Program-made: the position numbers and the translations under genes | Assembly (NCBI RefSeq): GCF_900129555.1 | Contig: NZ_FQWC01000008.1 | Span: forward strand, 124,001 to 188,000 | Source of the DNA: Flavobacterium defluvii | Lineage (GTDB): Bacteria > Bacteroidota > Bacteroidia > Flavobacteriales > Flavobacteriaceae | Reading direction: 5' to 3' | Length of the DNA: 64,000 nucleotides | Notes under the pieces: generated by a model | What the model saw: the letters and a program-made list of their open reading frames with translations, nothing else | Database searches by the model: none | Told to the model about the DNA's origin: nothing | Shown: in pieces, positions 1-64,000 of the stretch | Position numbering within the stretch: position 1 is the first letter of the stretch | Layout of the letters: every line of letters begins with the position of its first letter

Positions 1-355
1 AAGTTTCAACCATGGCAACGAAACATGAATAATCATTTTGGTCTGGTAACTCTTTTACCTTACTGTTGATTATTTTATTGCTTACGCCAAAACCCTTCAG
101 CATTTTTGAAGTTTGTTTGCAAAGCTCGATACGGTGTGTTAATACCACCACTTTTTTGTCATTATTAGATAAATAACGACGTACAATTTCTGAGAATATC
201 ACTGTTTTCCCGCCTCCAGTGGGCAATTGATATAACAAATGATGTTTTGGAGGAGCATTATCTAAGCGGTCAAAAATGGCATCAATATCGCCTTTTTGGT
301 ATGCATAAAGTTCTTTTTTCTCTTCTCTTTCTATTTCTAAAGTGTTTTGAGACAT
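1..355 (-). CDS. DEAD/DEAH-box helicase, N-terminal part (cut by window edge)
   Basis: The reading frame starts at an ATG on the minus strand (position 355) and stays open to the left edge, so about 118 N-terminal residues are visible. It reads as a superfamily 2 helicase/type III restriction-like ATPase: an N-terminal Q-motif-like segment (YAYQKGDIDAIFD) is followed by a Walker A loop (PTGGGKT, about residues 45-51) and then a motif Ia-like stretch (VVVLTHRIELCKQT). The DEAH box and C-terminal RecA domain lie outside the window. It presumably unwinds nucleic acid in the cytoplasm. The substrate cannot be told from this fragment. Confidence 0.8.
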   Translation of the reverse strand, partial: MSQNTLEIEREEKKELYAYQKGDIDAIFDRLDNAPPKHHLLYQLPTGGGKTVIFSEIVRRYLSNNDKKVVVLTHRIELCKQTSKMLKGFGVSNKIINSKVKELPDQNDYSCFVAMVET

Positions 356-464
356 TGTTTATTTTTGGATTTTTGCAAAAATACATCGAAAAAACAGTTA
401 TTCATCTTATTTTAACCTAAAATAAATGTTTTTTTATAAATAAGATTTTTTATAGGAAATGTTT

Positions 465-998
465 TTAAATATCAATTTTATCCAGAATTGCTTCAAAATC
501 ATACCTGTTTTTCCATTTTTGCTGCAAAGTCTGTTGGTAAACTGCCTCAATTCTTGCTTTAAATTCAGCGAAAATTCCATTAGAAATAACAAAATTTACT
601 GCCTGTTCAAATGAATTAAATATACTTTTGTAAAACAATTCCTGCTTAATATAATTGTTTGCCGAATATGTTTGCGCAATTTCGATGTTGTAAAACATCA
701 AATCGGCAATAATAAATGGGTCAACCCCCAGCATTATAAAATGTTTTATAATTTTTTGAGCAACAGAACGGCGCATTTTTGCTCTCGGACGCCATTTTGC
801 ATTCGGTTTTTTTACCGGAAAATATTCATGCGAAATTTTAACCTTAGATTCCTGTAAAAGTTTGTCTTCTTTCGGATTAAAAACAAAATCATAATATACT
901 TTTACAGGGCTGAACTTTTCGTAAAGTTCGATTAGTTGTTCTTCGAGTTGTCCCTTAGTTAATTCTGTTAAATATTTTTTTAGATCGCGTTTGCTCAT
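465..998 (-). CDS. DUF6155 family protein
   Basis: Soluble, basic protein of about 177 residues with no signal peptide or membrane helix. It resembles the DUF6155 family of Bacteroidota (SKRDLKKYLTELTKGQLEEQL start, then a Lys/Arg-rich segment around residues 65-85). The function is unknown. I place the start at the ATG at 998 because the upstream in-frame start (1004) is a TTG with no advantage. It sits alone between the truncated helicase and a divergent membrane-protein pair. The family call is by memory of sequence appearance. Confidence 0.7.
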   Translation of the reverse strand: MSKRDLKKYLTELTKGQLEEQLIELYEKFSPVKVYYDFVFNPKEDKLLQESKVKISHEYFPVKKPNAKWRPRAKMRRSVAQKIIKHFIMLGVDPFIIADLMFYNIEIAQTYSANNYIKQELFYKSIFNSFEQAVNFVISNGIFAEFKARIEAVYQQTLQQKWKNRYDFEAILDKIDI

Positions 999-1100
999 TA
1001 TCAAAGTTTAAGAATACAAAAGTAAATTACTTTCCTGAGACATAACTTAAAAACCAATCCTAATACTTAATTTTGCTTATAATCTCAAAAAAATACATAC

Positions 1101-1394
1101 ATGCTCAAAATTTTTAAAGTTACTGCTATTTTAGAAGGAATCTCATATTTAGTTTTATTTGCCAATATGCTTATTATCAAAACTAATAATCCTGAACTTT
1201 ATCATACATTACTGAGACCGTTAGGGATGACACACGGTGTTTTATTTATTGGTTATATCGTTTTGGCTTTCTTATTAAAAAAATCTCAAAACTGGGATTT
1301 AAAAACTTTTGCTATTATACTAATCGCTTCTCTTATTCCGTTTGGAACGTTTTATGTAGAGAAAAAATATTTAGAAAATAAAGCAAATGCTTAA
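1101..1394 (+). CDS. DUF3817 small membrane protein
   Basis: A 97-residue protein with three predicted membrane helices (about residues 8-27, 45-62 and 68-85) and the pattern of DUF3817 proteins: an EGISYL motif near the N-terminus and a GMTHG motif before the second helix. These are inner-membrane proteins of unknown role. Its last codons overlap the start of the downstream MscS gene by 8 bases (ATGCTTAA), which points to translational coupling and a two-gene operon. Confidence 0.75.
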   Translation: MLKIFKVTAILEGISYLVLFANMLIIKTNNPELYHTLLRPLGMTHGVLFIGYIVLAFLLKKSQNWDLKTFAIILIASLIPFGTFYVEKKYLENKANA

Positions 1395-2646
1395 CCTTTT
1401 GGATAAAATATTCAATTTTTTATACCCACTTTTCAGACATTGGGGAATGAATCGCAATTTTGCGTCTTATATCAGTCTGATTTTTAATATAGCCATTATG
1501 GTGGCGATGGCGTATGCCATTTATTATATCGCAAAATTTGTTTTAGTTACGCTTACGGCGATTTTTGCACAGCGAACAAAAACTAAGTTCGACGATTATT
1601 TAATTCACAACAAAACCACAAAATATACTGCGTATTTAATTCCGTTTTTCTTTATTTATAAAGCGGTTCCTATTATCCTGGACAAGTACGAATATTGGGA
1701 GTTACTTTTCGGAAAAATCGTTGGTATTTATATCGTTCTTATTAGTTTATGGATTATTAGAACCATTTTTAATGCTTTACGGGATTATCTAAAGCAAAAA
1801 CCGGAATATAGCGACAAACCAATCGACAGTTTCGTTCAGGTTATTATGATTGTGCTTTGGATTTTTGGGGTTGCGATGATTATTTCGACTTTATTCGGAA
1901 TAAAGCAAAGTGAATTATTAACTATTTTAGGAACACTTTCTGCGATTATCATCTTGATTTTCAGAGATACTATTCTTGGATTTGTTTCGAGTGTTCAGGT
2001 TGCCATAAATGATATGGTTCGAATTGGCGACTGGATTACGATGGATAAATTTGGTGCCGATGGTGATGTTATCGAAATTAATTTAACGACGGTAAAAGTT
2101 CGAAATTTTGATAATACCATTACGACAATTCCAACCTATGCTTTGAGTTCAGATTCTTTTCAGAACTGGCGCGGGATGCAGAAGTCTGACGGAAGACGTA
2201 TTAAAAGGCACGTTTTAATAAAAAGCAGTAGTATTCGTTTTCTTAACAATGACGATTTGAATCATATGAAAGGAATTCAGCTTATTACTTCTTATATAGA
2301 AACGCGTCAGGCCGAAATTGAAAAGTACAACAGCCTTAGAGGAATTGATAAATCACTTTTGCTTAACGGACGTAATATGACCAACTTAGGTTTGTTTCGA
2401 AAGTATATTATGCAGTATTTATTAGATCATCCAGGGTTAAATAAAAATATGCACATTATGTGCCGTCAGCTGCAGTCTACTGCACACGGAGTTCCTTTAG
2501 AAATTTATGTTTTTTCGAGCGATAAGCGCTGGGCAAATTACGAATATATAATGTCTGATATTTTTGATCATATTATGGCCTCGGTAATATATTTTGATCT
2601 CGAAATTTTTGAACTTCCTTCGCAGATTGGAAGATTGGATAGATAA
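1387..2646 (+). CDS. Mechanosensitive ion channel family protein (MscS/YbdG type)
   Basis: A 419-residue inner-membrane protein. About five hydrophobic helices occupy roughly residues 25-205. They are followed by the MscS pore-lining and beta-domain signature: a Gly/Ser-containing helix (GFVSSVQVAINDMVRIGDW), then the conserved V-x-N-x-D-x-T-x-x-x-IPT pattern of the beta domain, and a long alpha/beta C-terminal domain. MscS family channels release solutes on hypo-osmotic shock; the long C-terminal domain resembles YbdG/MscM-like members. It overlaps the upstream DUF3817 gene by 8 bases. Confidence 0.88.
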   Translation: MLNLLDKIFNFLYPLFRHWGMNRNFASYISLIFNIAIMVAMAYAIYYIAKFVLVTLTAIFAQRTKTKFDDYLIHNKTTKYTAYLIPFFFIYKAVPIILDKYEYWELLFGKIVGIYIVLISLWIIRTIFNALRDYLKQKPEYSDKPIDSFVQVIMIVLWIFGVAMIISTLFGIKQSELLTILGTLSAIIILIFRDTILGFVSSVQVAINDMVRIGDWITMDKFGADGDVIEINLTTVKVRNFDNTITTIPTYALSSDSFQNWRGMQKSDGRRIKRHVLIKSSSIRFLNNDDLNHMKGIQLITSYIETRQAEIEKYNSLRGIDKSLLLNGRNMTNLGLFRKYIMQYLLDHPGLNKNMHIMCRQLQSTAHGVPLEIYVFSSDKRWANYEYIMSDIFDHIMASVIYFDLEIFELPSQIGRLDR

Positions 2647-2689
2647 TTTTTGTTTCAGGTTTAAAGTTTTAAGTTATTGAAACGTGTTT

Positions 2690-2827
2690 AACCGCAAAGA
2701 GCGCTAAGGTTTACGCAAGGTTCGCAAAGTTTTTTTACAAAGCTTTGCGAACTTTGCATTTTATATTAAACCTCACAAATAAAACATTTTAGTGTTCTTT
2801 GCGTAAACCTTAGCGCTCTTTGCGGTT
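2690..2827. repeat. Long inverted repeat with perfect 29-bp arms (REP-like)
   Basis: The arms 2690-2718 and 2799-2827 are exact reverse complements (starting AACCGCAAAGAGCGC). Inside them lies a second inverted pair (TTCGCAAAG / CTTTGCGAA) in the 2720-2757 region. The element lies between the MscS stop and the convergent lipoprotein gene, so it may act as a bidirectional terminator. Its vocabulary (CGCAAAG, GCTAAG, TTCGCAAAG) recurs in the element at 48340-48537, which suggests a dispersed family. No transposase is present. Confidence 0.85.
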
Positions 2828-2853
2828 TAAATTAAGCGTAACGCAAATAAAAA

Positions 2854-3282
2854 CTATTTCTTCACTTTTACAAAAACAAACTTCGGATCTTTATAATTCA
2901 ATGTTCCCTGAATAAAACATGGCAGACTCATATAAGTGCCAATTACGCCGTTTCCTAAAATGAGTTTGTTATCTTTTTTAAGCAAAGCTAAAGGGATTCT
3001 TTTCCAGCTCCCTCCATTTGAGATAAAATGAAAATCGCCTCTAAAAGTGTCTTTCTTTATATCCCCTCTTACATCACCTGAATCTTTTCCAACTCCATAA
3101 TACGAAATTTCATAACGTCCATAGAAACGTTTGTCGTTTATGTTGATGTCTAAAATTGCCGTGTCTTTATTATTTACGGCGCGATATAAAATGCGATTGT
3201 ATTTGTCTTTTTCTTCTTTAGAATTACAGGAAACAACTACAGTTAAAATTAAAAAAGAGAAAAGAATAGATTTTAAGTTCAT
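2854..3282 (-). CDS. Putative lipoprotein
   Basis: A 142-residue protein with a short hydrophobic signal sequence ending in a lipobox (VVVSC, cysteine at about residue 19) followed by a Ser/Lys/Glu-rich linker. This predicts export and lipidation. The rest is predicted beta-rich and contains a repeated pattern suggesting a small barrel (RFYGRYEISYYG...FRGDFHF). I do not recognise a named family and assign no function. It lies upstream of, and in the same direction as, the 59-residue ORF at 3305-3484, which has its own start. Confidence 0.75.
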   Translation of the reverse strand: MNLKSILFSFLILTVVVSCNSKEEKDKYNRILYRAVNNKDTAILDININDKRFYGRYEISYYGVGKDSGDVRGDIKKDTFRGDFHFISNGGSWKRIPLALLKKDNKLILGNGVIGTYMSLPCFIQGTLNYKDPKFVFVKVKK

Positions 3283-3304
3283 TTAAAATGTATATAGATA
3301 TTTT

Positions 3305-3484
3305 TTACTGTTTAGTTTTTATCAGCAGAAATATTTGAACCAAGAGAACGCCAAACAGCACACCAATAGCAAAAATAGAAAGGAAATCGACATTGCGAAT
3401 ATTTGCTGCGGAATTGTTTCTAAAATAATTTCCCGAAGCAATAATCAAAAGAATAACAGTGAGTATAATTGATTTGTTTTTCAT
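3305..3484 (-). CDS. Small two-helix membrane protein (59 aa)
   Basis: A short frame with an ATG at 3484 and a TAA at 3305. It encodes 59 residues: a basic start (MKNKS), a hydrophobic helix (about residues 5-17), a short polar loop rich in Asn and Arg (NYFRNNSAANIRN), a second helix (about residues 33-55) and a Lys-rich end. This positive-in, two-pass layout is typical of real small membrane proteins and unlikely by chance in such an AT-rich gap. It is not in any family I recognise. It lies 22 bases upstream of the lipoprotein start and may be co-transcribed with it. Confidence 0.55.
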   Translation of the reverse strand: MKNKSIILTVILLIIASGNYFRNNSAANIRNVDFLSIFAIGVLFGVLLVQIFLLIKTKQ

Positions 3485-3564
3485 AATGTTGATTTTTAGT
3501 GAATTAAATTTTAATAAATGTATAAAAATTATTAAAAGATTTTTTCTAAATTTAAAGAAAAAAC

Positions 3565-3972
3565 ATGGCAGATAGAGACACTTTTTTAAGAGAATTCAGA
3601 GGCGAAACTTTAGGAACCGTAAGTGCTCAATCTTCTTCAGATGAGATCTTTCAAAACCAGACGATTAGACCTATTTTAAAACTTCAAAACGATTTGTTTA
3701 TAGCGGTTTTTATAAACTATGTAAATAAAAATAAGCCCGATTTTTTCTCTTATTCAGTTGAGAAGAAATTATTGGCTATTGAAAATTCCATTCAAAAAGA
3801 TATTAAATTCAGAAATTCATTAAAAGGAATTGTAATGGCGCTTTTTACACTTGAAGAATACGAAACTTATATTCAGAATTCATCAAGCTTAAACAAACGA
3901 ATGATGAATTTATTGATTGAAAGATTGAAAAGTCAGGTACAGTTGTTTGAGGTTGAGTCAGATTCGAAGTAA
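3565..3972 (+). CDS. Conserved hypothetical protein, alpha-helical (135 aa)
   Basis: A soluble 135-residue protein with no signal peptide, predicted mostly helical and rich in Lys, Asn and Phe. I recall similar flavobacterial proteins being labelled glyoxalase, but no VOC metal ligands or beta-alpha-beta-beta-beta pattern can be seen, so I do not support that label. It lies 16 bases upstream of the RDD gene, which in turn overlaps the Crp/Fnr gene, so the three probably form one transcript. The function is unknown. Confidence 0.7.
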   Translation: MADRDTFLREFRGETLGTVSAQSSSDEIFQNQTIRPILKLQNDLFIAVFINYVNKNKPDFFSYSVEKKLLAIENSIQKDIKFRNSLKGIVMALFTLEEYETYIQNSSSLNKRMMNLLIERLKSQVQLFEVESDSK

Positions 3973-3988
3973 TTTTAAGGAAAAATAA

Positions 3989-4579
3989 ATGGATAATAAC
4001 TTTAGTAAAGTAATGTCTGTTAAAACAGACGAAGAATTAATTAAGATTGTAACTATAAATAGAAGCAAATATCAACAATTAGCCATTGAAGCTGCAGATC
4101 AAGAAATTGAAAGTAGAAAAATTGATATTTCAAGATTTGAAGAAGTAAGAACCAAATTTGAGGAAGAAAAAGAGTTGACTAAAAAAATCGAGAACAACTC
4201 AGTTCGTTCCAGAATAAGATTTATAAATTTTGTAATTGATTTTACGGTAATTTTTATTCTTTTTTTCTTACTTGTTCCAGTAGTTGAACAGTTTTTACCA
4301 CTTGTAAACAGAATACAATTTTCAATTTACAGAATTGGTTCTTTATTATCTTTTATTGCTTTTTATTATATTCTTTTAGAATATAAAACTCAAAAAACTC
4401 TTGGAAAAATTATAACCAAAACTAAGGTTGTTAATTTTGAAGGAAACAAACCTGATCTTACAGATATAATAAGCAGGACTTTTTGCAGATTAATTCCTTT
4501 TGATCGTTTTTCATTTTTATTTTCTAGAAATGGATTTCATGATGCTATTTCGCGTACCAAAGTAATCAAAGATGTTTAA
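3989..4579 (+). CDS. RDD family membrane protein
   Basis: A 196-residue protein with a soluble, charged N-terminal helical region (about residues 1-70) followed by an RDD domain. The domain opens with an Arg-x-Arg-x-x-x-x-x-x-Asp pattern (RIRFINFVIDF, about residue 75) and has two to three membrane helices; a late Arg-rich segment (SRTFCRLIPF) matches the family's C-terminal motif. RDD proteins are poorly characterised, and some have been linked to ion transport. Its 3' end overlaps the following crp-like gene by 8 bases. Confidence 0.8.
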   Translation: MDNNFSKVMSVKTDEELIKIVTINRSKYQQLAIEAADQEIESRKIDISRFEEVRTKFEEEKELTKKIENNSVRSRIRFINFVIDFTVIFILFFLLVPVVEQFLPLVNRIQFSIYRIGSLLSFIAFYYILLEYKTQKTLGKIITKTKVVNFEGNKPDLTDIISRTFCRLIPFDRFSFLFSRNGFHDAISRTKVIKDV

Positions 4580-5147
4580 TCAACTTCGAAATAAATTCCC
4601 TTTAACTGACGAAAAATGGAACGAATATACCAGTTATTTCAATCGTATTGAAGTTCCGTCTAAAACCGTTTTGATTGAAGAAGGTGAAGTTTCTAAAAAG
4701 CTTTTTGTAATCGAAAAAGGCTGTATCAGGGTTTGGTTTAATAATAATGGAAAAGATTTGACTTCGCAGTTTTTCTTCGAAAACCAAAGTGTGGCTTCTA
4801 TAGAAAGTTTTATGAAAAAATTTCCCAGTCCGGTCGTGGTTGAAACAATCGAACCTTCTGTTTTATGGTGGATTTCTAAAAAAGATATCGACAAAATTCT
4901 GGAAGAAATAAAGGAAATCCCGGAGCTTCGGGATCGATTAATCAATATGCTTTTTCAGAGGACATTTGATTATATGAAACATTTTTTCTCTTTTATAAAA
5001 GACTCTCCTACTCAGCGTTATCTTAATTTAATTGAAGAAAAACCTCAAATTGTTCAGCGTGTTCCTCAACATTATATTGCTTCTTATCTTGGCGTAAGCA
5101 CAGTTCATTTAAGCCGAATAAAAAGTAAATTATTGCACGAAAAATAA
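4572..5147 (+). CDS. Crp/Fnr family transcriptional regulator
   Basis: A 191-residue regulator. Residues about 20-115 form a cyclic-nucleotide-binding-type beta roll (VLIEEGEVSKKLFVIEKGCI). The C-terminal part holds a helix-turn-helix with YIASYLGVSTVHLSRI as the likely recognition region. There are no Fnr-type clustered cysteines, so oxygen sensing by an iron-sulphur cluster is not supported. It overlaps the RDD gene and lies upstream of a reductase whose promoter contains a 16-bp palindrome (5266-5281). It is a candidate, but unproven, regulator of that gene. Confidence 0.9.
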   Translation: MFNQLRNKFPLTDEKWNEYTSYFNRIEVPSKTVLIEEGEVSKKLFVIEKGCIRVWFNNNGKDLTSQFFFENQSVASIESFMKKFPSPVVVETIEPSVLWWISKKDIDKILEEIKEIPELRDRLINMLFQRTFDYMKHFFSFIKDSPTQRYLNLIEEKPQIVQRVPQHYIASYLGVSTVHLSRIKSKLLHEK

Positions 5148-5157
5148 TTAAAATTTC

Positions 5158-5220
5158 ACCATATAAGTCATATAACAAATTATAAGCTAGGCTTAAATTA
5201 ACTTATATGACTTATATGGT
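5158..5220. repeat. Inverted repeat, 18-bp perfect arms, downstream of crp-like gene
   Basis: The arms 5158-5175 and 5203-5220 are exact reverse complements (ACCATATAAGTCATATAA), separated by 27 bases. The element lies just after the Crp/Fnr stop codon and ends before an A-run, so it could work as a terminator or as mRNA 3'-end protection. Its sequence is unlike the other inverted repeats in the window. Confidence 0.75.
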
Positions 5221-5265
5221 TTAAAAAAATCTTTAAAAACTTAATAATTGTTTCTTATTTCATTT

Positions 5266-5310
5266 GATAACAAATGTTATCGTATGCCCATAAGCGGCGC
5301 TCTAATTTTG
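5266..5310 (+). promoter_or_regulatory. Palindromic operator candidate plus promoter of the reductase gene
   Basis: A perfect 16-bp palindrome GATAAC-AAAT-GTTATC spans 5266-5281. A Bacteroidota -7 box TAATTTTG (matching TAnnTTTG) follows at 5303-5310, which places the palindrome over the expected -33 region. The start codon is at 5340. This arrangement fits repression by a dimeric regulator. The divergence from classical Crp or Fnr boxes is clear, so the identity of the protein is open. Confidence 0.55.
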
Positions 5311-5339
5311 CTTCATAAAATTTAATATTTATAAAAATT

Positions 5340-6311
5340 ATGAAAGCAGCAGTAGTTTATAAAAAAGGTGAATCACCAAAATATGCAGAATTTCAAGAAC
5401 CAATTTCTACTAATGAAAATGAAGTTTTAATTTCGGTTCAGGCCGTTGCCATTACCAATCTAGATAAAGGAATTGCAAGCGGAGATCATTATTCTTCTGA
5501 AAATGAAAATCAAAACGGATTTATTGTAGGCAGCGATGCAGTTGGATCACTTGAAGATGGAACGTTAGTCTATGCTCGTGGTATTTCGGGAACAATTGCA
5601 GAAAAAGCAATAGTTGAGAAAAACAGAATGGTAAAATTGCCGGTTGGTATTGACAGCGCTGTGGCGGCCGCATTGCCTAATGCTGTCGCAGGGTCTGCAA
5701 TGGCACTTCGTTTTAGAGCCGGAATACAACCCGGAGAAACTGTTTTAATAAATGGTGCAACAGGATTTACAGGACAAATGGCCATTCAGATTGCTAAGCA
5801 TTACGGAGCAAAGAAAATAATTGTTACAGGAAGAAATGTAAAAACGCTTCAAAGTCTTCTTGAATTAGGTGCTGACGAAATTGTTTCTTTAAAACAAAAT
5901 GATGAATCGTTCATTTCCCAATTAAAAGAAATTCACCAAAATACACCTATTGATATTGTAATAGATTATTTATGGGGACATTCTGCAGAGTTGATTCTTT
6001 CGGTTTTAAAAGGTAACGGAAATTTTACGCCTAAAACGCGTTATGTTTCTGTTGGTTCGATGTCTGGAGATACAATTCAATTATCAGCACAAATTTTGAG
6101 AAGCGTTGATTTACAATTATCAGGTTCTGGTTTAGGAAGCTGGACAAAAGACGAAGTGAAATTGTTATTTTCTGAAATACTTCCAGAAATGTTTCTTTTG
6201 GTTTCTCAAAACAAATTAAAAGTAAATATCGAAAAAGTAAATTTAATCGATATTGAAAAAATGTGGAATGCAGAAGTTCCAGACGGGAAACGATTAGTTG
6301 CGATAATTTAA
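5340..6311 (+). CDS. Zinc-less medium-chain alcohol dehydrogenase/quinone oxidoreductase family protein
   Basis: A 323-residue MDR-superfamily enzyme. A GroES-like N-terminal domain (about 1-115) is followed by a Rossmann domain with a nucleotide-binding motif (NGATGFTGQMAIQIA, about 139-153) and a VTGR motif typical of NADPH-using quinone oxidoreductases. The catalytic-zinc Cys/His ligands of true alcohol dehydrogenases are missing, which supports an NAD(P)H-dependent quinone or enone reductase. It is transcribed alone from the promoter at 5303-5310. The substrate is unknown. Confidence 0.82.
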   Translation: MKAAVVYKKGESPKYAEFQEPISTNENEVLISVQAVAITNLDKGIASGDHYSSENENQNGFIVGSDAVGSLEDGTLVYARGISGTIAEKAIVEKNRMVKLPVGIDSAVAAALPNAVAGSAMALRFRAGIQPGETVLINGATGFTGQMAIQIAKHYGAKKIIVTGRNVKTLQSLLELGADEIVSLKQNDESFISQLKEIHQNTPIDIVIDYLWGHSAELILSVLKGNGNFTPKTRYVSVGSMSGDTIQLSAQILRSVDLQLSGSGLGSWTKDEVKLLFSEILPEMFLLVSQNKLKVNIEKVNLIDIEKMWNAEVPDGKRLVAII

Positions 6312-6314
6312 TTG

Positions 6315-6455
6315 TTTTAAACACATAGAAGCATAGATATATTTCTATATATAAGAATACTAAAAGAAACTAGTTTCTAACACATAGCTATGGGTGTTTA
6401 TAAAAAGTGAAACGCCTTTTACGGTTTCTAAAAACTATGTTTCTATGTGTTTAAA
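6315..6455. repeat. Imperfect long inverted repeat between convergent genes
   Basis: The outer arms contain TTTAAACACATAGAAGCATAG (about 6316-6336, one mismatch) and its complement (about 6433-6455). The roughly 95-base centre has further short inverted pieces (AACTAGTTTC, AACGCC). It separates the convergent reductase and E1 genes. A single right-arm-like copy without a partner is seen at about 20103-20128, suggesting a dispersed repeat with decayed members. Confidence 0.7.
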
Positions 6456-6471
6456 TATTATTTATTTTGTA

Positions 6472-8448
6472 TTAATATTTCAATAATTCAAGTAACGATT
6501 CCTCGAAACGATCTTTCGCTAAAAACTGATCTTCAAGAGCTTTTGTGAAAGGAATTGGCGAATCTAAACTTGCAACTCTTTTTACAGGAGCATCCAGATA
6601 TTCAAAACAGTTTTCCATAATCAAAGCCGAAATATCACTTGCGATTCCACCAAATAGTGTGTCTTCCTGATAGATAATAGCTTTTCCTGTCTTTTTAACC
6701 GAAGCAAAAATGGTTTCGGTATCAAGAGGCTGCAGTGTTCTTAAATCAATTAAATCAGCTTCAATTTCCGGATGTTTTGCTAATGTTTCTAAAGCCCAGT
6801 GAACCGGAGCTCCAAAAGAGATAATCGTAACGGCATTTCCTTCTTTAATTAAAGAAGCTTTTCCAAATTGAATCGTGTAATAATCAGTTGGAACTTCCTG
6901 ATAAACACTTCTGTATAATTGTTTATGTTCAAAAAATAATACCGGATTCGGATCGTTGATTGACGTATTTAATAAACCTTTTGCATCATACGGAAATGCC
7001 GGATAAACCACTTTTAAACCCGGAGTTTTGGTAAACCACGCTTCATTTGTCTGCGAATGGAACGGTCCAGCCTGAGTTCCGCCACCGCAAGGCATACGCA
7101 CCACAACATCCGCTTTTTCGCCCCAGCGGTAATGCGATTTAGCTAATAAATTTACGATTGGATTAAAACCTGTTGAAACGAAATCAGCAAACTGCATTTC
7201 TACAATTGCTTTATATCCATTTATAGATAGTCCCATTCCAGTAGAAACAACAGCACTTTCACAGATTGGTGTATTTCGTATTCTGCCTTTTCCAAAAGCG
7301 TCAACAAAACCATCAGTGATTTTAAAAGCGCCGCCATATTCTGCAATGTCCTGCCCCATGATAACCAGGTTTTTATGACGCCACATAGATTGCTCTAAAC
7401 TGTTGCGAATGGCATCAATAAATCGGATATTGGTTGTTTCAGAATTATGTGTATATTCATCATATTGAAATGGTTTATAAACATCATCTAATTCTCCGCT
7501 GTAAGTAGGCTCTATCTCTGGTTCGGCATTTGCCATTGCCCAGTTTTCATCAATTTCCTGTTTTATTTCACTGCGTAATTTTTCGTCAAGTTCATCAGTA
7601 AGAATACCAAGTTCAGTTAGGTATTTTTTATAATTATTTACAGGATCTTTGGCTTCCCATTCATCCATTAATTCCTGCGGAACATATTTTGTACCACTCG
7701 CCTCTTCGTGACCGCGCATTCTAAAAGTTTTAAATTCTAATAAAACAGGATGCGGATCAGCAATCATTTCTTCTTTTAAACGCGAAAGTTTGTTGTATAC
7801 TTCAACAATATTATTTCCGTCGATAATCCAGCTTTCAATGCCGTAACCAATTCCTTTATCGGCTAGGTTTTCGCATAAATACTGCTCATTTGTAGGTGTA
7901 GAAAGTCCATAACCGTTATTTTCAATAATAAACATAACCGGAAGTTTCCAGACTGCGGCAATGTTTAAAGCTTCATGAAAATCGCCTTCACTTGTTGCGC
8001 CTTCTCCGGTAAAAACAGCGGTAATTTTTTTATTATCCTGAAGTTTATCAGCCAATGCAATTCCGTCTGCAATTCCTAACTGCGGACCTAAATGCGAAAT
8101 CATTCCTATAATATTATATTCCTGAGTTCCGAAATGAAAACTTCTGTCGCGCCCTTTAGTAAAACCATTCGCTTTTCCCTGCCATTGCGAAAAAAGTCTG
8201 TGAAGCGGAATATTTCTTGTGGTAAAGACACCAAGATTTCTGTGCATTGGCAGCACATATTCTGATTTGTCCAAAACAGACGTTACTCCTACGGCAATAG
8301 CTTCCTGCCCTATTCCTGAGAACCATTTTGAAACTTTTCCTTGACGGATTAAAATGAGCATTTTTTCCTCGATTAAACGAGGTTTCAGAATTTTTTTATA
8401 TAAATCTAATAATTTTTCGTCGCTAAGGTTTTGTCTATAGAAGATCAT
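6472..8448 (-). CDS. Fused 2-oxoacid dehydrogenase E1 component (alpha + beta)
   Basis: A 658-residue thiamine-diphosphate enzyme in which E1-alpha (about 1-330) and E1-beta (about 345-658) are one polypeptide. The alpha half carries the ThDP motif (GEGATSEGDFHEALN, about 148-162, ending in ENNGYG). The beta half has the transketolase pyrimidine-binding region (GQDIAEYGGAFK) and the C-terminal domain. Such fusions in Bacteroidota are annotated as branched-chain or pyruvate-type E1. The E2 and E3 partners are not nearby, so the 2-oxoacid substrate is inferred only at class level. The gene is monocistronic by spacing. Confidence 0.9.
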   Translation of the reverse strand: MIFYRQNLSDEKLLDLYKKILKPRLIEEKMLILIRQGKVSKWFSGIGQEAIAVGVTSVLDKSEYVLPMHRNLGVFTTRNIPLHRLFSQWQGKANGFTKGRDRSFHFGTQEYNIIGMISHLGPQLGIADGIALADKLQDNKKITAVFTGEGATSEGDFHEALNIAAVWKLPVMFIIENNGYGLSTPTNEQYLCENLADKGIGYGIESWIIDGNNIVEVYNKLSRLKEEMIADPHPVLLEFKTFRMRGHEEASGTKYVPQELMDEWEAKDPVNNYKKYLTELGILTDELDEKLRSEIKQEIDENWAMANAEPEIEPTYSGELDDVYKPFQYDEYTHNSETTNIRFIDAIRNSLEQSMWRHKNLVIMGQDIAEYGGAFKITDGFVDAFGKGRIRNTPICESAVVSTGMGLSINGYKAIVEMQFADFVSTGFNPIVNLLAKSHYRWGEKADVVVRMPCGGGTQAGPFHSQTNEAWFTKTPGLKVVYPAFPYDAKGLLNTSINDPNPVLFFEHKQLYRSVYQEVPTDYYTIQFGKASLIKEGNAVTIISFGAPVHWALETLAKHPEIEADLIDLRTLQPLDTETIFASVKKTGKAIIYQEDTLFGGIASDISALIMENCFEYLDAPVKRVASLDSPIPFTKALEDQFLAKDRFEESLLELLKY

Positions 8449-8818
8449 TGAAATATAATTTTTTATTCAAATATATAAAAATATAACAATTTTAACAGTA
8501 TTTGTTAAATTATTAAAATTAAGATTGCATTAATAGATTCATAAAAATAGAAAAATAATTACATCATTTTATTTTTTAAAAAATCGAAAGCAAATATAAC
8601 ATCAAATATTGATCTATCTTTAAATATTTGTATTATTTTAGCTACAAAAATAAATATAATGATTTTTGAATATTTAAAAATTAATCTTCATTTTTTGTAT
8701 TAAAAATTGCGTATACGCTAAATTATTTATCAAAACATTAAATTCAAATCTAAAATATTATCTACCTTTGTTATTGAAAGGTTTAGTGCCTTTTATTCTT
8801 ATAATAAAAATGTAAAGT
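8449..8818. other. 370-bp AT-rich divergent intergenic region
   Basis: No credible gene is seen between the divergent E1 and oxygenase genes. It holds a possible minus-strand -7 box (TATATTTG on the minus strand, 8475-8468) just upstream of E1 and a plus-strand box TACCTTTG at 8763-8770 upstream of the oxygenase. The middle is low-complexity A/T with one short palindrome, GCGTATACGC, at about 8709-8718. Confidence 0.5.
8763..8770 (+). promoter_or_regulatory. -7 promoter box (TACCTTTG) of the oxygenase gene
   Basis: It matches the Bacteroidota consensus TAnnTTTG and lies 48 bases upstream of the ATG at 8819. No clear TTTG is seen at the expected -33 spacing, so the call rests on the -7 box alone. 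Confidence 0.45.
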
Positions 8819-9769
8819 ATGCAAAACATTCCTAGTGTAGACTTACGTGATTTCCTTTCGGACGACCCGAAACGTAAACAAAAATTTGTAAATGAAATCG
8901 GCAGTGCATTTGAAAACATTGGCTTCGTTGCCTTAAAAGGTCATTTCTTAGATGACAAATTGGTAGACGAACTTTATGGTGAAATTAGAAAATTTTTCGC
9001 CTTGCCAGTAGAAACTAAGCATAATTATGAAATTCCCGGAATTGGAGGACAAAGAGGTTATGTTTCTTTTGGAAAAGAACATGCTAAAGGACGCAAAGAA
9101 GGAGATTTAAAAGAATTTTGGCATTTTGGCCAGTATGTTGACAAAGATTCAAGATGGGCATCGGAATATCCTGACAATGTACAAGTTAAGGAACTGCCTC
9201 GTTTTAATGAAGTAGGAAAAGAAGCTTACCAAATGCTTGAAAAAACAGGTGTTTATGTTTTAAGAGCTTTGGCTCTGCACCTTGGTTTAGATGAGTTTTA
9301 TTTTGATAAATATGCAAAAGAAGGAAACTCAATTTTAAGACCAATTCATTATCCTCCAATTACTTCTGAACCGGAAAATGCAATTCGTGCAGCGGCTCAC
9401 GGAGATATCAATTTGATTACTTTATTAATGGGAGCGCAAGGAAAAGGGCTTCAGGTTCAAAACCACAACGGCGACTGGATTGATGCCATTGCTGAAGATG
9501 ATGAATTAGTAATTAATGTTGGAGATATGTTGTCCAGACATACAAATAACAAATTAAAATCTACAATTCATCAGGTTGTAAACCCTCCAAGAGAATTATG
9601 GGGAACTTCTCGCTACTCTGTTCCATTTTTTATGCATCCGGTAAGCGATATGCGCCTGGATTGTTTAGAAAATTGTATAGATGAAGAAAACCCTAAAAAA
9701 TATGAAGATATTACAGCGGGAGAATTTTTACACGAACGTTTAGTAGAATTAGGTTTAATCAAGAAATAA
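8819..9769 (+). CDS. Isopenicillin N synthase-like 2-oxoglutarate/Fe(II) oxygenase
   Basis: A 316-residue oxidoreductase. An N-terminal DIOX_N-type domain (about 1-115) precedes the 2OG-Fe(II) double-stranded beta-helix. The iron ligands fit the His-x-Asp...His pattern: AAHGDINLITLL supplies His and Asp (about 194-196), and STIHQVVNP the distal His (about 250). The 2OG-binding Arg-x-Ser occurs in SRYSVPFFMHP. Family members hydroxylate or desaturate small molecules or form rings; the substrate is not deducible. It is followed by an inverted repeat that probably ends the transcript. Confidence 0.85.
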   Translation: MQNIPSVDLRDFLSDDPKRKQKFVNEIGSAFENIGFVALKGHFLDDKLVDELYGEIRKFFALPVETKHNYEIPGIGGQRGYVSFGKEHAKGRKEGDLKEFWHFGQYVDKDSRWASEYPDNVQVKELPRFNEVGKEAYQMLEKTGVYVLRALALHLGLDEFYFDKYAKEGNSILRPIHYPPITSEPENAIRAAAHGDINLITLLMGAQGKGLQVQNHNGDWIDAIAEDDELVINVGDMLSRHTNNKLKSTIHQVVNPPRELWGTSRYSVPFFMHPVSDMRLDCLENCIDEENPKKYEDITAGEFLHERLVELGLIKK

Positions 9770-9790
9770 CCTTTTTTACTTCAATATTAT

Positions 9791-9832
9791 AAATTCCAAA
9801 TTCCAAAACTATTTTTTTGGAATTTGGAATTT
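9791..9832 (+). terminator. Inverted repeat / probable terminator after the oxygenase
   Basis: AAATTCCAAATTCCAAAA (9791-9808) pairs with TTTTGGAATTTGGAATTT (9815-9832), with a short A/T loop and flanking T-runs. The same ATTCCAAATTCCAA word appears, as one arm only, at about 30760-30775 after the ABC exporter gene, so this is also a dispersed repeat. Confidence 0.6.
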
Positions 9833-9872
9833 AATTTTTATGTATTTTTAAATATTGGAATTTAATAAAAAT

Positions 9873-10205
9873 ATGGACTTAAAAGATCAATTAAAAAACT
9901 TATTTCCTGATCATGTAGAATCAAACGAGTCTGAGGAAGTTCAGGAACAGGATCACGTTCTGTATGTACAGAAAGAACCAATGATCTGCAAATTTGAAAA
10001 GCGAAAAGGAAAACCTACAACCATTATTGAAGGTTACGAAGGAAGTGACGAAGATTTTAAAATACTGGCAAAAGAAATAAAAACAAAACTAAGCGTTGGC
10101 GGTACTTTTAAAGATGATTCGATCATTATACAAGGCGATTATCGCGACAAAATTATGACTATTTTAAAAGAAAAAGGATTTAAAACTAAAAGAGTTGGCG
10201 GGTAA
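9873..10205 (+). CDS. SUI1/eIF1-like translation initiation factor family protein
   Basis: A 110-residue protein related to the YciH/SUI1 family: a variable acidic N-terminus (about 1-40), then a small alpha/beta SUI1 domain with the KRKGKPTTIIEGYEG segment and a GGTFKDD...IIIQGDYRDKI motif near the C-terminus. In archaea and eukaryotes the fold proofreads start-codon selection; bacterial homologues are non-essential and of uncertain role. I start at the ATG at 9873, because the longer frame begins at a TTG (9855) next to a repeat. Confidence 0.85.
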   Translation: MDLKDQLKNLFPDHVESNESEEVQEQDHVLYVQKEPMICKFEKRKGKPTTIIEGYEGSDEDFKILAKEIKTKLSVGGTFKDDSIIIQGDYRDKIMTILKEKGFKTKRVGG

Positions 10206-10208
10206 AAT

Positions 10209-10316
10209 AGTTTAAAGTTTCAGGTTTAAAGTTTCAAGTTACACAACATGAAACGTGAAACGTGAAACAAAAAAACTCAGAACCTCAGTATCTCAGAACC
10301 TTAGCAGCTTAAAAAA
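10209..10316. repeat. Intergenic repeat region (GTTTAAAGTTTCA-type)
   Basis: This contains tandem GTTTAAAGTTTCAGG/GTTTAAAGTTTCAAG, a partly complementary GAAACGTGAAACGTGAAAC block, then a direct-repeat run (CTCAGAACCTCAGTATCTCAGAACCTTAGC) ending just before the phosphorylase ATG. Related words occur at about 2655-2690 and 59881-59938. It creates a false GTG-initiated extension of the next gene. Confidence 0.65.
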
Positions 10317-10317
10317 A

Positions 10318-11190
10318 ATGATAAAAGAATCAGAATTAATACTTAACCCAGACGGAAGTGTTTACCACTTAAACCTTCGTCCTGAACATATTGCCAACGA
10401 TATTATTTTTGTTGGAGACCAAAATCGAGTTGAAAAAATCACACAGTTTTTTGATTCAATAGAATATTCAACACAAAAAAGAGAGTTTAAAACCCAAACC
10501 GGAATTTATAAAGGAAAAAGAATTTCTGTAATGTCAACCGGAATTGGTCCTGACAACATTGATATTGTTTTAAACGAACTGGATGCACTTGTAAATATTG
10601 ATTTAAAAACACGTAAGCCAAAAGAAAATTTAACGTCTTTAAATATTATCCGAATCGGAACTTCAGGGTCTTTACAGGAAGATATTCCGGTAGACAGTTT
10701 TGTAATGTCTAAATTCGGGCTTGGATTGGATAATATGCTTCGCTCCTATTTAATTGATGAAGTTTCGAATACAGCTCTCGAAGACGCTTTTGTTACACAC
10801 ACAAACTGGGATATTCGTAAAGGAAGACCTTATGCAATCCCTTGTTCTGAAAAACTGGAAAAAATTATAGAATCAGATAAAATATTCAAAGGAATTACGG
10901 CAACTGCAGGAGGTTTTTATGGACCACAAGGACGTGTTTTACGTTTGAATATCCAGGATGAAGAATTAAACAATAAAATGGATAATTTTGATTTTAATGA
11001 AAGCCGAATCACAAATTTAGAGATGGAAACTGCAGCAATCTACGGACTTTCTTCGCTTTTAGGGCATAATGCATTATCTTTAAATGCAATTATTGCCAAT
11101 CGTGCATCTGGAACTTTTAGTGAAGATCCTTATAAAGCCGTAGATGCATTAATTACGTATACTTTAAATAAACTGGCTGGTGCTAAATAA
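10318..11190 (+). CDS. Nucleoside phosphorylase
   Basis: A 290-residue member of the PNP/UDP phosphorylase family. It shows the GTSGSLQEDI phosphate/nucleoside-binding motif (about 120) and the late M-E-T-A pattern (NLEMETAAIYGLS, about 241-253) that contacts the ribose. It splits purine or pyrimidine nucleosides with phosphate in salvage; the base preference cannot be read. I take the ATG at 10318. A longer frame starting at a GTG (10255) reads through an intergenic repeat. The downstream DinB gene starts on its last base. Confidence 0.87.
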   Translation: MIKESELILNPDGSVYHLNLRPEHIANDIIFVGDQNRVEKITQFFDSIEYSTQKREFKTQTGIYKGKRISVMSTGIGPDNIDIVLNELDALVNIDLKTRKPKENLTSLNIIRIGTSGSLQEDIPVDSFVMSKFGLGLDNMLRSYLIDEVSNTALEDAFVTHTNWDIRKGRPYAIPCSEKLEKIIESDKIFKGITATAGGFYGPQGRVLRLNIQDEELNNKMDNFDFNESRITNLEMETAAIYGLSSLLGHNALSLNAIIANRASGTFSEDPYKAVDALITYTLNKLAGAK

Positions 11191-11630
11191 TGAAAACGGC
11201 TATTCTTAAATTTGAAAAATTACTGAGTGAAAACGTCGACTTATTTTCAAAAATAAATAGTGATGTTTTTACAGCGAAAGTTTCTGACAAGTGGTCTAAA
11301 AAAGAAATACTGGGTCATTTGACAGATTCAGCAATTCATAATTTAGTTCGTTTTACAGAAATTAATTATGTTGAAAAACCATATCATCACAGGCCATATA
11401 ATCAAATAGATTTAGTAAATTTAAATCAATATCAGGAAATGGATATTGGCGAATTAATACAACTATGGTTTGTTATTAATAAACAGATCGTTAGAGTCAT
11501 GAAATCTGTTGATGAAAAAGCTTTAGATTATAAAATAATTTTGAGTGATCAGTCTGAAATTGATTTAAGATTTCTCATGACTGATTATGTCGAACATTTA
11601 GAACACCATATTAACCAAATAAAGTCTTAA
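11190..11630 (+). CDS. DinB-family protein
   Basis: A 146-residue four-helix-bundle protein. His residues at the expected metal positions are H47 (LGHLTDSAIHN) and the late pair in YVEHLEHHINQ, matching DinB/YfiT-like metal-binding proteins. These are often bacillithiol-dependent or stress-linked transferases. Its ATG overlaps the stop of the phosphorylase gene (TAATG), so translation is probably coupled. Confidence 0.8.
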   Translation: MKTAILKFEKLLSENVDLFSKINSDVFTAKVSDKWSKKEILGHLTDSAIHNLVRFTEINYVEKPYHHRPYNQIDLVNLNQYQEMDIGELIQLWFVINKQIVRVMKSVDEKALDYKIILSDQSEIDLRFLMTDYVEHLEHHINQIKS

Positions 11631-11633
11631 ATT

Positions 11634-12026
11634 ATGTTTTTAAGGGTTGCGAGACACACAAATGATTTAAAGAAAATCGAAGATTTTTATGTTGATATTC
11701 TTGGTTTTGAGCAATTGGGAGGTTTTGAAAAACATAATAACTACGATGGCATTTTTATTGGAAAATCAGGTTTAGACTGGCATTTTGAATTTACAAAATC
11801 AGATACAGAAGCCAGTCATTCATTTGATGAAGACGATGTAATTGTACTTTACCCTAAAACAATTTCAGATTATAACGAATTAATAAATAAGCTTATACTC
11901 CATAATATTGCAACAATAACTGCAGCTAATCCTTTTTGGAATGAAAACGGAAAAATGATTCAGGATCCAGACGGTTATCGTATTGTAATATCGCCTCTAA
12001 AAGCCATAATAAACGAAATAGAATAA
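11634..12026 (+). CDS. VOC (glyoxalase-like) family protein
   Basis: A 130-residue protein with the two-module glyoxalase fold: RVARHTNDLKKIEDFYVDILGFE opens module one, and a conserved DPDGYRIVISP near the end closes module two. The C-terminal Asp-Pro-Asp-Gly-Tyr motif and likely metal-ligand His/Glu residues fit lyase or dioxygenase-type VOC proteins. The substrate is unknown. It lies 3 bases after the DinB gene and overlaps the next gene by one base, within the same operon. Confidence 0.82.
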   Translation: MFLRVARHTNDLKKIEDFYVDILGFEQLGGFEKHNNYDGIFIGKSGLDWHFEFTKSDTEASHSFDEDDVIVLYPKTISDYNELINKLILHNIATITAANPFWNENGKMIQDPDGYRIVISPLKAIINEIE

Positions 12027-12499
12027 TGCAGGAAACACATAAAAAAATATTATTTAAATATTATAGCGATTATTTAGAAGAAACAGTTTCAGAAACCATG
12101 TGGGCCGAAATTGTAGATCTTGAAAAAGGGCTTTTTAAATTAGATAATATTCCATTTTTTGGACCTTTGATTGCTACAGATGATTTATTTTACGCCGAAT
12201 TTGATGAAGCCGAAGGACGTTTGGTTTACAAAGAAACAATAGAAAATTCAGGTAATTCAATTGTTCAGGTTATCATATTAGAAAAAGAATTTGATAAAGA
12301 AATTATCAGAGAAAAATTAAAAGCAATAAACTGTTTATCAGAAGGCTTAAACGATAATTTTGTTTCTGTTGAAGTAGTTCGTGATGTGGATTATTCTATT
12401 GTGAGAAGCGTTTTAAACGAGTACGAATCTCAGGAAATAATTCAATATGCTGAACCTTGTCTTTCAGACAAACACAGGGCAGATTTATTAAAAAACTAA
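12026..12499 (+). CDS. DUF4265 family protein
   Basis: A 157-residue soluble protein resembling DUF4265: an E-T-M-W-A-E segment near residue 22, a L-D-N-I-P-F-F-G motif (about 38-45) and a D-D-L-F-Y-A-E motif (about 51-57). No biochemical role is known to me. It overlaps the upstream VOC gene by one base, which makes it the last gene of the tightly packed set starting at the nucleoside phosphorylase. Confidence 0.75.
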   Translation: MQETHKKILFKYYSDYLEETVSETMWAEIVDLEKGLFKLDNIPFFGPLIATDDLFYAEFDEAEGRLVYKETIENSGNSIVQVIILEKEFDKEIIREKLKAINCLSEGLNDNFVSVEVVRDVDYSIVRSVLNEYESQEIIQYAEPCLSDKHRADLLKN

Positions 12500-12552
12500 A
12501 ACTTACAAACTTAAGAATACGCATACCAAACTTAACTTAAACTTAAACTATA

Positions 12553-13404
12553 ATGAAAACTGTAAAAATTGCGGGTGTTCCTGAACACTTCAATTTGCCA
12601 TGGCATTTATGCATTGAAAATGGCGAATTTGAAGCAGAAAATATTGATTTGCAATGGAAAAATATTCCTGAAGGTACCGGAAAAATGTGTCAGATGCTGC
12701 GTGATGGCGAAACTGATATGGCCGTAATCCTTACAGAAGGAATTGTAAAAGATATTACCGCAGGAAACCCAAGTAAAATTGTTCAGATTTATGTTCAGTC
12801 ACCTTTAATTTGGGGAATTCACGTGGCTGCAAAATCAAATTTTGAAACGGTAAAAGATTTAGAAAATAAAAAAGCAGCTATATCAAGAATTGGTTCGGGG
12901 TCGCAATTAATGGCTTATGTAAATGCAAACGAACAAGGCTGGAACAGTGATACTCTACAATTTGAAATTATAAACACAATCGATGGTGCGGTCGAAGCAC
13001 TTACAAACGGAACTGCAGATTATTTTATGTGGGAACGATTTATGACAAAACCCCTTGTAGATCAGGGAATTTTCAGGCGTGTTGGCGACTGCCCTACTCC
13101 ATGGCCATCATTTGTCATTACAGTTCGCGATGAATTCCTGAAAAAAAATCCAAAAGTAGTCGAAAAAGTGTTGGGAATTATCAATAAAACCACACACGAT
13201 TTTGCGCAGATTCCTGATATTGACAAAACTTTGGCTGATTTATTTAATCAAAAAGTTGAAGATATCCAGGAATGGCTTAAACTGACTCAGTGGTCTCAAA
13301 AACATTTAAGTGAAAAAGCATTTATCAAAATTCAGAATCAATTATTTGATCTGGGAATTATTGATAAAAAAAGTACTTTTGTTGAAACGGTAAAAGCGCT
13401 GTAA
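12553..13404 (+). CDS. Substrate-binding-domain protein without signal peptide
   Basis: A 283-residue protein of the SsuA/THI5/NMT1-like periplasmic-binding fold (VKIAGVPEHFNLPWHLCIENG; later TDMAVILTEG and NGTADYFMWE), with two alpha/beta lobes. It has no N-terminal hydrophobic stretch and no lipobox, so it should remain cytoplasmic. No ABC permease or ATPase lies nearby. It may be a cytoplasmic ligand-binding or enzymatic (THI5-like) derivative, or a sensor. It lies 53 bases after the DUF4265 gene. Confidence 0.75.
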   Translation: MKTVKIAGVPEHFNLPWHLCIENGEFEAENIDLQWKNIPEGTGKMCQMLRDGETDMAVILTEGIVKDITAGNPSKIVQIYVQSPLIWGIHVAAKSNFETVKDLENKKAAISRIGSGSQLMAYVNANEQGWNSDTLQFEIINTIDGAVEALTNGTADYFMWERFMTKPLVDQGIFRRVGDCPTPWPSFVITVRDEFLKKNPKVVEKVLGIINKTTHDFAQIPDIDKTLADLFNQKVEDIQEWLKLTQWSQKHLSEKAFIKIQNQLFDLGIIDKKSTFVETVKAL

Positions 13405-13425
13405 AAATACTGCTTTTTGATTCTT

Positions 13426-14358
13426 ATGATAAATTTTCCTAAAATTGACCTTCCGCAATTAAAATCCAAATTACAGGTGAAATCACCTTGGGATAGGATT
13501 ATTATTTCGCTGTTGAGTCTGTTGATAACGATTCCGATATTTATCATTTTGCATCAAAACCTGATAGATTTAGAATGGGCTTTTAACCTTGACAGGGTTT
13601 TTATATTCATTTTTGTATTTTCTGCGATTTTCTTCTTGCTAATGTATCTGCGAACCATAATTATTTTATGTGTTGCAGTATATTTATTGGTTTTATTTTA
13701 TGGATCAGTAATAGGAAATTATGGTTTCAGCGAAATTTCCGAAGATTATAATTCGATGATTTATACCATGTCGGACAATCCGTATCCGCAGGATATAGTG
13801 GTTGCAAAACTGCTTCCGTTTCCAAATAAATCAAAAATTATAAGTGCGATTGAATATCAAAACCCGAAAGTGCGCAATTTTGCTATTATGGCAACAACAA
13901 AGCATTTTAAGGGAATAAAAGGCTACTCAAACTACAGAACCATTATTCAGTGTTTTGCTGTTTTTAAAGAAATAAACGGCCGCTGGAATTATGTAAACGA
14001 CCCCAAAGACGGTGACTACATTGCCACTGCCAGCGAATCTCTTGAATATTTTTCGGGAGACTGCGACGATCATTCTATCTTGATGGCGGCAGCAATTCGT
14101 TCTATTGGCGGAACTCCAAGACTTATTCATACAAAAGGCCATATTTATCCGGAAATATTAATTGGTTCAATGATAGATCTTGAAAAAGTAAATTATCTCA
14201 TCAAAAATGTACTTTTTATAAGAGAAAGTTATGGTAAAAAACTTCATTACCATATAGATGAGCGTGGTCAGGTCTGGATGAATCTTGATTACACAGCTAC
14301 TTATCCGGGCGGACCCTTTATGTATGAGGAAATTCTTGGAGCATTAACTTTGAATTAA
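13426..14358 (+). CDS. Membrane protein with transglutaminase-like domain
   Basis: About 310 residues. A hydrophobic N-terminal third holds two to three membrane helices (about 22-42, 55-75 and 75-95). A transglutaminase-like domain follows with the Cys-His-Asp triad visible as FSGDCDDHSILMAAAIRSIG (Cys about 209), GHIYPEI (His) and DYTATYPG (Asp). This predicts a cysteine protease or amidase-like activity on the outer side of the membrane. The start is the ATG at 13426; the earlier frame start is a TTG. Confidence 0.82.
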   Translation: MINFPKIDLPQLKSKLQVKSPWDRIIISLLSLLITIPIFIILHQNLIDLEWAFNLDRVFIFIFVFSAIFFLLMYLRTIIILCVAVYLLVLFYGSVIGNYGFSEISEDYNSMIYTMSDNPYPQDIVVAKLLPFPNKSKIISAIEYQNPKVRNFAIMATTKHFKGIKGYSNYRTIIQCFAVFKEINGRWNYVNDPKDGDYIATASESLEYFSGDCDDHSILMAAAIRSIGGTPRLIHTKGHIYPEILIGSMIDLEKVNYLIKNVLFIRESYGKKLHYHIDERGQVWMNLDYTATYPGGPFMYEEILGALTLN

Positions 14359-14495
14359 TTTGTCAGAGTATTTTATTTGATATTTTGTTTAAAATATTAG
14401 AAATCAGTTACATTAAATTAACTTTCTGTGGCTATAATGTAAGAGTAATACTTTTTTTTTGTATCTTTTCCTATCTAATTTTTAATCACATAACC

Positions 14496-14867
14496 ATGAA
14501 AAATTCTAAATTACTTATCTTCGGGCTTGCGTTGGCAGCAGTTTTAATGATTTCATGTTCTAAGGGTAGAAATAAATTGGTAAACTCTTGGAAAATAACA
14601 GCGGTAGAACCGAAAATTCCCATGTCGGATTCTCTAAAAACCGTTATTTTAACCGATGGAACTCTTACGTTTACAAAAGACGGACATGTTACCGGATATT
14701 TGACAAGAGAGATAACAAATGGGACTTATGCATTGACAAAAGGTGGAAAAAGTTTGGTGATTAAAGATGAAGTTGGAACTCCTTATCCTTGCGAAAGTAC
14801 TATTACAAGCGATCAGTTAATTCTGGATAGTAAAGAATTAAAATTGACACTCAAGAAAATAGAATAA
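14496..14867 (+). CDS. Lipocalin-like lipoprotein
   Basis: A 123-residue protein with a signal peptide and lipobox (AAVLMISC, Cys about 21), followed by a short beta-rich domain with a LVNSWKITAVE start and a LTFTKDGHVTGYL segment, as in small lipocalin-like proteins common in Bacteroidota. It should be membrane-anchored on the periplasmic side. The ATG at 14496 directly precedes the signal sequence; the longer upstream TTG frame adds a hydrophobic run of no evident use. A strong terminator follows. Confidence 0.78.
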   Translation: MKNSKLLIFGLALAAVLMISCSKGRNKLVNSWKITAVEPKIPMSDSLKTVILTDGTLTFTKDGHVTGYLTREITNGTYALTKGGKSLVIKDEVGTPYPCESTITSDQLILDSKELKLTLKKIE

Positions 14868-14883
14868 CACAAAAATTTAGATC

Positions 14884-14920
14884 AAAAGCCGTTTTTTTTA
14901 AGTAAAAAAACGGCTTTTTT
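14884..14920 (+). terminator. Intrinsic terminator after lipocalin-like gene
   Basis: AAAAGCCGTTTTTTT pairs with AAAAAAACGGCTTTT across a short loop and is followed by a T-run. This is a near-perfect stem. Confidence 0.85.
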
Positions 14921-14971
14921 TGGCTCAACATACTTGAAACAATCAAGTTTTTAAATTTTAATATACCAATT

Positions 14972-16027
14972 ATGAAATTGAAAAATAAATTATCAGCAGC
15001 TTTGGCTTTTTTGTGTATTTTACTTTTTTCTGAAAAGGTAAATCCATGTACACGAATAGTTTACGAAGGTTTGAACGGTACAATTATTACAGCGCGTTCT
15101 ATGGACTGGCGAGGTGAAATTCCGGCAAATTTGTGGCTTTTTCCCAGAGGGATTGAACGATTTGGAGAAGCCGGAAATAATTCTGTAAAATGGAAGTCAA
15201 AATACGGAAGCGTTATAACCAGTTCATGGGATATAGCTTCATCTGACGGAATGAACGAAAAAGGACTTGTTGGAAATCTTTTATGGCTGGTAGAATCTAC
15301 ATATCCTAAGTTTGTAAAAGACAGTCAGCAAAAAGGACTCGCGGTTTCATTATGGCTGCAATATGTTTTAGATAATTTTTCAACTGTTTCTGAGGCTGTA
15401 AGCGCTTTAGAGAAAAAGGATTTTGTAGTAGCATCATCTCATATTCCGGGAACAGATATTTTTGCAACCGTTCATTTATCATTATCAGATGCTTCGGGCG
15501 ATAATGCTATTTTTGAATATATCAACGGAAATCTCGTTATTCACCATGACAGAAAATATGTAGCCATGACCAACTCTCCTATTTTTGAGCATCAGCTGGC
15601 GATAAATACATATTGGCAGAGTATTCCGGGAACTATTATGCTTCCTGGTACAAATCGCGCGGCAGACCGTTTTGTAAGAGCTTCATATTATATAGATGCA
15701 ATTCCAAAAACAGATAATATAAGAACGGCACTTTCCAGTGTTTTTGGTGTAATTAGAAATTGCTCTGTTCCGCTTGGTATTTCTTCTGAAACTGAACCTA
15801 ATATTTCATCAACTCGCTGGAGAACCGTTGCAGACCAAAAAAATCTGGTTTATTATTTTGATAATGTTTTAAATCCAAATGTGGTTTGGGTAGAATTTAG
15901 TAAACTGGATTTTAGTGAAAAAGGTAAAGTGAAAAAACTGAGTCTGGCAAACAACGAAAATTATTCCGGAGAATCTTCTATGAATTTTAAACCTACGCCG
16001 CCATTTAAATTTGCAGGTTTAGATTAA
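14972..16027 (+). CDS. Secreted linear amide C-N hydrolase (choloylglycine hydrolase/Ntn family)
   Basis: A 351-residue protein. A signal peptide (about 1-25) ends just before Cys26 in NPCTRIVYEG, so removing it would expose a cysteine as the N-terminal nucleophile, as the Ntn mechanism requires. The family signature TARSMDWRGEIPANLW follows; N-terminal Arg, Asp and later Asn residues fit penicillin V acylase or bile salt hydrolase relatives. The likely role is hydrolysis of linear amides such as N-acyl amino acids or acyl-homoserine lactones in the periplasm or outside the cell. The substrate is not determined. A terminator follows. Confidence 0.87.
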   Translation: MKLKNKLSAALAFLCILLFSEKVNPCTRIVYEGLNGTIITARSMDWRGEIPANLWLFPRGIERFGEAGNNSVKWKSKYGSVITSSWDIASSDGMNEKGLVGNLLWLVESTYPKFVKDSQQKGLAVSLWLQYVLDNFSTVSEAVSALEKKDFVVASSHIPGTDIFATVHLSLSDASGDNAIFEYINGNLVIHHDRKYVAMTNSPIFEHQLAINTYWQSIPGTIMLPGTNRAADRFVRASYYIDAIPKTDNIRTALSSVFGVIRNCSVPLGISSETEPNISSTRWRTVADQKNLVYYFDNVLNPNVVWVEFSKLDFSEKGKVKKLSLANNENYSGESSMNFKPTPPFKFAGLD

Positions 16028-16045
16028 ATCTCAAAACAATAAAAA

Positions 16046-16083
16046 ACAAACCCTCAAAAATTTCATTTGAGGGTTTGTTTTTA
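16046..16083. terminator. Bidirectional terminator between convergent genes
   Basis: AAACAAACCCTCAAA pairs with TTTGAGGGTTTGTTT. A- and T-runs on both sides allow termination of the Ntn hydrolase and the DUF2200 gene. Confidence 0.85.
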
Positions 16084-16431
16084 TTCTCTTAAAATCTTTT
16101 CCATTTTTTTCCCTTTTGCCAATTCATCAACAAGTTTGTCCATATAGCGAATTTTTTGCATCAGCGGATCTTCTATATCTTCTATTCTGTATCCGCAGAT
16201 TACTCCCGTAATTTTAGAAGCATTCGGATTTAGTTTTGGTGCTTCGGCAAAAAAAGTTTGTAAATCAGCTTTCTTTTCTATTTGATTTCTAAATTCTTTA
16301 TCTGTATAACCTGTAAGCCAGAGAATCACTGTATCTACTTCTTCTGCAGTACGGCCTTTTTTTTCTGCTTTTTCCTTATATAATCGATAAATACTCGCAA
16401 ATGAGTATTCAAAAACCTTCGTATTATTCAT
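16081..16431 (-). CDS. DUF2200 family protein
   Basis: A 116-residue protein beginning MNNTKVFEYSFASIYRLY, with the VILWLTGY motif (about 40-47), ASKITGVICGYRIEDI and MQKIRYMDKLVDELAKGK typical of DUF2200. It is a small, mostly helical, cytoplasmic protein. Its biochemical role is not known to me. I start at the ATG at 16431; a GTG two codons earlier is possible. Confidence 0.82.
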   Translation of the reverse strand: MNNTKVFEYSFASIYRLYKEKAEKKGRTAEEVDTVILWLTGYTDKEFRNQIEKKADLQTFFAEAPKLNPNASKITGVICGYRIEDIEDPLMQKIRYMDKLVDELAKGKKMEKILRE

Positions 16432-16522
16432 CTTCACTTTGATTTATATAGATTTAAAATTATAAAAAATAACCTGTATTTTCTAAGGATTTAAAAAAAT
16501 ATAAAATAATTCGTAAAAAATA

Positions 16523-16567
16523 TTGCGCAGTCAAATAACTGCATTATATTTGCAGTCAAATAACTGC
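16523..16567 (+). promoter_or_regulatory. Promoter with duplicated palindromic operator (arsR-like autoregulation)
   Basis: The 16-bp palindrome GCAGT-CAAATA-ACTGC occurs twice, at 16527-16542 and 16552-16567, 25 bp apart. Between them is a -7 box TATATTTG (16545-16552), with TTG at 16523-16525 as the -33 element (19-bp spacing). The second copy ends 3 bp before the ATG at 16571. Repressor bound at both would block polymerase and the start. The best candidate binder is the ArsR-type protein encoded next. Confidence 0.75.
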
Positions 16568-16570
16568 ACA

Positions 16571-16894
16571 ATGGAAATACGTAGAGATGTTTTTCAGGCA
16601 ATTGCCGATCCAACGCGAAGAGCGATTTTAAATTTAGTTGCAATTCAGGCTATGACACCTGGTACAATAGCCGACAATTTTGATTCGTCGAGACAAACTA
16701 TTTCAAAACATATTAAAATTCTGACCGAATGCGAACTACTTGACCAGCAGCAAAATGGCAGAGAGATTTATTATTATATAAATCCAAAAAAAATTAAAGA
16801 AGTGGCTGATTTTATTGAACCGTTCCGACAAATGTGGGAAGAACGTTTTAATAAATTAGAAAGTATAATGAAGAACTATAAACCAAAAAAATAA
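16571..16894 (+). CDS. ArsR-family winged-helix repressor
   Basis: A 107-residue regulator starting [20 protein letters not shown], the standard ArsR/SmtB opening. The recognition helix is seen in [19 protein letters not shown]. There is no Cys-Val-Cys metal site, so metal sensing is not supported; with the downstream AHSA1-type protein it fits the non-metal ArsR-SRPBCC pairing. I choose the ATG at 16571 over an upstream start at 16523 that would run through the operator. The stop overlaps the next start (TAATG). Confidence 0.9.
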
Positions 16895-17361
16895 TGGAAA
16901 AGAAAACTAAAATTAGTGCCCAGGAGGGCCAGCAGGAAATTCTGATTACAAGAGAATTTGATCTTCCGCTGGAATTACTTTTTAAGGCTTACGCCGAAGC
17001 CGAAATTGTAGAACAATGGATGGGAACGAAAGTTTTGAAATTAGAAAACAAAAAATCTGGCAGCTGGCAGTTTGAAACCAAAGATCAAAACGGAAATATC
17101 ATATTTAGTGCCAATGGTGTTATTCATGATTTTGTTCCCGAAAAAAGAATTGTGAGAACATTTGAAATGGACAATGTCAATTTTGCACCTCAATTAGAGT
17201 TTTTAGAATTCGAAAAACTGACTGATGATAAGAGCAAATTAACCATTCAAACCATCTATAAATCGGTTGAACATCGAGATTTTCAGCTAAAATTACCATT
17301 TGCACAAGGTCTGAATATGGCGCACAACCGCTTAGAAGAAATCGTAAAACAATTAAAATAA
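16894..17361 (+). CDS. SRPBCC (AHSA1-like) domain protein
   Basis: A 155-residue START-like/SRPBCC protein: REFDLPLELLFKAYAEAE begins the hydrophobic-cavity fold, followed by WMGTKVLKLE, and QLEFLEFEKL with a terminal long helix. Such proteins bind lipids or hydrophobic small molecules and are often co-encoded with ArsR-like repressors. It overlaps the ArsR stop, so the repressor and this protein are translationally coupled; it may help sense or process the inducer. Confidence 0.87.
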   Translation: MEKKTKISAQEGQQEILITREFDLPLELLFKAYAEAEIVEQWMGTKVLKLENKKSGSWQFETKDQNGNIIFSANGVIHDFVPEKRIVRTFEMDNVNFAPQLEFLEFEKLTDDKSKLTIQTIYKSVEHRDFQLKLPFAQGLNMAHNRLEEIVKQLK

Positions 17362-17367
17362 ATTATC

Positions 17368-17736
17368 ATGAGCAAAAGAAACAAAATTATCTACTGGATT
17401 GCGACGCTTTGGCTTGCATTAGGAATGACTTCAACAGGAATAGTACAGGTTTTAAAAATCAAAGAAGAAGCCGATATGATGACACATTTAGGTTATCCGC
17501 TTTACTTTTTAACTATTCTGGGCGTTTGGAAAATATTAGGCGTAATCGCTATTTTAATTCCGAAATTTCCTTTATTGAAAGAATGGACTTATGCGGGTTT
17601 CTTTTTTGCTATGAGCGGTGCTATTTTTTCTCATTTTGCAGTTGGAGATTCAGGAATCGAGTATTTTGGCCCATCATTATTGTTGGTTTTAACAATACTC
17701 TCATGGTATTTTAGACCTGCTGAAAGAAAATTTTAG
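17368..17736 (+). CDS. DoxX-family membrane protein
   Basis: A 122-residue four-helix membrane protein (hydrophobic runs about 8-28, 45-62, 70-90 and 96-115) with a DoxX-like GVWKILGVIAILIPKFPLLKEW stretch quoted here only in part: the WKILG and LKEWTYAG motifs are visible. It lies 6 bases after the SRPBCC gene, completing a three-gene operon. DoxX-like proteins are linked to redox and detoxification functions; the role here is inferred from company. Confidence 0.8.
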   Translation: MSKRNKIIYWIATLWLALGMTSTGIVQVLKIKEEADMMTHLGYPLYFLTILGVWKILGVIAILIPKFPLLKEWTYAGFFFAMSGAIFSHFAVGDSGIEYFGPSLLLVLTILSWYFRPAERKF

Positions 17737-17740
17737 TTTA

Positions 17741-17817
17741 TAGTCGCAGTCTCAGTTTGCAGTTTTTTTAAGACTGAAAACTGAGACTGAATGCTGAGAC
17801 TGAATGCTGCGACTGAA
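17741..17817. repeat. Imperfect inverted/tandem repeat between convergent genes
   Basis: AGTCGCAGTCTCAGT at the left is complementary to GACTGAATGCTGCGACT at the right. The right arm itself repeats CTGAGACTGAATG in tandem. A related CTGAGACAGAAAACTGAAAA piece occurs at about 30987-31006. It may act as a bidirectional terminator. Confidence 0.65.
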
Positions 17818-17826
17818 TAATTCAAT

Positions 17827-18990
17827 TTAAATAACTTCTTTAAAAAAATCCAATAAAAGTTTTAAATTATTTTCATCATGCATTGCTTCGGTTTGCTGAA
17901 GTGTAATTTCTGTAATTTCAGAAGTTCTGGCGCACATTTTTTTCTCGAAGAAACCTATTGCATCTTCCATGTTTGCAAATAAATCAGAAGTTAGTATTTC
18001 GTATAATTCCAGCGCGTCTGCCAAAGCCTGATTTGCTCCTTCTCCTGTGTACGGCGGCATACGATGTGCTGCATCACCAATCATTGTTAAATTTGATAAA
18101 GGCTTCCAGTATTGGTCTAATGGAAAATGATACATTGGACGCGGAATTATGGAAATTTCATTTGACTGAAAAAGTTCTTCGTATTTGGAACTCCAGTTTT
18201 TAAATTCTTCTTTGAACCATTCAGAAACAGATGTTTTATTTTTAAAATCAATTCCTGAATTTTTAACCCAGTTTTGTTCAGTTTTCATTCCAATTAAAAC
18301 TGTAAGTGTGCCATCCCCTTTTGTACTAAATAAAATTGTTTTTCCGTGTTCCAAAGCAAAAACTTTTCCGTCATTTACCAATTTCCATAAATTTGACGCA
18401 TTCTTTTCAGCATTATAAATATTAATTTCAATTGCTGTAACACCTGAAAATATGGGCTCAATATCTGTAATATATTTTCTAATTTTTGAATTTGCTCCAT
18501 CAGAAGCAATTACAAAATCAGCATAAGCAGTTGTACCATTTTCAAAAAAAATTTCCCAGCCCTTTCCAGAAGATTTCATTTCTGTAAATTTTGAATTCCA
18601 AACCACATTATCTTCTTTTAGTGAAGCAATCAATAAATCGCGTAAAGGGCCTCGATCTATTTCCGGACGAAAATGTTCATTTCCAAAATCTTCTTGAGGT
18701 TTTTCAGTGTGATCGTTAAATACAACATTCAAATTACGATCTACTATTTTCATTTTGTCTGCACCGGGACGATAATATTTTTTAAATTCATCCATTAAAC
18801 CGGCTTCCTGCATCGCTTTTAAACCCGTATCTTCATGTAAATCAAGTGTTGAACCCTGCTGACGAATGTTTTTATTCTCGTCTCTTTCATATACTTTTAC
18901 ATCTACACCTTTTTCCTGTAATAATCTGGCAAGAGTTAATCCGCCAGGACCGCCACCTATAATGGCTATTTTTTTATTATCTAATAACAT
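17827..18990 (-). CDS. FAD-dependent monooxygenase, Tet(X)-like family (paralogue 1)
   Basis: A 387-residue class A flavoprotein hydroxylase. It has the Rossmann FAD motif IGGGPGGLTLA (about 11-21), YERDE as the end of the second strand, the DG motif of NADPH-binding class A enzymes (ASDGANSKIRKY, about 163) and the GD motif TMIGDAAHRMPPYTGEGANQAL (about 303-324, pieces listed as GDAAHRMPP). It resembles Tet(X) more distantly than the gene at 20981. It is divergent from an AraC regulator (19086) with only 95 bp between, suggesting control by that regulator. Substrate unknown. Confidence 0.85.
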   Translation of the reverse strand: MLLDNKKIAIIGGGPGGLTLARLLQEKGVDVKVYERDENKNIRQQGSTLDLHEDTGLKAMQEAGLMDEFKKYYRPGADKMKIVDRNLNVVFNDHTEKPQEDFGNEHFRPEIDRGPLRDLLIASLKEDNVVWNSKFTEMKSSGKGWEIFFENGTTAYADFVIASDGANSKIRKYITDIEPIFSGVTAIEINIYNAEKNASNLWKLVNDGKVFALEHGKTILFSTKGDGTLTVLIGMKTEQNWVKNSGIDFKNKTSVSEWFKEEFKNWSSKYEELFQSNEISIIPRPMYHFPLDQYWKPLSNLTMIGDAAHRMPPYTGEGANQALADALELYEILTSDLFANMEDAIGFFEKKMCARTSEITEITLQQTEAMHDENNLKLLLDFFKEVI

Positions 18991-19085
18991 AATTTTTTCT
19001 TTTTTTGTTTGTTTAAATTTTCATTACAAAATTATATTTACCTTTATAGATAAAATACCCATTTTTGATATTAAAATAGTCGTAA

Positions 19086-20048
19086 ATGAAAATTGAAGTT
19101 GTAGATAAAAACGGTTCAGGAATACTTCAAAAATTTGCAGATGCAATTGGAGCTTCTGTTCGGGGGCGTTTTATTGACATTCCAAAAAATCTTGGCGAAG
19201 GCTATATGACCGGTTTTACCTGGGGAAATGATTTGCGTATGATGATTCGGAATTATTATTTGAAAGAAGAAATTGTTCTCGAACGCAAAAATGAAATCCC
19301 TGAAGGTCAGGAAAATGTAATCTTTTTTCTCAGCGGAATCTTCGATTCTGCAGCGAAACAAAATGAAACCCTAAAAGCAGAACAACCAAATGTTTTTATT
19401 GCCATGCAGTCAGTTTCATCTGTAATTGCAATGCAGCAGAATACTTTTTTTAGAAGTATAACTATTTCAGCATCAAGAGAATATTTAAAGCATACATTTG
19501 GAGAGTTAAAACATTCAATAGTTTCAAATATACTTTCTTCAAAAGATACTTTTGTTTACGAAATAGGAATTTCTCAGGCAATGATCACAGCAGCGAGCGA
19601 AATGATTCATCAATCTGTTCCCGAAGGTTTAGATAATCATTTTCATAAATTAAAATGCGAGGAATTGTTGTGTCATATTTTTGCTTTGCTTTTGCAGCGC
19701 GAAGAAAGTCCGGCGAGCGGTATTCACATTAATGATATTAAAGCTTTGTATGCCATAAAATATCATTTACAGTCTAATCTTGATAAAGCTCCGGATATTG
19801 CTACACTGGCCAAAAAAGCCGGAATGAGTGAACCCAAACTTAGAAAATTATTCAGGCAGACTTTTGGAAAAGGCGTTTTTGAATATTATCAATCTATGCG
19901 AATGCAGGAAGCTGCCAGACTTTTAAGAGAAAGCCATTTATCAGTTTCAGAAGTGGGTTATCAACTTGGATTTTCTAATTTAAGCCATTTTTCAAGGGTT
20001 TTTGAACAATATATTGGTTTGAAACCAAAGAAATATTCTGTTCTCTAA
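19086..20048 (+). CDS. AraC-family transcriptional regulator
   Basis: A 320-residue regulator with a non-standard N-terminal domain (about 1-220) and a C-terminal AraC/XylS double helix-turn-helix (about 225-318): ATLAKKAGMSEPKLRKLF is the first HTH, VSEVGYQLGFSNLSHFSRVF the second, with the usual G-x-K-P-K-K-Y end. It is divergent from the flavin monooxygenase at 17827-18990 and is its most likely activator. The effector is unknown. Confidence 0.88.
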   Translation: MKIEVVDKNGSGILQKFADAIGASVRGRFIDIPKNLGEGYMTGFTWGNDLRMMIRNYYLKEEIVLERKNEIPEGQENVIFFLSGIFDSAAKQNETLKAEQPNVFIAMQSVSSVIAMQQNTFFRSITISASREYLKHTFGELKHSIVSNILSSKDTFVYEIGISQAMITAASEMIHQSVPEGLDNHFHKLKCEELLCHIFALLLQREESPASGIHINDIKALYAIKYHLQSNLDKAPDIATLAKKAGMSEPKLRKLFRQTFGKGVFEYYQSMRMQEAARLLRESHLSVSEVGYQLGFSNLSHFSRVFEQYIGLKPKKYSVL

Positions 20049-20153
20049 TAGTAATATTCACGTTTATAAAACAATTTCTGAAAGAAGTAAAATCTAATCT
20101 AAATTCTATGTTTCTATGTGTTTAAAATTAATTTTACAGAAATATTCTAGAAA

Positions 20154-20918
20154 ATGAGCTTAATAATTCAATCAGCCTTACCTGATGATTCGATTTCGCA
20201 TTTTGTGCACAGCTTTTGGATGCTTGAAAACAATACCGGAAAAGATATTCTGTCGACTATTTTACCAAACGGAATGGTCGATTTGGCTGTAATGAAAATT
20301 GATTCAGATAATTGGACAAAAACAATCAGAGGTTTAGATACAATTCCGAGTCAGATTACTATTCCTGCTGGAACCAAGATGTTTTCTATTGGTTTTAAAT
20401 TGCTTGCCGTTGAATATTTATTTGGAGATTCTATAAAAGACGTTTTAAATACCGGAAAGGTTATTTCTGATGAAATCTGGTATTTTGAAAAAACTGATTT
20501 AAGGACTTTTGAGAATTTTTGCAAAAGAGCTTTTCAAATCATAAGAGGTATTTCTATTGAAAATATTGACAGCCGGAAAAAGAAATTATTTGATCTTGTT
20601 TATTCTTTCGAAGGTTCGATCACAGTAAAACAACTCTCTGAAAATGTGTTTTGGAGCAGCCGCCAAATCAATCGTTACTTTAATCAGCAATTTGGTATTT
20701 CGTTAAAAACATATTGTAATATTCTGCGTTTTGGCTCATCTTTCAAACATATAAGCGAAGGAAATCTTTTTCCGGAGCAAAACTTCACAGACCAAAACCA
20801 TTTTATTAAAGAAATTAAAAAATATTCGGGCGTAACGCCAAAAGAATTAAGTAAAAATAAAGACAATCGTTTTATGGATATTGCAGCTATTAAAAAAAGT
20901 AATCCAAAAAACGACTGA
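20154..20918 (+). CDS. AraC-like regulator with DUF6597-type N-terminal domain
   Basis: A 254-residue regulator. The N-terminal half (about 1-130) matches the HSFWMLEN...ILPNGMVDLAVM pattern of DUF6597 domains found in front of AraC HTHs. The C-terminal half carries one clear HTH (VKQLSENVFWSSRQINRYF) and a weaker second helix pair ending in YSGVTPKEL. It lies 62 bp upstream of, and in the same direction as, the Tet(X)-like gene at 20981, which suggests they are linked. Confidence 0.8.
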   Translation: MSLIIQSALPDDSISHFVHSFWMLENNTGKDILSTILPNGMVDLAVMKIDSDNWTKTIRGLDTIPSQITIPAGTKMFSIGFKLLAVEYLFGDSIKDVLNTGKVISDEIWYFEKTDLRTFENFCKRAFQIIRGISIENIDSRKKKLFDLVYSFEGSITVKQLSENVFWSSRQINRYFNQQFGISLKTYCNILRFGSSFKHISEGNLFPEQNFTDQNHFIKEIKKYSGVTPKELSKNKDNRFMDIAAIKKSNPKND

Positions 20919-20980
20919 TTTTTACTATTCTGCATTCCCGCTGTTTTCCAATTTTGTAACATAATTTAAAGAATAAATAT

Positions 20981-22099
20981 ATGTTACTTACAAATAAAAA
21001 AACAGCCATTATAGGCGCCGGTCCAGTTGGTTTAACGATGGCAAAATTATTACAGCAAAAAGGCGTTGATGTCACTGTTTATGAGAGAGACAAAGATCCT
21101 CAAGCCAGAATTTGGGGCGGAACACTTGACTTGCATAAAGGTTCCGGCCAGGATGCTATGCAAAAAGCAGGATTACTGGAAAAATATTATGAAAAGGCTA
21201 TCCCGATGGGAAGAATTATGACCGATTATCTTGGAAATGTTTTATTTAGTAAAGAAACTTCTGTGGAAGAGCAATATGATGCTCCTGAAATTAATAGAAA
21301 TGATTTAAGAACATTATTAATCAATAGCTTAGAAAAAGATACAATTGTCTGGAACAGAAAACTGAACGAGATAAAAGAACAAAATGGAAAATGGATTTTA
21401 TATTTTGAAAATGAAAGTATCGAAAAAGCTGATTTTGTTATTGGTGCAAATGGCGGAATGACTTCGATTAGAAAATATATTACACATTCAGCAGTAGAAC
21501 TTACAGGAACATATATAATTCAGGGAGAAGTTTCTGAACCTGAAATAAAATGCCCTGATTTCCTAAAGTTGTGTGATGAAAAAATACTTATGACTTCAAA
21601 TAATGGAAATTTATTGGTTTCAAATCCTAAAAACACTAATGTTTTAAGTTATAATGTGATTTTTAAAATGCCTGAAAATCTGGAATTAGATTTTAAAGAT
21701 GCAGAAAATATTATTGATTTTTTGATGAATAAATTTTCAGATTGGGCCGAGTCCTATAAACAATTATTTCGTGCAACATCTTTCTTTACAGGATTGCCAG
21801 CTAAAAAAATAGCTGTTGATAAACCGTGGAAAAATGATCGTCCCTTACCTCTTACACTTATTGGCGATGCAGCGCATTTAATGCCTCCTTTTGCCGGACA
21901 AGGTGCAAATATCGGACTTCTGGATGCTTTAATTTTATCTGAAAATCTATTAAACGGAGATTTTGAAACCATAGAATCAGCAATTTTTGATTATGAAAAA
22001 CAAATGTTGATTTATGCTCAGGAAGCGCAGAAACAAACGAGAGAAAATGAAATAGAAATGCTTAAACCAGATTTTTCTTTTTTACGATTTGTTGATTAA
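20981..22099 (+). CDS. Tet(X)-like flavin monooxygenase (paralogue 2, close to tetracycline destructase)
   Basis: A 372-residue FAD enzyme aligning nearly end to end with Tet(X) as I remember it: IIGAGPVGLTMAKLLQQ at 10-26, YERD, GGTLDLHKGSGQ (46-57), PEINRNDLR, ANGGM, GDAAHLMPPFAGQG (295-308). FAD-binding residues are kept. Of the Tet(X) substrate contacts, Gln192 and Asp311 are retained (Q181, D296), but Arg213, His234 and Gly236 align with I202, S223 and N225. Flavin hydroxylation is well supported; tetracycline inactivation is not certain and the natural substrate may differ. It is downstream of an AraC-like gene. Confidence 0.88.
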   Translation: MLLTNKKTAIIGAGPVGLTMAKLLQQKGVDVTVYERDKDPQARIWGGTLDLHKGSGQDAMQKAGLLEKYYEKAIPMGRIMTDYLGNVLFSKETSVEEQYDAPEINRNDLRTLLINSLEKDTIVWNRKLNEIKEQNGKWILYFENESIEKADFVIGANGGMTSIRKYITHSAVELTGTYIIQGEVSEPEIKCPDFLKLCDEKILMTSNNGNLLVSNPKNTNVLSYNVIFKMPENLELDFKDAENIIDFLMNKFSDWAESYKQLFRATSFFTGLPAKKIAVDKPWKNDRPLPLTLIGDAAHLMPPFAGQGANIGLLDALILSENLLNGDFETIESAIFDYEKQMLIYAQEAQKQTRENEIEMLKPDFSFLRFVD

Positions 22100-22171
22100 T
22101 TTTTACTGTTTTGTGAGGAAAATAATTCTATCTTAGTAACAAAAAAAGAACCCGATTATTTATATCAAAAT

Positions 22172-22585
22172 ATGGAAAACTCACAAAATCAATCAGATGA
22201 TTCAATTCCGAAAGTGACAGGAATTGGCGGTATTTTCTTTTTTCTTGAAAATCCGAAGGAAACTAAAGAATGGTATGCCAGGAATTTAGGATTAGAAATT
22301 AACGAATGGGGTTCTGCAAGTTTTGAATCTAGAAATCTTGACAAACCAGACCAGATAGAATCTACGCAATGGTGTCCTTTTAAGAAAGGAGATGAATATT
22401 TTTCGCCCTCAAAAAAAGATTTTATGGTCAATTATCGTGTTCAGAATATAGAAGCTCTTTTAGAAAAACTGCGAGCAAACGGAGTTACGATTCTTGATGA
22501 TATTGAAACATATGAATACGGAAAATTTGTTCATATTATGGATACCGAAGGCAATAAAATAGAGCTTTGGGAACCTGTTTACTAA
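22172..22585 (+). CDS. VOC-family (glyoxalase-like) protein
   Basis: A 137-residue protein with the VOC fold: GIGGIFFFLENPKETKEWYA at the N-terminus and a final HIMDTEGNKIELWEP motif (Glu ligand) at the C-terminus. It resembles the bleomycin-resistance/extradiol subfamily. The substrate is unknown. It follows the Tet(X)-like gene by 72 bp on the same strand, so a role in the same detoxification locus is possible but not shown. Confidence 0.83.
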   Translation: MENSQNQSDDSIPKVTGIGGIFFFLENPKETKEWYARNLGLEINEWGSASFESRNLDKPDQIESTQWCPFKKGDEYFSPSKKDFMVNYRVQNIEALLEKLRANGVTILDDIETYEYGKFVHIMDTEGNKIELWEPVY

Positions 22586-22603
22586 CGATAATTAATAAAT
22601 TAA

Positions 22604-23146
22604 ATGAAAACAAAAGTTCAAATATTGAGAGAAGAAAAACATCTTACTCAGACTGAACTTGCCGAAAAATCGGGACTTTCATTACGAACTATACAAAGAA
22701 TTGAAGCAGGAAATATTCCGAAAGGTTTTACGCTTAAAGCTTTGGCTAAATCATTTGAAGTTGAACCTGAAAATTTAATTTTAAATTCAGAAATCGATCC
22801 TGAAATTAAACGTGCCAAACTGATTAATTTTTCTGCTTTGTCTTCTCTCATTATTCCTTTCGGCAATATAATTTTCCCTTCTATACTTACTTATAAATCA
22901 ACAGAACCAAAAGCAAAAGAATTAGGTAAAAGTATCTTGACAGTCCAGATTATTTACACTTTTGTTTTAGGAATATTGATGATAATAAGTCCGTTTATTC
23001 AGAAAGCATTTGCTATAAAATTCCCTTTATTTATTATCTTTTTAGTATTGCTAAAGATTATAAATATCTTCATAATCTTTAAAAATGCATTTAACTTAAC
23101 TCACAAATCAGATTTATATATAAAACTGAAATACAGTATTTTATAA
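22604..23146 (+). CDS. XRE-type HTH protein with C-terminal membrane helices
   Basis: A 180-residue protein: an N-terminal Cro/C1-type HTH (LTQTELAEKSGLSLRTIQRIE, about 13-33; split here as LTQTELAEKSG and SLRTIQRIE) followed by about three to four hydrophobic helices (about 72-95, 108-130, 135-165). This architecture (HTH plus DUF4870-like membrane part) is common in Bacteroidota and suggests a membrane-tethered regulator. It lies 18 bp after the VOC gene, probably in one operon. Confidence 0.8.
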   Translation: MKTKVQILREEKHLTQTELAEKSGLSLRTIQRIEAGNIPKGFTLKALAKSFEVEPENLILNSEIDPEIKRAKLINFSALSSLIIPFGNIIFPSILTYKSTEPKAKELGKSILTVQIIYTFVLGILMIISPFIQKAFAIKFPLFIIFLVLLKIINIFIIFKNAFNLTHKSDLYIKLKYSIL

Positions 23147-23234
23147 GCTTTGTCATCATATTGACGTAAAAATGTCATATCGTTTTTAAAGCCAGAATGC
23201 ATAACAATTCTCAATATTGCACAAAAAAATTGTA

Positions 23235-24173
23235 ATGAGAATAATTAAAAAAATTGTATTGGCTTTTTTAGCAGTTATTGTGCTGTCTTTAGCGGGAGGT
23301 TATTTTTATTTTGATAAGAATTTTTCGCCTCCAAAAAACTATCTTACAGTAAAAGGAAACGTTGATAATGTTTCTATAAAATGGATTTCGGATGGAGGAA
23401 ATCCTTATTCAGCTCTGCTTCTGCCTATTCAGATTCAGGGAATTGAAAAAACATTTTATATGCAGCTGGATTTTGGTTCTCCTGTAACGGTTTTCTATAA
23501 AAATTCACTTGAATCTTTTGGCGGATTTTTTTTAAAACAAATTCAATTTGATACAAAAGATGAAAATGTTTCATTAGACTTCAAAATTGAAAATTTAAAT
23601 ATTTCTTCAAAGAATTTTCAATTATTAAATTATGGGAAGAAAGTTGATTTTGAAAATCCGGATTCTGTGGATATTATTGGAACAATTGGAACCGATTTGC
23701 TTGAAAAAAGAACTGTTTTTCTGGATTTTAAAAATAATACAGTTTCATTTACTGAAAATGAAATTGGCAGCAGATTTCAAAAATTTGAATTCAAAAAACG
23801 AAAACTTTTATTTACGGCAAAAGTTGACAAACAGACTTTAAAATTGCTTTATGATTCGGGTACAAGCGGTTATGAACTGATTGTCAATGAAGAAGAATGG
23901 CAAAAATATAGAATCAAAAACAGTAAAATTAAAACCGAAAAAGGAAATTCCTGGGGAAATGTTCTAAAAGTAATTTCGGCACCAGCCAATACAAAAATGA
24001 AATTTGGAAATTCAGAGCTTAAAATTTCTGAAATAACCTATATAGAAGGAATTTCAAAAATGCAGGTTTTCCTCATGAAACGCTCTGGAATGCAGGGAAT
24101 GATTGGAAATAAAATATTTTTAAATCATAAACTGATTATTGATTGTAAAAATGAGAGGTTCAAGGTGGAATAA
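23235..24173 (+). CDS. Membrane-anchored retropepsin-like aspartic protease candidate
   Basis: About 312 residues. One N-terminal membrane anchor (about 5-27) is followed by a periplasmic beta-rich region. Two aspartate-centred loops are visible: LDFGSPVTVFY (first half) and YDSGTSGYELIV (second half, matching Asp-Ser/Thr-Gly), with FLDFKNNTVSF between them, as in retropepsin-like proteins of Bacteroidota. The first loop has Asp-Phe-Gly instead of Asp-Thr-Gly, so activity is uncertain. The start is the ATG at 23235, as the longer frame begins at TTG. Confidence 0.65.
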   Translation: MRIIKKIVLAFLAVIVLSLAGGYFYFDKNFSPPKNYLTVKGNVDNVSIKWISDGGNPYSALLLPIQIQGIEKTFYMQLDFGSPVTVFYKNSLESFGGFFLKQIQFDTKDENVSLDFKIENLNISSKNFQLLNYGKKVDFENPDSVDIIGTIGTDLLEKRTVFLDFKNNTVSFTENEIGSRFQKFEFKKRKLLFTAKVDKQTLKLLYDSGTSGYELIVNEEEWQKYRIKNSKIKTEKGNSWGNVLKVISAPANTKMKFGNSELKISEITYIEGISKMQVFLMKRSGMQGMIGNKIFLNHKLIIDCKNERFKVE

Positions 24174-24214
24174 ATATTTCTATCTTAGCTGTAAAATCAA
24201 TCAAAAAAACAAAG

Positions 24215-24574
24215 ATGGCAAATCAATACGAAGATTTAATTCATAAAGCTTATTCTGCTTTTAATGAAAGAAATATTGATAAGGCATTATCAACAATGCA
24301 AAAAGATGTTCAATGGTCTAAAGCCTGGGAAGGCGGATATATAATTGGACACGATGAAATTAAACAATACTGGACAAGACAATGGACAGAAATAAATCCG
24401 AAAGTTGAGCCGGTTGGTTTTGAAAAAAGAGAAAACGGAAGTCTTGAAGTTAAAGTGCATCAAAATGTAAAAGATTTGCAAGGCGGTTTAATTTTTGACG
24501 GTTTGGTAAAACATGTTTATACTTTTGAAGATGGTTTAATAAAAACTATGGATATTGAATTGATTGAGAATTAA
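24215..24574 (+). CDS. SnoaL/NTF2-like protein
   Basis: A 119-residue cone-shaped NTF2-like fold: an N-terminal helix-rich start (YEDLIHKAYSAFNERNIDKAL), then MQKDVQWSKAWEGGYIIGHDEI, and a C-terminal beta-sheet (HVYTFEDGLIKTMDIEL). Family members are small-molecule-binding enzymes or carriers. No catalytic residue can be assigned. A strong bidirectional terminator follows. Confidence 0.8.
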   Translation: MANQYEDLIHKAYSAFNERNIDKALSTMQKDVQWSKAWEGGYIIGHDEIKQYWTRQWTEINPKVEPVGFEKRENGSLEVKVHQNVKDLQGGLIFDGLVKHVYTFEDGLIKTMDIELIEN

Positions 24575-24612
24575 GGAATCAGAAAAATAAAATGAATAAT
24601 AAAATAATTCAT

Positions 24613-24648
24613 AAAAAAAGCTCTATTATTTCTATAGAGCTTTTTTTT
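24613..24648. terminator. Bidirectional terminator
   Basis: AAAAAAAGCTCTAT pairs with ATAGAGCTTTTTTTT across a TATTTCT-type loop, between the convergent SnoaL-like gene and the VOC gene. Confidence 0.88.
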
Positions 24649-25042
24649 ACATTCCCGGCCAATATAAAAAATTGAATTTATGTCCGTCTGGATCGGCAAA
24701 ACCAAAAGTATAGCCTTTTTCAAAATTTTCAGGTTCAGAAAAAATAGTACCGCCGGCTTTTTTAACCTTTTCAAGCCAAAGATCTACTTCTTCCCTACTG
24801 TCTGCAGATAAAGAAAAGATAGATTCGTTTTCGGTTTTCGTATTCGCCAGTTTTCCTCTCATAGCATTTTCAAATCTTTTGGCAGTAAAAAAATTGATTA
24901 TAAAATGATTTTCTGCAAAAATGAAACTTACCAGTTCATCTGTTTCTTTTCCATTTTGCTTAAAACCTAAATCGGTATAAAATTGTATTGTTTTTTGTAT
25001 ATCGTGTGTGACGAGGTTTCCCCATATTAATCTAGTTTTCAT
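24647..25042 (-). CDS. VOC-family (glyoxalase-like) protein
   Basis: A 131-residue VOC protein beginning LIWGNLVTHDIQKTIQFYTDLGF and ending FGFADPDGHKFNFLYWPGM (motif DPDGHKFNFLYW). It resembles lactoylglutathione lyase-type relatives of Bacteroidota. His and Glu candidates for metal binding are few, so it may bind substrate without metal catalysis. It is monocistronic and convergent with the SnoaL-like gene. Confidence 0.83.
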   Translation of the reverse strand: MKTRLIWGNLVTHDIQKTIQFYTDLGFKQNGKETDELVSFIFAENHFIINFFTAKRFENAMRGKLANTKTENESIFSLSADSREEVDLWLEKVKKAGGTIFSEPENFEKGYTFGFADPDGHKFNFLYWPGM

Positions 25043-25132
25043 AACTTTAATTTTTGAATTAACTAAAGTTAATGAATTAATTTTTGTTTTTTAGTTCTCA
25101 GTTTTTAAATCGACAAATTTAAAATAGCAAAA

Positions 25133-25160
25133 AAAAGCTGTTTCAATCCTGAAACAGCTT
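25133..25160 (-). terminator. Terminator of the beta-propeller gene
   Basis: On the minus strand, AAGCTGTTTCAGG pairs with its complement ATTGAAACAGCTT, followed by a long T-run. Confidence 0.82.
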
Positions 25161-25165
25161 CTTCT

Positions 25166-26377
25166 TTATCGTATAATTTTAAGATATGCACTATAAACGT
25201 TATCCTTAATCGAAGTTCGCATATAGTATAAATCTTCATCTTTAGTGCTTAAATCAAATTTAATTAAACCGGCATCGCAGTAATAGAAAATAGTATCATC
25301 AACAGGAAATTCAATATTCGAAATAGGCTGTGTGGTTAGTTTTATTTCCATTGCAATTTCACCATTGTTTATATCAATTTGAAAAAGTTTTGCTTTACGT
25401 GTATATCCCCAAATATTGTCATCAGCTTCGGTAATGTATTCGATATTATCGCCGCCGCTAAAATCTCTTTTCCAAAGCTGAGTTCCTGTTTTTGAATCAA
25501 CTGCATATAAAGATGAAACGGCATCTCCTTGTGCTGCAAAATATATTTTTTTGTCTTTGGTAAATATGCGTTCTTTAATATTATATTGATTTTCGTCTAA
25601 TTTAAATTGCCATACAATATCCAGTTTGTCAGGAGTTAAGGCAAAAAGTATGTCTTTTTCGCTGGCAATAAATACATTTTCGCCATCAGTTACAGGCTTT
25701 GTCTGCATGTTTTGCTCAAACGTCTTTTGGCTCAGAACTTTTCCTGTATTGGCATCAAAGCTGTAAAAACTGGATGCACTAGGAACAAAAATTTTGTTAT
25801 TAAAATAAAGAGGCTGAATATCATTATTTACAGAATCAAGTTTATAATTCCATGCTAAACTGCCATCTTTTGTATCAAGTGCATAAATATTACTATTCCC
25901 ATTTTGATTTTGAGCAATTATATACAGCTTTCCATTGTTTACAACAGGAACCTGATCTTTTAAAACAATTTGATCTGTAATATTCCCCAATCTTGATTTC
26001 CAAAAAACATCACCGCTTTGGTTATCGACTGCAATAATTTCACCATTTACAAACGGAATATATACTACTCCATTGTTTATTGTTACTTTATTTGCGCACA
26101 TTTCAGTTTTAGGGTCAGCAGCTTTTACAGTCCACCCAATTGTTTCCGATTCTAAATCATAAGAAAAAAGAGCGCCGTCATAATCATAAATTAAGATAGA
26201 TGCTTCATCTAACGGAATTTTTTTAAGCGCACTTACCACTTTATTAGTCACCATTTCGCTTGGCGGTAAAGCTTTGTTGTTTGAATTGGCAGTAGTAGGT
26301 TTGGGTGTTACCGGCGCTTGTCCAAACATATTTATAATGGCAGATATAAATAAAAGGGTTAATAATTTTGTTTTCAT
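25166..26377 (-). CDS. PQQ-like beta-propeller repeat protein (secreted)
   Basis: A 403-residue protein with a signal peptide (about 1-20, ending MFGQA) and a run of PQQ/BamB-like blades: YDYDGALFSYDLESETIGW, VYIPFVNGEIIAVDNQSGDVFW, LYIIAQNQNGNSNIYALDTKDGSLAW and so on, each with the D-x-x-x-G-x-x-x-W pattern. No PQQ-binding active-site residues are apparent, so it is probably a structural or sensing propeller in the periplasm. It is monocistronic by spacing and ends at its own terminator. Confidence 0.85.
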   Translation of the reverse strand: MKTKLLTLLFISAIINMFGQAPVTPKPTTANSNNKALPPSEMVTNKVVSALKKIPLDEASILIYDYDGALFSYDLESETIGWTVKAADPKTEMCANKVTINNGVVYIPFVNGEIIAVDNQSGDVFWKSRLGNITDQIVLKDQVPVVNNGKLYIIAQNQNGNSNIYALDTKDGSLAWNYKLDSVNNDIQPLYFNNKIFVPSASSFYSFDANTGKVLSQKTFEQNMQTKPVTDGENVFIASEKDILFALTPDKLDIVWQFKLDENQYNIKERIFTKDKKIYFAAQGDAVSSLYAVDSKTGTQLWKRDFSGGDNIEYITEADDNIWGYTRKAKLFQIDINNGEIAMEIKLTTQPISNIEFPVDDTIFYYCDAGLIKFDLSTKDEDLYYMRTSIKDNVYSAYLKIIR

Positions 26378-26539
26378 TTTTGAGATTTGGGTTTAAATAA
26401 ATGAATTTATCGCTGCAAATGAGGATATTTAAGCAGGTAATAAAGATAAACGTTTATTTGATATTAGAAATAGACAATTTTAAATCAATAAAGATTAAAC
26501 ATTTTATCTATTTATTAAAACTTAAAAGTCAGCAAAAAA

Positions 26540-26893
26540 TTATTTTTCAATGATTTTTTTTCGATGCTCAATCCCCCACTCAGTCAAATTATTTATAATA
26601 GTTTGTAATGTTTTGCCGTGGTCAGTAAGAGTATAATGAACTGTTACAGGCTGTGTATCAATAACAGATCTTTTAATGAGCTTATTTATCTCCAATTCTT
26701 TCAGTTCTTTACTGAGCATTTTGTTTGAAATACCAACTACATCATTCAAAATATCAGAAAATCGTCTTTGGTTATAATAGCAGATAGATGACAGAATAGA
26801 AATTTTCCATTTTCCGCTCAATACGTCCATAGAATCCTGTACTGCCATCATATTTTTTTTGCGCTGTTCTTTTTCAAAAGGAGTACATTCCAT
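26540..26893 (-). CDS. HxlR-family transcriptional regulator
   Basis: A 117-residue winged-helix protein. The N-terminal MECTPFEK carries the Cys typical of redox- or electrophile-sensing HxlR/YodB proteins (here Cys3). WKISILSSICYYNQRRFSDIL, SNKMLSKELKELEINKLI and VHYTLTDHGKTLQTII fill the wing-helix pattern. It is divergent from an SDR gene, with palindromic and GTTAC-rich sequence between them, fitting autorepression and control of the SDR. Confidence 0.9.
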   Translation of the reverse strand: MECTPFEKEQRKKNMMAVQDSMDVLSGKWKISILSSICYYNQRRFSDILNDVVGISNKMLSKELKELEINKLIKRSVIDTQPVTVHYTLTDHGKTLQTIINNLTEWGIEHRKKIIEK

Positions 26894-26972
26894 AAGGTTA
26901 CTTTGTTACTTGAAGATTACTGTTACTTTTAGTTACAAAGTTACTAAAATAAATAAAACCATCATAAATTTG
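26894..26972. promoter_or_regulatory. Shared HxlR/SDR promoter region with GTTAC-rich operator
   Basis: TTAGTTACAAAGTTACTAA at 26929-26947 is an imperfect 19-bp palindrome (TTAGTnACnnnGTnACTAA). Two further GTTAC-type repeats lie at about 26896-26908. A -7 box TAAATTTG for the SDR sits at 26965-26972. The operator covers the expected -33 region. The HxlR-type protein encoded next door is the best candidate binder. Confidence 0.6.
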
Positions 26973-27002
26973 CTGTTCTAACAAATTAAAAAATATAGAA
27001 AA

Positions 27003-27758
27003 ATGAGTAAACTAAATAATAAAGTTGCAATCGTTACAGGAGCTTCAAAAGGAATTGGCGCTTCTATAGCTGTTTTTTTTGCTGCAGAAGGCGCAAAAGT
27101 GGTCGTTAATTATGCATCAAGCAAAGAGGACGCTGATAAAGTTGTAAAAACTATAACAAATAAAGGCGGAACAGCAATTGCGGTACAAGGTGATGTTTCA
27201 AAAAAATCAGATGTAATCAGACTTTTTGAAGAAACAAAAAAAGCATATGGAACATTAGATGTTTTGGTAAACAATGCCGGGATTTATCAGTATTCCCCAA
27301 TTGAAGAATTAACAGAAGAATCTTTTCATTCTCAATTTAATATTAATGTTTTAGGTTCTTTATTTTCTATTCAGGAAGCCTTAAAATTGTTTGATAAAAA
27401 AGGCGGTAACATTATCAATATAAGCTCCGGAGCAAGTAATACGCCACTGCCGACAGGATCTGTATATTCCTCAACAAAAGCAGCTCTTGATGCTATTACA
27501 ATTGCACTTTCAAAAGAATTCAGCGGAAGAAATATTAGAATCAATTCTATTTTACCTGGAGTTGTTGAAACTGAAGGTTCGCATAGTGCAGGATTTATCG
27601 GTAGTGAATTCGAAGCAAAACTAGTTCAAACTACACCACTTGGGCGTACTGGACAGCCTGAAGATATTGCCAAAGTAGCAGTTTTTCTTGCCTCTGAAGA
27701 TGGAGGATGGATAAATGGAGAGAAAATAACTGTATCAGGTGGTATTTATGGTATATAA
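27003..27758 (+). CDS. SDR-family oxidoreductase
   Basis: A 251-residue classical short-chain dehydrogenase: GASKGIGA cofactor motif (about 14-21), NNAG (about 90), the catalytic Ser in NISSGASN, Tyr-x-x-x-Lys in YSSTKAAL (about 153-160) and the C-terminal PEDIAKVAVFLASEDGGWINGE signature (parts IAKVAVFLAS and WINGE). It is NAD(P)-dependent; the substrate is unknown. Control by the divergent HxlR regulator is likely. Confidence 0.9.
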   Translation: MSKLNNKVAIVTGASKGIGASIAVFFAAEGAKVVVNYASSKEDADKVVKTITNKGGTAIAVQGDVSKKSDVIRLFEETKKAYGTLDVLVNNAGIYQYSPIEELTEESFHSQFNINVLGSLFSIQEALKLFDKKGGNIINISSGASNTPLPTGSVYSSTKAALDAITIALSKEFSGRNIRINSILPGVVETEGSHSAGFIGSEFEAKLVQTTPLGRTGQPEDIAKVAVFLASEDGGWINGEKITVSGGIYGI

Positions 27759-27826
27759 TTGTATGAGTATTTTTTAACTTGACAATTTTGTAAATTAAAA
27801 ATAAACAATAGTAATTTTCTAATAAA

Positions 27827-27863
27827 AAAACTCCAAAATCAAGTGATTTTGGAGTTTTTGGAT
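27827..27863 (-). terminator. Terminator copy 1 of the tRNA-linked tandem array
   Basis: ACTCCAAAATCA-CTT-GATTTTGGAGT is followed on the minus strand by a T-run. The same hairpin, with small changes, recurs at about 28201-28236 and 28579-28614, in each case just 3' of a tRNA or tRNA-like sequence. Confidence 0.75.
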
Positions 27864-27866
27864 TTG

Positions 27867-27936
27867 TGGGCGATGAGGGGTTCGAATCCCCGACCACTTC
27901 CGATGGAATCGGAATGCTCTGAACCAGCAGAGCCTA
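27867..27936 (-). pseudogene. tRNA-like sequence 1 (5' acceptor strand missing)
   Basis: Read on the minus strand, it keeps a D-arm (GCTC...GAGC), an anticodon arm (TTCCG/CGGAA, loop ATTCCAT, apparent anticodon UCC), a T-arm and the 3' acceptor strand ATCGCCC plus A. The 5' acceptor strand GGGCGAT is absent and replaced by the end of the GIY-YIG gene, whose TAG stop overlaps the start of the D-arm. An A at the last T-stem position spoils a pair. It cannot form a normal acceptor stem, so I call it a pseudogene. Confidence 0.7.
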
Positions 27937-28185
27937 ACTTTTGCTTTTGATTAATTCTTGTATTTTAATCCGGCTTTTCCAAGATTTGATTTGCAGTTCT
28001 CTATGATGTGCAAGTTCCTTTGTCTCATATTTCTCGGTATATACAACTTTCCAATCACTGACATTTCCTGTAAAACCTTTACTTTTTTGATTATGACGAA
28101 TTAATCTCTCTTCTAAGTTAGAAGTAAACCCGATGTAGAATTTGTTTTTGCTTTCGCTGAATAGAATGTAAACAATGTAATTCAT
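27934..28185 (-). CDS. GIY-YIG nuclease-domain protein, copy A
   Basis: An 83-residue protein that is a single GIY-YIG domain. YIVYILFSESKNKFYIGFT carries the two-Tyr/Ile-Gly signature (YVY... FYIG), with a basic helix (NLEERLIRHN) and GNVSDWKVVYTEKYETKELA downstream; the Glu expected near the end lies in HHRELQIKSW. Homologues include UvrC N-domains, homing endonucleases and the small stand-alone YhbQ/UPF0213 type. It differs from copy B by very few residues. Its stop codon lies within the tRNA-like sequence. Confidence 0.85.
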   Translation of the reverse strand: MNYIVYILFSESKNKFYIGFTSNLEERLIRHNQKSKGFTGNVSDWKVVYTEKYETKELAHHRELQIKSWKSRIKIQELIKSKS

Positions 28186-28200
28186 AAATGTTTAAAAACA

Positions 28201-28236
28201 AAAAACTCCAAAATCAATTGACTTTGGAGTTTTTGG
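28201..28236 (-). terminator. Terminator copy 2 of the tandem array
   Basis: ACTCCAAAGTCA-ATT-GATTTTGGAGT with a T-run on the minus strand, 3' of the second tRNA-like sequence and upstream of GIY-YIG copy A. The stem has one G-T pair. Confidence 0.72.
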
Positions 28237-28243
28237 ATTTTTG

Positions 28244-28313
28244 TGGGCGATGAGGGGTTCGAACCCCCGACCACTTCCGATGGAATCGGAATGCTCTGAA
28301 CCAACTGAGCCTA
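28244..28313 (-). pseudogene. tRNA-like sequence 2 (5' acceptor strand missing)
   Basis: As for copy 1, but the T-stem is intact and the T-arm plus 3' acceptor strand equals that of tRNA-Val. The D-arm is GCTC-AGTTGGTTCA-GAGC and the anticodon loop ATTCCAT reads UCC. The expected GGGCGAT acceptor strand is replaced by the GIY-YIG 3' end (AAAAGTTAG). Whether it is still transcribed or processed from the tRNA-Val transcript is unknown. Confidence 0.7.
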
Positions 28314-28562
28314 ACTTTTGCTTTTGATTAATTCTTGTATTTTAATCCGGCTTTTCCAAGATTTTATTTGCAGTTCTCTTTGATGTGCAAGTTCCTTTGT
28401 CTCGTATTTCTCGGTATATACAACTTTCCAGTCACTGACATTTCCTGTAAAACCTTTACTTTTTTGATTATGACGAATTAATCTCTCTTCTAAGTTAGAA
28501 GTAAACCCGATGTAGAATTTGTTTTTGCTTTCGCTGAATAGAATGTAAACAATGTAATTCAT
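28311..28562 (-). CDS. GIY-YIG nuclease-domain protein, copy B
   Basis: Same 83-residue protein as copy A, with HQRELQ instead of HHRELQ as the visible residue change. It starts 17 bp past the terminator of tRNA-Val and ends inside tRNA-like sequence 2. Both copies are intact, with conserved GIY-YIG Tyr, Gly, Arg and Glu positions. Small GIY-YIG genes next to tRNAs are common in Bacteroidota; the duplication here, with tRNA remnants, is what makes the locus notable. Confidence 0.86.
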   Translation of the reverse strand: MNYIVYILFSESKNKFYIGFTSNLEERLIRHNQKSKGFTGNVSDWKVVYTEKYETKELAHQRELQIKSWKSRIKIQELIKSKS

Positions 28563-28578
28563 AAATGTTTAAAAACAA

Positions 28579-28614
28579 AAAAACTCCAAAATCAAGTGAC
28601 TTTGGAGTTTTTGG
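28579..28614 (-). terminator. Terminator of tRNA-Val (array copy 3)
   Basis: ACTCCAAAGTCA-CTT-GATTTTGGAGT with a T-run on the minus strand, just downstream of the tRNA. Confidence 0.78.
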
Positions 28615-28619
28615 ATTTG

Positions 28620-28694
28620 TGGGCGATGAGGGGTTCGAACCCCCGACCCCCTCGGTGTAAACGAGGTGCTCTGAACCAGCTGAGCTAATCGCCC
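28620..28694 (-). tRNA. tRNA-Val (anticodon UAC)
   Basis: The minus-strand sequence folds as a standard tRNA: acceptor GGGCGAT/ATCGCCC, D-arm GCTC/GAGC, anticodon arm CCTCG-TTTACAC-CGAGG with UAC at positions 34-36, variable loop, T-arm with TTCGAAC, and discriminator A. The 75 bases include the discriminator; CCA is not encoded. U33 and a purine at 37 are present. It heads the GIY-YIG tandem array. Confidence 0.95.
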
Positions 28695-28901
28695 TATTTT
28701 TTTGCTATCATTTCGTGATTGCGAGTGCAAATATACAGCTAGAATTTGGAATTGCAAGTATATTTTAAAAAAAATCAAATATTTTTTTCGGGCTTTTATT
28801 TAGCAACCTATTTTTCAGCTTTTTAAAAAATAAATATTTTTTATTGTTTTCTTATAATTTAGTTAAAAAATAAAATCTGAGTGTGTAATTCTTAATATTC
28901 C

Positions 28902-28932
28902 TTTGTATTCATTTGCTATAGTTATACATTTG
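28902..28932 (+). promoter_or_regulatory. Consensus promoter of the ABC exporter
   Basis: TTTG (28902-28905), 19 bp, then TACATTTG (28925-28932), a match to the Bacteroidota TTTG/TAnnTTTG pattern. The ATG at 28957 follows at 25 bp. Confidence 0.75.
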
Positions 28933-28956
28933 CATACCTAAAAACAGTATATTCTA

Positions 28957-30741
28957 ATGGCTAGATATAAAGAAAACGATTTACCAAAATCAAAAATAAC
29001 TGCTACTTCATTAAATAAGGCAAAAACAATATTTACATACGCAGGAAATCACAAATGGAAATTTTTTATTGGATTAATTTTTCTGCTTTTAACAGGTGCT
29101 ACTGCCCTTGCCTTTCCGAAATTAATGGGAATGCTGGTAGACTGTGTAAAAAACAAGGATTTTAGCGAAGCAAATACGATTGCTTTGGGATTAATTGCAA
29201 TTTTGTTTTTGCAATCTTTCTTTTCATTTTTCAGGTTATCATTATTCGTAAATTTTACCGAAAACACCTTAGCTAATCTTCGTTTAGCTTTGTACACAAA
29301 TTTAGTAAAATTGCCAATGACATTCTTTTCCCAAAAAAGAGTTGGAGAATTAAACAGCCGTATTAGCGCAGACATTACGCAGATTCAGGATACATTAACT
29401 ACTACAATTGCTGAATTTTTACGTCAGTTTATACTAATTGTTGGAGGCGTAATTTTATTGGCTACAGAAAGTTTTAAATTAACTTTGTTAATGCTTTCAG
29501 TAGTTCCTTTGGTTGCTGTTGCTGCAGTAGTTTTTGGAAGATTTATTAGAAAATATTCAAAAAAAGTACAAGATCAGGTTGCCGAAAGCCAGGTTATTGT
29601 AGAAGAAACCATGCAGGGAATTAGTATTGTAAAAGCTTTTGCAAACGAATGGTATGAGATTGCACGCTACAAAGGAAAAATTAATGAGGTTGTAAAACTG
29701 GCAATTAAAGGCGGTCAATACCGTGGTTATTTTGCTTCATTTATTATATTTTGTTTATTTGGAGCCATTGTAGCTGTGGTTTGGTTTGGTGTTCGTTTGA
29801 GTATTGCCGGTGAAATGAGCGTTGGGCAGTTAATTTCGTTTGTGTTGTATTCAACTTTTGTTGGTGCTTCTTTTGGAGGAATTGCCGAATTATATGCGCA
29901 AATTCAAAAAGCTATTGGAGCAACTGAAAGAGTTTTTGAATTACTTGACGAAAGTCCGGAGAAAATCAATTCAGATTCAAATAAAATCCACGAGAAAATA
30001 AAAGGAAATGTAACATTTAATAATGTTGCTTTTAGTTACCCTACCCGTCAGGAAATTGAAGTTTTAAAAGATGTGAACTTCTCGGCAGAATTTGGTCAAA
30101 AAATAGCGATTGTAGGTCCGAGTGGTGCTGGAAAATCTACTATTTCGTCACTTCTGTTACGTTTTTACGATATTACTTCGGGAGAAATTACAGTTGATGG
30201 AAAAAATATTTACGACTATGATTTAGAAGATCTTCGCGGGAATATGAGTATTGTTCCTCAGGATGTTATTCTTTTTGGAGGAACAATTAGAGAAAACATT
30301 GCTTACGGAAAGCCAGATGCAACTGATGAAGAAATTATACAAGCAGCAAAACAAGCAAATGCCTTTAATTTTGTAGATGGTTTTCCTGAAAAATTCGAAA
30401 CTTTGGTTGGAGAACGTGGTGTGAAATTATCTGGCGGACAGCGTCAGCGTATTGCCATTGCAAGAGCGCTGCTTAAAAATCCAAGTATATTGATATTAGA
30501 CGAAGCTACTTCGTCTTTAGACAGTGAAAGCGAAAAACTGGTTCAGGAAGCTCTGGAAGTTTTAATGGAAGGAAGAACAAGCATAATTATTGCTCACCGC
30601 CTTTCTACGATTAGAAATGCAGATAAAATTTTAGTTCTGGATAACGGAAAAATTTCAGAAGAGGGAACACATCAGGAATTGATAAACTTAGAGAACGGAA
30701 TTTATAAAAACTTAAGCAACCTGCAGTTTAGTAATTCTTAA
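28957..30741 (+). CDS. ABC transporter, fused permease and ATPase (MsbA/ABCB type)
   Basis: A 594-residue half-transporter: about six membrane helices (roughly 35-300), then an ABC ATPase with Walker A GPSGAGKST (about 386-394), signature LSGGQ (about 487), Walker B ILILDEATSSLD and the H-loop AHRLS. It works as a dimer, exporting lipid, peptide or drug. The substrate cannot be read; the sequence resembles ABCB8/ABCB10-like bacterial exporters. Its promoter is at 28902-28932. Confidence 0.92.
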   Translation: MARYKENDLPKSKITATSLNKAKTIFTYAGNHKWKFFIGLIFLLLTGATALAFPKLMGMLVDCVKNKDFSEANTIALGLIAILFLQSFFSFFRLSLFVNFTENTLANLRLALYTNLVKLPMTFFSQKRVGELNSRISADITQIQDTLTTTIAEFLRQFILIVGGVILLATESFKLTLLMLSVVPLVAVAAVVFGRFIRKYSKKVQDQVAESQVIVEETMQGISIVKAFANEWYEIARYKGKINEVVKLAIKGGQYRGYFASFIIFCLFGAIVAVVWFGVRLSIAGEMSVGQLISFVLYSTFVGASFGGIAELYAQIQKAIGATERVFELLDESPEKINSDSNKIHEKIKGNVTFNNVAFSYPTRQEIEVLKDVNFSAEFGQKIAIVGPSGAGKSTISSLLLRFYDITSGEITVDGKNIYDYDLEDLRGNMSIVPQDVILFGGTIRENIAYGKPDATDEEIIQAAKQANAFNFVDGFPEKFETLVGERGVKLSGGQRQRIAIARALLKNPSILILDEATSSLDSESEKLVQEALEVLMEGRTSIIIAHRLSTIRNADKILVLDNGKISEEGTHQELINLENGIYKNLSNLQFSNS

Positions 30742-30776
30742 ATAAATCTCAATTTTATAAATTCCAAATTCCAATA

Positions 30777-30812
30777 AAAAAGTCCATTGCTTTGCAAATG
30801 GGCTTTTTTGGT
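30777..30812 (+). terminator. Terminator after the ABC exporter
   Basis: AAAAAGTCCATT and AAATGGGCTTTTTT pair with one G-T pair around a GCTTTGC loop and end in a T-run. A single ATTCCAAATTCCAA arm of another repeat family lies just before it. Confidence 0.7.
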
Positions 30813-30832
30813 AAATCAAAATCTATTTAAAC

Positions 30833-30926
30833 TGGACTGAAGTCCAGCTCTACAATATAATTTGTTCCTTCGGAACGAAAAAGAGCCAGAGGCTCGATAC
30901 ATATTGTAGGGCTGGACTTCAGTCCC
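30833..30926. repeat. Long inverted repeat with GGACTGAAGTCC arms
   Basis: TGGACTGAAGTCCAGC (30833-) and its complement GCTGGACTTCAGTCCC (-30926) form the arms, each also continued by CTACAATAT/ATATTGTAG. In the middle are TTCCTTCGGAA and GAGCCAGAGGCTC palindromes. I recall such elements in flavobacterial genomes. It lies between the ABC exporter and the convergent proline dehydrogenase. No protein is encoded. Confidence 0.8.
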
Positions 30927-31007
30927 GTTTATAATAAACAAAAAAAAGCTCCAATTTTTAATTGAAGCTTTATATATATCTGTAAACTGAGACAGAAAAC
31001 TGAAAAA

Positions 31008-32177
31008 TTATTTCCCTTTTCTACGTTTACGTTCAGCTTTAATCATTGATAGTTCACGGCTTGTTTGTCCGGCAACTGAAGTATTTTCTTCAGCACGACG
31101 AATCAGGTACGGCATAACATCTTTAACAGGTCCAAAAGGAAGATATTTTGCAACATTATAACCATTTTCTGCCAGGTTATAGCTAATGTTATCGCTCATA
31201 CCGTATAATTGCCCAAACCAAATTCTTTTATCATTTTTTGCAATTCCTTTTTGAGCCATCATTTCCATTAATTTATAAGAACTTAATTCGTTATGAGTTC
31301 CCGCAAAAATGGCCATCGTTTCTAAATGTTCTAACATATAATGAACGGCTGCGTCATAATTTTCATCGGTTGCCTGTTTAGAAACACAAATTGGAGAAAC
31401 ATATCCTTTTTCTTCTGCACGTTTGTTTTCTTTTTCCATGTAAGCACCACGAACCAATTTCATTCCAATAAAGAAACCTTCTTTTTTAGCGATTTCGTGA
31501 AGATTTTTAAGATAATCCAAACGATCCCAGCGGTACATTTGTAATGTATTGAAGATAATTGCTTTTTCTTTATTGTATTTACGCATCATGTCAGTAACTA
31601 AGTCATCAGCAGCATCCTGCATCCAGCTTTCTTCACCATCAATCAATAATGCAACATCTTTTTTATAAGCTTCACTGCAAACCTGATCAAAACGAGCTAC
31701 TACTCTATTCCATTCTTCTTGTTCAGATGGAGTCAACGTCTGTTTTTCTCCTAATTTTTCATACAATTCAAAACGCCCTAAACCAGTTGGTTTAAATACC
31801 GCAAACGGAATTGCTAAACGTTCTTTTGCAAATTCAATAGTCTTTAATGTCATTTCTAAAGCTGCATCAAACTGCTCTTCTTCTTCTTTTCCTTCTACAG
31901 AATAATCCAAAACAGATGAAACACCTTTGGTAAACATTTTATCTACTACAGTTAAACAGTCATTTTCGTTTACTCCACCACAAAAATGATCAAAAACTGT
32001 GGCACGAATCAAACCTTCAACCGGAAGATGCGCTTTAATTGCAAAATTGGTAACAGCAGTTCCAATACGTACTAAAGGCTCACTATCAATCATTTTAAAA
32101 AGAAAGTAAGCTCTGTCAAGTTCAGTATCGCTCTTTAGCGAAAATGCAACTTGAGTATTATCGAATATTTTTTCCAT
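31008..32177 (-). CDS. Proline dehydrogenase
   Basis: A 389-residue FAD-dependent PRODH of the beta-alpha barrel type. The C-terminal part has WFGQLYGMSDNISYNLA and YLPFGPVKDVMPYLIRR, matching the family's Tyr-x-P-F-G and R-R-x-x-E-N motifs (the pair is RRAEENTS). It oxidises proline to pyrroline-5-carboxylate at the membrane, passing electrons to quinone. It is a stand-alone enzyme; the P5C dehydrogenase is not in the window. A -7 box on the minus strand (TATCTTTG, 32202-32195) is upstream. Confidence 0.93.
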   Translation of the reverse strand: MEKIFDNTQVAFSLKSDTELDRAYFLFKMIDSEPLVRIGTAVTNFAIKAHLPVEGLIRATVFDHFCGGVNENDCLTVVDKMFTKGVSSVLDYSVEGKEEEEQFDAALEMTLKTIEFAKERLAIPFAVFKPTGLGRFELYEKLGEKQTLTPSEQEEWNRVVARFDQVCSEAYKKDVALLIDGEESWMQDAADDLVTDMMRKYNKEKAIIFNTLQMYRWDRLDYLKNLHEIAKKEGFFIGMKLVRGAYMEKENKRAEEKGYVSPICVSKQATDENYDAAVHYMLEHLETMAIFAGTHNELSSYKLMEMMAQKGIAKNDKRIWFGQLYGMSDNISYNLAENGYNVAKYLPFGPVKDVMPYLIRRAEENTSVAGQTSRELSMIKAERKRRKGK

Positions 32178-32194
32178 TAAGTTTAGTTTTTGTG

Positions 32195-32202
32195 CAAAGA
32201 TA
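32195..32202 (-). promoter_or_regulatory. -7 box (TATCTTTG) of proline dehydrogenase
   Basis: On the minus strand it matches TAnnTTTG and lies 18 bp before the start codon. The expected -33 TTTG is only partly present. Confidence 0.5.
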
Positions 32203-32435
32203 GAGACTGTTTTGAATATTATTTACGAAATTGTGTGATTTTTTTTGAAATTATCAACGTGATTGTTGCTATAATTATTTTTAAAGAGTAAAATTTTACG
32301 TCGTTTTAAAAAATTGAATTTAAAATCAAAAAAGATTAATTTAGAATGATTCGTTTTTAAACAAATTAGGGCTAAAATTTGAATATATTTTACTTAAAAA
32401 TGCCTTATTTTGCGGTTTCAATTAACCGAAGAATT

Positions 32436-33503
32436 ATGCAATCTATTCAAGCAAACAATTATTTCGTACATTTTAACCAGAATGCCTACGAAGCTTTAAA
32501 TAAACATTTAAAAGAAAATAAATATTCTAATATTTTTATAATTGTTGATACTCAGACTAATGAATATTGTCTTCCAAAACTTTTACCAATAATTGAAACG
32601 GATTTAAACATTGAAATTATTGAATTTGAAGCTGGAGAAGAAAATAAAAACATTGATACCTGTATACAAATCTGGCATGTGTTAACAGAACTTGGTGCCG
32701 ATAGAAAATCGCTTATTATTAACCTTGGAGGAGGTGTTGTTACTGATCTTGGTGGATTTGTAGCTTCGACTTTTAAAAGAGGCGTTGACTTTATCAATAT
32801 TCCAACAACCTTATTATCAATGGTCGATGCTTCTGTTGGAGGAAAAACCGGTGTTGATTTAGGAAATCTGAAAAATCAGATAGGTGTAATTAATGTGCCG
32901 CAAATGGTTTTAATTGATACTCAATATCTTGAAACTTTATCACAAAGCGAAATGCGATCAGGACTGGCAGAGATGTTAAAGCATGGCTTAATATACGATG
33001 CAGCATACTGGAGAGAATTCCTTGATATTTCATCTATAGATTATAATTGTCTTGATGAATTAATTTATCGTTCGGTTGAGATTAAGAATGAAATAGTAAT
33101 GCAGGATCCAACAGAAAAAAGTATTCGTAAAGCACTTAATTTCGGACATACTTTAGGTCATGCAATTGAAAGTTATTTTCTGGAAAGCGAAGATAAACAG
33201 ACATTATTACACGGTGAGGCAATTGCTGTTGGAATGATTCTGGAAAGTTATATTTCACTTCATAAAAATTTAATTTCCAAAGAAGAATATATCGAAATCA
33301 AAACAGCAATTCAATCTATTTACGATCATGTAAATTTTGAGGAAAATGACATAAATCCTATTTTGGAATTGCTTATTCATGACAAAAAAAATGAATACGG
33401 TTTAATTCAATTTGCTTTGATTGAAGGAATCGGAAAAATAAAAATTAACCAATCTGTTGAAAATAAATTGATTCTGGAAGCGTTTCAAGATTATAAATCT
33501 TAA
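32436..33503 (+). CDS. aroB: 3-Dehydroquinate synthase
   Basis: A 355-residue AroB. The NAD-binding GGGVVTDLGGFVAS, NIPTTLLSMVDASVGGK and KTGVDLGNLKNQIG motifs (residues about 90-150) are intact; zinc ligands include Glu in MRSGLAEMLKHG, His in LGHAIES and the HGEAIAVGM stretch. It converts DAHP to 3-dehydroquinate in the shikimate pathway, which also feeds the chorismate-using menaquinone genes here. I use the ATG at 32436; the longer frame starts at TTG (32379). Confidence 0.95.
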   Translation: MQSIQANNYFVHFNQNAYEALNKHLKENKYSNIFIIVDTQTNEYCLPKLLPIIETDLNIEIIEFEAGEENKNIDTCIQIWHVLTELGADRKSLIINLGGGVVTDLGGFVASTFKRGVDFINIPTTLLSMVDASVGGKTGVDLGNLKNQIGVINVPQMVLIDTQYLETLSQSEMRSGLAEMLKHGLIYDAAYWREFLDISSIDYNCLDELIYRSVEIKNEIVMQDPTEKSIRKALNFGHTLGHAIESYFLESEDKQTLLHGEAIAVGMILESYISLHKNLISKEEYIEIKTAIQSIYDHVNFEENDINPILELLIHDKKNEYGLIQFALIEGIGKIKINQSVENKLILEAFQDYKS

Positions 33504-33547
33504 ATATTTTTTAATCAAAAGCATTGCTTTTGGTATATATTATTTTT

Positions 33548-33555
33548 TACATTTG
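33548..33555 (+). promoter_or_regulatory. -7 box (TACATTTG) upstream of the 59-codon ORF
   Basis: It matches TAnnTTTG, with TTG at 33524-33526 as a -33 candidate (21-bp spacing). The ATG of the small ORF is only 6 bp downstream, so a transcript starting about 7 bp after the box would be nearly leaderless for that ORF and would carry it as a 5' leader of the arginine decarboxylase mRNA. Confidence 0.55.
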
Positions 33556-33560
33556 CCACG

Positions 33561-33740
33561 ATGAAAACAAACAGTAAACAAAGACAATTCAGCTCTTACA
33601 GAAACCGTCTCAACAGTTCTTTATTAAGAATGTTGAATCGTTTTTATAATAGCAAAAGTCCATTTTGTTTTGATGTTTTCCAATGCTCAAAAGCAGAACA
33701 CGAAAAACTGCCAATTATATTCGCCAATATTAGAGTTTGA
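33561..33740 (+). CDS. 59-residue basic protein / candidate leader ORF of the polyamine operon
   Basis: An ATG-to-TGA frame of 59 codons between aroB and the arginine decarboxylase, on the same strand. It is rich in Arg (6) and Asn/Ser in the first half (QRQFSSYRNRLNSSLLRML) and has two cysteines in FCFDVFQC. A consensus -7 box ends 6 bp before the ATG. It may be a genuine small protein or a regulatory leader in which arginine codons matter. No family is recognised. Confidence 0.5.
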   Translation: MKTNSKQRQFSSYRNRLNSSLLRMLNRFYNSKSPFCFDVFQCSKAEHEKLPIIFANIRV

Positions 33741-33799
33741 ATTTTAAATTTAGCATAAAATCACTAAATTTAATAACAACTTAAAATATTGAAATATAA

Positions 33800-35203
33800 A
33801 TGAATACAAAATATTCTGATCTAATTAATCAAACATATTACTTTCCACAGGAAGAATTTAAACTAAATAAAGACAACCTTCAGTTTCATAATATCGATTT
33901 AATGAAACTTGTAGAACAATATGGTACACCATTAAAGTTTACTTACCTGCCTCAAATTTCTGAAAACATTAATAAGGCTAAGGCCTGGTTCAGAAAAGCA
34001 ATGGAAAAAAACAAATACGAAGCCAAGTATTATTATTGTTATTGCACAAAAAGCTCTCATTTTGAATACATTATGAATGAAGCTTTTAAAAATAACATTC
34101 ATATCGAAACATCATCTGCTTTTGATATCAATATTGTTGAAAATTTACTAGAAAACGGTAAAATTAACAAAAGTACTTACGTAATATGTAATGGTTTTAA
34201 AAGAGACGAATATATTACAAACATTGCAAGGTTAATCAACAATGGGCACAAAAACACTATTCCTATTATTGATAACTACGAAGAACTTGATTTACTTCAG
34301 GGAGAAATTAAAGGTAAATTCAAAATTGGTATTCGTATTGCAGCAGAAGAAGAACCTAAATTCGAGTTTTATACTTCAAGATTAGGAATTGGGTATAAAA
34401 ACATCGTTTCTTTTTATAAAAAACAAATTCAGGAAAATGATAAACTAGAGCTTAAAATGCTTCACTTTTTTATCAATACCGGAATTAACGATACGTCATA
34501 CTATTGGAATGAGCTTGTAAAATGTATAAAAGTATACATCGCACTTAAAAGAGAATGCCCTACCCTTGATGGTTTGAACATTGGCGGCGGTTTCCCGATT
34601 AAAAATTCGCTTGCATTCGAATATGATTATCAATACATGATTGATGAAATTATCAATCAGATTAAAATTGCCTGTGATGAAGCTGAAGTTGACGTGCCAA
34701 ACATTTTTACAGAATTTGGTTCGTTTACTGTAGGTGAAAGTGGTGGTGCAATTTATCAGATTTTGTATCAAAAACAGCAAAACGACAGAGAAAAATGGAA
34801 TATGATCGACTCATCTTTCATTACAACTCTGCCAGATACATGGGCAATAAACAAACGTTTTATTATGCTAGCCATAAATCGCTGGAATGATACTTATGAA
34901 CGAGTTCTGTTAGGAGGATTAACTTGTGATAGTGATGATTATTACAACTCCGAACAAAATATGAATGCTATTTATCTGCCTAAATATAATAAAGAAAAAC
35001 CACTGTATATTGGTTTCTTTAATACAGGAGCATATCAGGAAACTATTGGAGGATATGGAGGTTTACACCACTGTTTAATTCCACAGCCAAAACATATTTT
35101 AATAGATCGTGATGAAAATGGAATACTGGCAACAGAGGTTTTCTCTGAACAGCAGACTTCTGAGGATGTATTAAAGATTTTAGGATACAAGAAAAAATTG
35201 TAA
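33800..35203 (+). CDS. speA: Arginine decarboxylase (biosynthetic, alanine-racemase fold)
   Basis: A 467-residue PLP enzyme of the fold III decarboxylases. The N-terminal barrel carries the PLP Lys in YCTKSSHF (about residue 77). NIGGGFPIKNS is the PLP-phosphate loop, and a C-terminal beta domain has the catalytic Cys/Asp in LGGLTCDSDDYYN. I recall this 460-470-residue type annotated as arginine decarboxylase in Flavobacteria; ornithine or another basic amino acid remains possible. The next gene is DHS-like; no agmatinase gene intervenes. Confidence 0.8.
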   Translation: MNTKYSDLINQTYYFPQEEFKLNKDNLQFHNIDLMKLVEQYGTPLKFTYLPQISENINKAKAWFRKAMEKNKYEAKYYYCYCTKSSHFEYIMNEAFKNNIHIETSSAFDINIVENLLENGKINKSTYVICNGFKRDEYITNIARLINNGHKNTIPIIDNYEELDLLQGEIKGKFKIGIRIAAEEEPKFEFYTSRLGIGYKNIVSFYKKQIQENDKLELKMLHFFINTGINDTSYYWNELVKCIKVYIALKRECPTLDGLNIGGGFPIKNSLAFEYDYQYMIDEIINQIKIACDEAEVDVPNIFTEFGSFTVGESGGAIYQILYQKQQNDREKWNMIDSSFITTLPDTWAINKRFIMLAINRWNDTYERVLLGGLTCDSDDYYNSEQNMNAIYLPKYNKEKPLYIGFFNTGAYQETIGGYGGLHHCLIPQPKHILIDRDENGILATEVFSEQQTSEDVLKILGYKKKL

Positions 35204-35311
35204 AAAAAAACTGTAAATTAATTAAGGTTGATAATTATAAAATTATTAATTTGCATATAAACAAAAGGTTAAAAACTTTTAATTCAAAAAAAACAAAAAA
35301 ACAAAAAACAA

Positions 35312-36280
35312 ATGAAAGGACCAATCAGTCAGTTTATTCAAAAACATTATTTACACTTTAATTCTGCTTCTCTTGTTGATGCTGCTAAAGAATATGAACA
35401 ACAATTAGCAAATGGTGCTAAAATGTTAGTAAGTATGGCTGGAGCTATGAGTACAGCTGAAATAGGTAAAATTTTTGCTGAAGTAATTAGACAAGATAAA
35501 GTACAAATTATTTCATGTACTGGAGCCAATCTAGAAGAAGACATCATGAATTTAGTAGCACACTCTCACTACGAAAGAGTTCCTAACTATCGTGATTTGA
35601 CACCAGAAGACGAATGGGCTTTACTTGAAAGAGGACTAAATCGTGTTACAGATACTTGTATTCCAGAACACGAAGCTTTTAGACGTTTACAAAAACATAT
35701 CTATAAAATCTGGAAAGATGCTGATGATAAGGGAGAACGTTATTTTCCACATGAATTCATGTATAAAATGTTATTATCAGGCGTTTTAGAAGAATATTAT
35801 GAAATTGATTTAAAAGACAGCTGGATGTATGCTGCTGCTGAGAAAAATTTACCAATTATTGTTCCTGGATGGGAAGATAGTACAATGGGTAACATTTTTG
35901 CATCTTATGTTATTAAAGGTGAATTGAAAGCATCAACAATGAAATCTGGTATTGAATACATGACTTTCCTTGCCGACTGGTACACAAAAAACAGCCAAAA
36001 CGGTATTGGATTTTTTCAAATTGGCGGTGGTATCGCAGGGGACTTCCCTATTTGTGTTGTGCCAATGCTTTATCAGGATATGGAAATGCATGATGTTCCG
36101 TTCTGGAGCTATTTCTGCCAAATTTCAGATTCTACAACAAGTTACGGTTCTTACTCTGGAGCTGTTCCTAATGAGAAAATCACTTGGGGTAAATTGGATA
36201 TCAAAACTCCAAAATTCATTATTGAGTCGGATGCCACAATTGTTGCTCCATTAATTTTTGCATATTTATTAGATTTATAG
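35312..36280 (+). CDS. Deoxyhypusine-synthase-like protein (probable homospermidine/polyamine synthase)
   Basis: A 322-residue member of the deoxyhypusine synthase family. The NAD/spermidine site motifs are visible: SMAGAMSTAEIG, ISCTGANLEED, IGGGIAGDFPI, and the C-terminal GAVPNEKITWGKL, whose Lys (about 294) matches the catalytic Lys of human DHS. Bacteria lack eIF5A, and bacterial homologues have been shown to make homospermidine or related products. It follows speA by 108 bp and is followed at 9 bp by the Asp-rich gene. Confidence 0.88.
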   Translation: MKGPISQFIQKHYLHFNSASLVDAAKEYEQQLANGAKMLVSMAGAMSTAEIGKIFAEVIRQDKVQIISCTGANLEEDIMNLVAHSHYERVPNYRDLTPEDEWALLERGLNRVTDTCIPEHEAFRRLQKHIYKIWKDADDKGERYFPHEFMYKMLLSGVLEEYYEIDLKDSWMYAAAEKNLPIIVPGWEDSTMGNIFASYVIKGELKASTMKSGIEYMTFLADWYTKNSQNGIGFFQIGGGIAGDFPICVVPMLYQDMEMHDVPFWSYFCQISDSTTSYGSYSGAVPNEKITWGKLDIKTPKFIIESDATIVAPLIFAYLLDL

Positions 36281-36289
36281 GATATTTTT

Positions 36290-36703
36290 ATGAAAAGAGT
36301 TATAGTAGACTACGCCAAACTGACAAATGAAATTTTAAACCTTTTGGTTGAAAAATTTCCTGATGGTTATGATGATTCGGATGTTATCCGTTTTAGAAAC
36401 GCTAAAAACGAATTAGTAGAAGCTGTTGAAGTTCGTACAGAAGACACTATTTATTTAGTAAAAATTAGTACTAAACTTGCTGACAGAATCGAAAATTATG
36501 AAGATGATGACGATATAGATCTTGATGTTGATACAATCGAACCAGTAAAAGGTCTTGATCTTGATGATGAAGCAGCAGACGATGATGACGATGACGACAA
36601 TCAGGATAAACCAGATAATGATGGAGGTGATGACGATGATGAGGATGATGACGATGACAGAGATATCGCTGACGATGATGATGATGAAGACGACGAAGAT
36701 TAA
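36290..36703 (+). CDS. Asp-rich acidic protein next to the DHS-like gene
   Basis: A 137-residue protein. A folded N-terminal part (about 1-68, MKRVIVDYAKLTNEILNLL start, VIRFRNAKNELVEAVEVRT) is followed by an almost purely acidic tail dominated by Asp (about 72-137). Homologues are sometimes labelled DNA primase, which nothing in this sequence supports. It lies 9 bp after the DHS-like gene and probably shares its mRNA. The tail would bind cations, including polyamines, well; that is only an inference. Confidence 0.75.
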   Translation: MKRVIVDYAKLTNEILNLLVEKFPDGYDDSDVIRFRNAKNELVEAVEVRTEDTIYLVKISTKLADRIENYEDDDDIDLDVDTIEPVKGLDLDDEAADDDDDDDNQDKPDNDGGDDDDEDDDDDRDIADDDDDEDDED

Positions 36704-36730
36704 TCATTTTCTTAAAAAAAAATAAAGCAT

Positions 36731-36758
36731 AAGGAACTCTAAACTGAGTTCCTTTTTT
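36731..36758 (+). terminator. Terminator after the Asp-rich gene
   Basis: AAGGAACTC-TAAACT-GAGTTCCTT followed by TTTTT, closing the polyamine gene set. Confidence 0.88.
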
Positions 36759-36844
36759 ATTACCATCTTCAAATTAAATAATAAGAAAAATACTATATTT
36801 ATTATTTTAAAGCATAATTTTTAAAGCAATAAATATCCGCCAAT

Positions 36845-38962
36845 ATGACATCAGAATTACTACACGCCAAACTGAAAGAAAATTTCGGATTTGAAAAATT
36901 CAGGCCCAATCAGGAAACAATTATAAAAACAGTTTTATCAGGACAGGACACATTCGCAATTATGCCTACAGGAGGAGGAAAATCGATATGTTTTCAATTA
37001 CCTGCATTAGTACTGCCAGGAATTACGATAGTTATTTCGCCTTTGATAGCTCTGATGAAAGATCAGGTTGATAGTTTAAAAACAAACGGAATTTCAGCTT
37101 GTTATATAAACAGCAGTCAATCATCAGAAGAACAGCAATTTTATATAGATAATTTAAAATCGAATAATTTTAAACTCGTTTATATTGCTCCCGAAAGTTT
37201 ATCATATTTAGATAATATTTTTAATGAACTGACAATCAGTTTAATTACAATTGACGAAGCACATTGTATTTCGTCTTGGGGACATGACTTTAGACCTGCA
37301 TATACAAATTTAGGATATTTAAAAAACCGCTTTCCCTCTACTCCTGTTCTTGCTTTGACAGCAACGGCTGATAAAGCTACTCGTGTAGATATAGCAAAAC
37401 AGCTCAATTTAAAAAATCCTAAAACTTTTGTAGCTTCTTTTGATAGAAAAAATTTAAGTCTTGAAGTCCGTCCGGCATTAGATCGTGTCAAACAAATTAT
37501 AGATTTTATAGAAAATAAACCCAATGAATCTGGTATAATTTATTGTTTAAGCCGCAAAACTACCGAAGAACTTGCTGAAAAATTAATTAAAAATGGAATT
37601 TCTGCAAAGGCTTACCATGCGGGTTTAGACAACATAACCCGTGCAAAAACGCAAGATGAGTTCATTAACGATGATTGTCAGGTTGTATGTGCAACCATAG
37701 CATTTGGAATGGGAATTGACAAATCGAATGTTCGCTGGGTTATACACTACAATTTACCTAAAAATATTGAAGGCTATTATCAGGAAATCGGACGTGCCGG
37801 GCGCGACGGACTGCCGGCAGAAACTGTTTTGTTTGAAAGCTACGCTGATGTAATACAACTTCAGAAATTTGCTTCTGAAGGTTTGAATTCAGATGTACAG
37901 CTGGCAAAATTAGAAAGAATGAAACAATACGCCGATGCAGTAAGCTGCAGGAGAAAAATTCTTCTTTCTTATTTTGGTGAATTGGTTACTGAAAATTGTG
38001 GAAACTGTGATATTTGTAAAAATCCGCCAACATTTTTTGATGGGACGATTCTGGCTCAAAAAGCGCTTTCGGCAATTACAAGATTACAACAATCCGAACC
38101 TTTGGCTGTTATTGTTGATTTTCTAAGAGGTTCGAGAAACGCATATATCTACGAAAAAAATTATCAGGAGCTAAAAACGTATGGAATTGGCGCTGACATT
38201 TCGTGGTACGACTGGAACCAATATTTAATTCAGCTAATTAATTTGGGATATTGCGAAATTGCATTTCATCAGCATAATAAAATTTTGCTCACGCCTTTTG
38301 CCAAAAAAGTTTTATTTGAAGGTGAAAAAGTAAAATTAACAACAGTAGTCAAAAAAACAATTGATAAAAATGAAGTAAAACAGGAAAAAGCAAAAACTAC
38401 CAAAAATTCTCTGTTTGAAACTCTAAGGAAATTACGTTACGAAATTGCTAAGGAAGAAGAAGTTCCGGCCTATGTGATTTTTAGTGATGCAGCCTTAAGG
38501 CAAATGGAAATTTTAAGACCAATGAGTGATGAAGAATTTCTTGCTGTAGAAGGTGTTGGAAAAGCAAAACTTGAAAAATACGGTTCAGATTTTATTAATA
38601 CCATTATAGAATTTGAAAGAAATAAATCAGTTGTCAAAAAAGAGAAAAAAGATAATACGTATAAAAAAACGCTTGAATTATTTGAAGCCGGAATTTCTAT
38701 AAAGGAAATTGCAGAAAGAAGAAGTTTAAGTGAAACTACTATAATTTCTCATTTGGCAAAATTATATGTCGATGGACATGATTTGGATTTAAGTCAATTT
38801 GTGAGTGATTCAGAAATAATTGAAATTGAAAAAGCACAAAAAGAACTAGAATATCCAAATGCTTTAAAACCTTATTTTGATTACTTCGAAGAAAAGATGT
38901 CTTATGATAAAATTAGATTTGGATTAGCTTACCTAGAACGAAAATTAGTAACCAACAAATAA
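36845..38962 (+). CDS. recQ: ATP-dependent DNA helicase RecQ
   Basis: A 705-residue RecQ. Walker A MPTGGGKSICFQLPAL (about 39-54), DEAH box (about 138), HDFRPAY and the motif VI QEIGRAGRDG are followed by four zinc-ligand cysteines (SCRRK...NCGNCDIC), the RQC winged helix, an HRDC domain (LFETLRKLRYEIAKEE, about 520-590) and a final HTH (GISIKEIAERRSLSETTI). It unwinds DNA from 3' to 5' in repair and recombination. It is monocistronic; a bidirectional terminator follows. Confidence 0.95.
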   Translation: MTSELLHAKLKENFGFEKFRPNQETIIKTVLSGQDTFAIMPTGGGKSICFQLPALVLPGITIVISPLIALMKDQVDSLKTNGISACYINSSQSSEEQQFYIDNLKSNNFKLVYIAPESLSYLDNIFNELTISLITIDEAHCISSWGHDFRPAYTNLGYLKNRFPSTPVLALTATADKATRVDIAKQLNLKNPKTFVASFDRKNLSLEVRPALDRVKQIIDFIENKPNESGIIYCLSRKTTEELAEKLIKNGISAKAYHAGLDNITRAKTQDEFINDDCQVVCATIAFGMGIDKSNVRWVIHYNLPKNIEGYYQEIGRAGRDGLPAETVLFESYADVIQLQKFASEGLNSDVQLAKLERMKQYADAVSCRRKILLSYFGELVTENCGNCDICKNPPTFFDGTILAQKALSAITRLQQSEPLAVIVDFLRGSRNAYIYEKNYQELKTYGIGADISWYDWNQYLIQLINLGYCEIAFHQHNKILLTPFAKKVLFEGEKVKLTTVVKKTIDKNEVKQEKAKTTKNSLFETLRKLRYEIAKEEEVPAYVIFSDAALRQMEILRPMSDEEFLAVEGVGKAKLEKYGSDFINTIIEFERNKSVVKKEKKDNTYKKTLELFEAGISIKEIAERRSLSETTIISHLAKLYVDGHDLDLSQFVSDSEIIEIEKAQKELEYPNALKPYFDYFEEKMSYDKIRFGLAYLERKLVTNK

Positions 38963-38979
38963 AATCATATCGAAACAAA

Positions 38980-39013
38980 AAAATCCTGTGAAAGAATTCA
39001 CAGGATTTTTGTT
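38980..39013. terminator. Bidirectional terminator
   Basis: AAAAAATCCTGTGAA pairs with TTCACAGGATTTTT across a short loop; it serves recQ and the convergent DinB-like gene. Confidence 0.88.
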
Positions 39014-39026
39014 TTCATTTTCAATT

Positions 39027-39542
39027 TTACAAATATCTTTCCTGAAAAACTTTTTGATGATGCTTTTGATGCCCAATCATAACAAAACCTAAAGCGCGAA
39101 CAGAAATTTGATTGCCCGAAGCAGTTCCAATTCGTTTGAGCTGTTCTTCAGATAAGCTTTTATAAAATAATAAAGTTGAATGTCTTACGGCAGAAAACTC
39201 AGTTAATAAATCCTGAATACTTCTACTTCCTGCATCGGTATTTTTTGCATAATCCTCTTCTTCGAAATTTGGCAGAGGAGTTTGATCATTTCTTGAAAAT
39301 CTCAAAGCACGATAAGCAAATATTCTTTCAGTATCAATAACATGCTGAATAATATCTTTAATTGTCCACTTCCCTTCTGCATAACGATAATCGAATTTAT
39401 CCATTGGAATATCCTGAACAAATCGAATAAATGCATGAAGAGAAATTTCTAATTCTTCAATTAATTGTCCATCTCCGGCTTCTTTAATATAAGTACCGAA
39501 ATGACCTGAATATTCGTTTTCTAATAACTGACTTGCAATCAT
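39027..39542 (-). CDS. DinB/YfiT-like metal-dependent protein
   Basis: A 171-residue DinB-superfamily protein with candidate metal-binding His residues in IKDIIQHVIDTER (about 67) and GHQKHHQKVF (about 160-165), a spacing typical of YfiT-like transferases or putative hydrolases. Members use thiols such as bacillithiol; the presence of a YpdA homologue in the window is consistent with that. Downstream of ppc, 30 bp apart, same strand. Confidence 0.82.
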   Translation of the reverse strand: MIASQLLENEYSGHFGTYIKEAGDGQLIEELEISLHAFIRFVQDIPMDKFDYRYAEGKWTIKDIIQHVIDTERIFAYRALRFSRNDQTPLPNFEEEDYAKNTDAGSRSIQDLLTEFSAVRHSTLLFYKSLSEEQLKRIGTASGNQISVRALGFVMIGHQKHHQKVFQERYL

Positions 39543-39572
39543 TTTTTACAATTTTAAAGTTTACAAATAAAA

Positions 39573-42158
39573 TTATGCTGAATTTCTACTTGCATTTGTG
39601 TTTCCAAAAAGAGATCTTGTTACAATTTTTTCATATACTTTGATAAGATCTTCGTTAGGAGAATTTTCTTTGTTTAATTCATTGATTTTTAATAATGCAT
39701 ATTGCTGAATTGTTAACAATGGCAATACGATTCGTTCTCTTATTTGAATAGAAGCTATACCATCAGGGTAATTTTCCATCAGAGTTTTGTGTCCGGCAAT
39801 TTTTAATAAAAGACGTTTTGTTTCAGAGAATTCATCGTAGATAATCTGCCAGAATTCACCAAACTCAGGATCTTTTCTCATGTATGCTGTTAATGGTAAA
39901 AATGATTTTGCCAATGACATCATACTGTTCTCCAACAATGTTTTGAAAAATAACGAGTTGTGATATAGATCCTGTACTCTGTCCCACTGTCCGCTTTCTT
40001 CAAAATGTTTTAAAGCAGTTCCTACTCCAAAAAATCCCGGTACGTTTTGCTTTAACTGGCTCCACGAACCTACAAACGGAATTGCTCTTAAATCTGCAAA
40101 ATCTAATGATTCAGATTTGCTTCTTTTTGAAGGACGACTTCCAATATTTGTTTTAGAGTAATATTTCAGTGTACTCATTTTTTCCAAATATGGAATAAAC
40201 TTTGGATGATTTTTAAAGCTTAAATATTTATCGTAACCCAGATTTGCCAGTTGTGTCAAAATTTGAGTTTCTTCTTCAGTTAATTCGTTTTTTTCTTTAC
40301 CAAAAACCTGATTAGTAATTCCGGCACTTAATAAGTTTTCAATATTATAACGGCAAGAATCCAAAGTTCCGAAATTAGAACTAATTGTTTGGCCCTGAAC
40401 AGTTATCTGTATTTCCTGATTTTCAATTTTTGGTCCTAAAGAGGCATAGAATTTATGCGTTTTTCCACCACCACGTGCAGGTGGTCCGCCGCGTCCATCA
40501 AAGAAAATAGCTTTAATTCCGTATTTTCTTGAGATTTCAGTCAACGAAACTTTAGCCTGATAAATACTCCAGTTTGCCATTAAATATCCGCCATCTTTTG
40601 TTCCGTCAGAGAAACCAAGCATGATAGTCTGCTCATTTCCTCTGGACTTTAAATGCTTAGAATATTCTGGGTTTGTATACAACTGCTCCATAATTTGATG
40701 CGCATTTTGTAAATCGTCAACAGATTCAAAAAGCGGAATAATATCTACTGTTGGATTTTCCCAATTATTCAAACGAATCATGGCAAAAGTTTCCATTACA
40801 TTTAATGCGCTTTCGTTATTACTTATAATATAACGATTAGCTCCTTCTTCACCATTATTTTTCTGAATCGTTTTAATAGCCTGAACAGATTCTAAAGTCG
40901 ATCTTGTAATTTCGTTTTCAAAATCGGCAGGATTTAAATCTCCTTTAATTTTTGATAAAACATCGATTTTTTGATCTTCTGTCAATTCATAATAATTTTT
41001 AGGAAAAATATCAGAACCGGAATTCAAATAATAATTCACTACATCTTTAAATACCGCATTATGAATCTTGCTGTTTTGACGAATATCTAAAGTTGCAAAA
41101 TGGAATCCGAATAGATTTATTTTTACTAAAAGAGCTTCTAAATCGTCAAGATATAAAGACTGATGTTTTTCTATAATTATAGTTCTGATTTTGTTTAACT
41201 GCTCTAATAATTCCTCCAAAGTGATGAAAATTTCACCTTTAGAATAAAAAACAGAACGGTAAAGTTTATGTTCAAGATCAGCTACCAAAGTATCTACACC
41301 TGAGAAAGTTAGCTTTCTTTTTAAATTTCTCATTTCAACATAATAACACTTTAAAATCGAAGTTCTTAAACGATCTGCAACTTTAAGCGTAATTTCTGTA
41401 GTAACAAATGGATTTCCATCACGGTCACCTCCCGGCCAGAAACCTAATTTTATTAATTGATTCTTTATTGGATTTCCTTCATGAAGATTTTTTTGAAGGT
41501 AATGCACAATTTCTCCGGCAGTAGCATAAAATACATTTTCAAGATACCAGATCAAGCTTACTGCTTCATCATAAGGATTTGGTTTTTCATGCTGAATAAA
41601 AGGCGTTTTCCCTAACTGAGCCAGTAATTGCTTGATTTGTAACAAATCGTTTTGACGAATTGCTTCAGTCAAATCGTTTATAATTCCTAAAACCGGACCA
41701 GGATAAAACTGTGTTGGATGCGCAGTTAAAACCGTACGAACATTAAAATTTTCGAGAAAATGAACAAGTTCATCATCTTTTTCCTTTGCATCTGATTTTT
41801 CTTTAATATCTCTTAAAGATCCACGTCCTTCCATATTGTTAACTTCCGGAAAAGCAGCATCTTCAATCGCATCAAATAATACAATTTGACGTTCTATATA
41901 TTGAATAAATCGAAACATAAGATCGATTTTCTCAGTTTCTGAAGCATTGTTTAGAAACTTATTCGAAAAGAAATCAAAAATTTCTTTTGGAGTTTCCTGT
42001 TTTTTAAATCCCGTTTCGCATGTTTCTGTAAATAATGGCAGTAAAACTCCCGTATTATCTATAGAATCAAATGGTAATGTTATGAAAACACTATTGTAAA
42101 TGTGGTATTTAGAGAGAACGTCTTTGTTAAAACGTTCTATTTTTGGCAACGTGTACAT
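39573..42158 (-). CDS. ppc: Phosphoenolpyruvate carboxylase
   Basis: An 861-residue PEP carboxylase. Catalytic motifs present: VLTAHPTQ (about 140), GFWPGGDRDGNPFVTT (about 242), MLGFSDGTKDGGYLMANW (about 509), the Gly-rich loop FDGRGGPPARGGGKTHKF (about 553), GSRPSKR, and the end RSLFGNTNASRNSA. The usual C-terminal NTG is replaced by NSA. It makes oxaloacetate from PEP and bicarbonate, anaplerotic for the TCA cycle. It precedes the DinB-like gene, perhaps on one transcript. Confidence 0.95.
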   Translation of the reverse strand: MYTLPKIERFNKDVLSKYHIYNSVFITLPFDSIDNTGVLLPLFTETCETGFKKQETPKEIFDFFSNKFLNNASETEKIDLMFRFIQYIERQIVLFDAIEDAAFPEVNNMEGRGSLRDIKEKSDAKEKDDELVHFLENFNVRTVLTAHPTQFYPGPVLGIINDLTEAIRQNDLLQIKQLLAQLGKTPFIQHEKPNPYDEAVSLIWYLENVFYATAGEIVHYLQKNLHEGNPIKNQLIKLGFWPGGDRDGNPFVTTEITLKVADRLRTSILKCYYVEMRNLKRKLTFSGVDTLVADLEHKLYRSVFYSKGEIFITLEELLEQLNKIRTIIIEKHQSLYLDDLEALLVKINLFGFHFATLDIRQNSKIHNAVFKDVVNYYLNSGSDIFPKNYYELTEDQKIDVLSKIKGDLNPADFENEITRSTLESVQAIKTIQKNNGEEGANRYIISNNESALNVMETFAMIRLNNWENPTVDIIPLFESVDDLQNAHQIMEQLYTNPEYSKHLKSRGNEQTIMLGFSDGTKDGGYLMANWSIYQAKVSLTEISRKYGIKAIFFDGRGGPPARGGGKTHKFYASLGPKIENQEIQITVQGQTISSNFGTLDSCRYNIENLLSAGITNQVFGKEKNELTEEETQILTQLANLGYDKYLSFKNHPKFIPYLEKMSTLKYYSKTNIGSRPSKRSKSESLDFADLRAIPFVGSWSQLKQNVPGFFGVGTALKHFEESGQWDRVQDLYHNSLFFKTLLENSMMSLAKSFLPLTAYMRKDPEFGEFWQIIYDEFSETKRLLLKIAGHKTLMENYPDGIASIQIRERIVLPLLTIQQYALLKINELNKENSPNEDLIKVYEKIVTRSLFGNTNASRNSA

Positions 42159-42193
42159 AAATTCTTTATAGTTGGTTGGTTAATTGGTCATAA

Positions 42194-42222
42194 AAAAACC
42201 CCAAGAATAAACTTGAGGTATA
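42194..42222 (-). terminator. Terminator of the Lrp/AsnC-type gene
   Basis: On the minus strand ACCTCAAG-TTTATT-CTTGGGGT followed by a T-run. Confidence 0.8.
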
Positions 42223-42249
42223 TTTTAATATAGCATTCAAGAAGAGTTA

Positions 42250-42729
42250 TTACATATTTTTGAAAATAGTATGCATCAAACGCTTCTTATCGTTAATACT
42301 TTCTTCTAATGAAATCATTGTTTCAGTTCTGTAAACACCATCGATATCATCAATCATGAAAATAACTTCTTTTGCATGTTTTGTATCTTTTGCTCTGATT
42401 TTGCAAAAGATATTAAATTTTCCTGTCGTTACAGAAGCTACTGTTACGAATGGAATTTGATTGATACGCTCTAGTACAAATTTAGTTTGAGATGTATTAT
42501 TAAGAAACACCCCAACATAAGCAATAAATGAATAACCTAATTTATCGTAATCCAAGGCTAATGAAGACCCCATGATGATACCGGCATCCTCCATCTTTTT
42601 TACTCTAACGTGTACTGTACCAGCAGAAATCAATAGTTTTTTTGCAATGTCAGTAAACGGTACTCTCGTATTGTCTATTAACATATCTAAAATCTGGTGA
42701 TCTACTTCATCTAAACGAAATTTACTCAT
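42250..42729 (-). CDS. Lrp/AsnC-family transcriptional regulator
   Basis: A 159-residue feast/famine regulator: N-terminal HTH (LDEVDHQILDMLIDNTRVPFTDIAKKL, read as two pieces) with the recognition helix in SAGTVHVRVKKMEDAG, then a RAM (effector) domain from about residue 65 (YVGVFLNNTSQ...VTVASVTTGKFNIFCKI). It forms oligomers and responds to amino acids. Its neighbour ppc suggests but does not prove a link to carbon/nitrogen balance. Confidence 0.92.
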   Translation of the reverse strand: MSKFRLDEVDHQILDMLIDNTRVPFTDIAKKLLISAGTVHVRVKKMEDAGIIMGSSLALDYDKLGYSFIAYVGVFLNNTSQTKFVLERINQIPFVTVASVTTGKFNIFCKIRAKDTKHAKEVIFMIDDIDGVYRTETMISLEESINDKKRLMHTIFKNM

Positions 42730-42806
42730 AATTCTTTAATTAATATTACTAATTGCTATTACAAAGTATAAAAATATATATAAAAAATAACAAATTCACA
42801 TAAAAA

Positions 42807-43961
42807 TTAACTTTTTATCAACCCGTTAACAAATTTAATGTTTTTATTTAAATAAAAATTTGCTTTTTGGTTCATTTTCGGAATATTAGAATAATCATCA
42901 GAATAAACAGCTTCTTTTCCGTCATATTCGTAATGACCAAAATAATTTTCCAATTCGCCAGCTTCTACTATATAAGCATTAAAATGAATCTTATTTTCAA
43001 TCAATTCTTCTTTGTATTGTGCGACAAAATTCGTAATAATTTCGATACCATCATAATTTATTTTGATATTTTTATACATAAAATCATAAAAAACCACTTT
43101 ATTTTGTGAAATATTCAAATAATCAGAATTTCTATTGACAACTAAATCGTTTTCGTTTATGAGTTTAAACGCCGAAATTAGTGAGAAAAATATGTATTTT
43201 CGGGTAACTTCTCTATCGTAATCATTTGGAAAATGTCCGGCTTCAAACAAAATAGTAGGAACTCCTAAAAACTGAAAAGTATCTCCTATACAGTTTATAT
43301 TAAATGAATCATCAAATCGCCCAACTTGTCCGGGAATATATTTCTGTAAAACATCATTAATTCCTGTAATCAAATTAATTGCTTTTTGTCTGTTTTCATT
43401 CACTTCTCTTTCTTCATTATAAGATGGAGCCAGAAAAGAAACCGTTGCAGGCTTTCCTGTATCTCCTGCGCCAAAAATTGTACGTTGATCGTGAAGATTA
43501 AAACAAAAATGAGGTTTAAAATCCTCAAAAACGGCTCTTAAAACATTACTTTCTGGTTGAGTAAGGTTTTGAGAGTCACGATTTAAGTCAATTTTATTGG
43601 CATTTTCGCGCGTATATAGTCTTGCTCCATCCGGATTTAAAATCGGAATCATATAAAAGGTAAACGCAGAAAGCATTTCCTGTGCAAAATCAGATTTGCT
43701 GTTTAAGACGTTTATGAAATCAAAAAGTGCTTTTGTAGTGGTGCTTTCGTTTCCGTGCATTTGCGACCATAAATAAATGCGTGTTTTTCCCGTACCAATT
43801 TCGTAACTATATATAGGTTCTCCTAAAACAGATTTTCCAATAATCTTAACCTGATTATTAGTATTTAACTTATCTAATAAAGGTTGGATATGATCTAAAT
43901 TGAGATAACGGCCTTCAATTGACTGCTCTTTGTTTTGGTTAAATAATTCTTCTAAATTCAT
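42807..43961 (-). CDS. M14-family zinc carboxypeptidase
   Basis: A 384-residue M14 peptidase. The zinc ligands appear in MHGNES (His-x-x-Glu, about 68-71) and HDQRTIFG (late His); the catalytic Glu is in ILFEAGHFPND, and NPDGARLYTRENAN supplies substrate-binding Asn/Arg. There is no signal peptide, so it should act in the cytoplasm, cutting C-terminal or amide-linked residues from a peptide or cell-wall fragment. It is divergent from the XRE regulator at 44274, and two 16-bp palindromes lie just upstream of its start. Confidence 0.85.
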   Translation of the reverse strand: MNLEELFNQNKEQSIEGRYLNLDHIQPLLDKLNTNNQVKIIGKSVLGEPIYSYEIGTGKTRIYLWSQMHGNESTTTKALFDFINVLNSKSDFAQEMLSAFTFYMIPILNPDGARLYTRENANKIDLNRDSQNLTQPESNVLRAVFEDFKPHFCFNLHDQRTIFGAGDTGKPATVSFLAPSYNEEREVNENRQKAINLITGINDVLQKYIPGQVGRFDDSFNINCIGDTFQFLGVPTILFEAGHFPNDYDREVTRKYIFFSLISAFKLINENDLVVNRNSDYLNISQNKVVFYDFMYKNIKINYDGIEIITNFVAQYKEELIENKIHFNAYIVEAGELENYFGHYEYDGKEAVYSDDYSNIPKMNQKANFYLNKNIKFVNGLIKS

Positions 43962-44273
43962 TGCGTTTTGATTAGTTTACAAAAGTAAACATCTTTATTT
44001 TTACAATTGTAAACTTTTAAAATAACTTCTAATTGATATTTGTAAACAGTAATTTGTATAGTTTAAGGCCATATTTTACAAATTAAATTAACATATGTAA
44101 TTACTTTATATATAAATGAGTAAAATGCTTGTTTTCAATAAATTAAAATATATTATATAAAGTTATAATTGGGTATATTATGTGATAAATAGTGTAATTA
44201 TTAAACTAGAATTGGTTTATCGAATCTTTTTAGTTACATTTGTAAACATGTCTAATTTGAATTAAAATTTACA
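43962..44273. promoter_or_regulatory. Divergent control region with four GTTTAC-N4-GTAAAC-type palindromes
   Basis: No gene lies here. Sites: 43975-43990 GTTTACAAAAGTAAAC; 43999-44014 TTTTACAATTGTAAAC; 44232-44247 AGTTACATTTGTAAAC; 44267-44282 ATTTACAATGGTAAAC. The first two are 14-38 bp from the peptidase start. The third covers a -7 box TACATTTG (44235-44242, with TTG at 44212-44214), and the fourth covers the regulator's ATG. A shared dimeric repressor, most simply the XRE protein, would control both genes. Confidence 0.7.
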
Positions 44274-44723
44274 ATGGTAAACATAGATGATTTTGTAAAA
44301 AGATTAGAAATAATACTCGATTATTATGGACTAAATGCTTCTTCGTTTGCAGACAAAATTGGAGTACAGCGTTCGAGTATGTCGCACCTTCTCTCTGGCA
44401 GAAACAAACCAAGTCTTGATTTTGTAATGAAAATTCTAGATGTTTTTCCAGAAGTCGATTTATACTGGATTTTAATTGGCAAAGGCAATTTTCCAAAATT
44501 AGAAAACGAAAAGATTTCTGATTTTAAAATTTCTGACTCTCCTATTCTATCAAAAGAAAATTATTCTGGTGATAATTTATTTTCTCAATTAAACGATCAT
44601 GCAGAAAAAACAATAAAAAATTTAAAAGAAACAAAAAGCTCCAATTTTGGTTCTGAAGAAGACGAAATTGAAAAAATTGTAATTTTCTATAAAAACGGAA
44701 CTTTTAAAGCGTATGTACCATAG
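44274..44723 (+). CDS. XRE-family HTH transcriptional regulator
   Basis: A 149-residue regulator. The N-terminal Cro/C1 HTH runs from FVKRLEIILDYYGLNASSFADK (quoted in pieces: ASSFADKIGVQRSSMSHLLSG is the HTH core, about 24-44) through PSLDFVMKILDVFP. A Ser/Asn/Lys-rich linker and a short beta-like tail (IEKIVIFYKNGTFKAYV) follow. One palindrome overlaps its ATG and another its promoter, fitting autorepression. The role is inferred; the partner gene is the divergent M14 peptidase. Confidence 0.87.
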   Translation: MVNIDDFVKRLEIILDYYGLNASSFADKIGVQRSSMSHLLSGRNKPSLDFVMKILDVFPEVDLYWILIGKGNFPKLENEKISDFKISDSPILSKENYSGDNLFSQLNDHAEKTIKNLKETKSSNFGSEEDEIEKIVIFYKNGTFKAYVP

Positions 44724-44806
44724 CTCAAAAATTTCGCGTATTTGAAAATTTTTAAAAATATTTTTCATTTAAGCGATTCTCACGAATCGAAAAAAATATC
44801 GAAAAT

Positions 44807-45358
44807 TTAGACTTGAATTCCGTTTTCAGGAATTTTTCCCAAAACACCTTTATAATGTTGTTTTAAAATTTCCCAGTCAGCCTCATAATTTCCTGTTGGA
44901 TAAAATGGCTTACCTAAATTAACTTCTTTTTTACCCCAGTCAAAAGCTACTGGAACAATTGGCACATTTGCTTTAAGCGCGATATAATAAAAACCGGTTT
45001 TAATTTCTTTTACCTCTTTTCGCGTTCCTTCTGGAGCAACTGCCAAACGAAAAACTTCTTTACGATCAAAAATGGCTGCGATAGAATCTACTTTATTTAA
45101 CCTGCTGGAACGATCTATTGGTTCGCCGCCTACATTTCTGAAATAATAACCAAACGGAAATCTAAACAATTCCTTTTTTCCAACCCAATTCATTTGCAAG
45201 CCAGAAATTCCGCGTGTCAACAATCCAATATAAAAATCATGATTGCTCGTATGAGGCATTACCATTAATATACATTTTTTCACTTCAGCGTTCTCTATTC
45301 CCACTATTTTCCAGCCCATTAGCTTAAAAAAGATGAATTTGTATAATATTTTCTTCAT
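44807..45358 (-). CDS. PlsC-like 1-acyl-glycerol-phosphate acyltransferase
   Basis: About 183 residues with the PlsC acyltransferase motifs: motif I HTSNHD (His-x4-Asp), motif III APEGTR and a late Pro-containing motif (ANVPIVPVAFDWG). It is expected at the membrane, transferring acyl chains to lysophospholipid or related acceptors. I use the ATG at 45358; the longer frame starting at GTG (45418) would overlap the divergent methyltransferase-like gene. Confidence 0.83.
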   Translation of the reverse strand: MKKILYKFIFFKLMGWKIVGIENAEVKKCILMVMPHTSNHDFYIGLLTRGISGLQMNWVGKKELFRFPFGYYFRNVGGEPIDRSSRLNKVDSIAAIFDRKEVFRLAVAPEGTRKEVKEIKTGFYYIALKANVPIVPVAFDWGKKEVNLGKPFYPTGNYEADWEILKQHYKGVLGKIPENGIQV

Positions 45359-45425
45359 TAAAATTTGATATTTCTTGCAAAATAAAAGATTTAAAATGGT
45401 ATTTTTGAGTAAAAGCACTACAAAA

Positions 45426-46091
45426 ATGATTCAAAAATTGTTCAGTTATCTTTACCCAATTAAAATCTTCAAAAAAAAATCGGCCCGAAGCAAAGTCATC
45501 GAAGTTACCTGGGCAAATGGAGAGCTGGTCTTAGATTCTGAAAACACAAATTACTCATACGGAAGCTTACAGCGTATATTAAGGTATGGTCTTCGAAATA
45601 TTGGCTATGATAAAGTTTTAGAAATGAATCATATTCTGGTTCTTGGAGTTGCCGGCGGAAGTGTCATCAAAACCTTAGTTGACGAAATTGATTATAAAGG
45701 TAAAATTACCGGAGTAGAAATTGATCCGGATATGATTCAAATTGCCAATCAATATTTTAACCTCAATAAAATAAAACAACTTGATATCGTTATTGATGAT
45801 GCTTTTGAATTTGTTTTAAAAACAAAAGATTGCTATGATTTAATAATTATTGATATTTTTGAAGATACCAATATGCCAAACTTTTTATTTGAAAAGTTTT
45901 TTAGCGAACGAGTTTGTTACCTTTTAAAAGAGCATGGCTTCATTTTATTTAATACCATGATTCTTGATGAAGCACATAATGTTCGAAACAGAAAATATAT
46001 AACCGAAATAAATCCAAAATTATTTACTTCAAAAATGCTTCCGCGTATTGAAGTTCATAATGAATTAATAATAATCGAAAAAGTAGCCTAA
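45426..46091 (+). CDS. Spermidine-synthase-like methyltransferase-fold protein
   Basis: About 221 residues with a class I methyltransferase/SpeE core: ILVLGVAGGSVIKTL (GxGGG-type motif), ITGVEIDPDMIQIA (acidic loop), DDAFEFV and LIIIDIFED. The N-terminal beta part of SpeE is short, and the conserved gatekeeping Asp is present, but it could be an aminopropyltransferase or another methyltransferase-like enzyme. The ATG at 45426 is preferred; starts further upstream overlap the divergent acyltransferase. The M23 peptidase gene follows at 10 bp. Confidence 0.75.
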   Translation: MIQKLFSYLYPIKIFKKKSARSKVIEVTWANGELVLDSENTNYSYGSLQRILRYGLRNIGYDKVLEMNHILVLGVAGGSVIKTLVDEIDYKGKITGVEIDPDMIQIANQYFNLNKIKQLDIVIDDAFEFVLKTKDCYDLIIIDIFEDTNMPNFLFEKFFSERVCYLLKEHGFILFNTMILDEAHNVRNRKYITEINPKLFTSKMLPRIEVHNELIIIEKVA

Positions 46092-46101
46092 ACTGTAATT
46101 T

Positions 46102-46779
46102 ATGAAATCCCTTATATCAATATTAAAAGCCTTACCACCTACTAAAATTATCGATTCCTCAATTGATTTTTCAAAATACCTTCCTTTAGATTTATCTATT
46201 ACCAATGCAGAATTAGTTGAAAGTAAACCCGAAACATCTGATGAATTTGAGCGTTTTATTTTTGGCTATTTAGCAAATAACAATGCAGAAGTTGCTTATG
46301 GCGGTTATATAGAAGGGCGTAACTTATATAAAAGGAGTACAATTTTTAAAAACGATTCTGTTCCCGAAAGGAATATCCATATTGGTCTGGATTTATGGGC
46401 AAAAGCCGGAACTGCTGTTTTAGCACCTTTGGATGGAAAAGTTCACAGTTTTCAAAATAATGAAGGTCTTGGAGATTATGGTCCTACTATAATATTAGAA
46501 CATGAAGCCGAAAATGAAAAATTTTATACTTTATACGGACATTTATCGTTAGAAAGTATAGAGAACCTTAGTGTAGGAGCAGTTTTTAAAAAAGGAGAAC
46601 AAATTGCAACCCTTGGAAATTCAGAGGTTAACGGAGATTATGCACCGCATGTTCACTTTCAGATTATAAAAAATATGGAAGACAAATGGGGAGATTATCC
46701 CGGAGTCTGCAACACAAATGATTTGAATTTTTATATAGAAAACTGCCCCGACCCAAACTTATTATTAAAAATAACTTAA
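46102..46779 (+). CDS. M23-family metallopeptidase (no signal peptide)
   Basis: A 225-residue protein with a LytM-type domain: HIGLDLWAKAG gives the His-x-x-x-Asp pair (about 93-97), and HVHFQI the His-x-His motif (about 195), so the zinc site is intact. No N-terminal signal or lipobox is visible, which is unusual for a cell-wall endopeptidase. It may be exported in another way, act in the cytoplasm, or have another substrate. It is in tandem with the SpeE-like gene and the next lipoprotein. Confidence 0.8.
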   Translation: MKSLISILKALPPTKIIDSSIDFSKYLPLDLSITNAELVESKPETSDEFERFIFGYLANNNAEVAYGGYIEGRNLYKRSTIFKNDSVPERNIHIGLDLWAKAGTAVLAPLDGKVHSFQNNEGLGDYGPTIILEHEAENEKFYTLYGHLSLESIENLSVGAVFKKGEQIATLGNSEVNGDYAPHVHFQIIKNMEDKWGDYPGVCNTNDLNFYIENCPDPNLLLKIT

Positions 46780-47262
46780 ATGATTATGAAGAAAGCGGGA
46801 TTGATTATATGTTTGTTGTTATTAATTGGATGTAAATCGAAAACTGTAAGCAGAGATACAGAAGATTTAAAAATAAAGAAAGTTTCTAGTACCGATGTTA
46901 ATTCTGAACAGCAGCGAAAAGCTTATGAATTAGGTAAAAGAGTTTTAGAAACCTGTAATACGTCAAAATTTAAACCTTTTAATGAAACCGAAGTTACTCA
47001 GTCTGTTAGAGAAAATACAACCGAAGAACGATTGACTAAAACCTGTACAAGATTTAGACAATATTATGGAAGTTTCATAGATTTGAAATTAGATGGAGTT
47101 TATAAAACCAAAAATGAAGTTATTTACCGCTATCATGCTTTGTACAGCAAAAAAATAGCAAACAAAGAACTTCGTGTTTTTGTAAACGAAGAAAATTTAA
47201 TATCTGCCATTAAGTCAATGGATTGGGATGAAAAATTTGATGCAAAATTAGCCGACCAATAA
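46780..47262 (+). CDS. Putative lipoprotein (160 aa)
   Basis: Starts MIMKKAGLIICLLLLIGC, a signal peptide with a clear lipobox (LLIGC, Cys about 18). The mature part is helical and charged, with a Thr/Glu/Arg-rich block (TQSVRENTTEERLTKTCTR). No named family is recognised. Its ATG directly follows the M23 stop (no gap), so the two are likely co-translated. Confidence 0.72.
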   Translation: MIMKKAGLIICLLLLIGCKSKTVSRDTEDLKIKKVSSTDVNSEQQRKAYELGKRVLETCNTSKFKPFNETEVTQSVRENTTEERLTKTCTRFRQYYGSFIDLKLDGVYKTKNEVIYRYHALYSKKIANKELRVFVNEENLISAIKSMDWDEKFDAKLADQ

Positions 47263-47272
47263 AGTAAACTAT

Positions 47273-47797
47273 ATGAAATTAAAATTGCCGCTGTTTTTAT
47301 TACTGTTTATTTCGACTTTTACAAATGCTCAGGAAAAAATGAGTGTAAAAGGTTCTCAGCCATTTCCGGCAACACAGAACTATACTTTTATCTGCGAAAA
47401 ATATGCTTATACTGGTGAAACCGAAATTCAGATTGCAAAAACAGATAAAGGCGGCATTTTAAAAATTTCAATAGCAACTTCAAACGATCAGGCCAGAATT
47501 GCGGGCGGACTCTATGTAGACCTTGCAAATGCTGATGTAATCGCGTGTGTAGATAAAAATGTAAAAGAATCTGGTAACGGAAAAACAACTTCGTACTATT
47601 ATTTTACTCCTGCAGAATTTGCTAAACTTAAAAAAACAGATATTTATGCCATAAGATTTATCATAAACGGCGGAGCAAATACTTTTGGAAACCAAACCGG
47701 TTATTTTACGACTTACAACAAAAAGAATTATTTTTCAACAGCTTACGATAATTCAAAAAAGAGTTACGATACTGCAAAAGAAATTAGTGTTTTGTAA
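47273..47797 (+). CDS. Secreted hypothetical protein (174 aa)
   Basis: An N-terminal signal peptide (LFLLLFISTFTNAQ, cleavage about residue 19-20) is followed by a beta-rich mature protein with many Thr, Ser, Tyr and Asn. It is periplasmic or outside the cell. No family is recognised. It lies 10 bp after the lipoprotein gene, in the same operon as the M23 peptidase. Confidence 0.7.
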   Translation: MKLKLPLFLLLFISTFTNAQEKMSVKGSQPFPATQNYTFICEKYAYTGETEIQIAKTDKGGILKISIATSNDQARIAGGLYVDLANADVIACVDKNVKESGNGKTTSYYYFTPAEFAKLKKTDIYAIRFIINGGANTFGNQTGYFTTYNKKNYFSTAYDNSKKSYDTAKEISVL

Positions 47798-47848
47798 ATA
47801 AATTATTTATAAAAATAAATCTTATATTTATAATCTAATTTCAAATTT

Positions 47849-48319
47849 ATGACTCCCAACGAAGCTTTAATTACAAAGTTCTATACTGCTTTTGCCAATT
47901 CTGATTTTAAAACAATGGCTGAATGTTATCATCCAAAAATACATTTTATCGATCCGGCTTTTGGTTTATTAAAAGAAGAACAAGTTTCTAAAATGTGGGA
48001 AATGCTTTTGTCAAGAAGTAAAGGAAATATCAAGATTGAATTCTTTGATGTAAAAGCCGACGAATTTACAGGCTCGGCAAAATGGGTAGCTACCTATAAT
48101 TTCAGCAAAACAAATCGTAACGTTGTAAACCGAATTTCTGCCGAATTTGTTTTTCAGGATGGACTAATCATCAAGCATACTGATAATTTTGATGTTTGGA
48201 AATGGTCAAAACAAGCTTTTGGTCCAACCGGATATTTATTAGGCTGGACAGGGTTTTTCCATAAAAAAATTCAGGAACAAGCATTATTATCCCTAAAGAA
48301 ATTTCAGGAATCAAAATAA
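47849..48319 (+). CDS. SnoaL/NTF2-like protein
   Basis: A 156-residue NTF2-like protein: ALITKFYTAFANSDFKTMAECYHPKIHFIDPAF start (FYTAFANSDFKTMAECYHPK read in part), with the typical sheet and a final GFFHKKIQEQALLSLKKF helix. It contains the NAD-like W-x-x-x-Y-x-F pattern seen in nuclear transport factor 2 relatives. Probable small-molecule-binding protein of unknown role. A long REP-like inverted repeat follows. Confidence 0.8.
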   Translation: MTPNEALITKFYTAFANSDFKTMAECYHPKIHFIDPAFGLLKEEQVSKMWEMLLSRSKGNIKIEFFDVKADEFTGSAKWVATYNFSKTNRNVVNRISAEFVFQDGLIIKHTDNFDVWKWSKQAFGPTGYLLGWTGFFHKKIQEQALLSLKKFQESK

Positions 48320-48339
48320 ACTTAAAATCTTATTGTTTT

Positions 48340-48537
48340 TAACGCTAAGTTCACCAAGGATTTTTCGCAAAGCACGCTAAGTGTTGTTTGAGAATATCAA
48401 TTATAAAAACAAACCCGACAGGTTTTTAAAACCTGTCGGGTTTTCTATAGATAAAGCTTTGTGAAACTTAAAAAACTTGCTTTTCAAGCTAAATTCTTCG
48501 CGTGCTTTGCGAAAAATTCTTGGTGAACTTTGCGGTT
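48340..48537. repeat. Long imperfect inverted repeat containing a perfect inner hairpin
   Basis: Outer arms TAACGCTAAGTTCACCAAGG...TCGCAAAGCACGC (48340-48377) and GCGTGCTTTGCGA...CTTGGTGAACTTTGCGGTTA (48500-48537) are near complements. The inner hairpin AAACCCGACAGGTTTTTAAAACCTGTCGGGTTTT, described by its halves AAACCCGACAGG (48411-) and CCTGTCGGGTTTT (-48444), is a strong terminator. It shares CGCAAAG and GCTAAG words with 2690-2827. Confidence 0.8.
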
Positions 48538-48549
48538 AAATCAAAAATA

Positions 48550-50037
48550 TTAAGATTTAAACCAACTCTCTACCAGTTGGTCTTCAAATGAATTAGCATT
48601 TTTATGAATAAATTCATTTGTGTTTTTATTATAAGAATAATCTAAAGCCCAAGTTTTGTGGTTTTTAGCTAAATCTTTAATACTATTACAAACAAATGCA
48701 ATTTCTTCGTCAGTTGTGGTTGGATGAATCGACATTCTAATCCATCCCGGTTTTTTTATCAAATCGCCAATCGTAATTTCATTAACCAGTTTATTAGAAG
48801 TTTCCTGATCCACGTGCAATAAATAATGTCCGTAAGTTCCTGCACAGCTGCATCCGCCGCGAGTCTGAATCCCAAATCGGTCATTCAATAATTTTACACC
48901 TAAATTAAAATGCAGATCTTCAATAAAAAATGAAATTACACCCAAACGATTTTTATGTTGTCCGGCAAGAATTTTAATATTTTCAACAGGATCTAATTCA
49001 TTGAAAACAAAATCAACAATTTCGTGCTCGCGCTGCAAAATGTTTTCAATTCCCATTTCTTCCTTAAGTTCAATTGCCAGCGCTGTTTTTATAACCTGGA
49101 GAAATCCCGGAGTTCCACCATCTTCCCGATCTTCTATATTATCAATATATTTATGTTCGCCCCAGGGATTTGTCCAGCTAACTGTACCTCCACCCGGACA
49201 ATCAGGGATCATATTATTGTATAATTTTTTATTGAAAATCAAAACACCAGATGTTCCTGGACCGCCAAGAAATTTGTGCGGCGAAAAGAAAATCGCATCC
49301 AGATAGGCTTCAGAATCTACAGGATGCATATCGATTTCAACATAAGGGCCTGAGCAGGCAAAATCTACAAAGCAAACTCCATTATATTGGTGCATTAATT
49401 TTGCTGCTTCATGAAAAGGAGTTTTAATACCCGTAACATTTGAACAAGAAGTAATCGATGCAATTTTTATAGTTCTGTCGCTGTATTTTTGCAACAGCAA
49501 TTCCAGATTATCTAAACAAAATAAACCTTTTTCGCATGACGGAATAATTTCAACATCGGCAATTGTTTCTAACCATGATGTTTGATTAGAATGGTGCTCC
49601 ATGTGAGAAATAAAAACAATAGGTTTTTTCTCTGCAGGAACAGTGGTGAAATTTTTAAGATTTTCAGGAATTTTTAAACCAAGAATACGCTGAAATTTAT
49701 TGATAACTCCAGTCATTCCGGTTCCGTCTGTAATTAAAACATCATCTTCATTTGCATTTGTATGACGTTTAATAATATGTCTGGCATGATGATATGCTTT
49801 TGTCATGGCAGTACCTGACACAGTAGTTTCTGTATGTGTATTGGCAACAAATGGTCCAAATTGGTTCAAAAGTTTCTCCTCAATTGGTCTGTAAAGCCTT
49901 CCGCTGGCAGTCCAATCCGTGTAAACAATGTTTTTTTTGCCAAAAGGTGACATAAATTCCTGATCTATGCCAACAATATGCTGTCTAAAATCCTGAAAAT
50001 AAGTTTCTAGACTGATGGTACTATTTTTGGTATTCAT
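48550..50037 (-). CDS. Aminotransferase class V-fold PLP enzyme (cysteine desulfurase-like)
   Basis: A 495-residue PLP enzyme of the class V/NifS-like group. The PLP Lys is in FFSPHKFLGGPGTSG (about 254); conserved His in HMEHHSNQTSW; and TRGGCSCAGTYGHYLL holds the mobile Cys, the candidate sulphur-accepting residue in the family's variable loop. Related proteins are annotated as cysteine desulfurases, selenocysteine lyases or kynureninase-type. The partner scaffold is absent, so the substrate is unknown. It is convergent with the SnoaL-like gene. Confidence 0.82.
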   Translation of the reverse strand: MNTKNSTISLETYFQDFRQHIVGIDQEFMSPFGKKNIVYTDWTASGRLYRPIEEKLLNQFGPFVANTHTETTVSGTAMTKAYHHARHIIKRHTNANEDDVLITDGTGMTGVINKFQRILGLKIPENLKNFTTVPAEKKPIVFISHMEHHSNQTSWLETIADVEIIPSCEKGLFCLDNLELLLQKYSDRTIKIASITSCSNVTGIKTPFHEAAKLMHQYNGVCFVDFACSGPYVEIDMHPVDSEAYLDAIFFSPHKFLGGPGTSGVLIFNKKLYNNMIPDCPGGGTVSWTNPWGEHKYIDNIEDREDGGTPGFLQVIKTALAIELKEEMGIENILQREHEIVDFVFNELDPVENIKILAGQHKNRLGVISFFIEDLHFNLGVKLLNDRFGIQTRGGCSCAGTYGHYLLHVDQETSNKLVNEITIGDLIKKPGWIRMSIHPTTTDEEIAFVCNSIKDLAKNHKTWALDYSYNKNTNEFIHKNANSFEDQLVESWFKS

Positions 50038-50208
50038 TTGTTGTGCCTGTGTTTGACTGCAAATATATTGCTTTTTTATAGAATTGAGAATTTATCAATT
50101 ATAAACTTTAAATACTGAATAAAATTTAGTTTAAAGTATATTTTTTAGATAAATTATCATAATACTCTATCGAATTAATAGGGCATATAAACTTAAACAA
50201 ATACATTT

Positions 50209-50742
50209 ATGGGAAATTTATCAACAGCCACTTTTGGTGGTGGATGTTTTTGGTGTGTAGAAGCTGTAATTCAGCGTTTAAAAGGAGTTGAAACAATAAA
50301 ATCTGGTTATTCAGATGGTTTTATAAAAAATCCGGCATACCGTGAAGTATGCACGGGACGTACAGGTCATGCAGAAGTTGTTCAGGTTACATTTGACTCT
50401 GACATAATTTCATATCATGATTTATTAACTATTTTCATGACCAGTCATGATCCAACAACATTAAACCGTCAGGGCGGTGACAGCGGAACACAATACCGTT
50501 CTATTATTTTATATCATGACGAAACGCAAAAAGAAATTGCGGAGCAGGTTTTTACAGAAGTTCAGCCTGTTTATGCAGATCCAATTGTAACTCAGTTAAA
50601 ACCTTTTGAGGTATTTTACGAAGCCGAAGATTATCATCAAAATTATTACAACGATAATCAGGAAGCAGGATACTGTCAGTTCGTAATTGACCCAAAAGTT
50701 AACAAGCTAAAAAAAATGTATGCTGATAAATTAATTGGCTAA
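50209..50742 (+). CDS. msrA: Peptide-methionine (S)-S-oxide reductase
   Basis: A 177-residue MsrA. The catalytic cysteine is Cys13 in GGGCFWCVEA, and a second Cys follows at 16; a resolving Cys is in EAGYCQFVID near the C-terminus. GYSDGFIKNPAYREVCTGRTGHAEVV and the SHDPTTLNRQGGDSGTQYRS motif (in parts) are canonical. It repairs methionine-S-sulfoxide in oxidised proteins. An inverted repeat separates it from the selO gene. Confidence 0.95.
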   Translation: MGNLSTATFGGGCFWCVEAVIQRLKGVETIKSGYSDGFIKNPAYREVCTGRTGHAEVVQVTFDSDIISYHDLLTIFMTSHDPTTLNRQGGDSGTQYRSIILYHDETQKEIAEQVFTEVQPVYADPIVTQLKPFEVFYEAEDYHQNYYNDNQEAGYCQFVIDPKVNKLKKMYADKLIG

Positions 50743-50751
50743 TATTTTTTA

Positions 50752-50805
50752 AGCCACAGATCATCTGGATTAAAAGATTTTTTTTAATCTACGAAATCTG
50801 TGGCT
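50752..50805. repeat. Inverted repeat between msrA and selO
   Basis: AGCCACAGAT (50752-50761) and ATCTGTGGCT (50796-50805) are complementary; the inside GATTAAAAGATT...TTTTTAATC forms a second hairpin. It reads into a false upstream start (GTG at 50800) of selO. Confidence 0.75.
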
Positions 50806-50820
50806 ATTTATAATTCTCTT

Positions 50821-52389
50821 ATGAAAAATTTAAAAATAAATAATCGATTTACTGCCGAATTACCTGCAGATCCAGATTTGACAAATGAAACTCGTCAGGT
50901 TAAAAATACAGCTTTCTCGTATGTAAATCCAACAAAACCTTCAAATCCAGAATTAATTCACGTTTCTGAAGAGGTCGCAGAATTAGTCGGGATTTCTAAA
51001 GATGAAATTCAATCAGAAGAATTTTTAAATGTTTTTTCAGGAAAAGAAATTCTTCCTGAAACACAACCTTACGCCATGTGTTATGCCGGGCATCAATTCG
51101 GAAACTGGGCCGGACAACTGGGCGACGGACGTGCTATCAATTTAACTGAGATTGAAAATAACAATCAGTTTTTTACGCTTCAATTAAAAGGTGCCGGAAA
51201 AACTCCTTATTCAAGAACTGCCGATGGTTTGGCTGTTTTACGCTCTTCAATACGAGAATATTTATGCGCTGAAGCCATGTATCATTTGGGCGTACCTACT
51301 ACCCGATCACTTTCGTTGATTCTTTCCGGAGATCAGGTTTTGCGTGATATTTTGTACAATGGAAACCCAGCTTACGAAAAAGGCGCTATAGTTTGCCGCG
51401 TTGCCCCTTCTTTTATTCGTTTTGGAAGTTTCGAAATGCTGGCTGCACGCAATGAGCTAAAAAATCTCAAACAGTTTGTCGAATATACTATCAAACATTA
51501 TTTTCCAGAAATTACAGGCGAGCCCAAAGAGCAATATTTGCAATTCTTTAAAAAAGTAGCCGACACGACACGCGAAATGATTTTGCATTGGCAGCGAGTT
51601 GGTTTTGTTCATGGTGTAATGAATACCGATAATATGTCCGTTCACGGAATTACAATTGATTATGGTCCCTATGGCTGGCTTGAAAACTACGATCCAAACT
51701 GGACACCAAATACTACAGACAGCCAAAATAGAAGATATCGTTTTGAAAATCAACCACAAGTTGCTCATTGGAATTTATACCAATTAGCCAATGCAATTTA
51801 TCCATTAATTAATGAAACTGAGGGATTAGAAAAAATCTTAGAATCGTTTATGGATAATTTTATTGAAGATTATAATCAAATGTTTTTAAGTAAGTTAGGG
51901 ATATTTACTTCAAGAGAAGCTGATAATAATTTAATAGACAATTTAGAAGCTATTTTGCAATTAACAGAAACCGATATGACAATCTTTTTTAGAAATTTAA
52001 GCTCTGTCAAAAAAGCGGATTCTGTAGAAAAAGCAATTGAGAAAGTTCAATTTGCATTTTATAAAATCGAAGAAGTTTCAGGAGATATTTTGGATGCGTG
52101 GAAAAAATGGTTCACTGTTTATTTACAAAGATTAAATGCTGAAAAATTATCAGACGAAGAACGTTCACAAAAAATGAACTTAATAAATCCAAAATATGTA
52201 CTTCGAAATTATATGGCGCAATTAGCGATCGATGCAGCTGACAAAGGCGATTATTCATTGGTAGATGAGTTGTATAAGCTTTTACAAAAGCCATATGATG
52301 AACAGCCTGAAAACGAAAAATGGTTCGCAAAACGTCCGGATTGGGCACGAACTAAAGTTGGCTGTTCAATGCTTTCTTGCAGCTCTTAA
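50821..52389 (+). CDS. selO: Protein adenylyltransferase SelO (YdiU family)
   Basis: A 522-residue pseudokinase-like AMPylase. YAGHQFGNWAGQLGDGRAI and LQLKGAGKTPYSRTADGLAVLRSSIREY-type motifs (parts KGAGKTPYSR, LRSSIREYLC) and the C-terminal NPKYVLRNYMAQLAI are canonical. The protein ends in Cys-Ser-Met-Leu-Ser-Cys-Ser-Ser, where eukaryotic SelO has selenocysteine, so this is the Cys form. It AMPylates redox-related proteins in other bacteria. The start is the ATG at 50821; a GTG at 50800 runs through a repeat. Confidence 0.93.
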   Translation: MKNLKINNRFTAELPADPDLTNETRQVKNTAFSYVNPTKPSNPELIHVSEEVAELVGISKDEIQSEEFLNVFSGKEILPETQPYAMCYAGHQFGNWAGQLGDGRAINLTEIENNNQFFTLQLKGAGKTPYSRTADGLAVLRSSIREYLCAEAMYHLGVPTTRSLSLILSGDQVLRDILYNGNPAYEKGAIVCRVAPSFIRFGSFEMLAARNELKNLKQFVEYTIKHYFPEITGEPKEQYLQFFKKVADTTREMILHWQRVGFVHGVMNTDNMSVHGITIDYGPYGWLENYDPNWTPNTTDSQNRRYRFENQPQVAHWNLYQLANAIYPLINETEGLEKILESFMDNFIEDYNQMFLSKLGIFTSREADNNLIDNLEAILQLTETDMTIFFRNLSSVKKADSVEKAIEKVQFAFYKIEEVSGDILDAWKKWFTVYLQRLNAEKLSDEERSQKMNLINPKYVLRNYMAQLAIDAADKGDYSLVDELYKLLQKPYDEQPENEKWFAKRPDWARTKVGCSMLSCSS

Positions 52390-52397
52390 TTTTTTCA

Positions 52398-52529
52398 GCC
52401 GCGAATTCACGAATTAATATTTTGTCAGTTTGAGCGAAGTCGAAAACACACGCGCATCTCGACTTCGCTCGATGTGACAACTTACAAAAGAGATTATAAT
52501 CTATTAGTGAAAATTCGTGAATTCGTGGC
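52398..52529. repeat. Long inverted repeat with nested hairpin between convergent genes
   Basis: GCCGCGAATTCACGAATT (52398-52415) pairs with AATTCGTGAATTCGTGGC (52512-52529), with one mismatch. Nested within, GTCAGTTTGAGCGAAGTCGA and TCGACTTCGCTCGATGTGAC (about 52424-52478) form a second inverted pair. It sits between selO and the convergent ypdA gene. Confidence 0.8.
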
Positions 52530-52537
52530 GAAAAAAA

Positions 52538-53506
52538 CTATTTCGAAGTAATATAATCCACAATCATATTAGCATGGATTCTTGAATTTTCGATAAACCA
52601 TTTATGTGTCTGCATTCCTCCGCACACAACGCCTGCCAGGAATAATCCTTCAACATTTGTCTCCATAGTTTCCGGATTATAAGTTGGAATTTTTAATTCA
52701 TCATTTGAAAGATGAATTCCAATATTTTCAAGAAAGTTCAGATCTGGTTTATAACCTGTTAAAGCTAAGACAAAATCGTTATCAATTGTGATTTTTCCGT
52801 TTCGAGTTTCAATTTCAACTTCATTTTCGCGTATTTCAGTAATATTAGATTCAAAATACGCTTTTATGCTTCCCTCTGCAATTCGGTTTTTAATATCGGG
52901 TTTAACCCAATATTTTACTCTGCTGTTAATTTCATTTTTGCGAATAACCATCGTTACATTGGCCCCTTTTCTCCAACATTCTAAAGCTGCATCGACAGAA
53001 GAATTATTGGCACCAACCACCAAAACATTTCTAAAAGCATATTCGTGTGCTTCTTTATAATAATGACGAACTTTTGGCAGTTCCTCACCTTTTACATTCA
53101 TTAAGATCGGAATATCATAAAAACCCGTTGCAATAATCACATTTTTGGATTTGTATAAACTTTTATCTGTAGCAATTTTAAAAATTGAAGTTTCAGTTTT
53201 TTTAATTTCTAATACTCTTTCAAATAAATTGATGTTGAAATTAAAATATCTGTGAATGTTTCGGTAATATTCTAAAGCTTCCTGACGCCCGGGTTTTGGC
53301 GCTAAGCAATTAAAGGGAATATCTCCAATTTCAAGTCTCTCGGCAGTAGAGAAAAAGGTCATATACAAAGGATAATTAAAAATACTATTTACAATTGCAC
53401 CTTTTTCTATTATTAAATATTTTAAGTTTTTCTTTTGAGCTTCAATTGCGCAAGCCAATCCTATTGGACCGCCACCCACAATAATTAAATCATATTGATT
53501 AGTCAT
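52538..53506 (-). CDS. ypdA: YpdA-family bacillithiol-disulfide reductase (putative)
   Basis: A 322-residue flavoprotein with an FAD motif LIIVGGGPIGLACAIEA (about 8-24), an NADPH motif VVGANNSSVDAALEC (about 160-174) and no CxxC redox pair, matching the YpdA type rather than thioredoxin reductase. In Firmicutes YpdA keeps bacillithiol reduced; the same assignment is assumed for Bacteroidota, where bacillithiol occurs. It lies 3 bp after the CYTH gene (minus-strand order CYTH, then ypdA). Confidence 0.9.
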   Translation of the reverse strand: MTNQYDLIIVGGGPIGLACAIEAQKKNLKYLIIEKGAIVNSIFNYPLYMTFFSTAERLEIGDIPFNCLAPKPGRQEALEYYRNIHRYFNFNINLFERVLEIKKTETSIFKIATDKSLYKSKNVIIATGFYDIPILMNVKGEELPKVRHYYKEAHEYAFRNVLVVGANNSSVDAALECWRKGANVTMVIRKNEINSRVKYWVKPDIKNRIAEGSIKAYFESNITEIRENEVEIETRNGKITIDNDFVLALTGYKPDLNFLENIGIHLSNDELKIPTYNPETMETNVEGLFLAGVVCGGMQTHKWFIENSRIHANMIVDYITSK

Positions 53507-53509
53507 AAA

Positions 53510-53986
53510 TTATTCTTTTCCCCAGTTTTTAAAAGGATTTTTGCTCAAATAAGCGTTGTAGTATCTTTCGTCATTTGTAACTTCTTCTCCAAGCCAATCT
53601 GGTTTTTCAAAGCTTTCTGTTTCAGACTGCAGTTCGATTTCTGCCATAATCAATCCTTCATTTTCTCCGTAAAATTCATCTACTTCATAAACATGATTTC
53701 CAGATTTAATTTCATAACGGGTTTTCTCGATTTTGCCTTTCTCACATAATTTCAATAGTTCTTCAGCTTCGTCAAGCGGAATTTGATTTTCCCATTCAAA
53801 ACGCGACATCCCTCCTTGTTGTCCAATCCCTTTTATGGTTAAAAAAGCTTTATCACCTTTTATTCTCACACGAACAGTTCGTTCCGGAATTGAACTCAAA
53901 TATCCCTGAGCAATTTTATTTTGTGTAAATGCCTGTTCTTTAAAATCATTCGATTTTACAAGAAACTTTCTTTCTATTTCGAGCAT
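53510..53986 (-). CDS. CYTH-domain protein (triphosphatase/thiamine-triphosphatase fold)
   Basis: A 158-residue protein beginning MLEIERKFLV, the ExExK signature of the CYTH/triphosphate tunnel metalloenzyme fold. Further charged residues (RVRIKGDKAFLTIKG, SRFEWENQIP) line the tunnel. It likely acts on inorganic or organic triphosphates with Mg2+; the substrate is uncertain. The stop is 3 bp from the ypdA start, so the two are likely co-transcribed. Confidence 0.9.
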   Translation of the reverse strand: MLEIERKFLVKSNDFKEQAFTQNKIAQGYLSSIPERTVRVRIKGDKAFLTIKGIGQQGGMSRFEWENQIPLDEAEELLKLCEKGKIEKTRYEIKSGNHVYEVDEFYGENEGLIMAEIELQSETESFEKPDWLGEEVTNDERYYNAYLSKNPFKNWGKE

Positions 53987-54180
53987 TTTTAGTCTAAATT
54001 TATTTTACTGCAAGTTACTCAATTTAATTCAGTCACGGAATTCACTTTTTAAAATTCTAACGATAAAAGGCTTTTTATTTTAAAACTTTACTGGTCTAAA
54101 ATGCAACCAATTTGATTGATTATTAATATGTTACAAATTTTAATTTTCGCTAAATTTGATTGAACCTTAATTTTCTACTT

Positions 54181-55092
54181 ATGTCTAAAAAAGCACTTTA
54201 TCTATTAGGCATTTTGCTAACAATAATTTTAGGTACTTTTTTGTATGTAAAATTTTGTTGTAACTGCAGTATGTCAGAAACCAGGGCCAATACAGAAAAA
54301 GTAACGCCAGCGGCAGTTAAGAGCGATAATTTTGTCCCTTTTGTACTAAATGGTTCCGAATTTGAATTTAAAACAAATGAAAATTTTAAATTTCTTAAAA
54401 ATAATGCTGCGATAATTCAGCCAATCAGTGACTCCATCTCAATTGGAATCGAAAAACTAAATACTTTTTTAGTTTCAAATCCAAAGCAAAAAATTATAAT
54501 AACCGGTTATGCGGCTTCAGAAGAAAAGAATACAACACAATTTGAAAATCTTGGTTTGGCAAGGGCAAATGAAGTTAAAAATTTCTTTGTTGCTAAAGGT
54601 TTAGCGGCATCTCAATTTGAGGTTAAAGGAGAAATTGTGAGTAGTTGGAAAACAATTTCAGACACACTTATTGGTCTGGTAGAATATAAATTTGAGATTC
54701 TCCATGCAGTTTCTACAGCAAATGGCGACTGGAGTGTATTAAAAGATAAAATCAACACTAATCCTTTAATTCTGCATTTTAATACAAATAAATCGAACTT
54801 TAATTTAAACAATGAAGAAGACCAGAAACTGTCCGATATTATTAAATATTTAGAAAATATAAAAAATGCTTCTGTTTTGATTGTTGGTCATAGTGATAAC
54901 GTTGGAAACAGAGAAATGAATATAGCTCTGGCGCAAAAAAGAGCTGAATTTTCTAAAAGCTATTTAATTAAAAATGGAATTGGGGCTGCCAGAATTGATA
55001 TAGAATCAAAAGGCCCAGATGAACCCGTTGGAGATAATGCTACTACCGAAGGAAGAGCGAGTAACAGACGTACAGTAATTACAATCAAATAA
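54181..55092 (+). CDS. OmpA-family protein with N-terminal membrane anchor
   Basis: About 303 residues. One N-terminal hydrophobic helix (about 5-24) is followed by a Cys-rich stretch (KFCCNCSMS), then two OmpA-like domain segments; the second, C-terminal one has the peptidoglycan-binding pattern (VGHSDNVGNREMNIALAQKRA, split as GHSDNVGN and LAQKRAEFSK). It probably links the membrane to the cell wall. I use the ATG at 54181; the longer frame starts at TTG. The next gene is 16 bp downstream. Confidence 0.85.
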   Translation: MSKKALYLLGILLTIILGTFLYVKFCCNCSMSETRANTEKVTPAAVKSDNFVPFVLNGSEFEFKTNENFKFLKNNAAIIQPISDSISIGIEKLNTFLVSNPKQKIIITGYAASEEKNTTQFENLGLARANEVKNFFVAKGLAASQFEVKGEIVSSWKTISDTLIGLVEYKFEILHAVSTANGDWSVLKDKINTNPLILHFNTNKSNFNLNNEEDQKLSDIIKYLENIKNASVLIVGHSDNVGNREMNIALAQKRAEFSKSYLIKNGIGAARIDIESKGPDEPVGDNATTEGRASNRRTVITIK

Positions 55093-55108
55093 TTAAAAAT
55101 ATACTACT

Positions 55109-55663
55109 ATGAACTTACCATGTATCTTAATACCAATTATAGTGGGAATAATCTGTGGGATTTTAGGTTATCTTTTAGGTAAATTAAATTCAAAAGGAGA
55201 TGATTCACTTTTGGCGTCATTACAGGCAGATTTAGATGCCTGCAAAGCAAACACAAAGAATTTAAATACTAAAATTTCTTCATTAGAAGCAGATTTGGCC
55301 GCAGCTCACGCAAAAGTTTCTTCATCTGTGCCAAAATCTTTTGCAGCAACTGCAGCAACAGTTGTTTTTGACAGCGATTTAGCGACAAACGTTTTAGGTA
55401 AAAAAATTAAACAAGACGATTTGAAAATTGTAGAGGGGATTGGGCCAAAAATTGAAGCATTATTTAACGAAGCCGGAATTAAAACCTGGTATGATCTTTC
55501 GCAATCTTCGACAGAGAAACTTCAGTCGATTTTAGATGCAGGAGGCGAAAATTATGCAATTCATAACCCAAGCACGTGGGCGAAACAAGCTTTATTTGCT
55601 TATGAAGGAAAATGGAAGGAATTAAAAGAATGGCAGGAAAGTATGCTTGGAGGGAAAGAGTGA
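55109..55663 (+). CDS. Membrane-anchored protein with HhH-like/DUF4332-type C-terminal region
   Basis: A 184-residue protein: an N-terminal hydrophobic helix (about 4-24), a coiled-coil-like stretch (LLASLQADLDACKANTKNL) and a C-terminal helix-hairpin-helix-like motif (LKIVEGIGPKIEALFNEAG, about 110-128). Such I-E-G-I-G-P-K motifs occur in L21-like and DUF4332 proteins. It follows the OmpA-like gene by 16 bp; I infer that the two work together at the envelope. Confidence 0.72.
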   Translation: MNLPCILIPIIVGIICGILGYLLGKLNSKGDDSLLASLQADLDACKANTKNLNTKISSLEADLAAAHAKVSSSVPKSFAATAATVVFDSDLATNVLGKKIKQDDLKIVEGIGPKIEALFNEAGIKTWYDLSQSSTEKLQSILDAGGENYAIHNPSTWAKQALFAYEGKWKELKEWQESMLGGKE

Positions 55664-55693
55664 AAAATAAATATAAAAGGTGCAGATTAACAA

Positions 55694-55755
55694 AGGGACA
55701 AAGTTTTTTTGCTTTTGAAACTTTGTCACTTTGAACCTATGTCACTTTGAACCTT
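55694..55755. repeat. Repeat covering the 3' end of menC
   Basis: AGGGACAAAGTTTTTT and GAAACTTTGTCACTTT form an inverted pair, and TGTCACTTTGAACCT is repeated in tandem (about 55724-55755). The menC stop codon (TGA, 55726-55728 on the minus strand) lies inside it, so the last nine or so residues of MenC (KVQSDIGSK) are coded by repeat DNA. Confidence 0.65.
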
Positions 55756-56784
55756 AAAAAAATCCCATTTTAGAGATGTATTATACCATAATTTACCTTT
55801 TGAAACTTCTAATGGTGAATCAAAATTATTAGTATAAAGTGCTCCGGTTCCTAATCCCTGAGGCATATTTGAATTTAATGTAAATGTCCATTGTGCAATG
55901 GCATTTAAACCAATATTACTTTCTAATGCAGAGGTAATCCACCAGCCGATATTGTATTTTTCGGCCAATGTAATCCATTCTTGCGTTCCTCTAAAACCGC
56001 CAATAAAACTGGGTTTCAAAATAATATACTGTGGTTTAATTTCACGCAGCAGTTTTTCTTTTTCTTCAAATGAGAAAATGCCAATTAATTCTTCGTCTAA
56101 TGCGATTGGAAAAGGTGTAATTTTGCACAAATCGCGCATAGCCATAATATTTCCTTTTTTAATTGGCTGTTCGATGCTATGCAGCTGAAATTTATGTAAT
56201 TGATTAAGTTTATTTAAAGCTTCATCTAAAGTAAATGCGCCATTTGCATCGACCCGAATTTCAATTTCTTCTGCAGAAAAATGATTTCGGATGAACTCTA
56301 ATAATTCAAGTTCTTTTTGAAAATCTATTGCTCCAATTTTTAGCTTAATGCAGTTAAAACCATCGGCTAATTTTTCTTCTATTTGTTGTTTCATGAATGC
56401 CGGCTCCCCCATCCAAACCAAACCATTTATCTCAATTGATTCAGAATTATTGGTGAAATTAGATGGAAAAAGTAAATACGGGGTTTCACTTTTTAGGGAT
56501 AAAAAAGCCATTTCAATTCCAAATTGTATTGAAGGAAATTCCAGCAAAGATTCCCAAAGTACTTTTTCACCTAAATCAATATTTTCGCAGGCCCACTTTA
56601 GTTTTTCTTCGTAATCATGACGATCATCGGCACTTAAACCACGAAGAATACCACACTCACCTATTCCGATTTTACCATTTTCTTCAAGAATAATAAACCA
56701 GGTTTCTTTTTCAATCATAATACCACGCGACGTCCCAGACGGACGCTTAAACTCGAGCATGTATTTGTGATAAGTCGCTTTCAT
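55726..56784 (-). CDS. menC: o-Succinylbenzoate synthase
   Basis: A 352-residue enolase-superfamily enzyme. The KxK pair is in NCIKLKIGAID (about 145-147); metal ligands occur in RVDANGAF (Asp), IEQPI (Glu) and ALDEELIG (Asp), and the second catalytic Lys in ILKPSFIGG. It dehydrates SHCHC to o-succinylbenzoate for menaquinone. The 3' end overlaps a repeat, which may have slightly lengthened the protein. It lies downstream of the TPR gene on the same strand. Confidence 0.88.
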   Translation of the reverse strand: MKATYHKYMLEFKRPSGTSRGIMIEKETWFIILEENGKIGIGECGILRGLSADDRHDYEEKLKWACENIDLGEKVLWESLLEFPSIQFGIEMAFLSLKSETPYLLFPSNFTNNSESIEINGLVWMGEPAFMKQQIEEKLADGFNCIKLKIGAIDFQKELELLEFIRNHFSAEEIEIRVDANGAFTLDEALNKLNQLHKFQLHSIEQPIKKGNIMAMRDLCKITPFPIALDEELIGIFSFEEKEKLLREIKPQYIILKPSFIGGFRGTQEWITLAEKYNIGWWITSALESNIGLNAIAQWTFTLNSNMPQGLGTGALYTNNFDSPLEVSKGKLWYNTSLKWDFFKVQSDIGSK

Positions 56785-56842
56785 TTTTTAAGGCACTGAT
56801 ATGCTGGTGTTTAAGATTATAAGATATTTAGAACTTAGCACC

Positions 56843-58045
56843 TTAGTTAAATAATTTTAAAACTTTTTCGAAATCTTTTGAAGGTAAACCCGCTTTTTCA
56901 AAAATGGCAAAATCAGCTTTTGTTTTGTCTTTCCAGCTTATAGTGTCAGTAACATTTTGATCTTTGTATTTTTTATAGATTGCTTTTGCATCACTGTAAT
57001 TGTTACTAACCAAATAAACGTGGGCCAAATTTAATTTTACCAATAATTCAGTGTCATCAAGTTTTTCGCCTTCCTGCAAAAACTTCAATGCTTTTGCATA
57101 TTGTTTTGTCAAAATATAAGAATAACCAATAGAACTGTAATCTAATGCCGTTGCTTTTCCGTCATTAATTATAGTGTTTAATTTCTGAATCGCTTCATTA
57201 TATTTTTGCTGCTTTATTAAAGATGCTGCCTGATTTCTTAAATCATTATAGATATTTTTAGAAATATCGGCATCTTTATAGCATGCATTTCCAAAATCTT
57301 TATAAACTTTCGTTTTTTCTACTGCAAGCAGTTTTTGAAATTCTGAATAACGATATTGTTTCATTATCTTGTCAAGAATGCAAACGCAAAAATCATCAGA
57401 ATTGGCCATTTTTTGAGCCATTGTAGATGTTTTACAAAGACTTATAATTTCATTTTTGTTATCCTGATTCCATCCGCGGTTTAATTTGGTATCGACCCAC
57501 GGCACAACTTCTAAAACAATTTTTTGGCTCAAAAACCAATTTTTACTTTCAAAACCAAACCAGATTGTTGTTGTGTTTTCTTTTAAACAAGAGTTTTTGT
57601 CTAAAGAAATTCGTTTGGCATCTTTACTTACTGGTTCGGATTGCGAATAACATGCCGTATCTATTTTTCCATCGCTAATATATTTTTTGGCATTTTCATT
57701 TGAAGTAAAAAGGGAATACGTGCATTGATCGTCTCCCGAAATTTTAGACATTAAAAAAACGGCTCCTGCCGATCCCTGTCCAATTCCGTAAGGATCTGGA
57801 ATAGCTTTTAGTAAAGAAACCAAGCTATTTGCCATTTGCTGATTTTTGTCGAGAAGTGTAATACGATAAACAATTTCAGTTGTGCCAACTGGTAAATCTT
57901 CTGTTTTTACAACAATGCGTTCTCCGGCAGAAACCAAAACTTCTTTTGTTGTAGCTCGTTCTTTATCCCAATAACCGTCTTTTTGAGCAAAAACTTTATA
58001 AGTTAAGGTGATTAAAAGGATTAAAAATATTCTTTTAAAATTCAT
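56843..58045 (-). CDS. TPR-repeat protein with signal peptide
   Basis: A 400-residue protein. A signal peptide (about 1-20, ending VFAQ) precedes a beta-rich N-terminal region (about 30-185) with paired Cys residues and a C-terminal set of about three tetratricopeptide repeats (LIKQQKYNEAIQKLNTII, ALKFLQEGEKLDDTELLVKL in parts). Probably a periplasmic or outer-membrane scaffold. The role in the men neighbourhood is not evident. A long inverted repeat lies upstream of its start. Confidence 0.75.
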   Translation of the reverse strand: MNFKRIFLILLITLTYKVFAQKDGYWDKERATTKEVLVSAGERIVVKTEDLPVGTTEIVYRITLLDKNQQMANSLVSLLKAIPDPYGIGQGSAGAVFLMSKISGDDQCTYSLFTSNENAKKYISDGKIDTACYSQSEPVSKDAKRISLDKNSCLKENTTTIWFGFESKNWFLSQKIVLEVVPWVDTKLNRGWNQDNKNEIISLCKTSTMAQKMANSDDFCVCILDKIMKQYRYSEFQKLLAVEKTKVYKDFGNACYKDADISKNIYNDLRNQAASLIKQQKYNEAIQKLNTIINDGKATALDYSSIGYSYILTKQYAKALKFLQEGEKLDDTELLVKLNLAHVYLVSNNYSDAKAIYKKYKDQNVTDTISWKDKTKADFAIFEKAGLPSKDFEKVLKLFN

Positions 58046-58070
58046 ATTTCTAAATGATGATTTTATTTTT

Positions 58071-58168
58071 TGTCATTTTGACGAAGGAGAAATTGCACTT
58101 TGAAATTCTACAAAAAAGTTATTCTTTGTTGATTAAACGTGTGCAATTTCTCCTTCTTCAAGATGACA
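58071..58168. repeat. Long inverted repeat (TGTCATTTTGACGAAGGAGA arms)
   Basis: TGTCATTTTGACGAAGGAGA...TTGCAC (58071-58098) is complementary to GTGCAA...TCTCCTTCTTCAAGATGACA (58141-58168), separated by about 42 bases. Located between the start of the TPR gene and the end of the MBL-fold gene. Confidence 0.75.
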
Positions 58169-58191
58169 TATATTATGCCAAAACAAAATTC

Positions 58192-58869
58192 TTATAATTC
58201 TATAGATTCTCCAACGGCAAGCAGCATTAAATCTTTTCCTTTATCAAAGAATTTGCGAATTGATTCTTCGTGGTTGATTTCGATATAACCGAAAGTATCA
58301 AAGTGATATCCCAGAATTTTATCGCATTCAACAAAATCAGAAGCGATGATAGCATCTTCAACGTCCATTGTAAAATTATTTCCGATTGGAAGAATTGCCA
58401 AATCTAATTTTGTTCTCAACGGAATTAACTTCATATCGTAAGTAAGTGCTGTATCTCCTGCTATATAAATGTTTTTATGTTCGCCTTCGATTACAAATCC
58501 GCCAGGATTTCCGCCATAAGTACCATCCGGAAAAGAACTTGAGTGAATGGCGTTTACATATTTTACTTTTCCAAAATCAAATTTCCAGCTTCCGCCATGA
58601 TTCATTGGATGTGCGTTGAAACCTTTTTTAGCATAATAACTCGTAATTTCGGCATTTGAAACTATAACCGCATTAGTGTTTTTTGCAATAGTTTCAACAT
58701 CTAAAACATGGTCGCTATGCGCATGAGTAAGTAAAATATAATCAGCCTTTAATGTGTTTATGTCTATAGCGGCAGCCTGCGGATTTCCCGAAATAAACGG
58801 ATCAACAATAATATGTTTTCCTCCAACTTCGATACCTAAAGATGCGTGTCCGTAAAATGTAATTTTCAT
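58192..58869 (-). CDS. Metal-dependent hydrolase of the UPF0173/MBL fold
   Basis: A 225-residue metallo-beta-lactamase-fold protein: THAHSDHVLDVE gives the H-x-H-x-D-H metal motif (about 49-54), AGDTALTYDM the bridging Asp, and GYHFDTFGYIE the last His. UPF0173 members (YtkL type) are hydrolases of unknown substrate. It lies 28 bp after menA on the minus strand, likely co-transcribed. Confidence 0.9.
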   Translation of the reverse strand: MKITFYGHASLGIEVGGKHIIVDPFISGNPQAAAIDINTLKADYILLTHAHSDHVLDVETIAKNTNAVIVSNAEITSYYAKKGFNAHPMNHGGSWKFDFGKVKYVNAIHSSSFPDGTYGGNPGGFVIEGEHKNIYIAGDTALTYDMKLIPLRTKLDLAILPIGNNFTMDVEDAIIASDFVECDKILGYHFDTFGYIEINHEESIRKFFDKGKDLMLLAVGESIEL

Positions 58870-58896
58870 TTTTTAATATTTAAAGTTTAACTTCAA

Positions 58897-59859
58897 TTAT
58901 CTTCCTCCTAAAAATAGATTCACAATTATGTCTGATATCAACGAAATCATACAAACTGTTAATAGTATTGATAACAGGAATGTACTTAGTGCCAGTTTTT
59001 TTAATTCAGGATCTAAAAGCTTAGGGTTTTGGTTTTTATAGACCGTAATTAAATGTTTAGTTAAAGGAATATAGGCCAGTAAAAATAAATATTGATCGAA
59101 ACGATAATCGCTTAAAGCAGCAAAAATGATTACTAAAAGCATAGCGGTAATAATCAAAAAGTAATGGTATTTTTTTGCTTTTGCTCCGCCCATTTGCACT
59201 ACAATTGTATTTTTTCCTGATTTTCTGTCTGATTCTTCATCGCGCATATTGTTTAGGTTTAAAACTCCAACACTTAATAAACCAATTGAAACCGCGGGAA
59301 GAATTAGAAGCGGATCTACTTCTTTTGAATATAAAAAGTTAACACCTAAAGTGCTTACAAGTCCGAAGAAAATAAAAACAAATAAATCGCCAAATCCTTT
59401 ATATCCGTAAGCTGAATTTCCTACAGTATAACGAATTGCCGAAATAATGGCTGCAATACCCAGTAACAAGAAAAAAATCGAATAACCAAAATTGTCTTTT
59501 CCAAAAGCAAAATAAATAAGAATTATTGCTGATAATAAAGTCAATATTGATGTGATTATAATCGCCTTTTTCATTGCCTGCGGCGTTATAATTCCGCTTT
59601 GAATGGCACGCTGCGGGCCAACTCTGTCAACATTGTCTGTTCCTTTTACCCCATCACCATAATCGTTAGCAAAATTGGACAAAACCTGCAAACCAAGCGT
59701 TGTTAAAAGTGCGAAACCAAAAATCTTCCAGCTAAAAACTTCTGTTGGAGTATTGATAGTTTCTGTTGGGTTTGAAAGTGCATAAATACTTCCAACTATA
59801 ATTCCGGAAACTGATAAAGGTAATGTACGCAGTCTTGCGGCTTCAATCCAGTGTTTCAT
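58897..59859 (-). CDS. menA: 1,4-Dihydroxy-2-naphthoate polyprenyltransferase
   Basis: A 320-residue UbiA-superfamily prenyltransferase with about eight to nine membrane helices. The Asp-rich motifs are NFANDYGDGVKGTDNVDR (about 62-79, first) and NNMRDEESDRKSGKNT (about 201-216, second). It attaches the isoprenoid chain to DHNA, making demethylmenaquinone. It lies downstream of menB with 93 bp between and upstream of the MBL-fold gene. Confidence 0.93.
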   Translation of the reverse strand: MKHWIEAARLRTLPLSVSGIIVGSIYALSNPTETINTPTEVFSWKIFGFALLTTLGLQVLSNFANDYGDGVKGTDNVDRVGPQRAIQSGIITPQAMKKAIIITSILTLLSAIILIYFAFGKDNFGYSIFFLLLGIAAIISAIRYTVGNSAYGYKGFGDLFVFIFFGLVSTLGVNFLYSKEVDPLLILPAVSIGLLSVGVLNLNNMRDEESDRKSGKNTIVVQMGGAKAKKYHYFLIITAMLLVIIFAALSDYRFDQYLFLLAYIPLTKHLITVYKNQNPKLLDPELKKLALSTFLLSILLTVCMISLISDIIVNLFLGGR

Positions 59860-59880
59860 TTATATTTTTGTTTATTTGGT

Positions 59881-59938
59881 TTTAAGTTTCAAGTTTCGAG
59901 TTATTCACTTAACGTGCAACTTGAAACCTGAAACCTTA
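59881..59938. repeat. Short repeat between menB and menA
   Basis: AAGTTTCAAGTTTCGAGTT at the left is partly complementary to AACTTGAAACCTGAAACCTT at the right. It shares words with the repeat at 10209-10316 and with 2655-2690. Confidence 0.55.
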
Positions 59939-59952
59939 GACAATTTATTAAT

Positions 59953-60786
59953 TTACGGTATCCATTTGTTTTCGCCAAAGTTTGGTTTTCTTTTTTCCAA
60001 AAAGGCATTTCTTCCTTCTTTTGCTTCTTCTGTCATGTATGCTAAACGTGTAGCTTCTCCGGCAAAAACCTGCTGTCCTACCATTCCGTCATCAGTCAGG
60101 TTCATGGCAAATTTTAGCATTTTGATCGAAGTTGGTGATTTTTGAAGAATTTCCTGAGCCCATTCATAAGCCGTTGCTTCTAATTGGTCATGAGGAATTA
60201 CAGCATTTACCATTCCCATTTCAAAAGCTTCCTGAGCAGAATAATTTCTACCTAGAAAGAAAATCTCACGGGCTTTTTTCTGTCCCACCATTTTAGCAAG
60301 ATATGCAGATCCGTAACCACCGTCAAAACTAGTTACATCAGCATCAGTTTGTTTAAAAATAGCGTGTTCTTTACTTGCCAGAGTCATATCACAAACAACA
60401 TGTAAACTATGTCCTCCGCCAACAGCCCAGCCCGGAACTACAGCAATAACAACTTTTGGCATAAAACGAATTAATCTTTGAACTTCTAATATATTCAAAC
60501 GATGCTGTCCGTCATCACCAACATATCCCTGATGTCCACGCGCATTTTGATCGCCTCCGCTGCAAAAAGAGTAAATACCGTCTTTTGTCGATGGTCCTTC
60601 TGCAGAAAGCAAAACCACTCCAATTGAAGTATCTTCTTGTGCGTCGTAAAAAGCCTGGTATAATTCTGAAGTTGTTTTTGGTCTGAAAGCATTTCTAACA
60701 TTGGGTCTGTTAAAAGCAATTCTGGCAACTCCGTTACATTTTTTATAGGTTATATCTTCAAATTCTCTGGCTGTGATCCAATCCAT
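59953..60786 (-). CDS. menB: 1,4-Dihydroxy-2-naphthoyl-CoA synthase
   Basis: A 277-residue crotonase-fold enzyme. Motifs: FCSGGDQNARG (oxyanion loop 1), VPGWAVGGGHSLHVVCDM (oxyanion loop 2), and TDADVTSFDGGYGSAYLAK (active-site Asp-containing loop). It closes the second naphthalene ring from o-succinylbenzoyl-CoA. The MenE ligase gene is not in this window. Its 5' side faces the large 713-bp gap. Confidence 0.95.
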   Translation of the reverse strand: MDWITAREFEDITYKKCNGVARIAFNRPNVRNAFRPKTTSELYQAFYDAQEDTSIGVVLLSAEGPSTKDGIYSFCSGGDQNARGHQGYVGDDGQHRLNILEVQRLIRFMPKVVIAVVPGWAVGGGHSLHVVCDMTLASKEHAIFKQTDADVTSFDGGYGSAYLAKMVGQKKAREIFFLGRNYSAQEAFEMGMVNAVIPHDQLEATAYEWAQEILQKSPTSIKMLKFAMNLTDDGMVGQQVFAGEATRLAYMTEEAKEGRNAFLEKRKPNFGENKWIP

Positions 60787-61039
60787 TTCTATTTGTTTTG
60801 TTTTAAAATTATAGTGTAAAAATAAAGCATTTTTTACATTTTCTCCTATTGAATTTTGTTTAACTCACAGCTAATTTTTGTTTCAATGTTAACAATTAAG
60901 GTAAGCGTACAAAAAATAACACTTTTTAACATTAGTTTTAAAAAATAATAAGTAATTTTACACCCTAGAAATCAATGAGATACAAGTTATTTTATTGATA
61001 TAAGATTGATTTTCTTTCACTGATTTATTAACCTAAAAA

Positions 61040-61159
61040 ATGATTTTTTTGAGAAAATTTAAAAAATTTGTCGCTCAGTTTTTTATGGTTTTGATAAATA
61101 AACCTGCAAAGAACGAGCAAATGATTTATTCGTTTGTCAAAATTTCAAAAAGGAGATAG
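61040..61159 (+). CDS. Very short basic ORF (39 aa), doubtful
   Basis: ATG (61040) to TAG (61159), 39 codons, rich in Lys, Phe and Arg (RKFKKFVAQFFMVLINK in the first half; SKRR at the end), giving a basic amphipathic peptide. It is the only frame of any length on the plus strand of this gap. No upstream promoter box of good quality was found. It may be real, part of a regulatory RNA, or chance. Confidence 0.3.
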   Translation: MIFLRKFKKFVAQFFMVLINKPAKNEQMIYSFVKISKRR

Positions 61160-61445
61160 TAACACCTAAGGTTAAACGCTAGAATTGTTTTGTAATTAGT
61201 ATAAAATTGATTACGAAAAGAGGAAAAAATGCTAACTAAAACTTTCTATAAGTTATTTTATTAAACCAAATGGATTAGCCGTGAAATTAAATTTTTGCTT
61301 TTTAAGATAAACGCATCAATTGTTTAAAGACATACCATTAAGAAGGTAATTTCTAAAATTCGTAAAGCTATTACTTTCGAGATGAATTCGAATTATTTTA
61401 TTTCTGTTTTTTTTTAATTACAATTTTTTTTAAAACTAGAATAAA

Positions 61446-61477
61446 AAGGGAAAGGCTGCTTGTAATGAGCGGCCTTT
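61446..61477. terminator. Terminator downstream of the S1-domain gene
   Basis: AAAGGCTGCT-TGTAATG-AGCGGCCTTT with one G-T pair. It has T-rich sequence on both sides, so it could also end a plus-strand RNA coming from the gap. Confidence 0.75.
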
Positions 61478-61499
61478 TCTGTTATAAAAATATTAAAAT

Positions 61500-62357
61500 T
61501 TAATTTTCCTTTACCAGATAAATCCCGTCTTCTTTAATTTCGATAAGTTTGTCTTTGTATAAAGCACCAACAGCTTTTTTGAAAGTTTTTTTACTCATTT
61601 TCAAAACTGTTTTAATATCTTCTGGATGCGAATTATCATTTAAACGCAAAAATCCGCGGTTGGCTCTCAATTCACTTAAAATCTTTTCTGCATTAGGCTC
61701 AATACTTTGATAACCTTGTATTTGTAAAGCTACATCTATTTTATGATCAGGACGGATATTTTTAATATAACCGCGCATTCTGTCTCCGGTTCTTATCGAA
61801 TCATCATAAACTTCATCTTTATACAAAAGGCCTTTATGTTTCTCATTAATAATTACATTAATACCAATTTCTGTAATATGCGAAACAATTAAATCTACTT
61901 CTTCTCCTTTTTCTACCGTTAAATGATCATTGCTCAAAAACTGATTTGTTTTACTTGATGCGACTAAACGGTTTGTTTTTTTATCCAGATATAAATACAC
62001 CAAATAGCGTTTGCCCTTTTCCATTGGCCGTGCCTGTTCCTTAAACGGTACCAAAATATCTTTTTCCATTCCCCAGTCCATAAACGCACCAACATTATTG
62101 ATGTAATTTACTCTTAAAAGAGCAAATTCATTCAGTAAAATATAAGGTTCAAGTGTGGTTGCAACGGGACGTTGTTCGTGATCCAAATAAACGAAAACAA
62201 CAAGTTCTTCACCTATTTCAAATTCATTTGGGACATATTTGTTTGGTAATAAAACGTCGTGAACCCCGTCTGGATCTTTTTCAGGATTTCCTAAAAAGAG
62301 CCCTACTTTTGTATCACGTAATATAGTAAGTGTATTGTATTTTCCTATTTCCAGCAT
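61500..62357 (-). CDS. S1-domain RNA-binding protein (CvfB-like)
   Basis: About 285 residues. Three OB/S1-like beta-barrel domains in tandem (about 1-60, 65-135 and 145-215) are followed by a C-terminal winged helix (VLKMSKKTFKKAVGALYKDKLIEI). This is the layout of CvfB/YitL proteins, which bind RNA and influence expression. I start at the ATG at 62357 (MLEIGKYNTL), which begins the first barrel; the longer frame adds residues with no pattern. Confidence 0.85.
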   Translation of the reverse strand: MLEIGKYNTLTILRDTKVGLFLGNPEKDPDGVHDVLLPNKYVPNEFEIGEELVVFVYLDHEQRPVATTLEPYILLNEFALLRVNYINNVGAFMDWGMEKDILVPFKEQARPMEKGKRYLVYLYLDKKTNRLVASSKTNQFLSNDHLTVEKGEEVDLIVSHITEIGINVIINEKHKGLLYKDEVYDDSIRTGDRMRGYIKNIRPDHKIDVALQIQGYQSIEPNAEKILSELRANRGFLRLNDNSHPEDIKTVLKMSKKTFKKAVGALYKDKLIEIKEDGIYLVKEN

Positions 62358-62463
62358 TTTTCTTAAGATTCTAATTTGAAAAGCTTCTGAGCTTTTAAAG
62401 TGCAAATGTACGAACTTTGAAAATGGTAAACCTAAAAATGTTTTGGATTGAAGCTATAAAAAG

Positions 62464-62490
62464 AAAAAGCGTCCTATTCTGACGCTTTTC
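62464..62490 (-). terminator. Terminator of the DUF2853 gene
   Basis: On the minus strand GAAAAGCGTC-AGAATAG-GACGCTTTTTC, with a T-run after the stem. Confidence 0.85.
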
Positions 62491-62501
62491 CTGTTTCAAT
62501 T

Positions 62502-62843
62502 TTACTTATAAACACTTTCTTTTTTAAAGTGAACTGTTAATAAATAATATACAACAGCTCTGTATTTATGTTTGTTAAATTTTCCGTATTTTTCTAATAC
62601 TGCATGTATTGCTCCAAATAATTCAGGACTGTCTGGTAAACCTAATTTTTTTACTAAAAAGTTCTTTTTTACTGTTTCCAGTTCTGATTCCTGAGTACCC
62701 GCTACAACTGATGCATCATCATTATATATTGCTGGTCCGCAGCCAATTGTAACTTTCGTTAATAAATCCATATTTGGAGTTACTCCACATTTCTCTTTCA
62801 AATCAGCCGCATACTTCTTGATTAGTTCATCTCTTTTGCTCAT
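62502..62843 (-). CDS. DUF2853 family protein
   Basis: A 113-residue soluble helical protein starting MSKRDELIKKYAADLKEKC and containing the TIGCGPAIYNDDASVV segment (about 46-61) and a C-terminal FNKHKYRAVVYYLLTVHF, which fit DUF2853. The function is unknown. It lies between the CvfB-like gene and menD on the minus strand with its own terminator. Confidence 0.82.
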   Translation of the reverse strand: MSKRDELIKKYAADLKEKCGVTPNMDLLTKVTIGCGPAIYNDDASVVAGTQESELETVKKNFLVKKLGLPDSPELFGAIHAVLEKYGKFNKHKYRAVVYYLLTVHFKKESVYK

Positions 62844-62936
62844 AATATATTTAATATTGGTTATTATTTATGCAACCAAATCTAAATAATATTAAAAAGC
62901 AAAGCAAAAATTTAACACAATTTAACCTACAAAATA

Positions 62937-64000
62937 TTATACTAATTCTTTAAAGTATTGTTTTAGAATAACATCATTTTCAACTGTTGGCGTAAAAACT
63001 TCTAATATTGAAGGTGCATCATTAGAATCATACAATTTTACCAGATTCACATTAAGTTCATCCAAATCATTAGCTTTAAAGTAATTACATTGATACATTC
63101 TCGCTAAATGTTCAGCAGTTAATTGATGTGAAGTTTCAAAATAAGTATTAAAAACCGGTTTTTCCTGATGTCCCGGCAAAATTCTAAAAATACCTCCTCC
63201 TCCATTATTAATTAAAATAATTTTGAAATTTTTAGGTATATAAGAATTCCATAAAGCATTACTATCGTACAAAAAACTAATGTCGCCAGTAATAAAAACG
63301 GTTTGTTTATAGCTCGCAACAGCCGCACCAACTGCTGTAGAAGTACTTCCGTCAATTCCGCTTGTTCCTCTGTTGCAGAAAACTTCTATTGAAGGATCAA
63401 TTTCTATTAATTGTGCATAACGAATGGCTGAACTATTACTTATTTGAAGCTGACTGTTTTTAGGAAGCGATTCAATAACTTTTTCGAATACTTTAAAATC
63501 TGAAAATGGGATTTTCTTTAGATATTCCTGTTTTCTGATATTTCTTAGGGCGTAAATTGAATCAATTTTAGCAAAATAATCACTTGCTGTAAATTCTGTT
63601 TTTGGAAGCAGATCTTTAAAGAAATCATTAGGTTCCATCACAAAATGTTTACTTAAAGCATTAAATGTATCATAAGCTCGTAAAGTGTCTATGTGCCAGT
63701 GATGTGCAGGTTTATATTTTCTTAAAAATGCTTTGATACGCTTTGATACGATCATTCCGCCAAAAGTAATTAAAACTTCGGGCTCTAAATCCTGAAAATC
63801 AGCATCATCAAAAGGGGTAATTAAAGAATCAATGCTATTGATAAAACTCGGATGATGTAAGTTTGATGTCGTTTCTGTAAGCACAACAATTGATGGATCG
63901 CCGGCAAAATTTTCCAAGATTTCCTTATCAATTGAATTCACTTCGTTTATTCCGCCAATAAGAATTAATTTTCGTTTAGCCGAATTCCAGATCGAAACAA
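62937..64000 (-). CDS. menD: MenD, C-terminal part (2-succinyl-5-enolpyruvyl-6-hydroxy-3-cyclohexene-1-carboxylate synthase), cut by window edge
   Basis: The frame is open to the right edge with no start; about 354 C-terminal residues are seen. GTSGIDGSTSTAVGAA and TGDISFLYDSNALWN are the ThDP/Mg2+-binding region, NNGGGGIFRILPG the following loop, and the C-terminal LEVFTPTVEND ends the domain. MenD is the first committed step of menaquinone synthesis, from isochorismate and 2-oxoglutarate. The remaining N-terminal part lies beyond 64000. Confidence 0.92.
   Translation of the reverse strand, partial: VSIWNSAKRKLILIGGINEVNSIDKEILENFAGDPSIVVLTETTSNLHHPSFINSIDSLITPFDDADFQDLEPEVLITFGGMIVSKRIKAFLRKYKPAHHWHIDTLRAYDTFNALSKHFVMEPNDFFKDLLPKTEFTASDYFAKIDSIYALRNIRKQEYLKKIPFSDFKVFEKVIESLPKNSQLQISNSSAIRYAQLIEIDPSIEVFCNRGTSGIDGSTSTAVGAAVASYKQTVFITGDISFLYDSNALWNSYIPKNFKIILINNGGGGIFRILPGHQEKPVFNTYFETSHQLTAEHLARMYQCNYFKANDLDELNVNLVKLYDSNDAPSILEVFTPTVENDVILKQYFKELV

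Follow-up and report, generated by a model that had tools for sequence, protein, structure and literature searches.

Genomic islands integrate at tRNA 3′ ends through tyrosine recombinases, classical homing abolishes the target site in the occupied allele, and RAYT is an HUH tyrosine transposase that mobilises REPINs. According to PMC13096335, which cites Brok-Volchanskaya et al. 2008, SegB, a GIY-YIG homing endonuclease found free-standing in T-even phages, causes tRNA-Tyr and segB to be amplified together in tandem in phage T6, and the authors propose recombination via microhomology between the 3′ end of segB and the 5′ part of the tRNA. This work is a precedent in showing that a homing endonuclease of the GIY-YIG kind, linked to a tRNA, can make tandem tRNA–nuclease arrays. 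Like SegB, the cassette reported here has a GIY-YIG gene tied to tRNA genes and occurs in tandem units of tRNA and nuclease, and the recombination proposed for SegB between nuclease 3′ end and tRNA 5′ part offers a further parallel; unlike SegB in that account, it resides in bacterial chromosomes as one 83-aa domain with isotype-bound lineages, its nuclease has an intact tRNA on one side and a truncated, palindrome-marked copy on the other, and its arrays reach at most seven units in assembled genomes. With tRNA islands it shares insertion into a tRNA gene, a replacement 3′ part and a displaced old 3′ end, but it has no integrase, measures about 370 bp and carries a longer, palindrome-bearing tRNA copy. 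Our preferred reading, to which we assign a probability of about 65%, is that this is a minimal homing-like mobile cassette living in tRNA genes, for which tRNA sequence would serve both as the target of a putative cleavage and as homology arms.

The window, by which we mean the whole analysed stretch of 64,000 nucleotides from Flavobacterium defluvii, holds on its minus strand an intact tRNA-Val(UAC) and a terminator, followed twice over by a GIY-YIG gene, a tRNA-Val copy and a terminator (Table 1). ARAGORN, Pfam and the 377-bp spacing confirm this arrangement, which the earlier note had described as an intact tRNA-Val with two units of about 377 bp. The units are near-identical and repeat with a period of 377 bp; their ORFs differ at 4 of 249 bases, three of the differences being silent. 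The ORF stops do lie in the tRNA-like sequences, as had been claimed, the TAG of each standing at the start of its copy. The ORF of relatives such as L040 and L048 ends in ..GAT TAG CTCAG.., with the stop on tRNA nucleotides 8-10, and compared with this type of junction the window copies have one additional G. Rfam finds in copy 1 a tRNA that lacks its ends (model positions 9-63 of 71; 28.9 bits against a gathering cut-off of 29; E 0.0012) and returns no tRNA match for copy 2 up to E 1; in a whole-genome search the two copies match tRNA-Val at E 2.5e-15 and 5.6e-14. The sequence of the intact tRNA-Val(UAC) itself has 100% matches in many genomes that lack the nuclease gene.

Table 1. Features of the tandem locus, in window coordinates.
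Feature	Position	Strand	Basis
Intact tRNA-Val(UAC), regenerated by insertion	28619..28694	-	ARAGORN (tRNA-Val(TAC), its sole tRNA call within the window); Rfam RF00005, 66.6 bits
Terminator 1, ctccaaag type, in the interval between tRNA and first nuclease gene	28571..28618	-	inverted repeats; terminator comparison
GIY-YIG nuclease gene, unit 1, 83 aa	28311..28562	-	ORF; Pfam match; predicted fold
tRNA-Val copy 1, D-arm to 3′ acceptor, without 5′ acceptor strand; ORF stop at its start	28242..28313	-	Rfam; similarity to tRNA-Val
Palindrome TTCCGATTCCATCGGAA replacing the anticodon arm, copy 1	28275..28291	-	pattern search (C12:152275-152291); family pattern
Terminator 2	28194..28241	-	inverted repeat
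GIY-YIG nuclease gene, unit 2, 83 aa, one amino acid unlike unit 1	27934..28185	-	ORF; Pfam match
tRNA-Val copy 2, likewise D-arm to 3′ acceptor, without 5′ acceptor strand; ORF stop at its start	27865..27936	-	similarity to tRNA-Val
Palindrome TTCCGATTCCATCGGAA replacing the anticodon arm, copy 2	27898..27914	-	pattern search (C12:151898-151914)
Terminator 3, last	27821..27864	-	inverted repeat

Among ORFs of at least 50 aa, the GIY-YIG gene is the only one wholly inside each 377-bp unit, so that the unit contains neither a tyrosine recombinase nor a RAYT (HUH) transposase, and no intron is among the 17 Rfam matches up to E 1 in a scan of positions 27700-28900. All three window terminators are of one type. 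In many relatives the first terminator differs from the last, so that the latter was not simply copied from the tRNA's own, as the earlier note had it, and going by these relatives we judge terminator 1 of the window to be probably cassette-borne.

The comparison of an occupied with an empty tRNA-Val locus reveals where the cassette sits. Occupied L063 and empty L240 agree at 83% over 504 nt upstream and at 91% over 901 nt downstream, where the match begins exactly at the tRNA 3′ end. In L240 the tRNA is followed by the terminator caagaaactccttaag..., whereas in L063 a terminator of the caagaaactccttaag type stands behind the tRNA copy and another one (ctccaaagtc...) lies between tRNA and nuclease gene. 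Because the terminator behind the tRNA in L240 is found behind the copy in L063, the cassette must have gone into the tRNA gene and provided its new 3′ part. The same terminator order recurs in L044, L042, L049 and L064, whose upstream flanks are homologous to those of their empty partners, and in L059 compared with its own, with an additional palindrome in the copies of L042 and L059; in these five pairs the downstream match covers the terminator only. In L067/L199 the empty-site terminator is unlike either occupied-site terminator, and L063/L240 is the only one of the seven pairs to combine long two-sided homology with discordant terminators and a junction located at the tRNA end.

The wider set of 187 distinct tRNA-Val genes comprises 56 occupied rows and 131 empty ones, a ratio that is not a frequency, since loci were gathered for holding the nuclease or the tRNA. 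The occupied rows show ctccaaa first and ctcctta last in 15 cases and the reverse in none, the last terminator being lost to contig ends in 5 of the 56, and at the 131 empty sites ctcctta is the commonest terminator (42, with ctccaaa at 17). The second tRNA-Val of the F. defluvii genome is likewise empty and has a ctcctta terminator. Terminators of tRNA-Arg are mostly of one type at occupied and empty sites alike and do not discriminate. We conclude from these comparisons that the cassette brings a tRNA 3′ part with its terminator and that the host's own end is displaced downstream. The tRNA is regenerated with its 3′ end duplicated, a hallmark of tRNA islands. The paired loci show the cassette inside the tRNA gene, with an intact tRNA in front and the host 3′ end and terminator pushed downstream; the cassette itself consists of a tRNA 3′ part, its own terminator, the 83-aa GIY-YIG gene and a 5′-truncated, palindrome-bearing tRNA copy. 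The earlier note had instead pictured a tail copied into the region behind the tRNA, a view we abandon: the cassette goes into the tRNA gene itself and brings a replacement 3′ part with it. The empty sites that it proposed to look for exist, both in L240 and at the window's own site, which is polymorphic, with 2 occupied and 10 empty loci among the best 12 upstream-flank matches. Presence and absence at one orthologous site are therefore seen for L063/L240 as well as for the window.

Matches at E 1e-20 occur in 44 of the 299 Flavobacterium genomes searched for relatives of the GIY-YIG gene, the rest having none at that threshold. GTDB contigs yielded 79 loci, largely from Flavobacterium, and among the 75 in which the nuclease hit was long enough, 50 have tRNA-Val(UAC) at most 400 nt upstream. 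Related loci elsewhere accompany tRNA-Arg, tRNA-Pro, tRNA-Met, tRNA-Asn and tRNA-Asp, and the F. defluvii genome holds relatives beside tRNA-Met (L003), tRNA-Asn (L004) and tRNA-Asp (L005, broken). Across Bacteroidota, a profile of nine such proteins matches 208 of 395 genomes at E 1e-12, with an upstream tRNA, direct or along an array, in 62 of the 81 loci kept after filtering. The tRNA context thus recurs, and the worry that the units might be unlike the tRNA context of other genomes falls away.

Our unit sample comprised 272 distinct units, 255 of them full-length with at least 60 nt downstream; a tRNA was assigned to 178 of these (138 directly, 40 by chain along the array), and the 77 with no tRNA in reach are near a contig edge (17) or else behind islands, mirrored, or unrelated GIY-YIG genes. 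The upstream tRNA was taken as the nearest ARAGORN call, which in L004 is itself a palindrome-bearing copy. A cognate test covered 173 units, with undefined, Cys, Ser(tga) and Pro(cgg) calls excluded, in 12 classes: Val, Met, Asn, Arg(tct), Arg(acg), Asp, Pro, Ala, Phe, Thr, Ser(gct) and Lys, among which Phe, Lys and Arg(acg) are represented by one unit each. The 230 nt downstream of the nuclease gene matched the cognate isotype best in 156 units and failed to do so in 17; in 156 of the 173, too, the cognate match exceeded 100 shuffles of the same segment. For Val the count was 73/79 once a miscalled tRNA-Cys palindrome copy and the doubtful Ser-tga and Pro-cgg calls had been cleared from the comparison pool, and 21/79 while those three doubtful calls stayed in it. 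Chance, which the earlier note had named as a way for its idea to fail, is excluded as the source of the tRNA similarity by the whole-genome E-values and by this shuffle and cognate test (156/173).

In the protein tree, reduced from 153 to 125 rows by thinning Val proteins at 85% identity, the isotype label changes 25 times, against a minimum of 13 and a shuffled mean of 79.2, and 0 of 200 shuffles gave a value as low. Over the 118 rows with a known host group, isotype requires 25 changes and host family 44 (shuffled means 76.8 and 73.6), the latter figure being presumably somewhat inflated, since one family seems to be present under two labels. The tree is built on just 84 columns, many of its forks are open, and Asp, Val and Asn are each split over several groups. 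On these counts the nuclease lineages track tRNA isotype more than host family. Tandem units are common, with two in the window, three in L015 and L054 and seven in L116, and 18 of the 56 occupied tRNA-Val rows hold at least two nuclease hits. The loci compared here show isotype-bound lineages, presence and absence at orthologous sites, and tandem arrays.

In both window copies the anticodon arm is replaced by TTCCGATTCCATCGGAA, a perfect palindrome, so that the 'tRNA end' which the earlier note had seen as rebuilt is indeed a tRNA copy, but one that carries a palindrome. A count over 168 units (at least 60 bits; undefined and Cys excluded; perfect stems required) found the pattern TCC[CG]-palindrome-GGA within 110 nt downstream of the gene in 130, where shuffles lead one to expect 0.28, and in none of the 168 upstream ARAGORN tRNAs, a tRNA being counted once per unit. 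The stems co-vary on both sides (TCCGAT/ATCGGA, TCCCGAT/ATCGGGA, TCCGCC/GGCGGA, TCCCGAC/GTCGGGA and others). When the segment was anchored behind the D-arm and no perfect stem was required, 58 of 76 Val copies were found; they gave 30 distinct segments, 27 with at least 6 perfect pairs from the first base. The same anchored count gave 8/8 distinct segments for Met (12 of 22 copies found), and it holds for these two isotypes only, the Arg pattern being misplaced on most Arg rows. By eye, in examples, the palindrome occupies the anticodon arm of Val, Arg, Pro, Ala and Lys copies; Met and Asp L005 have it on the 3′ side of that arm, Asp L281 has it in the T-arm, Asn L004 in the variable region and Phe L302 in the D-arm. 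It is present in 6 of 15 Asn copies, 0 of 5 Ser and 0 of 3 Thr. We infer that the palindromes mark the copy as uncuttable. In L039, L042, L059 and L067 the T-arm of the copy contains a second palindrome, TTCCGATGAAAAATCGGAA followed by ACAAGCT, which in reverse complement gives the common anticodon-arm palindrome TTCCGATTTTTCATCGGAA. In L048, L060 and L070 the copies with a palindrome are called tRNA-Glu, tRNA-Lys and tRNA-Cys by ARAGORN, and such miscalls (Lys, Glu, Cys) mean that genome annotations may contain false tRNA genes.

Both window ORFs match Pfam GIY-YIG (E 7.6e-17 and 3.7e-16), and the match to NCBIfam TIGR01453 is below its cut-off. Y17, G19 and E63 are invariant in 57 proteins, with Y6 and R27 conserved in at least 90%, and we take these five residues to be the GIY-YIG motif and catalytic residues. 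The AlphaFold model is a single compact domain with a mean pLDDT of 90.3; in a fold search it came nearest to the UPF0213 protein 1zg2 (E 6e-4), then to Slx1 (E about 0.01-0.07), and only weakly to the I-TevI catalytic domain (E 0.5). A sequence search against solved structures also placed 1zg2 nearest (E 3.6e-11) and found a Slx1 homologue. Pfam, alignment and predicted fold agree on a known homing-nuclease fold with its conserved residues, and sequence and fold alike identify a minimal stand-alone UPF0213-like GIY-YIG domain, the 83-aa chain leaving no space for a separate DNA-binding domain. UPF0213 and other small stand-alone GIY-YIG proteins are thus the nearest solved relatives by sequence and fold, yet the UPF0213 structures are of hypothetical proteins, and two further small GIY-YIG genes of the F. 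defluvii genome (L006, L007), unlike the cassette, have no tRNA called in their loci. The likeness to I-TevI, a Group I intron homing endonuclease, consists of the weak fold match and the sub-cut-off TIGR01453 hit, whereas the cassette differs in having no intron among the Rfam matches, no space for a DNA-binding domain, and a target gene that is regenerated, not spliced.

The nuclease genes are under purifying selection, with a median dN/dS of 0.095 for Val-type genes (597 pairs among 55 distinct sequences, 0.1<dS<1.5), calculated over the first 237 nt. An open-frame hit of at least 75 aa is present in 72 of 85 Val units, and these two results rule out the idea that the gene copies are dead, another ground on which the earlier proposal could have foundered. 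Broken units do exist, as in the Asp-type L005 of the F. defluvii genome with its in-frame TAG.

We propose that the nuclease would cut the empty tRNA gene of its isotype. Repair of the break would use a copy bearing the cassette as template, with the tRNA sequences on either side acting as homology arms, whereby the cassette would be copied in while the tRNA remains functional. Tandem units could then result from further cutting or from slippage between repeats of the tRNA segment, and the palindrome probably deprives the downstream copy of its cut site and renders that copy a dead tRNA. Such a cut-and-repair model would explain the regeneration of the tRNA, the 5′-truncated copy, the isotype lineages and the arrays. 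It leaves unexplained why the intact tRNA of an occupied locus is not cut again, for which low expression or a wider recognition site are possible reasons. The exact window tRNA sequence is present in 49 of the 56 occupied tRNA-Val rows and in 131/131 empty ones (collected using that sequence as query), so that a resistant tRNA allele was not found in those 49 of 56 occupied rows; an occupied allele without the target, as in classical homing, is not what we see, only the downstream copy being altered. Because the occupied allele keeps its presumed target and DNA cleavage is only putative, we do not class the cassette as a homing endonuclease gene, although it may well work like one. The core notion of a homing-like element that targets a tRNA, restores its end and has duplicated in tandem agrees well with the comparative evidence, through the isotype link, presence and absence, the displaced terminator, the intact and selected ORFs and arrays of up to seven units; it is weakened in one point, the occupied tRNA being mostly identical to the empty one (49/56).

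The nuclease might instead act on tRNA itself, as an isotype-specific tRNA-cleaving toxin, defence or control protein for which the palindrome-bearing tRNA-like RNA would be a decoy or regulator, and the association of nuclease lineages with isotypes, the retention of the tRNA-like part in 156 of 173 units and the replacement of the anticodon arm in the Val, Arg and Pro copies shown, with D and T arms left in most, are all compatible with such a role. We nevertheless regard it as unlikely: it would account neither for a cassette that enters the tRNA gene and displaces the native terminator nor for patchy presence at one site and arrays of near-identical units, the palindrome position varies by isotype (by eye, D-arm in Phe L302 and variable region in Asn L004), and the nearest solved folds are those of a UPF0213 protein, Slx1 and, weakly, I-TevI.

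Palindromes of the TCC..GGA type are also dispersed. The pattern CCCGATN{2,8}ATCGGG occurs at 40 sites of the F. defluvii genome, one of them in the tRNA-Asn locus, against 1 site for the reversed pattern, and it is found in 296 of 299 genomes of the genus, with 0 to 112 copies per genome. All 20 dispersed sites examined (L381-L400) hold the 18-bp palindrome TCCCGATAGCTATCGGGA in AT-rich surroundings, several of them inside what appears to be another repeated sequence (ttgcggtt..). This dispersal, together with the second T-arm palindrome of some tRNA copies, could suggest that it is the palindromes which move, mobilised by the GIY-YIG nuclease as REPINs are by RAYT, with tRNA loci as a nursery. 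The cassette does resemble REPIN/RAYT systems in having short dispersed palindromes next to a single nuclease gene, but the nuclease is GIY-YIG, not HUH, and the palindromes lie inside tRNA copies. We think this reading improbable, given that the palindrome-richest genomes, G056 (112), G109 (88) and G202 (84), have no hit at 1e-20 to the Val type, the only type searched there, that the Val palindrome TTCCGAT..ATCGGAA is present at only 4 sites of the F. defluvii genome, 2 of them in the window locus, and that no tRNA-like flank was seen by eye within 30 nt on each side of the 20 dispersed sites. On the last result we also reject the idea that the dispersed palindromes are footprints left by the cassette.

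These tRNA sites seem to serve islands as well: in L078, L091 and L117 foreign DNA separates the unit from the tRNA and ends in a short tRNA 3′ remnant, as after island integration. It is nonetheless very improbable that the units are passive products of islands which, on integrating at tRNA 3′ ends, left partial copies, the GIY-YIG gene being cargo that was then duplicated through ordinary recombination. Against this, the unit holds a single gene in about 370 bp and lacks an integrase, its copy runs from D-arm to acceptor and is longer than usual att cores, and the nuclease type follows the tRNA isotype and is under purifying selection.

Returning to the homing-like cassette, tRNA genes are familiar landing sites of large integrase-driven islands, and a single 83-aa domain appears to do likewise in about 370 bp. 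Similar arrangements across Bacteroidota at about a dozen tRNA kinds point to a widespread, apparently undescribed miniature mobile element, and our search of open-licence papers found no description of tRNA-bound GIY-YIG cassettes in bacteria. We tentatively suggest, as a generalisation that may well prove too broad, a phylum-wide class of one-gene elements at 12 tRNA classes, in which the tRNA would be target, homology arm and restored gene at once, the palindrome would mark the leftover copy as cut-proof, and the same activity may have seeded the scattered palindromes of Bacteroidota. If the cassette reading is true, three questions become testable: how one tRNA gene is recognised by a minimal GIY-YIG domain, how essential genes can be hit harmlessly by a selfish element, and how tandem arrays arise (compare SegB).

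Several loci depart from the order seen in the window. In L318, L321, L333, L334, L336 and L348, at tRNA-Ser(gct) and tRNA-Arg(ccg, cct), the order is mirrored, with a palindrome-interrupted 5′ tRNA fragment, the nuclease and then the intact tRNA. L079, L126, L274, L302 and L328 have an extra leader and tRNA 5′ part with a palindrome upstream of the intact tRNA and no nuclease gene there, and in L041, L069, L075, L078, L091 and L117 unrelated DNA lies immediately upstream of the unit. L325 contains a long series of short tRNA-like palindrome repeats between its GIY-YIG units.
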